DNA of 19,880 nucleotides from an uncultured Anaerolineales bacterium. Its GTDB lineage: Bacteria; Chloroflexota; Anaerolineae; Anaerolineales; Villigracilaceae. The position numbers were made by a program, and so were the translations under genes. Below are positions 1-19,880 of this stretch, one piece after another. Numbering within the stretch: the first letter of the stretch is position 1; every line of letters starts with the position of its first letter. The stretch covers positions 1 to 19,880 of the forward strand of contig CALFXA010000127.1 in NCBI GenBank assembly GCA_937928015.1. The letters run 5' to 3'. The notes beneath the pieces were generated by a model, which worked only from the letters and a program-made list of their open reading frames with translations, ran no database searches and had not been told where the DNA came from.

Positions 1-45
1 GATATCCACTCGTGACTGGAGTTCAGACGTGTGCTCTTCCGATCT
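1..45 (+). other. Illumina TruSeq P7-side adapter (contamination)
   Basis: Bases 12-45 are the Illumina TruSeq read-2 adapter, beginning GTGACTGGAGTTCAGACGTG and ending GCTCTTCCGATCT. Bases 1-3 (GAT) are the end of the P7 flow-cell sequence. Bases 4-11 (ATCCACTC) sit in the index position; the reverse complement, GAGTGGAT, is what I recall as TruSeq LT index 23. None of this is biological. Translated, it gives the artefact peptides MCSSDL and GVQTCALPI that contaminate protein databases. Confidence 0.98.
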
Positions 46-478
46 CCTGGTGCAAAGCATGTCCGCCTGGGAGAACGTGGCCTTCCCGATGCAGTTCGCT
101 GGAGTGGCTGCGGCTCGACGCAGGGAGCGGGCCACGCACTTGTTGTCTCAGGTGGGCCTTGCCGAACGCAGCCATCATAAACCGAACGAACTTTCGGGCG
201 GTCAGCAGCAACGCGTGGCCATCGCCCGCGCCCTGGTCAATGACCCCGCCCTAATCCTGGCCGACGAGCCGACGGGCAACCTCGACACTTCCAGCGGCGT
301 GACCGTCATGCAGATGCTCTCTGATTTGCACCGCAACGGCCGAACCGTGCTGGTTGTGACCCACGATCCGCGCATGACGCGTTTCGCCACCCACAAGATC
401 TTCCTGCTGGACGGGAAGGTGGTCAGCGAGGCCGAGTACCAGTCCGCCGCGCTGGAGACCCCGTTGCCGTCCGATTAA
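46..478 (+). CDS. ABC transporter ATP-binding protein, MacB/LolD type (5' truncated)
   Basis: This is the C-terminal 143 or so residues of a cytoplasmic ATPase that would power the FtsX-type permease encoded at 2222-3559. The first real codon is at 47; the apparent GTG start at 29 and the residues MCSSDL come from adapter. Walker A and the Q-loop glutamine are lost at the contig edge. Still visible are AWENVAFP, typical of this family just after the Q-loop, the signature LSGGQQQRVAIARAL (from nt 191), Walker B LILADEPTGNLD, and the H-loop VVTHD. The PTGNLD form of Walker B is characteristic of the MacB/LolD/FtsE group rather than importers. The TAA at 476-478 lies 15 bp before the next start, so the gene is the first visible member of a three-gene operon. 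Family is certain; substrate is unknown. Confidence 0.95.
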
Positions 479-493
479 GTAAATGGAGTACAA

Positions 494-2218
494 ATGAAAT
501 TCGGGATGAAATCGCTCCTCTCTGCCCTGCTGGCATTGGCCATTTTGGCGGGCTTAAACTCCCCTGCCTATGCGGCAACCATCGAATCGATATATCCAAC
601 CCAGGTTTCCAATGATATGAACAGCACGATCACGGTGACGGGTACTGATTTTGACCCTTCTGCTGTCGTGTATCTGAATGCCACGCCTCTCGCTACGACA
701 TTTCTGGACCCTGCTACCTTGACCGCCATTGTCCCTGCTGGTATGGCTCCCGATAAATACTCCGTGACTGTTCGCATTAATAACAGCGATGCAACTGGCG
801 GACCACTGACTTTGGTGGTTTATCCCCCGATTGTAGTTCCCCCCACATCCACGCCCTCCTTCAGTCGCCCGCAATTGGTGATTGGGTCTTATCGAGCCAA
901 TGTGTCGGTGGTAACTTCTGGAGAGGATTTCAAGCTCAACATCGTTTTCGACAATGCGGGCGCGTCGGATGCCTCGAATGTCCAGGTTACTTTCTCCTCC
1001 CCCGACCTGGTCCCAACCCGAACGGGCGGCGTGATTGCGTTGGGCGGGATTTCGGCTGGCGGCCATGCCAGCGCCTCCCAGACTTTTCTCGCCCTGGACT
1101 CGGTCTACGGAAAATCCGTGGTGGTGATCGATGTTACTCTGACCTACTATGATCCTGCGGGAACTGCTTATTCCGATAAATTCTCGTTGAGCCTGTCCGC
1201 TGGCGGGGGGTCCAGCGTTGTTTACGCCACCGCCACGCCGACCGGGGTCAAGACCGCGCAACTGGTCATCACCAGTTATGTTGCCAGTGTGGACCCGCTC
1301 GAACCAGGCGAAACCTTCAAACTGACTATGACGGTCGAGAACATGGGAAACTCTGGCGCCAAGAGCGTCACCATGATCGTGGGGGGAGGCTCCTCGGGTG
1401 ATAGCGGCGGCACGCCCCAACCTGGCGGCGTCTCGGGTGGCAGCGGTGAATTCACCAATTTTGCACCAGTTGGTACTTCGAATATTCAATCCCTGGGTAA
1501 TCTCTCTCAGGGCGGAAAATTGCAAGTCTCGCAAAACCTGATCGTCAACGTTTCCACCGCGCCTGGCGCGTATCCCATGAAGATCACCTTCTCCTACGTC
1601 AACGACAAGGGCGAAGTGGTAAACGATGACCAGGTCATCACTTTGCTGGTGTACAGCCTGCCTAAAGTGGACATCGGTTTTTATCGCGACCCTGGCTCAC
1701 TGTCCGCGGGGCAGCCCAATGCCTTGCCCATCCAGGTGGTGAACCTTGGCAAGCGCACCGCCGTGTTGGGAAATATGACGTTAGCCACTGATAACGGGAC
1801 CATGGAAATGGAGACCGCCTTGGTGGGTTCGCTCGACGCGGGCGGATACTTCACCTTTGACGGGTCCGTCATCCCCGATACGGCTGGACCCTTGAACCTG
1901 ACCCTGACCATCGAGTATACCGACGACTTCAACCAGTCCCGCACCATCACCAAGACCCTTGGCCTGACCGTCGAGGAAAGTTCTGTTGATCCCACCCTTG
2001 GGCCTGGCATGGAGGGCGGCGGGGGTGGGGGAGGTGGCGGTGGCGGAGAGATGGTCGTCCCGCCCAGTGAAGAAACCTTCATGCAAAAAGCCTGGCGTTT
2101 CATCCTGGGCTTATTTGGTCTGGATAGCGGGACGCCTTCCAGCACTCCCACCATCGAGGGCGGACCGACTGAGATGCCCATTCCGATTCAGCCAGGTGGC
2201 GGCGGTGGCAAAGGATAG
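494..2218 (+). CDS. Secreted IPT/TIG and CARDB-like beta-sandwich protein of an ABC export operon
   Basis: A 574-residue exported protein. Residues 1-27 form a signal peptide (basic start, Leu/Ala-rich core, AYA before the cut). Residues 28-112 look like an IPT/TIG domain (IESIYPTQVSN, ITVTGTDF, SVTVRIN). Three CARDB- or NEW3-like beta-sandwich repeats follow at about 125-236, 254-388 and 389-494, marked by PQLVIGSYRA / AQLVITSYVA openings and VxNxG strands. Then come an 11-glycine run (nt 2015-2047), a short amphipathic helix (QKAWRFILGLFGLD) and a Gly/Pro tail; there is no clear membrane anchor or LPXTG. The start is supported by GGAG at 485-488, five bases upstream. The gene lies between the ATPase and the permease, where Gram-negative systems carry a MacA adaptor, but it has no HlyD/biotinyl-lipoyl features. 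I infer an extracytoplasmic partner of the permease; its ligand is unknown. Confidence 0.85.
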   Translation: MKFGMKSLLSALLALAILAGLNSPAYAATIESIYPTQVSNDMNSTITVTGTDFDPSAVVYLNATPLATTFLDPATLTAIVPAGMAPDKYSVTVRINNSDATGGPLTLVVYPPIVVPPTSTPSFSRPQLVIGSYRANVSVVTSGEDFKLNIVFDNAGASDASNVQVTFSSPDLVPTRTGGVIALGGISAGGHASASQTFLALDSVYGKSVVVIDVTLTYYDPAGTAYSDKFSLSLSAGGGSSVVYATATPTGVKTAQLVITSYVASVDPLEPGETFKLTMTVENMGNSGAKSVTMIVGGGSSGDSGGTPQPGGVSGGSGEFTNFAPVGTSNIQSLGNLSQGGKLQVSQNLIVNVSTAPGAYPMKITFSYVNDKGEVVNDDQVITLLVYSLPKVDIGFYRDPGSLSAGQPNALPIQVVNLGKRTAVLGNMTLATDNGTMEMETALVGSLDAGGYFTFDGSVIPDTAGPLNLTLTIEYTDDFNQSRTITKTLGLTVEESSVDPTLGPGMEGGGGGGGGGGGEMVVPPSEETFMQKAWRFILGLFGLDSGTPSSTPTIEGGPTEMPIPIQPGGGGGKG

Positions 2219-2221
2219 GCT

Positions 2222-3559
2222 GTGAATTTCTTCGATCTGTTGCGGCTCATTACGGGCAACCTCAACCGCCGTAAGGCGCGCGTGGCGTTGACTGCCATTG
2301 GCGTCGTGATCGGCACGGCGGCGGTGGTGATTCTCGTGTCGCTGGCCATCGGTTTGCAGAAGAACGCCAACGAGCAGCTCTATGGCATCGGCGACCTGAC
2401 CCTCATCCAGGTCTCGCCTTCGTACGGCGAGGGCGGCATGATGATGGGCGGCGGCGGATTTGCTATGGGCGGTGGCGGGGGAGGCGGTGGCGGGTCTGAC
2501 CTGCCCAAATTGACCAACACCGCGTTGGACGAGATTCGGGCCATCCCAGGTGTGGTGGCTGTCATCCCGCAGGAATATTTTTATTCCATGATGATCATGA
2601 AATACCAGCGCCTCGAAGGCAATTCGAACCTGCGCGGCGTGGATGCTTCCGACCTTTCGCTGCTGGGATTGGAAGCGCAACAGGGCAGCACGGAGGTAAA
2701 TCGGGGCGGCGTGGTGATTGGCGCGATGGTGGCGGCCAACTTCTATGACCCACGTATGCGTCCAGGCCAGGAGCCGCCTCCGCCGCCCGACCTGTACGAT
2801 CAGCAGATTCAGATCACAGCCGTCAAGTGGGACGCGGAAGGTAACGAAATTCGCAAGAACCTGAGCATGCGCGTAACAGGTGTGTTGACCGAGAAAGGCG
2901 ATGACTCGGATTGGTCGGTGTTCATCACGTTTAACGATATCAAGATGTTGAACGAGTGGACCAACGGGACCAAGATCAACTACAACAAGGACGGCTATAA
3001 CCAGGTCGTCGTCAAGGTGGCGGATGCCAAGCAAGCGCTCGATATTGCCGACCAGATCACAACGATGGGCTTTCAGGCCTATAGTATGCAATCCTTCGTC
3101 GAAGGCTTGAACAATTTCTACATGGTATTGCAGGTCATCTTCGGCGGCATGGGCGCAATTGCGCTGCTGGTGGCCGCCATCGGAATCGCCAACACAATGA
3201 CCATGTCTATTCTGGAGCGCACGCGCGAAATCGGCCTGATGAAGGCGGTCGGTGCAACCAACCGTGACGTGCTGTCGATCTTCCTCGGCGAGGCGGCGGG
3301 CATCGGCTTCCTCGGCGGACTGGGCGGCGTGGTCATTGGCTGGCTGGCGGGGCAGGCCCTCAACGTGCTGGCCATCGTCTATCTGGCGAATCAGTCCACG
3401 CAGCAGGGCGGACCTCCGCCGAGTGTGGCGGTCTATACTCCTGCCTGGCTCCCTCTGTTCGCGCTGGCCTTTGCCACGTTCATCGGGATGCTCTCAGGGT
3501 TGTATCCCGCCCTTCGCGCGGCGACCATGATCCCCGTCCAGGCGTTGAAGTACGAGTAA
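2222..3559 (+). CDS. FtsX-like ABC transporter permease, MacB type
   Basis: A 445-residue membrane protein of the type VII ABC (MacB/FtsX) superfamily. TM1 is at about 20-45 after the basic segment NRRKAR. A large extracytoplasmic MacB_PCD-like domain covers about 50-298, and three further helices lie at about 301-325, 350-385 and 408-432. The conserved cytoplasmic coupling region ERTREIGLMKAVGAT (332-346) follows TM2, and the C-terminus GLYPALRAATMIPVQALKYE is classic for the family. The start is GTG at 2222, three bases after the upstream stop, with AAAGGA at 2210-2215 as ribosome site, so translation is probably coupled. Unusual: a Met/Gly-rich insertion at residues 70-91, including nine consecutive glycines, and a PPPPP stretch near 185-189. 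It works with the ATPase at 46-478 and probably the secreted protein at 494-2218. Confidence 0.93.
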   Translation: MNFFDLLRLITGNLNRRKARVALTAIGVVIGTAAVVILVSLAIGLQKNANEQLYGIGDLTLIQVSPSYGEGGMMMGGGGFAMGGGGGGGGGSDLPKLTNTALDEIRAIPGVVAVIPQEYFYSMMIMKYQRLEGNSNLRGVDASDLSLLGLEAQQGSTEVNRGGVVIGAMVAANFYDPRMRPGQEPPPPPDLYDQQIQITAVKWDAEGNEIRKNLSMRVTGVLTEKGDDSDWSVFITFNDIKMLNEWTNGTKINYNKDGYNQVVVKVADAKQALDIADQITTMGFQAYSMQSFVEGLNNFYMVLQVIFGGMGAIALLVAAIGIANTMTMSILERTREIGLMKAVGATNRDVLSIFLGEAAGIGFLGGLGGVVIGWLAGQALNVLAIVYLANQSTQQGGPPPSVAVYTPAWLPLFALAFATFIGMLSGLYPALRAATMIPVQALKYE

Positions 3560-3599
3560 CCATATCTGGCCGTCGCCGTGGAAAAATCCCATATCTGGC
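3560..3599 (+). repeat. 11-bp direct repeat CCATATCTGGC
   Basis: The 11-mer CCATATCTGGC occurs at 3560-3570, immediately after the permease stop codon, and again at 3589-3599, just upstream of the VOC gene promoter. No stem-loop terminator is visible for the export operon here. Function is unknown; it could be an activator site or chance. Confidence 0.6.
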
Positions 3600-3601
3600 G
3601 C

Positions 3602-3630
3602 TTGACTTACTAGAACAAAAGTTCTAAAAT
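3602..3630 (+). promoter_or_regulatory. Sigma70-type promoter with a palindromic operator in the spacer
   Basis: TTGACT (3602-3607) and TAAAAT (3625-3630) are separated by exactly 17 bp, so this is a good sigma70-type promoter for the VOC gene at 3668. The spacer and first -10 bases form a perfect interrupted palindrome, TAGAAC-AAAA-GTTCTA (3611-3626). A repressor bound there would block RNA polymerase. GAAC-N4-GTTC is the core of the Gram-positive LexA (SOS) box, but LexA is only one of several dimeric regulators that could bind. Confidence 0.75.
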
Positions 3631-3667
3631 AAGGACATTGATTATCCAAATTTACCCAGGAGAAAAA

Positions 3668-4039
3668 ATGTCCAAGCGAAATGTTGTCCACGTCGAGATT
3701 CCCGCCAGCAGCGTGGGAGATTCCGCCAAGTTCTACGAAGCCCTCTTCGGCTGGAAGATGCAGCACGTGCCCGAGTTTAACTACACCATGTGGGCGGATG
3801 GGGCTGGCTTCGGCGGCGGCTTTAATCAGGTGTCCGCAGAGTACCCCGTCGGCCAGGTGCTGGTCTACATCGACAGCGACGACATCGAGGCTGATTTGAA
3901 ACAGGCAGTGGCGCTCGGTGGGACGGTGGTCCAGCCCAAGATGGAGATCCCCGGCGTGGGTTGGTTTGGCCTCTTCAAGGACCCGACGGGCAATATCCTG
4001 GCGTTGTACACCAGCTTGGATCCCAGCTTCAATAAGTAA
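3668..4039 (+). CDS. VOC superfamily protein (glyoxalase/bleomycin resistance/dioxygenase fold)
   Basis: A 123-residue single-domain protein made of two beta-alpha-beta-beta-beta units. The first contains VVHVEIPASSVGDSAKFYEALFGWKM, shown here by its HVEIP strand and AKFYEALFGW helix. The second contains VLVYIDSDDIEADL, GGTVV and the closing FKDPTGNILALY. His8 is a possible metal ligand; the glutamate usual near the end of the last strand is replaced (NILALYTS), so a metal-dependent reaction cannot be assumed. I chose ATG 3668 because AGGAGA lies five bases upstream at 3658-3663; the TTG at 3638 falls at the predicted transcription start. The gene is a single unit between its own promoter and the terminator at 4073-4112. 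Substrate is unknown. Confidence 0.9.
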   Translation: MSKRNVVHVEIPASSVGDSAKFYEALFGWKMQHVPEFNYTMWADGAGFGGGFNQVSAEYPVGQVLVYIDSDDIEADLKQAVALGGTVVQPKMEIPGVGWFGLFKDPTGNILALYTSLDPSFNK

Positions 4040-4072
4040 TTCGTTTTAATTTTGTGACGGATTGAACTCTCA

Positions 4073-4112
4073 CCGCGAAGCCGTGCATCCTCTGGCAGGC
4101 TTCGCGGTTTTG
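4073..4112 (+). terminator. Intrinsic terminator after the VOC gene
   Basis: A perfect 10-bp stem, CCGCGAAGCC (4073-4082) with GGCTTCGCGG (4098-4107), encloses a 15-nt loop and is followed by TTTTGGTT. It ends the VOC transcription unit 34 bp after its stop codon. Confidence 0.88.
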
Positions 4113-4120
4113 GTTAATTC

Positions 4121-4144
4121 CGCGCTGAGCAAAGTCGAAGCGCG
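4121..4144. repeat. Inverted repeat with a CTGAGCAAAGTCGAAG core
   Basis: CGCGCT (4121-4126) and AGCGCG (4139-4144) are complementary around GAGCAAAGTCGA. The core CTGAGCAAAGTCGAAG resembles short intergenic repeats of the CTGAGCGAAGTCGAAG type that I recall from many environmental bacterial genomes. Only one copy is present here, so its repetitive nature is inferred. Confidence 0.5.
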
Positions 4145-4169
4145 TTGATGAGAAGAAAAAGGAATTTCC

Positions 4170-4469
4170 ATGTATGCAATGACTGGACGATTGGTGGCTC
4201 AATTGGGCAAGCGCGGTGAGCTGGTCCACATCCTCAAGCAGGCGGCGGACCTGGTGGGTGAGTTGCCTGCCTGCCGTATGTACATCGTCTGTGAGGACCT
4301 CTCGAACGATACGCATGTGTGGGTCTTTGAGGCCTGGGAAGATCGCGAGGCCCACGATGCCTCCCTGACCGATGAGCGGGTCCGTGCCTTGATCTCCGAA
4401 GCCCGACCGCTGCTGGCTGCCGCTCCCGACGGCGCGGAGCTGGAAGTGGCTGGCGGTTACGGGATTTAA
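4170..4469 (+). CDS. ABM-domain protein (putative antibiotic biosynthesis monooxygenase)
   Basis: A 99-residue protein with the ferredoxin-like fold of the antibiotic biosynthesis monooxygenase (ABM/YgiN) family. Visible landmarks are the first strand YAMTGRLVAQLGKRGEL, the segment CRMYIVCEDLSNDTHVWVFE and the helix region EDREAHDASLTDERVRALI; the order strand, helix, VxExWxD-like strand, helix with a conserved His (EAHDAS) fits the family well. Members are usually small cytoplasmic dimers that oxidise quinols or act on polyketides, but many have no known reaction. AGGAA about six bases upstream supports the ATG. It has no visible promoter of its own and lies between two terminators. Confidence 0.87.
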   Translation: MYAMTGRLVAQLGKRGELVHILKQAADLVGELPACRMYIVCEDLSNDTHVWVFEAWEDREAHDASLTDERVRALISEARPLLAAAPDGAELEVAGGYGI

Positions 4470-4478
4470 AATCGGTTC

Positions 4479-4507
4479 TTGACGCATGTCTGTCACGGTG
4501 GTATCCT
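4479..4507 (+). promoter_or_regulatory. Promoter giving a leaderless attenuator transcript
   Basis: TTGACG (4479-4484) and TATCCT (4502-4507) are separated by 17 bp. The predicted transcription start is at about 4514, 0-2 nt before the leader ATG at 4516, so the leader peptide would be read from a leaderless mRNA. No Shine-Dalgarno sequence precedes that ATG, which fits. Confidence 0.65.
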
Positions 4508-4515
4508 TGCGCGCA

Positions 4516-4623
4516 ATGTCCAGACAGCTCATCGTTGATGTGACCACCACTACCACTCGTACCAATTCGGTGACGGGGCGTTGGTGGTTGCCTGATGAAC
4601 TGCAACAGGTTCAAGCAAGCTAA
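4516..4623 (+). CDS. Putative attenuator leader peptide (35 aa, Thr-rich)
   Basis: A short frame, ATG 4516 to TAA 4621, begins MSRQLIVDV and then has TTTTTRT at residues 10-16 (five consecutive Thr codons at 4543-4557, one more at 4561-4563). RWWLP lies at residues 22-26. The Thr codons ACCACCA (4543-4549) are complementary to TGGTGGT (4582-4588), while GGGGCGTTGGTG (4575-4586) is complementary to the 5' side of the terminator. This is the arrangement of a ribosome-sensed leader: stalling at Thr codons would free the antiterminator strand. The two Trp codons lie inside the antiterminator strand itself, so stalling there would have the opposite effect. The stop codon is only 8 nt before the terminator stem, closer than in the classic trp leader. 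The peptide is not a known family member; the call rests on RNA logic and position. Confidence 0.7.
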   Translation: MSRQLIVDVTTTTTRTNSVTGRWWLPDELQQVQAS

Positions 4624-4639
4624 ACACACCAAACGCCCC
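4575..4639 (+). promoter_or_regulatory. Antiterminator stem of the attenuator
   Basis: GGGGCGTT (4575-4582) can pair with AACGCCCC (4632-4639), and GGTG (4583-4586) with CACC (4627-4630), leaving a single bulged A at 4631. This 12-bp helix uses the same bases as the 5' arm of the terminator, so the two structures exclude each other. The 5' strand also overlaps the strand that pairs with the Thr codons. Confidence 0.7.
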
Positions 4640-4661
4640 GAGAAATCGGGGCGTTATTTTT
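4632..4661 (+). terminator. Intrinsic terminator (attenuator) before the aminotransferase
   Basis: A perfect 9-bp stem, AACGCCCCG (4632-4640) with CGGGGCGTT (4647-4655), has a 6-nt loop and is followed by ATTTTT (4656-4661). It lies upstream of the aminotransferase and 8 nt after the leader stop, on the coding strand of both, so it would stop transcription before the structural gene. Confidence 0.9.
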
Positions 4662-4680
4662 ACCTCCAGGAGAATTCATC

Positions 4681-5985
4681 ATGTCCGTATCCAACGCCAC
4701 CCCCGTCCTCGCTGTGGATGAAAAGAACCTCATCCCCGTCAGTGACCACCTCAAGCAGATGGCCGATATCCCGCCTTCCCGCATGTTTCTGATCAATAAG
4801 TCGCTCAAGGTGTACCTGGAAAAGAATCCAGGCGCGAAGGTATTCGACGCCTCTCAGGGTGACGGTGGCGCCTCCCTGCCTGGGACGCCCAAGGCCATTC
4901 TCGAACGGGCCGCGCAGTTACAGATCGAGCATGGCACCGCCTACGACATGCCTTTCGGAACGGATGCCTATCGCAAGGCGGTGGTCGAGAAATACTGGAA
5001 GCTGGATGCGGACCTGGGAGTGGGTCCCGCCAATGTGCTGGGCACCTCGGGCGGACGTGATGCGCTGGTCAAGGCCTACCAAGCGATGATGGCGCTCGGC
5101 TATGGCCGTCAGGGCGATCTGATCATGGTCTCGCGCGTGCCGTGGATCTCGTACAACTGGGGGCCGTACAACGTCGGCGCGAACGTGCTGTGGGCGCCTG
5201 GTGACCCCGCTCAAGGTTGGGCCTATTCTGAGGATGCGATCCGCGAGAGTGTGAAGTTCGCCGAGTCGAAGGGACGCAAGATCACGGGGCTGGTCATCAC
5301 CAATCCCGATAACCCCACTGGCCTGACTATCTCGGTCGAGAAGCAGGTTTCGCTGGCCAAGGCAGCTCTCGAAGCGGGCGTGGCCTTCGTGCTCTTCGAC
5401 TGGATGTATCACTACGTCACCGACGAATCGCCCATGGACCTGAACTCTTTCCTCAAGTATTTCACGCCCGAGGAGCGCAAACGCTTGATGTTCCTTGACG
5501 GCCTGACCAAGTCGCTGGGCGCGTCGAACATCCGTAACTGCCACCTCATCGCGGATGAGAGCGTGATTAAGTTCATCGTGGCGCGCGCCTCGCACACCGT
5601 CATGCCCACTTTCTATTCGCTGGCCGTGGCGATGGCCGCCTATGAGATGGGCTACATGGAAGCCGCCAAGACCATCATCGAGCCGACCAACGCCAGCCGT
5701 GTCGCGTTGAAGAAACTGCTGGCCGAGAGCGGATTGCAGCACATCATCGGCAAGGGCTACTATGCCTTCATCAACGTCGGCGAGTTCATCCAGGCCAAGG
5801 GCTGGGCGGACAGCGAACCACTCGGTCAGTATCTGGCCGAGAATCACGGCGTGGCCATCGTGCCAGGCGCGTTCTTCTCGCCCTTCGGTGCGGACTGGGT
5901 GCGCTTCTCGTATGCCACGCCCGTCGAACGCACGGAAGGTGCCTTCCAGCGATTGATGGAAGGATTGAATTCGCTCAAGGGTTAA
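4681..5985 (+). CDS. Aminotransferase class I/II (PLP, fold type I)
   Basis: A 434-residue PLP enzyme of fold type I, full length for the family. Visible active-site elements are TSGGRDAL (122-129, phosphate-binding turn), NPDNPTG (208-214), Asp240 in FDWMYHY (pairs with the pyridine nitrogen) with Tyr243, the likely Schiff-base Lys277 in DGLTKSLG, and Arg408 in WVRFSYA, which would hold the substrate carboxylate. AGGAG at 4668-4672 is eight bases before the ATG. The gene is directly downstream of the Thr-rich leader and terminator, so its expression is probably tied to charging of a tRNA, most likely tRNA-Thr. That suggests a role in amino-acid synthesis, perhaps of the aspartate/threonine family, but the donor and acceptor cannot be named from sequence. 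Confidence 0.92.
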   Translation: MSVSNATPVLAVDEKNLIPVSDHLKQMADIPPSRMFLINKSLKVYLEKNPGAKVFDASQGDGGASLPGTPKAILERAAQLQIEHGTAYDMPFGTDAYRKAVVEKYWKLDADLGVGPANVLGTSGGRDALVKAYQAMMALGYGRQGDLIMVSRVPWISYNWGPYNVGANVLWAPGDPAQGWAYSEDAIRESVKFAESKGRKITGLVITNPDNPTGLTISVEKQVSLAKAALEAGVAFVLFDWMYHYVTDESPMDLNSFLKYFTPEERKRLMFLDGLTKSLGASNIRNCHLIADESVIKFIVARASHTVMPTFYSLAVAMAAYEMGYMEAAKTIIEPTNASRVALKKLLAESGLQHIIGKGYYAFINVGEFIQAKGWADSEPLGQYLAENHGVAIVPGAFFSPFGADWVRFSYATPVERTEGAFQRLMEGLNSLKG

Positions 5986-5994
5986 AAATTCTGG

Positions 5995-6076
5995 ACACGG
6001 ATTGCACGGATTCTCGTGGAGTGGATTTTAAAGGGAATCCGTGTTTATTCGTGTAATCCGCTAAATCCGTGTACGG
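5995..6076. repeat. ATCCGTG-rich intergenic repeat cluster
   Basis: The gap between the aminotransferase and the ligase-peptidase gene holds several copies of one short motif in both orientations: ACACGGATT and GCACGGATTC on the left (5995-6013), then GAATCCGTGT (6035-6044), TTCGTGTAATCCG (6048-6060) and AATCCGTGT (6064-6072). CACGGATTC (6005-6013) and GAATCCGTG (6035-6043) can form a 9-bp stem around a 21-nt loop. No T-run follows, so it is not a typical terminator. Such ATCCGTG arrays look like a dispersed intergenic element. Confidence 0.65.
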
Positions 6077-6114
6077 ATAAAGTTTGTTTATTTTTGTTAA
6101 TCTCTGGTGAAACT

Positions 6115-8949
6115 ATGCCCTCTAAAAAATTTGCCGACAAATACCTCCTCGCCGTGGAGCAGGCCATCAAAGAAAAGCCGCAAGGCGGCCTGAACGGCTT
6201 CGAGCAGGAATGGAATCTGCTCGATGAAGACCTGCGCCCGCTGCTGACCGTCGGCGCGGGACCCAGCCAGCAATCCTTCGTCGATTACCTGCGCGCGGAC
6301 TGTGTCCCGCACTGGCAGGCGCAATTCAGCCAGCTCGAAGTCTTCCACTGGATGATCGAATGGGCCACGCGTCCGTATTACAGTCCGCGTGGCGCGATCT
6401 ACGAGGCGCGCCTGATGGAGGCCGCGCTGATCAACTCTCTGCATCGGGCGGGTGTCAACTTTGGCGAGCGACTGCATTATTGGCACGGCAACCTGTTGTT
6501 CCTGACCGACATCGGCCATCACTCCATCCCTGGAAATTGGGCCATCGCCAAGCGGCGCTATCTCGAAAAATGCGTGGACCTGTATGGGGACACGCTGGCG
6601 ACCACGGGCATCCACACTAACATGTCGCTGCCCGACCCGCTCTTCGCCTGGGACTTCATGCACCTGCCGTCCAACGAGCGCGGTGATCACCACCTGGACG
6701 AATTCAAGTCCGAGTTTTACATCACGGCCACGCGCCTGTTACGCGCCTTTGCCTCGCTCTTCATCGCCACCACCGCCTCGACGCCGATGCAGGCCGAGGT
6801 CCGCGGCGGGCGGGCAGTCGTCGCGCTGACCGAGTTCGACTCGATTCGCAACCTGACCTTCCCCAATCCGCCCAGCATCGATCTGCCCGACCTCTATCGT
6901 TCGTACAACGATTACCTGCAAATCTCCTACGACCTCGTGCGGCGCGGCGTGCGTTTTGGCAACAACAACTGGACGCCCGTCCGCGCGCGCTCGTTCGCCG
7001 ATCCCGTCGAGCGCATTATTTCCACCACCAGCGACCAGCTTACTTCGCTCTACGCACGTGGGTTGTTCGCCGTGGGCGAGGCCACTCCGCCCGAGGAGAT
7101 GGCCCTGCAGATCGAGAAGCAGAATCTGATGGCTCGTATTAATCTGCCGATGGGACGTGTGGAGATTCGCACCGACGAGGGTGGTCATAGTCTGGACCTC
7201 GACATTGCCAACCTGACCCTCAAGCATCTCCTGCTCCTGCGCATCTACTCCGACCCGCAGTTTGCACGCTCCTTCCGCTACGACCGCGAGGACATCGCCC
7301 GCGCCCGCGCTAATGAGCATCTGACGGCCCAGCATGGTCTGCGCGCCGAGATCGAGAATCCGCTGACGGGCAAGCCGATCTCCATGCGTGCCTTCCTCAA
7401 GTGGACCCTGAACGAGGTCAAGCCATTGGCCGAAGCGCTCGGCTGGTGGGGCGACCTGACCCCGCTGGTGGAAATGTCCGAAGGCGGACGCAATACCTCC
7501 GAGAAGATCCGCGCCCGTCTGCACATAGAACTGGGCGGCAACGACGAAGTCCCGCTGACCCTGTTGCGCGAATTGTTCTACGAGCGCGAGGTGCAGGTCA
7601 AGGCCGACGTGGAACGTATCGCCGTCGATTATGGCTCGCTTGGCGCGGATGCGTCCAAGATCACTGAGTTTCTGCAGCGCAGCCGTGATGCCGTGCGTCA
7701 GGCGTCCGTGCCGATTTCCTTCCGCACACGGACTCAGGCCGTGGTCGAGGTTTCCTACCCCGACAAGACCAGCGAGATCCTCGACCTGGCCCAGCAATTG
7801 ATCCGCATCCCGTCGGTCACCGCCTGCCCGAACGAACGCCTGGACGAGGTCCATCGCGCGGGGTCACTGGTGGATGACTATCTGCGCGGTGCGGGCCTGG
7901 AAGTCAAATACTTCGACGGCAAGTATCCCGCCGTGTATGCGAAATTTCCCTCGCCCGATAATGGGAAAGGGGCTGGAGAGGGCGAGATCCTTCTGACGGG
8001 CCACTTCGACGTGGTCGAGCCTGAGCCCGACGATGCCCAGTTCATGCCGCGCATTGACGGCGATTACCTGTGGGGTCGCGGCGCCGCGGATATGAAGACG
8101 GTTGTGGCGACTTACATGGTGTGGATGAAGGATCGGATGAAATCGGGCAAACCGTTCCCGAATATTGCCCTGATGCTGGTTGGCAATGAAGAAAACGGTG
8201 AAGCCGAATCGTGGGGGACGCCGCATGTCCTTGCCGAACTGAGTAAGGGCGATCCGTCGGGTCGCCCCTATGCGCCCGCTCTTTTCGTCGCAGGCGAACG
8301 CACGGGCGAGAAGGGCAGCGAACTCTTCGGCGAAATTTGCGTGGAGAATCGCGGCGTGATGCGCTTCGATGTGCTGGCACGCGGCGCGAAGGGTCACAGC
8401 GGTGTGGCAGGGACGGGTGACCTGAGCGAGAAGTTGATCGCGGCCCGCTCGGCGCTGAACGAACTCTTTGCCCAGCATCTCACGCTCAAGTCTGCGGACG
8501 GCTGGCAATCGCAGGCCAAGTTCCCGTTCATCAACGTCGGCACGCCTGGCGTGTATAACGTCACCGCCGCGGAAGGCATCCTGGGTGTGGAAATTCGCCC
8601 CATCCCGCAGGATGACGTCGAAGGCTTGAAGTCGAAGATCGACGCCTATTGCGCCGAGAACGGTCTCGAACTGCGCATGAACGTCATGGAAAACGGCGTG
8701 GCCTGTTCGCCTGATAATCCCGCGCTGGCCGCTTTGCTCGAAGCGGTGAGGCTGGCTTCTGGCTCCGAACCAAGAGTCGGGCGCAAGCTGCCAGGCACGA
8801 GCGCCCGCTTCGCTCCTGGCGGTCAGGCCGTGGTCTGGGGGCAGACGGGCATCGGTCCGCACGCCAGGGATGAGCGGCACTTTATTCCCAGCATCGAACC
8901 ATATTACAAGTCGCTGAGTGAACTGGCAAAATTGTGGACTAGGGATTAG
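6115..8949 (+). CDS. GCS2-type ligase domain fused to M20 metallopeptidase
   Basis: A 944-residue two-domain enzyme. Residues about 10-480 resemble the GCS2/glutamate-cysteine ligase family: the acidic GFEQEWNLLD (28-37), TGIHTNMSLPD (164-174), and VEIRTDEGG (349-357). Residues about 550-944 are a complete M20 (ArgE/DapE/CPG2-like) domain: His630 and Asp632 in GHFDVV, Asp659 in AADMK, the catalytic pair Glu692-Glu693 in NEENGE, His761 in KGHSG at the start of the lid domain, and His916 in HARDE near the end. All metal and catalytic positions look intact. So one polypeptide could form a gamma-glutamyl-type or other amide bond and hydrolyse one. I chose ATG 6115, with GGTGA four bases upstream; 33 codons further upstream stay open but read through the repeat cluster. 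The 3' end overlaps the convergent gene by 11 bp. Substrates are unknown. Confidence 0.85.
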   Translation: MPSKKFADKYLLAVEQAIKEKPQGGLNGFEQEWNLLDEDLRPLLTVGAGPSQQSFVDYLRADCVPHWQAQFSQLEVFHWMIEWATRPYYSPRGAIYEARLMEAALINSLHRAGVNFGERLHYWHGNLLFLTDIGHHSIPGNWAIAKRRYLEKCVDLYGDTLATTGIHTNMSLPDPLFAWDFMHLPSNERGDHHLDEFKSEFYITATRLLRAFASLFIATTASTPMQAEVRGGRAVVALTEFDSIRNLTFPNPPSIDLPDLYRSYNDYLQISYDLVRRGVRFGNNNWTPVRARSFADPVERIISTTSDQLTSLYARGLFAVGEATPPEEMALQIEKQNLMARINLPMGRVEIRTDEGGHSLDLDIANLTLKHLLLLRIYSDPQFARSFRYDREDIARARANEHLTAQHGLRAEIENPLTGKPISMRAFLKWTLNEVKPLAEALGWWGDLTPLVEMSEGGRNTSEKIRARLHIELGGNDEVPLTLLRELFYEREVQVKADVERIAVDYGSLGADASKITEFLQRSRDAVRQASVPISFRTRTQAVVEVSYPDKTSEILDLAQQLIRIPSVTACPNERLDEVHRAGSLVDDYLRGAGLEVKYFDGKYPAVYAKFPSPDNGKGAGEGEILLTGHFDVVEPEPDDAQFMPRIDGDYLWGRGAADMKTVVATYMVWMKDRMKSGKPFPNIALMLVGNEENGEAESWGTPHVLAELSKGDPSGRPYAPALFVAGERTGEKGSELFGEICVENRGVMRFDVLARGAKGHSGVAGTGDLSEKLIAARSALNELFAQHLTLKSADGWQSQAKFPFINVGTPGVYNVTAAEGILGVEIRPIPQDDVEGLKSKIDAYCAENGLELRMNVMENGVACSPDNPALAALLEAVRLASGSEPRVGRKLPGTSARFAPGGQAVVWGQTGIGPHARDERHFIPSIEPYYKSLSELAKLWTRD

Positions 8950-9772
8950 GCTGGATCGTCTCGCCTTCATTGCAGTCCGTGATGAAGTTTGACCCGCTGC
9001 CGACGGGCAGCAGGCAAGTCATGACGTAACCATCCGCAAAACGGATGGTTACGTCCAGCGCCCCTGCCGAGAGCGCGGACCAGCGCGGATACAGCTTATA
9101 GTCCACGCCGAAATGATCTTGCAGGGCGGGAACTTTCTTGAGCGGCAGATGGGACCAGGCTGAGGAGTCGGTAGAAGCGGCTCGCAGGTAAGTATCTAAT
9201 TGAGTGAGTGACTGCTCGGCAGGGGAATCCATGTGTCCGAGGAATCCAGGAACGAACCCGACCAGGACGACGATCAGGATGTGCCGCATCCAGTGTTGTC
9301 GGCGGATTTTGGGTTCCTCCTGCTGAATCGTCAAGTGGCGATGCGCCGCCCAACGCAAGCCCCAGGCGGCCAGCATGTTGACGCCCACGAGCGGGATGGC
9401 AGTGACGATGGACTGCACGGTGATCGAGCTGTTGCCTGCTCCAGACTGGACGAGAAACACGACGATTAGCAGCAGGGTGAAGATGATCCCGCCGCCCACG
9501 ATGCCTGCATATTCTTCCGTGAACCAGGCCGCAATCGCACCAAAGGCGGCGAAGGCGAGGCCGTAGCCCGCCCACATCCCCAGGGTGCGCGGCCAGTCCA
9601 CGCCCAGCGGAAGCCTGGGATAGGAAATCACATTGACGAACGTCAGTGTGAACGTGTAGAGGGTGGCGATCAGCGCGCCGTACAGGGCGGCTGGGATCAT
9701 GCGCTTGCTGCGATCGGACAGGCTTTCTTCCTGGAAATGTGTCTTCAAGTTTTCAAGGATGTTCTTGAACAT
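8939..9772 (-). CDS. Five-helix membrane protein of unknown function
   Basis: A 277-residue protein not recognised as a named family. Predicted helices are at about 26-49, 63-84, 88-109, 118-139 and 162-179, followed by a soluble C-terminal part (180-277) without obvious motifs. AGGAA lies about a dozen bases upstream of the ATG. It is the last gene of the - strand run from RarA, starting 14 bp after the Smr gene. Its final 11 bp overlap the 3' end of the convergent ligase-peptidase gene. No function is proposed. Confidence 0.8.
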   Translation of the reverse strand: MFKNILENLKTHFQEESLSDRSKRMIPAALYGALIATLYTFTLTFVNVISYPRLPLGVDWPRTLGMWAGYGLAFAAFGAIAAWFTEEYAGIVGGGIIFTLLLIVVFLVQSGAGNSSITVQSIVTAIPLVGVNMLAAWGLRWAAHRHLTIQQEEPKIRRQHWMRHILIVVLVGFVPGFLGHMDSPAEQSLTQLDTYLRAASTDSSAWSHLPLKKVPALQDHFGVDYKLYPRWSALSAGALDVTIRFADGYVMTCLLPVGSGSNFITDCNEGETIQPNP

Positions 9773-9786
9773 GGCTTCGATATTTC

Positions 9787-10041
9787 CTAATGTTTGAAAT
9801 GGATGAAAATACGCCCAAAGTTCTTGTCGTCTTTTTCGACGCGGTGATATAGCTTTTTAATATGACCCTGATTGAGGAAGCGTAGCACCTTTTTCTTGAG
9901 CTGTCCGCTGCCTTTGCCAGGGATGATTTCCACCAGTTCGATGCGGCGTTCGACCGCCTCCTCAATGATGCGATTGAGTTCGGCGTCGATCTCCTTGCCG
10001 CGGTTGTAGATGTCGTGCAGATCCAGTTTGAGCTTGGCCAT
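9787..10041 (-). CDS. Stand-alone Smr-domain protein
   Basis: An 84-residue protein that is essentially only a Smr (small MutS-related) domain. The N-terminal LDLHDIY (6-12) and IIPGKGSGQLKKKV (39-52) are the LDLH and HGxGxG-type signatures; here the first residue of the loop is Pro rather than His (PGKGSG). Smr domains in MutS2 and related proteins bind nucleic acid and can nick it; some small versions act on RNA at ribosomes. The ATG overlaps the stop of the upstream phosphatase gene (TAATG), so translation is probably coupled. A nuclease role is likely from family knowledge but not proven, and the altered loop makes it less certain. Confidence 0.88.
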   Translation of the reverse strand: MAKLKLDLHDIYNRGKEIDAELNRIIEEAVERRIELVEIIPGKGSGQLKKKVLRFLNQGHIKKLYHRVEKDDKNFGRIFIHFKH

Positions 10042-10661
10042 TATTTCTTGGGTAGAAAACCAAAGGGCGGACGCTGGTTGAGTTTGAGCAGGTACGCACC
10101 CATATCGGTGACGTGCAATGCCGTGACCGAACCCGTATCGCAGGCCAGCCGTTGGAAGTGGTCGAGCGGCAGTCCGAGATAATAGGCCACCGCCAGCTTG
10201 ATCGGGTCGGCATGGAAGACGCAGGCCACGATGTCCCTAGGCTTGTATTTCGCGCAGATCTCGTTCAGCGTGGTGGCAATGCGCGTTTGCACCTGCTGGA
10301 AGGTCTCCCCGCCAGGGTGTCCCGCACGCGACGGCGCGTTCTGGACGATCTTCCAATATTTGGTCAGTGCGATGCGGCGGATGGATTGTCCCTGCCATTT
10401 GCCGATGTCCGACTCAAGCAGCCCAAGAGTCTGGATGATCTCCAGTTTGCGGGCGGATGCGATGGGCGTCGCCGTCTCCATGGTCCGTTCCAGCGGACTG
10501 GAGTAGATCGCCTTGAGCGGCACATCCTTGAACGCTTCACCCAAGGCCTGAGCCTGACTCTGACCCTTTTCATTGAGATGCACCCCAGGCGTGCGCCCTG
10601 CAAACCTGCCTGTCTTGGTGTATTCGTTTTCGCCGTGACGGATGAGCAGTAAAAGTGGCAT
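10041..10661 (-). CDS. Histidine phosphatase family protein (phosphoglycerate mutase-like)
   Basis: A 206-residue cytoplasmic phosphatase of the histidine phosphatase (branch 1) superfamily. The phosphate pocket is clear: Arg8-His9-Gly10 in LIRHGENEYT with His9 as nucleophile, Arg59 in SSPLERTMETA, Glu83 in LLESDIGKWQG as likely proton donor, and His150 in VFHADPIK. LNEKGQSQAQALG (29-41) is also typical. Relatives include phosphoglycerate mutases, alpha-ribazole phosphatase (CobC) and general phosphatases, and the sequence does not decide among them. AGGT lies about six bases upstream of the ATG. Expressed with the Smr gene through the one-base stop/start overlap. Confidence 0.92.
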   Translation of the reverse strand: MPLLLLIRHGENEYTKTGRFAGRTPGVHLNEKGQSQAQALGEAFKDVPLKAIYSSPLERTMETATPIASARKLEIIQTLGLLESDIGKWQGQSIRRIALTKYWKIVQNAPSRAGHPGGETFQQVQTRIATTLNEICAKYKPRDIVACVFHADPIKLAVAYYLGLPLDHFQRLACDTGSVTALHVTDMGAYLLKLNQRPPFGFLPKK

Positions 10662-10676
10662 AGTTACCTATTTTGT

Positions 10677-11303
10677 TTAATTCTCTGGTAGTTTCTTGTA
10701 CCAATTTCCGAATGAGACGATAATCGTATAGTAAGCATAAACATATTTCAATCCTACCAAGGTTGTTGCACTAATTATTACACATACTAAAATAATTTTT
10801 GGAAATGCTTCTGGATAAAAAAATAAATAATATCCAATTCCGCTGTAGGCTATAGAAAGAAAATAAGCAATTGTAAATGGCCAGGTAGGTAGATTATCTT
10901 CTTTTATTCTCTCTAAGAATAATGGAGCTAAAATAATTGTTCCTGAAACACCAATTCCAGATAGTGTTCCAAGCCAATCATCATTAATTGTTTTCGCTAG
11001 TTGAAATGCGCCTGTTGAAATGAGTAAGGAAGCAGGAATATATAGAGCACCGAATAACATTTTTCGAACTAAGTTTTTTGTTATTCTTAAGTCTAATCTT
11101 GATGATAGGCGAGTTAATGTTTGGGGTTGATCCTTATAAGCGGTTATTACTGCTAATATAGTTACAATTACGGATGTAGAAACCCATAAAACAGTATGGT
11201 TTATCTCCAATAAGTCTGCTATTTTGCTGCTAAAAATACTTGCAATTAACAGCAATAGCATTTCGGCTACAGAAAAGATCGCAATAAGTTTTTTGTTTTC
11301 CAT
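10677..11303 (-). CDS. AT-rich six-helix membrane protein of unknown function
   Basis: A 208-residue hydrophobic protein with about six predicted helices (roughly 5-25, 37-56, 85-103, 112-130, 145-165 and 170-195) and no recognised motif. Its base composition is unlike everything around it: by hand count 10741-10860 has 34 G+C in 120 (28%), against 40 in 60 (67%) at 12001-12060. Codons are A/T-ending and rich in Ile and Leu. GAGGA lies upstream of the ATG. It fits neatly between RarA (38-bp gap) and the phosphatase gene (15-bp gap) in the same direction, without repeats or transposase, so it looks like a recently acquired gene inside an older operon. Confidence 0.8.
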   Translation of the reverse strand: MENKKLIAIFSVAEMLLLLIASIFSSKIADLLEINHTVLWVSTSVIVTILAVITAYKDQPQTLTRLSSRLDLRITKNLVRKMLFGALYIPASLLISTGAFQLAKTINDDWLGTLSGIGVSGTIILAPLFLERIKEDNLPTWPFTIAYFLSIAYSGIGYYLFFYPEAFPKIILVCVIISATTLVGLKYVYAYYTIIVSFGNWYKKLPEN

Positions 11304-11341
11304 TCCATCCTCATTATTATTGCGTAGTCTTTGTTGGGAAT

Positions 11342-12748
11342 TTACTTAATCTTTCTCTTCATTTCAATAATCTGTTCTTCGCTCAGGGCAGGGATATCCT
11401 CGCGGCGCTCGATGTTGAGCGCTTTGCGTTGGGCTTCGCGCCAGGCTTCGAGGCGGGCGGTGACTTCCGCTTCGTAGCCTTCCTGCGACGGCGCGTAGAA
11501 GTAGGTGCCCAGTAAGCGTTTGGGCAGATATTGCTGTGGGACGAAATGTCCCTCGCTCTCGTGCGGGTAGACGTAGTCCTTGCCGTGGCCCATCGCGGCG
11601 GCGTCGCGGTTGCCGTCCATCAGATGGCGCGGCACGGAGACTTGTCCCTCTTCCTCGATCTTCTTCATGGCCTTGAAGTATGCGCCCGCACTGTTCGACT
11701 TGGGCGCGGTGGACAGGTACAGCGTGGCCTCGGCGAGGGGATAAATGCCTTCGGGCAGACCGATGTAATCGAAGGCGCGCGCGGCGGACTCGGCCACCAC
11801 CAATCCCATCGGGTCGGCCAGGCCGATGTCCTCGCCCGCCAGGATGATGAGTCGGCGCAGGATGAACTTGGGATCCTCGCCCGCGTAGATCATCTTGGCC
11901 AGCCAGTAGAGCGCGGCGTCGGGGTCGCTCCCGCGCACTGACTTGATGAAGGCACTGATGGTGTCGTAGTGCGCGTCACCGTCCTTGTCATACAACACGG
12001 CGCGGCGCTGGATCGACTCTTGCGCCACGTCCAACGTGATGTGGATGACGCCGTCCGCGTCGGGGGCAGTGGATTCCACGGCCAGCTCCAGGGCGTTGAG
12101 CGCGTTACGCGCGTCACCGCTGGAAACCTCGATTAAATGGGATCGGGCCTCGGGGTCGATGACGATATTCTTGGTCCCGTAGCCGCGCTCCTTGTCGCTG
12201 AGGGCGCGGTCGAGCAGGATGCCCGTCTCCTGCTGATTCAAATTCCGCAACTGGAAGACGCGCGAGCGCGAGATGAGCGCCTTGATGACCTCGAAGTAAG
12301 GGTTTTCGGTCGTGGCGCCGATCAGGGTGAAGGTGCCGTTCTCGACGTGCGGCAGGAGCGCGTCCTGTTGGGCCTTGTTCCAGCGGTGGACCTCGTCCAC
12401 GAACAGAATGGTGCGCTTGTTGTGCAGGCGGCGGCGTTCGAGCGCCTCGTCGATGACGACACGCAGTTCGGCCTTGCCCGCCAGGATGGCGGAAATGGTC
12501 GTGAAATGACTCTGGGTGGTGTTGGCGATGACCTGTGCCAGGGTGGTCTTGCCTGTGCCTGGCGGCCCCCACAGGATGATCGACGAGAAGAGCTTATCGG
12601 CCTCGATGGCGCGGCGCAGCAACTTGCCCTCGCCGATGATGTGTTCCTGGCCGATGTACTCCTCCAGCGTGCGTGGACGCATCCGCGCGGCCAGGGGAGC
12701 TTCGGTCTTCATGCGTTCCTGCATGGCGTGGTCGAATAGGTCGGTCAT
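11342..12748 (-). CDS. rarA: Replication-associated recombination protein A (AAA+ ATPase)
   Basis: A 468-residue AAA+ ATPase of the RarA/MgsA/WRNIP1 family, which acts at stalled replication forks and binds single-strand DNA-binding protein. Typical elements are the N-terminal PLAARMRPRTLEEYIGQEH (18-36), Walker A GPPGTGKTT (61-69), Walker B ILFVDEVHR (114-122), sensor 1 GATTENP (144-150), and SRSRVF (160-165). The C-terminal part carries the family hallmarks EDIGLADP, APKSNSAG and the RHLMDG segment. There is no Shine-Dalgarno sequence; instead a perfect TATAAT box (complement of 12756-12761) lies 7 bases from the ATG, so the mRNA is probably leaderless. The gene follows the HAD gene by 15 bp and leads a five-gene run down to 8939. 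Confidence 0.97.
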   Translation of the reverse strand: MTDLFDHAMQERMKTEAPLAARMRPRTLEEYIGQEHIIGEGKLLRRAIEADKLFSSIILWGPPGTGKTTLAQVIANTTQSHFTTISAILAGKAELRVVIDEALERRRLHNKRTILFVDEVHRWNKAQQDALLPHVENGTFTLIGATTENPYFEVIKALISRSRVFQLRNLNQQETGILLDRALSDKERGYGTKNIVIDPEARSHLIEVSSGDARNALNALELAVESTAPDADGVIHITLDVAQESIQRRAVLYDKDGDAHYDTISAFIKSVRGSDPDAALYWLAKMIYAGEDPKFILRRLIILAGEDIGLADPMGLVVAESAARAFDYIGLPEGIYPLAEATLYLSTAPKSNSAGAYFKAMKKIEEEGQVSVPRHLMDGNRDAAAMGHGKDYVYPHESEGHFVPQQYLPKRLLGTYFYAPSQEGYEAEVTARLEAWREAQRKALNIERREDIPALSEEQIIEMKRKIK

Positions 12749-12755
12749 ACCAATG

Positions 12756-12761
12756 ATTATA
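12756..12761 (-). promoter_or_regulatory. -10 box for leaderless rarA
   Basis: The complement of 12756-12761 reads TATAAT, and the predicted start of transcription is at about 12749, next to the ATG at 12748. It lies wholly within the 15-bp gap between the HAD stop and rarA. No convincing -35 hexamer is seen at 12779-12784. Confidence 0.5.
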
Positions 12762-12763
12762 AA

Positions 12764-13495
12764 TCAATTGGACTGGCCGAGGCGTTGAGGGATTTCGAGC
12801 AGGGTGGCCACACTCAGGTCGGGTTGGATGAGCGGCTTTCCGTTGTGGCGGGCGCGGCGCGTCACCCAGATGCTGGCCAGGCCCGCATTCTGCGCGCCCA
12901 GCACGTCTGCTTCGAGCGTGTCGCCAACCATCACGGCATCCTGAGCAGGAAGGTTCCAATGCAACAGGGCCAACTCGAAGATGCGTGGATGCGGCTTGCG
13001 GTAGGAGCAGGCCGCCGAGGTCAGGATAAAGTCGAAGAACGGCTCGATGTGGAAACGCTCGACCAACTGGAAGACATCCTGATTGTCGCCTGCGTTGGAG
13101 ACCAACCCCATACGATACCCAGCCGACTCGAGCAGTTTCAGGGTGAGCAAAGCATCCTCTTCGAGGACCCAGTTCTGCTGGGTCACCGCAAAGAGCGCAT
13201 CCAGCGCGGACCGTATGGCTGAATCCGTTACTTGAACGAATCCCCGCTCGACCAGCATGGCGCGCACCACCGAGAAGTAAGTCGTCTCGAACAGACTCTG
13301 GTCACGCTCATCGTGATACTCGTGGACGCGCTCACGGAACTCGGCGGCAAAACTGGACGGCAGGTCCATGCCCTGGTCACGTAGACGCTGCGCCAGGGCC
13401 TCGTCAGCGCGGGCCTCATACGGTTTCCAGGGATTGCGGGCGTACATTAGAGTCCCGCCCAGGTCGAATAGAACGGCGCGGATGAATCGGTTCAT
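12764..13495 (-). CDS. HAD superfamily hydrolase
   Basis: A 243-residue haloacid dehalogenase-type hydrolase with an alpha-helical cap at about 20-105. Motif I is FDLGGTL with nucleophile Asp11, motif II is Ser133 in VSNAG, motif III is Lys167 in YRKPHP, and motif IV is GDTLEAD (Asp192, Asp197). Motif I has Gly13 where most phosphatases have a second Asp acting as general acid; DLGGTL variants are common but may alter activity. Other features match the YjjG/Gph-like group of small phosphatases. There is no Shine-Dalgarno sequence before the ATG, which begins only 8 bp beyond the terminator of the PspC gene. Substrate is unknown. Confidence 0.93.
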   Translation of the reverse strand: MNRFIRAVLFDLGGTLMYARNPWKPYEARADEALAQRLRDQGMDLPSSFAAEFRERVHEYHDERDQSLFETTYFSVVRAMLVERGFVQVTDSAIRSALDALFAVTQQNWVLEEDALLTLKLLESAGYRMGLVSNAGDNQDVFQLVERFHIEPFFDFILTSAACSYRKPHPRIFELALLHWNLPAQDAVMVGDTLEADVLGAQNAGLASIWVTRRARHNGKPLIQPDLSVATLLEIPQRLGQSN

Positions 13496-13502
13496 GATAA
13501 GA

Positions 13503-13536
13503 AAACCCGCCTCACTGTAGTGCGAAAGGCGGGTTT
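13503..13536 (-). terminator. Intrinsic terminator of the PspC-domain gene
   Basis: AAACCCGCCT (13503-13512) pairs with AGGCGGGTTT (13527-13536), with a nested CACT-GT-AGTG hairpin at 13513-13522. Read on the - strand the stem is followed by a T-rich stretch (TTTTCTTATC). It separates the PspC gene from the HAD gene, whose start is 8 bp further on. Confidence 0.85.
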
Positions 13537-13559
13537 CGTAAAGGGCAAAAGAGTACTCC

Positions 13560-13754
13560 CTATTGCGCTGGGATGATCAACCACATCAGAATGTACAACC
13601 CGATGCCAGGTACACCGCCAGGGATGAGCGCGATAAGGAAGGCGAGTCTGAACCAGGCAGGGCTAATCCCGAAGAATTCGCCCAGGCCGCCGCAGACACC
13701 TGCCAGCATACGGTCCGAACGGGACCGCCGCAATGCTGTTCTTTGTGCGTTCAT
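13560..13754 (-). CDS. PspC-domain membrane protein
   Basis: A 64-residue protein consisting of one PspC domain. The basic N-terminus RTALRRSRSDRMLAGVCGG is followed by LGEFFGISPAWFRLAF and a membrane helix at about 36-62 ending in MWLIIPAQ. In Proteobacteria PspC is part of the phage-shock envelope-stress response; small stand-alone PspC proteins are widespread in other phyla and their role is less clear. GGAGG eight bases upstream is the strongest ribosome site in the window. It is a single-gene unit between two terminators (13503-13536 downstream, 13820-13842 upstream), so it must have its own promoter in 13755-13820, which I could not identify. Confidence 0.93.
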   Translation of the reverse strand: MNAQRTALRRSRSDRMLAGVCGGLGEFFGISPAWFRLAFLIALIPGGVPGIGLYILMWLIIPAQ

Positions 13755-13819
13755 TGGATAAACCTCCGTTCCAAAGTTTGTTCATCCAGATGTACGCCAA
13801 TATTCTATTGAGGTTGCAA

Positions 13820-13842
13820 AAACGGCTGTGCAGCAGCCGTTT
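13820..13842 (-). terminator. Intrinsic terminator of the membrane protein gene at 13848
   Basis: AAACGGCTG (13820-13828) pairs with CAGCCGTTT (13834-13842) around a 5-nt loop. On the - strand the stem runs into TTTTTGC. It lies 5 bp after the stop codon at 13848. Confidence 0.88.
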
Positions 13843-13847
13843 GGGGG

Positions 13848-14741
13848 TTAGGGTTTGGGAGAGGGCGGTGGAGGAGGTGGCTGGGTGACGCGGAATAGTC
13901 CGCTGATGTGGCCATAGCGCAGGATGTAGTAGTTCATGAGCAGGGTGAAACCGATTACGAGGTAGCCGCCGAACGAAAAGATGCTCGAAAGCAGGTTGAG
14001 CAGATTCTGCGCTGTTTCAGGCAGCAGGCCGTATCCGCCCACCCAGAAGAAGGTGTCGATGCCGTCTGCCAGGGCGAACAGAATCAACCCCCACCACGGA
14101 CGGCTCCACTGGCCGCGCCCAAACAGCAGGGACAGGCGAATCGCCGCGGTGCCCTCCGCCAGGTCAAAGACGGGGTAAAGCATCGTAATGAAGACCACGA
14201 TCCAATGCGAGTCTTGTCCCAGTCCCGCACCGATTACTAGCTTGGTCAGGAGGGTTGCAGCTCCAAAGGCGACAGCCACCAACAAAAGATAGAAGGCGGT
14301 GCGTTTCTTGTCGCTCATGCTGTAAAGCAGGACGAATTGGTAATACAGGGACAGGCCCAGGGCGATGTAGCCCAAAATCCACAGAATATCGATGACTGAG
14401 AGTCCCGTCGGATAGGGGCTGGCTGTGATGTCGAGCACGAAGACAATAGCCTGACCAATCACCCAGCACCATAGGCCGACCGTGAAACTCAACCAGACTC
14501 GGCGGGGATTCTCGTCCCTGCCGAATTGGCGGGTGACCATGACACCCGCCGTGGCCGCTCCCAGTGATGCCAACAGATTCAGGGAGGAGGAGGCCAGGTA
14601 ATTCCAGTCCAGGGTGGTCGCGGAGAGAGGTTGGGCTATCGACAGCCAGATCAGCACGGCCACGGCCAGGATCGAGCAGACTCCGATAAACCAGAGGGCT
14701 TTTTTAGGTTCGACAGTGGGGAGGCGGGTGGGTTGGTTCAT
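13848..14741 (-). CDS. Eight-helix membrane protein, possibly sensory
   Basis: A 297-residue integral membrane protein with about eight helices (roughly 15-36, 48-69, 82-105, 115-140, 147-169, 179-205, 216-238 and 246-272) and a C-terminal cytoplasmic or external tail ending in PPPPPPSPKP. No catalytic domain is attached. The overall look resembles the membrane-sensor modules found in front of histidine kinases or diguanylate cyclases in Chloroflexota, but here it stands alone. AGGA lies seven bases before the ATG, and the gene begins 17 bp after the stop of the gene at 14759-15682, so the two are probably co-transcribed. The function is not recognised; the sensory idea is weak inference. Confidence 0.78.
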   Translation of the reverse strand: MNQPTRLPTVEPKKALWFIGVCSILAVAVLIWLSIAQPLSATTLDWNYLASSSLNLLASLGAATAGVMVTRQFGRDENPRRVWLSFTVGLWCWVIGQAIVFVLDITASPYPTGLSVIDILWILGYIALGLSLYYQFVLLYSMSDKKRTAFYLLLVAVAFGAATLLTKLVIGAGLGQDSHWIVVFITMLYPVFDLAEGTAAIRLSLLFGRGQWSRPWWGLILFALADGIDTFFWVGGYGLLPETAQNLLNLLSSIFSFGGYLVIGFTLLMNYYILRYGHISGLFRVTQPPPPPPSPKP

Positions 14742-14758
14742 CTACATTCCTGGCGAAC

Positions 14759-15682
14759 TTATTCCGAAAAGGCGGCGGGGATAAGGCGATAAGTTTGAAG
14801 CACGGTGCTCTCGTTGGATGAGACACCCGAAAACGTGTCGGTCAATAATTTTTGGGTCAGGTTGTTGCCGATGACGAAATTCATCTGCGCCCCCGCGTTC
14901 ATCAGGATGGCGCGATAGGCATGGGCGGCAAAGTCGGCATGCAGGAAGAAGTGCGTGTCAGTCAGCGCGCCATTCTCGGCGCGGATTTCCCACTCCCACG
15001 GTTGGACCAGATGGTTGATCTCGCGTTCCAATGATTGGAGGAGTTTCTGCCCGACCAGTTCCTTGTAGCGGCACAGGGCGCGGGTTGTCCAATCTGCCGC
15101 GCTGTGCTGGAGCAGGCTGCACTGATAGGCTTGTGCCGACGGCTGAACATCGAATGTGATGATGGTACGCGGTGTATTACGATAATCGGCTGGCAGGGCA
15201 AGGTCGGGATCGACCTGCACACCCGAGAAAAACACGTCGGCTGGTTTGACATTGCCCTCCCAGAATTGGAGGAAGCCCTGATACGCATCCGAGCGGACCT
15301 CGACCAGGCCGCTCCACTTCGAGTCCCGCCACGCCCTGACCTGACCCTTCCAGACTTCTTCCAACTGCAAGGCGGTCACGTTCTGGACCTTGGACTCCAT
15401 CGAAAGCCATAGCAGACGCAAGGCACGGCTTGGCAGGCGGATGGCGCGGTACTCAGCGGCGGGCAAAATTGAAAACTCGGCGAAAGAAATGGGCTGACTG
15501 GTATTCTCCGCAAGTGTGTACGCACCCGCGGGCGAGCCGCCCGCAAAGAGCATCACCGCACCCTGACTGCCTGTGCGCTTCTCGATCAGGCCGCTGAGCT
15601 TCTCGTCGCGAAAAGACATCTCGGCGCGCAGCGCAGAGTCGCTTTTTGGCAGTTCATCGGCCTGAGGGAAGAAGTACCACAT
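14759..15682 (-). CDS. Unrecognised soluble protein (307 aa)
   Basis: A 307-residue protein without signal peptide or membrane helix and not matched to a family I recognise. The N-terminal half contains MWYFFPQADELP, MLFAGGSPAGAYTL and an Arg-rich segment RAIRLPSRALRLLW (79-92). The C-terminal half has a helical LEREINHLVQPWEWEI followed by FFLHADFAAHAYRAILMN and FVIGNNLTQKLL. There is no Shine-Dalgarno sequence; a TACAAT box lies just upstream, so translation is probably leaderless. It is followed by the eight-helix membrane protein gene, which may be its partner. No reaction is proposed. Confidence 0.8.
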   Translation of the reverse strand: MWYFFPQADELPKSDSALRAEMSFRDEKLSGLIEKRTGSQGAVMLFAGGSPAGAYTLAENTSQPISFAEFSILPAAEYRAIRLPSRALRLLWLSMESKVQNVTALQLEEVWKGQVRAWRDSKWSGLVEVRSDAYQGFLQFWEGNVKPADVFFSGVQVDPDLALPADYRNTPRTIITFDVQPSAQAYQCSLLQHSAADWTTRALCRYKELVGQKLLQSLEREINHLVQPWEWEIRAENGALTDTHFFLHADFAAHAYRAILMNAGAQMNFVIGNNLTQKLLTDTFSGVSSNESTVLQTYRLIPAAFSE

Positions 15683-15690
15683 CTTGACTT

Positions 15691-15718
15691 ATTGTATCCA
15701 ATCACCGCGAGTTGGAAA
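15691..15718 (-). promoter_or_regulatory. Promoter for the leaderless gene at 15682
   Basis: On the - strand TTTCCA (15718-15713) and TACAAT (15696-15691) are separated by 16 bp. The predicted start is near 15684, about two bases before the ATG. Just upstream lies the palindrome GTAC-AAAA-GTAC (15733-15722). Confidence 0.5.
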
Positions 15719-15733
15719 ACTGTACTTTTGTAC

Positions 15734-16510
15734 CTATCCTGCACCTTTGAGGTAGATACCCTTCGGGTCGAGTTCCTCGCGCAGGATACGAAGTTCCTTT
15801 TCGGTGATGGGGTCCGTCGTCCGAATGACGGGAGCCGTCTTCAGGTCCCAGCCTGTGTTGGCCTTGGCATCTTCGACGGTCTTGCCCGCATGCAGGGCGG
15901 TCAGGATCATCTCGCCGCTTTCGTCGGGCTCCAACATCCCAATGTCGGTGACGACGGCCAGCATCCCGCCGCCACGCGCTCCCGTGGCTTCACGCGACGT
16001 GCGTCCCGTCAGGAAGCCCGCCGAGGTCAGGAAGTCCACTTTTTCGGGGAAGCGGCGCTTCTGATGCGGGGTCATGATGTAGCAGCGATTGGCCCAGGCC
16101 GCGATCTCCTGTGAGCCGCCCGAACCAGGCAGACGCACCTTGGGATGCGCGTAGTCACCAATGACCGTGGCGTTGATATTGCCGTACTTGTCGATCTGGG
16201 CGCCGCCCATGAAGCCCACGTCCACGTTGCCGCGTTGCAGGTAGTTGGCGAAGATGTCGTACATGCTGACTACCGAGAGCGAGCCGCTCACCAGGGTCGG
16301 GTCGCCGATGGAGAGGGGCAGGCGGGCGGGTTCCGCGCCAATCACGCCTGCTTCGTAGATCATCACCAGGTTGGGGGCGTGCGTGCGCTTGGCCAGGTTG
16401 CAGGCCAGGTTGGGCTGGCCCACGCCGACGAAGACCACGTCGCCATCGCGCAGCAGGCGCGCTGCATGGATGATCATCAGTTCAGCCGAGGAATAAGTTA
16501 GTTCAGTCAT
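15734..16510 (-). CDS. Type I CoA-transferase subunit B (glutaconate/3-oxoacid type)
   Basis: A 258-residue beta subunit of a type I CoA-transferase, which moves CoA between carboxylic acids through a glutamyl-CoA thioester. Recognisable parts are VFVGVGQPNLACNLAKRTHAP (the GVGxPxxA loop), Glu53 in MIYEAGVIGA at the catalytic glutamate position of GctB, DVGFMGGAQIDKYGNIN, and LPGSGGSQEIA (the GGxG oxyanion region). The start at 16510 is set by AAGGAG five bases upstream and by the ATGA overlap with the hydrolase stop; an open extension up to 16765 is only the other frame of the hydrolase. The matching subunit A is at the contig edge (19546-19833), two genes away. Substrate could be glutaconate, 3-oxoadipate or another dicarboxylate. 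Confidence 0.93.
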   Translation of the reverse strand: MTELTYSSAELMIIHAARLLRDGDVVFVGVGQPNLACNLAKRTHAPNLVMIYEAGVIGAEPARLPLSIGDPTLVSGSLSVVSMYDIFANYLQRGNVDVGFMGGAQIDKYGNINATVIGDYAHPKVRLPGSGGSQEIAAWANRCYIMTPHQKRRFPEKVDFLTSAGFLTGRTSREATGARGGGMLAVVTDIGMLEPDESGEMILTALHAGKTVEDAKANTGWDLKTAPVIRTTDPITEKELRILREELDPKGIYLKGAG

Positions 16511-17352
16511 TGGATCTCCTTCAGGAAGGATTGCATAATGTCGAAGACTTCTTGTGGACGTTCGAGCGGCACGAGGTGAGTGGACTGGGGGATCGTCACC
16601 ACCTGGACCTTGGGCTGCTTCCGTTTCACGAGCCTGCCCGCCGCTTCGAGGAAGGTGTCCGTTTCCGCGCCGCGGATGATGAGGGTCGGCACCTTCAGGT
16701 TGGGCAATCCACGCCACAGTTCCATGTCGCGCCAGACGCCTGTGTAATAGATGTGTGCTTCCCATTCGGGCGAGTAAGCCAGCTCGTAGCCGCCATCCGC
16801 TTTGGGTTTGAGCATGCCCGCGATGAAGGCCCGCAAACTCTCATCACTGAAGTAGCGGAAGATCTCGCGCCTGCGGTATCCGCGGAAGATGGTGTCGAGA
16901 TCATCGAAAATGCGTCGGCGTTTGAGCGCGCCTGGGATGAGCGGGTGAACACGATGTCCGATGCCGAGCATCCGAACCGCGTTCCACGTCAGGATAAAAG
17001 ACGGGAGGAACAGCACGGGGTCCAACAGGATCAACGCGCGGAAACGTTCAGGCTGTTGCAGCGCCGCGCGCAGCGTGACAATGGCGCCGATGGAATGTCC
17101 CACGCCAATTAGCGACCCCGCCTTTTGCTCATCGAGGAATTGGAGCAGGTCATCCGAGAGCAGATTCCAATCACGCAACTCCTCTGGTTTTGAGTCAGGC
17201 CACAGCGGGCGCAGGGTCATGCCGAAGACGTGATACTGGCTGCGCAGCAGGTCGAGCAGCGGCTCATAACAGGCGGGCGGATAACCGTTGGCATGCAGAA
17301 AGTGAAGCGGCTGTCCCGTTCCGCCGTGATCAATGAAGGGAATATCATTCAT
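16507..17352 (-). CDS. Alpha/beta hydrolase
   Basis: A 281-residue alpha/beta-hydrolase fold enzyme, cytoplasmic, with no signal peptide. The oxyanion segment FLHANGYPP (18-26), nucleophile elbow GHSIGA with Ser87, likely acid Asp232 in GAETDTF, and His259 in QSTHLVPLERP make a full catalytic triad. A helical cap covers about 115-205. The ATG overlaps the stop of the glycosyltransferase gene (ATGA) and its own TGA overlaps the start of CoA-transferase B (ATGA). This tight coupling to a CoA-transferase suggests hydrolysis of an ester or ring-cleavage product in the same catabolic route, but that is inference. Confidence 0.93.
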   Translation of the reverse strand: MNDIPFIDHGGTGQPLHFLHANGYPPACYEPLLDLLRSQYHVFGMTLRPLWPDSKPEELRDWNLLSDDLLQFLDEQKAGSLIGVGHSIGAIVTLRAALQQPERFRALILLDPVLFLPSFILTWNAVRMLGIGHRVHPLIPGALKRRRIFDDLDTIFRGYRRREIFRYFSDESLRAFIAGMLKPKADGGYELAYSPEWEAHIYYTGVWRDMELWRGLPNLKVPTLIIRGAETDTFLEAAGRLVKRKQPKVQVVTIPQSTHLVPLERPQEVFDIMQSFLKEIQ

Positions 17353-19499
17353 CCGGATCGAAAGAGACGCAAAAGAGGCAGGCTGGCTTTGTATAACTTG
17401 CTTTCGTCGGGCAATAGCAATGCACGGAGCTTTCTTATTTTCAAGGCCAGCGACCAGGCCAGGCTGTGTTGAATTTCTTCGATATATGCATCCTTTTGTT
17501 CAGCCAGTTTTTGTATCAAGTGTTGGATATAAATGGATAACTTGGGGCTGTTAGGCGTGGAAGCTTGCTTCACGTTTTGGAACAACTCAAAGACTCTGGC
17601 TTCATATGCGTCTGGGTCAAAATTCTTGTGGACGTAGTAAAAGCCCTGCTCACCCAATTTTTTGGCAAGGGTGGGATCTTGAATCAAGGCGGCAATTTTT
17701 GAAGCCAATTCTTCGTGATCTCCTGACTGATAAAACAACCCAGTCTCATTTTCAACAACGGTTTCCCGTCCACCTGGATTGTCGGACGAGATGACTGGTT
17801 TTCGAAAGTAAGCGGCTTCCAGCGTGACGCGCAAAAATGAATTGTATTTTGAACACACCAGAATGATGTCCGCTTGGCGAATATAGTCGAGCGGATTTTT
17901 TTGCCAGCCCAAAAACTGAATGTAATTTTCCAGATTATTCTGGTACACAATCCTTTGAATTTCCTGTTGGGTGACAGGTTCATCATCTGGGCCGATGATT
18001 ACTAATTCTATATTACTCAAGCCTTGTTTCAGCAGGTCCTTGACAGCCAGAACAGCGTCTTGGATTCCTTTTTCGTCGCGAATCCCGCCTGCGAATAAAA
18101 GTTTGGTAGCGGCTGGATTTTTGAACGAAGCGCTTACCTCTATGCTCAAGGTTGAATCTGGAATCTTGACAGGTCTGGGCAATACCAGAACATTGGAATC
18201 GCGGCCAAAGTTACGCTCCTTGATAGCTTTAGTCAAAGCCACGACCTGATTGGAGCCCTCTAGAATAATTTCGCGAATCTCTTCGAGCGGTATGTTATAG
18301 GTAGCGCTCGTTTCAAACTCGAACAACTCGCGCACGAACCAGACATGCGGTTTATGCAAAAAGTTTGCGCTGATTGCTCCCCACGGAATGGTCAGAGTGT
18401 TGGTTACAATCAGGTCGGGATTGATCAAGCGCAGCTCATCCATTAAGTTGAGGATGATGGCCAGGCTGGCGGCGGTTTCGTTTTGATTATTCTTGGCCCA
18501 CCAGGCGTATATGGGCGTAGGCAATGTCCCGATGGCATGTTCCTGAATCCAATCGCGCATCGGACCATCTCCAGGTACGATGGCGGTATGCAAGACATGA
18601 TGATTATATTGTAAGTTCTCCATGATGTGGATGAGACTTTTTTCCGCGCCGCCGGTCAGTGTGGCTGCATGCGAGAACCACAATACACTAAGGGAGGTTT
18701 CCTGCCTGCTGCAGAAAACATTAACATACCCATTGCTAATTTTTTGTGTCCACTCATCGAATTGCTGCGGTAACACTTTGTAGGGAATTCGCTTTTTGTC
18801 ATCCAGAAAGAAGATGGCATAACCTAATCTGGATATGAATTCCAGCACTTCCGCGGGCCTGTGCCCGGCGCTGCGCAGACATTTTGGATTGAATTCGATG
18901 ACCAGTTCAAGTCTGTGATTTATTTCTAAAATGGAGCGCATGCCTTCGAGAATTTCAAGCTCATGACCTTCCGCGTCCAACTTAATCAGCACGGGCTGAT
19001 TGAGCACCCCGTCGATCTGCAGGCTGTCTAGCCTACGCGCTGTGACAGGGATTTCCTGCGTTGTCTTTGCCAACGGATGATTGGAAAAGCCGCCGCTGTC
19101 AGACGCCTCGGCCACGTGAAAGATCTTGCTCTCATTGCTGTTTGAGAGCGCAAGTTCTTCAACTTCGATATTGGAAAAACCATTTAGAGAGACATTTTCG
19201 CGCAAGGCGGCAGCATTAACGGGGGATGGTTCGAAGGCCAGCACTCGGGTGTTTGGTGAGACAGACGCCACTAATAGGGTATAGAAACCGTAGTGTGCGC
19301 CAATATCGATGAAGATCGGAAGTTTTTTAACGTGCGTAGCAATTAGATCAGCCGTAAAAGGCTCATAATCACGTTCTACGAAGTGATATACGTAGCGTGG
19401 GGCAACTCGCATGGAAAAATTCCACTTCTTCGGCCTGATTGTTAAGAAGTGCTCCAAGTCATATTCGTTTGGAAATAAGTTCAGGGTAGATTTTTCCAT
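17349..19499 (-). CDS. FkbM methyltransferase-GT4 glycosyltransferase fusion
   Basis: A 716-residue two-enzyme protein. Residues about 60-240 are an FkbM-type SAM-dependent methyltransferase: DIGAHYGFYT (65-74) is motif I, followed by LAFEPSP with Glu90 and the conserved IKLDAEGHELEILEGM (172-187). Residues about 270-645 are a GT4 (GT-B fold) glycosyltransferase: TGGAEKS (282-288), LLFAGGIRDEKG (467-478), and KPVISSDNPGG (567-577). In the EX7E motif the first Glu is Asn553 while Glu561 is kept. A basic helical tail follows. Such proteins decorate surface polysaccharides. I chose ATG 19499; the in-frame TTG at 19523 has no ribosome site. G+C is lower than in the flanks (21 of 60 at 17881-17940), and the gene splits the two CoA-transferase subunits, so it is probably an insertion. 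Confidence 0.9.
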   Translation of the reverse strand: MEKSTLNLFPNEYDLEHFLTIRPKKWNFSMRVAPRYVYHFVERDYEPFTADLIATHVKKLPIFIDIGAHYGFYTLLVASVSPNTRVLAFEPSPVNAAALRENVSLNGFSNIEVEELALSNSNESKIFHVAEASDSGGFSNHPLAKTTQEIPVTARRLDSLQIDGVLNQPVLIKLDAEGHELEILEGMRSILEINHRLELVIEFNPKCLRSAGHRPAEVLEFISRLGYAIFFLDDKKRIPYKVLPQQFDEWTQKISNGYVNVFCSRQETSLSVLWFSHAATLTGGAEKSLIHIMENLQYNHHVLHTAIVPGDGPMRDWIQEHAIGTLPTPIYAWWAKNNQNETAASLAIILNLMDELRLINPDLIVTNTLTIPWGAISANFLHKPHVWFVRELFEFETSATYNIPLEEIREIILEGSNQVVALTKAIKERNFGRDSNVLVLPRPVKIPDSTLSIEVSASFKNPAATKLLFAGGIRDEKGIQDAVLAVKDLLKQGLSNIELVIIGPDDEPVTQQEIQRIVYQNNLENYIQFLGWQKNPLDYIRQADIILVCSKYNSFLRVTLEAAYFRKPVISSDNPGGRETVVENETGLFYQSGDHEELASKIAALIQDPTLAKKLGEQGFYYVHKNFDPDAYEARVFELFQNVKQASTPNSPKLSIYIQHLIQKLAEQKDAYIEEIQHSLAWSLALKIRKLRALLLPDESKLYKASLPLLRLFRSG

Positions 19500-19545
19500 T
19501 TTGTCCACAGAGTACAGTCTCAAATTTTTGGTAATAAGGTAGATG

Positions 19546-19833
19546 TCAATATTGGCCGTAATTGATCGGCTCGCTCATCTGCGCTTTGACTTCGAGACGC
19601 TTGTGGGTTTCAGAGCCGAGTTTCTGCCAATATTCTTCGCGGTCTTTCACACCGTAGACCCACTCTCCGAGATATTTCTGCGTGGCCTCGGACGATTCGC
19701 TGACCTTGTCCCATTGCAGGTAGAACTCGTTGTCACGATCGTAATAGCCCTGGGCGTACGAGGGATGACAGGCGTACGGCACGTGGCAGACGGCGTCCAC
19801 GATGATGCCTGGGATCATCGTGCGATTCGGGTC
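19546..19833 (-). CDS. Type I CoA-transferase subunit A, C-terminal fragment (5' truncated)
   Basis: The last 95 residues of an alpha subunit, open from the adapter junction at 19833. DPNRTMIPGIIVDAVCHVP, HPSYAQGYYDRDNEFYLQWD and LGEWVYGVKDREEYWQKLG match the conserved C-terminus of glutaconate-type subunit A (the HPSYAxGYYDRD and WVYGVKDxxEY segments are diagnostic). It would pair with subunit B at 15734-16510. The internal ATG at 19818 is not the true start. Translation past the edge into the adapter gives the artefact residues YTTLFRS. Confidence 0.9.
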   Translation of the reverse strand, partial: DPNRTMIPGIIVDAVCHVPYACHPSYAQGYYDRDNEFYLQWDKVSESSEATQKYLGEWVYGVKDREEYWQKLGSETHKRLEVKAQMSEPINYGQY

Positions 19834-19880
19834 AGATCGGAAGAGCGTCGTGTAGGGAAAGAGTGTAGATCTCGGTGGTC
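19834..19880 (-). other. Illumina TruSeq P5-side adapter (contamination)
   Basis: The contig ends with the reverse complement of the TruSeq universal adapter: it begins AGATCGGAAGAGCGTCGTGT and ends GATCTCGGTGGTC. It must be trimmed. The junction with the insert falls between 19833 and 19834. Confidence 0.98.

Follow-up and report, generated by a model that had tools for sequence, protein, structure and literature searches.

The aminotransferase locus and its upstream region

The window, the whole 19,880-nt stretch of DNA that was analysed, comes from an uncultured Anaerolineales bacterium and carries an aminotransferase gene preceded by a predicted promoter, a short open reading frame and a predicted intrinsic terminator. 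The following features were assigned, with the basis of the assignment given in parentheses.

4479-4507, + strand: predicted promoter, TTGACG (4479-4484), 17-nt spacer and TATCCT (4502-4507), with an extended TG before the -10 hexamer
4516-4623, + strand: leader frame of 35 codons plus stop, ATG 4516-4518, TAA 4621-4623, peptide MSRQLIVDVTTTTTRTNSVTGRWWLPDELQQVQAS
4540-4563, + strand: strand 1, predicted to pair with 4569-4591 as the 1:2 hairpin (folding, swap test)
4543-4575, + strand: putative sensor codons, Thr x5, Arg, Thr, Asn, Ser, Val, Thr (Thr/Asn position in the family)
4575-4586, + strand: strand 2, 5' arm of the predicted antiterminator (covariation, swap test, triple switches)
4627-4639, + strand: strand 3, 3' arm of the predicted antiterminator, overlapping the 5' arm of the terminator (covariation, swap test, triple switches)
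4632-4661, + strand: predicted intrinsic terminator, 10-bp stem 4632-4641/4646-4655 with a GAAA-type loop, followed by ATTTTT (scan, covariation)
4681-5985, + strand: class I aminotransferase, presumed aspartate aminotransferase, the putatively controlled gene (PF00155, 80.2 bits)

The promoter with a 17-bp spacer, the five consecutive Thr codons (4543-4557), the pairing of 4575-4586 with 4627-4639 interrupted by one bulged A, and the terminator stem with its T-run had all been described in the original prediction and were all present. Further Thr codons lie at 4561 and 4573, and an Asn codon at 4564. The frame has the 35 codons claimed for it, but its ATG was found 8 nt after the -10 hexamer and 2 nt past the predicted +1 (4514), not on the +1 itself. 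Promoter-like sites were detected by consensus scan at about the chance level (2 found in 3 kb vs. 1.1 expected) and terminator-like sites at 7 vs. 2.8 expected; both signals owe their support mainly to conservation. The RNA from 4514 to 4661 folded at -52.1 kcal/mol compared to -38.8 ± 3.9 kcal/mol for 200 dinucleotide shuffles (z = -3.45), none of which was equally stable. No Rfam match at the gathering score, T-box (RF00230) included, was obtained in the window, and none was obtained on the leaders of six related loci that were searched (L001, L067, L119, L124, L129 and L130).

Pfam assigned the enzyme to the class I/II aminotransferases, and it did not reach an NCBIfam equivalog cut-off among the 25 families listed. 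Its closest solved sequences and folds were mainly aspartate aminotransferases, for example 1j32 and 1b5o (model pLDDT 71), and aspartate is its likely product, judging from these resemblances. Asparagine and threonine are both made from aspartate.

Downstream, positions 6106-8949 encode a large protein whose C-terminal part resembles M20 peptidases and whose first 550 or so residues have no Pfam match; in distant clades a relative of this protein sits between the aminotransferase and an aspartokinase. The contig opens with GTGACTGGAGTTCAGACGTGTGCTCTTCCGATCT at positions 12-45, which we take to be the Illumina TruSeq adapter, so that open reading frames starting at 12 and 29 would be artefacts.

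Recurrence upstream of related aminotransferase genes

Related loci were collected by searching genome contigs for the aminotransferase, and the best 80 of 105 matching stretches, nearly all from Chloroflexi or Anaerolineales metagenome-assembled genomes, were retained. One locus (L040) ends before its upstream region, leaving 79 usable loci, in which the layout of promoter, start codon, frame and CCCC-containing terminator was called by script. The aminotransferase was preceded by the complete layout at 68 of these 79 loci in addition to the window, and counts of 69 below refer to these 68 loci plus the window. A TTGAC-type -35 was correctly placed in 67 of the 69. The script detected no -10/ATG pair in nine loci (L031, L053, L059, L062, L066, L069, L077, L078 and L080) and no terminator in L064 and L072, the latter of which carries the leader-like MSNRTRTTTFRPN.

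Comparison with homologous upstream regions of Anaerolineae, for covariation of the stems and for the Thr run, was the check proposed with the original prediction, and its outcome bore the prediction out. The contrary case, a hairpin kept where the frame is missing, was looked for and seen only at L031, 1 of the 79 loci, and strand 2 has disappeared there too. The element was apparently lost at two loci: L031 retained the terminator with the leader and strand 2 gone, and L059 retained the promoter alone.

Translation signals and codon content of the leader frame

Between the ATG and strand 2, the frame-0 codons of the 69 members comprised 24.5% Thr and 16.1% Asn, compared to 4.1% and 3.9% in the aminotransferase itself. 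A stop codon interrupted this stretch in frame 0 in one member, in frame 1 in 52 and in frame 2 in 58, whereas dinucleotide shuffles contained a frame-0 stop in 41 members on average. The observed 322 Thr and 212 Asn codons compare with 147 and 65 in the shuffles. Substitutions in the sensor zone between close members numbered 136, 153 and 368 at codon positions 1, 2 and 3, counts that carry no p-value because the pairs overlap. The Thr/Asn codons of the family mostly lie 12-41 nt upstream of strand 2. Given the size of ribosome footprints, a ribosome stalled at this distance would occupy strand 1 but leave strand 2 exposed.

Every one of the 69 leaders has a Thr codon before strand 2, reduced to a single one in L014, L036, L044 and L063, and 68 have an Asn codon, the exception being L056. 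Threonine alone might be sensed, with the Asn codons serving only the pairing of strand 1. Threonine is the commoner residue, the window itself has seven Thr codons against one Asn, and the aspartokinase leaders described below are rich in Thr with little Asn. Against this, Asn makes up its 16.1% of the sensor-stretch codons across nearly all members and exceeds Thr in those that are poor in Thr. We consider threonine alone unlikely. The Thr sensing originally proposed therefore stands in part, and the sensed signal reads best, from the codons, as Thr plus Asn.

The leader starts 6-11 nt past the -10 hexamer in 66 of the 69 members and 13 nt past it in the other three, so we call the transcript leaderless with respect to the predicted promoter. 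The shortest leader has 16 residues and the longest 44, and clades do not share a conserved C-terminus. The gap between the leader stop and the terminator stem was 2-16 nt in 53 of the 69 members and 18-36 nt in the other 16 (median 11 nt over all 69), reaching 28-36 nt in several divergent members. A stop very close to the terminator, which had been remarked on as poorly explained by the standard model, is thus usual in the main clade. In the window (4588-4620) and its relatives, the C-terminal part of the leader is LSGEQEQVHSS-like and shows a third-position bias, and the stop lies exactly 36 nt past strand 2 in 35 of the 69 members. This part of the leader may have a role of its own.

Covariation and folding of the RNA

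Covariation was analysed in an alignment (A1) of 61 of the 69 members, the most divergent eight being left out (L067, L068, L070, L071, L073, L074, L076 and L079). For the terminator, 98.6% of cells were paired and 18 cells were changed on both sides; none of 500 shuffles scored as high on paired fraction, double changes or covariation score, and 31 and 40 did so on two other measures. The eight-pair core of the antiterminator was 91.4% paired with 10 cells changed on both sides, and again no shuffle of 500 scored as high on the same three measures. On two measures counting pairs or types, the antiterminator did not rise above the shuffles (468 and 106 of 500 as high), and one of its pairs was broken in 22 of the 61 rows.

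The antiterminator and terminator are mutually exclusive and have a strand in common, and strands 2, 3 and 4 change together. One base across these strands reads G/C/G in 41 rows, A/T/A in 8 and T/A/T in 2, with ten partial rows. About four of such triple switches were independent on the gene tree, according to our reading of the parsimony list. In a swap test of the 2:3 pairing, the 69 members paired with their own strand at -16.8 kcal/mol compared to -15.7 kcal/mol with those of others, and the corresponding energies for the 1:2 pairing were -16.4 and -14.5 kcal/mol; 0 of 2000 permutations equalled either difference, a level of significance inflated by relatedness.

Stalling was simulated by folding the transcript up to strand 3 at equilibrium with a 28-nt mask on a sensor codon. 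The 2:3 pairing formed in 66 of the 69 masked transcripts and 42 of the unmasked ones, with a clear rise on masking in 35. When strand 4 was included, the terminator was favoured on average even under the mask (mean scores 1.02 vs. 0.55) and in many members despite the stall. Equilibrium folding thus backs the switch only in part, and since the terminator is favoured despite the mask, antitermination would need to work kinetically, 2:3 forming ahead of the synthesis of strand 4.

The 1:2 pairing of the Thr codons with TGGTGGT, the remaining pairing of the original prediction, was supported by the swap test, but the window transcript ending at strand 3 preferred 2:3 at equilibrium with or without a stall. 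The folding models therefore suggest that the 1:2 hairpin cannot be the sole brake. In 67 of the 69 members the leader frame extends across strand 2, so a ribosome moving over strand 2 would be a more general brake. Given that 2:3 is favoured in the window even when no ribosome is stalled and that, with strand 4 present, the terminator is favoured in many members even when one is, blocking of 2:3 by the ribosome, together with kinetics, probably outweighs the 1:2 hairpin.

The three-strand covariation also bears on whether the frame encodes a small protein with its own function, or an arrest peptide, next to a separate terminator. The third-position bias after strand 2 in the main clade (173, 146, 283) does indicate that this part is translated and constrained there. 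A free-standing small protein is nevertheless very unlikely and was rejected, because the length is so variable, the C-terminus differs between clades, 8 of the 69 members read strand 2 in a different frame, and the coordinated change of the three strands is left without explanation.

Sister elements upstream of other genes

A covariance model built from A1 (R1) was run against 46 genomes, the sources of 46 of the 80 loci, and gave matches in 41. Of twenty additional or weaker matches, 15 lay before aspartokinase genes and 4 before aspartyl-tRNA synthetase (AspS) genes, and one (L128) was a chance match with no leader; five rows (four places) of partial matches were left out of this set, one of which (L282) has no leader. 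Seven of the genes downstream of R1 matches were checked against NCBIfam and passed TIGR00657 or TIGR00459.

In 30 of the genomes, searches by gene family found 26 aspartokinases above the cut-off. AspS gave 29 matches above its cut-off, spread over 27 genomes, and 27 of these matches were inspected. A Thr/Met-rich leader was found by script before 20 of the 26 aspartokinases, or 21 if L177 is added by reading, and an Asn/Asp leader before 20 of the 27 AspS genes; the remaining seven include L192 and L201, which the script left unoriented. Examples are MSHPTFGMTMTMTTLRPARRVRLVGQA (L181) and MFKNNHFANNNNNNDNDDRWIVGRSFAG (L194). An internal Met occurs in 19 of the 20 aspartokinase leaders, with none in L177 or in the distant L114 (MNPYLFSVACVYIRTTTTNRRKAGRWRG). 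The aspartokinase leaders contain 19.3% Thr, 8.3% Met and 0.4% Asp, approximate values because L161, L163, L172 and L176 were read from an inner start, and the AspS leaders contain 24.4% Asn, 12.2% Asp and 1.5% Thr. In the swap test, aspartokinase leader frames paired better with their own strand 3 (-18.8 vs. -16.1; 0 of 2000 permutations). The AspS leaders, tested without L213 and L214, in which no terminator was detected, gave no significant difference (-13.7 vs. -13.6; 394 of 2000 permutations), because their strand 3 hardly varies. In two genomes (G001, contig C10; G002, contig C23) a second full-length AspS gene lies within a few kilobases of the first.

Among 298 genomes drawn from the class, R1 matched 19 at E ≤ 0.001, and 9 of these strongly (E ≤ 1.8e-9). 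The element is thus common in the relatives of the window and sparse in the class as drawn. Eight of the nine strong matches were aminotransferase elements, four of them in genomes of the first set, and the ninth (L268) lies before an acetolactate synthase gene. At L268 (1504-1785), two tandem Ile/Leu-rich frames, MFFNLTLGIIISIISLIIIYDKGDFVLSRTKV and MLFNSAIAINIISIIWLIIIDDKEAFVLVKG, precede the gene. A similar Ile/Leu/Val-rich frame before acetolactate synthase was found at a weak match, L270 (E = 1.1e-4), and both downstream genes passed TIGR00118. We regard these as candidate Ile/Leu/Val leaders before ilvB in two genomes, a proposal that concerns their codon content and position and leaves aside leaderless status. 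At L268, a separate terminator-like hairpin accompanies each of the two tandem frames, and both frames stand ahead of a single acetolactate synthase gene. Two further weak matches, L279 and L280, were aspartokinase leaders. Eleven other weak matches were left out of the count: no leader was seen in four (L272, L273, L276 and L282), and the other seven (L269, L271, L274, L275, L277, L278 and L281) were short stretches at the terminator end.

In L067, L068, L071 and L076, an aspartokinase motif occurs 4.2 kb downstream of the aminotransferase start, and the aspartokinase gene was confirmed by TIGR00657 for L067 and L071 (genomes G041 and G044). In each of these four leaders Met stands next to the Thr run, as in MMTNCATTTNMMTTPSLKRWGVRA, compared to any internal Met in 11 of the 65 other aminotransferase leaders; some loci end too early to reveal an aspartokinase, such as L074, whose leader also has Met. 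The four loci are related and therefore represent one or a few events. The codon content of the leader appears to follow the genes controlled. Control of a lone aminotransferase, noted at the outset as an oddity, no longer looks like one: the aminotransferase element belongs to a set that also precedes aspartokinase, AspS and ilvB genes.

A simple -10/ATG scan covering 38 of 44 loci revealed no convincing leader before thrC-family (14 loci), asnB-family (14) or thrS (10) genes, and no branched-chain leader was found in six ilvD-ilvB operon heads, one of them only 1.8 kb long. The regions upstream of trpE in L146, L151 and L152 contain, by eye, a T-box-like GGGTGGCACC stretch that gave no Rfam match at the gathering score. 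At L254 (3422-3646, minus strand), a T-box leader precedes thrS (98.9 bits) in a genome that uses ribosome-type leaders elsewhere.

The breadth of the set also weighs on a further explanation, an RNA switch read by a small molecule, a tRNA in T-box fashion or a protein, with translation incidental. Strong alternative RNA structures are present, many regulatory RNAs work in this way, and the T-box before thrS at L254 places such a mechanism in one genome of the group. Such a switch was rejected as highly improbable, since neither the window nor the six leader loci searched matched Rfam, and it gives no reason for translation signals or for codons that fit the gene across gene classes. Least probable of all is a Trp-sensing attenuator modelled on trp leaders with the tandem TGG TGG at 4582-4587 as sensor. 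The window has both of these codons in frame, and many members of the main clade share the first. Trp sensing was rejected because the second TGG is variable (Trp, Tyr, Cys, Arg and others), strand 2 is read in a different frame in L002, L047 and L054, the leaders of L002 and L054 contain no Trp, and the TGG sits within strand 2, where a stalled ribosome would favour the terminator.

Discussion

The data suggest, with a probability that we put at about 85%, that the aminotransferase gene is controlled by ribosome-mediated transcription attenuation on a leaderless transcript that senses charged tRNA-Thr and tRNA-Asn. Comparison among the loci shows the frame, the content and place of its codons, the covariation of the strands and the spacing from promoter to start. 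RNA polymerase would start near 4514, and a ribosome would load on the 5'-terminal AUG upon its emergence. When Thr or Asn is short, the ribosome would stall within 4543-4575, covering strand 1 while strand 2 (4575-4586) stays accessible and pairs with strand 3 (4627-4639), so that no terminator forms and the aminotransferase is transcribed. When both amino acids are plentiful, the ribosome would run over strand 2 and block 2:3, with 1:2 possible after its release; strand 3 would then pair with strand 4, and transcription would end near 4661. The enzyme probably makes aspartate, the precursor of both amino acids. The classical attenuation model does not explain a stop 2-16 nt before the stem, as in 53 of the 69 members.

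Classical amino-acid leader attenuators are those of the thr, trp, his and ilv operons of Proteobacteria. The element shares with them, and with their actinobacterial counterparts (PMC1262725, in the portion of the text available), a leader peptide rich in codons of the pathway, alternative antiterminator and terminator structures, and a stalled ribosome as the switch. Unlike the classical attenuators, it is predicted to have no 5' UTR before the leader start, its sensor codons themselves form strand 1, its frame crosses strand 2 and often ends about 11 nt from the terminator, the genes are aminotransferase, aspartokinase and AspS, and the host belongs to the Chloroflexota. The polycysteine leaderless short ORFs of mycobacteria (Canestrari et al., 2020, as cited in the available parts of PMC9031893 and PMC13236596) are likewise described there as leaderless short ORFs whose repeated codons report amino-acid supply to what lies downstream; that system, so far as those parts describe it, reads Cys, whereas the element here would read two amino acids and has an intrinsic terminator with a covarying antiterminator. 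The uORFC-8-2 motif before cysS in Rhodobacterales, a ribosome-mediated attenuator with cognate codons according to the accessible part of PMC8632094, resembles the AspS leaders in attenuating an aminoacyl-tRNA synthetase gene through cognate codons; as described there it differs in using Cys codons and in its alphaproteobacterial host, and no homology to the AspS leaders is shown. The T-box (RF00230) also controls a terminator and antiterminator by tRNA charging, but reads the tRNA directly, without translation, and it was not matched in the window or the six leader loci.

Both ribosome-mediated attenuation and attenuators on leaderless transcripts have precedents, as far as the available parts of these sources go (PMC9031893, PMC1262725, PMC8632094 and PMC13236596). 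In the open-licence literature we found no description of attenuation or leader peptides in Chloroflexi/Chloroflexota, nor of leaderless attenuation of AspS, an absence that is weak evidence. To judge from the sequences, the element appears to place aspartate metabolism in Anaerolineae under leaderless, ribosome-mediated attenuation.

Taking the set together, we think it fairly likely that the aspartate node of Anaerolineae is run by translation alone, through leaderless attenuators in which the codons of each leader name the products relying on its gene. Leaders reading two amino acids would act as OR gates that signal whether aspartate, the precursor common to both, is sufficient. The mixes would be Thr and Asn for the aminotransferase, Thr and Met for aspartokinase, Asn and Asp for AspS and, in some lineages, Ile/Leu/Val for ilvB, and they would merge (Thr, Asn and Met) where aminotransferase and aspartokinase share an operon. 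The codon content of a leader may also hint at function, here that the aminotransferase, which reaches no curated family cut-off, makes aspartate. The element raises a question about coupling as well, namely how a ribosome that begins at the 5' end can stop within nucleotides of the strand shared with the terminator and still permit termination. As a natural series of one architecture with varied codons and genes, these elements are well suited to testing the rule that leader codons correspond to the regulated product. If the proposed mechanism is true, the range of leaderless ribosome-mediated attenuation would widen to include the Chloroflexota and three steps in aspartate metabolism.
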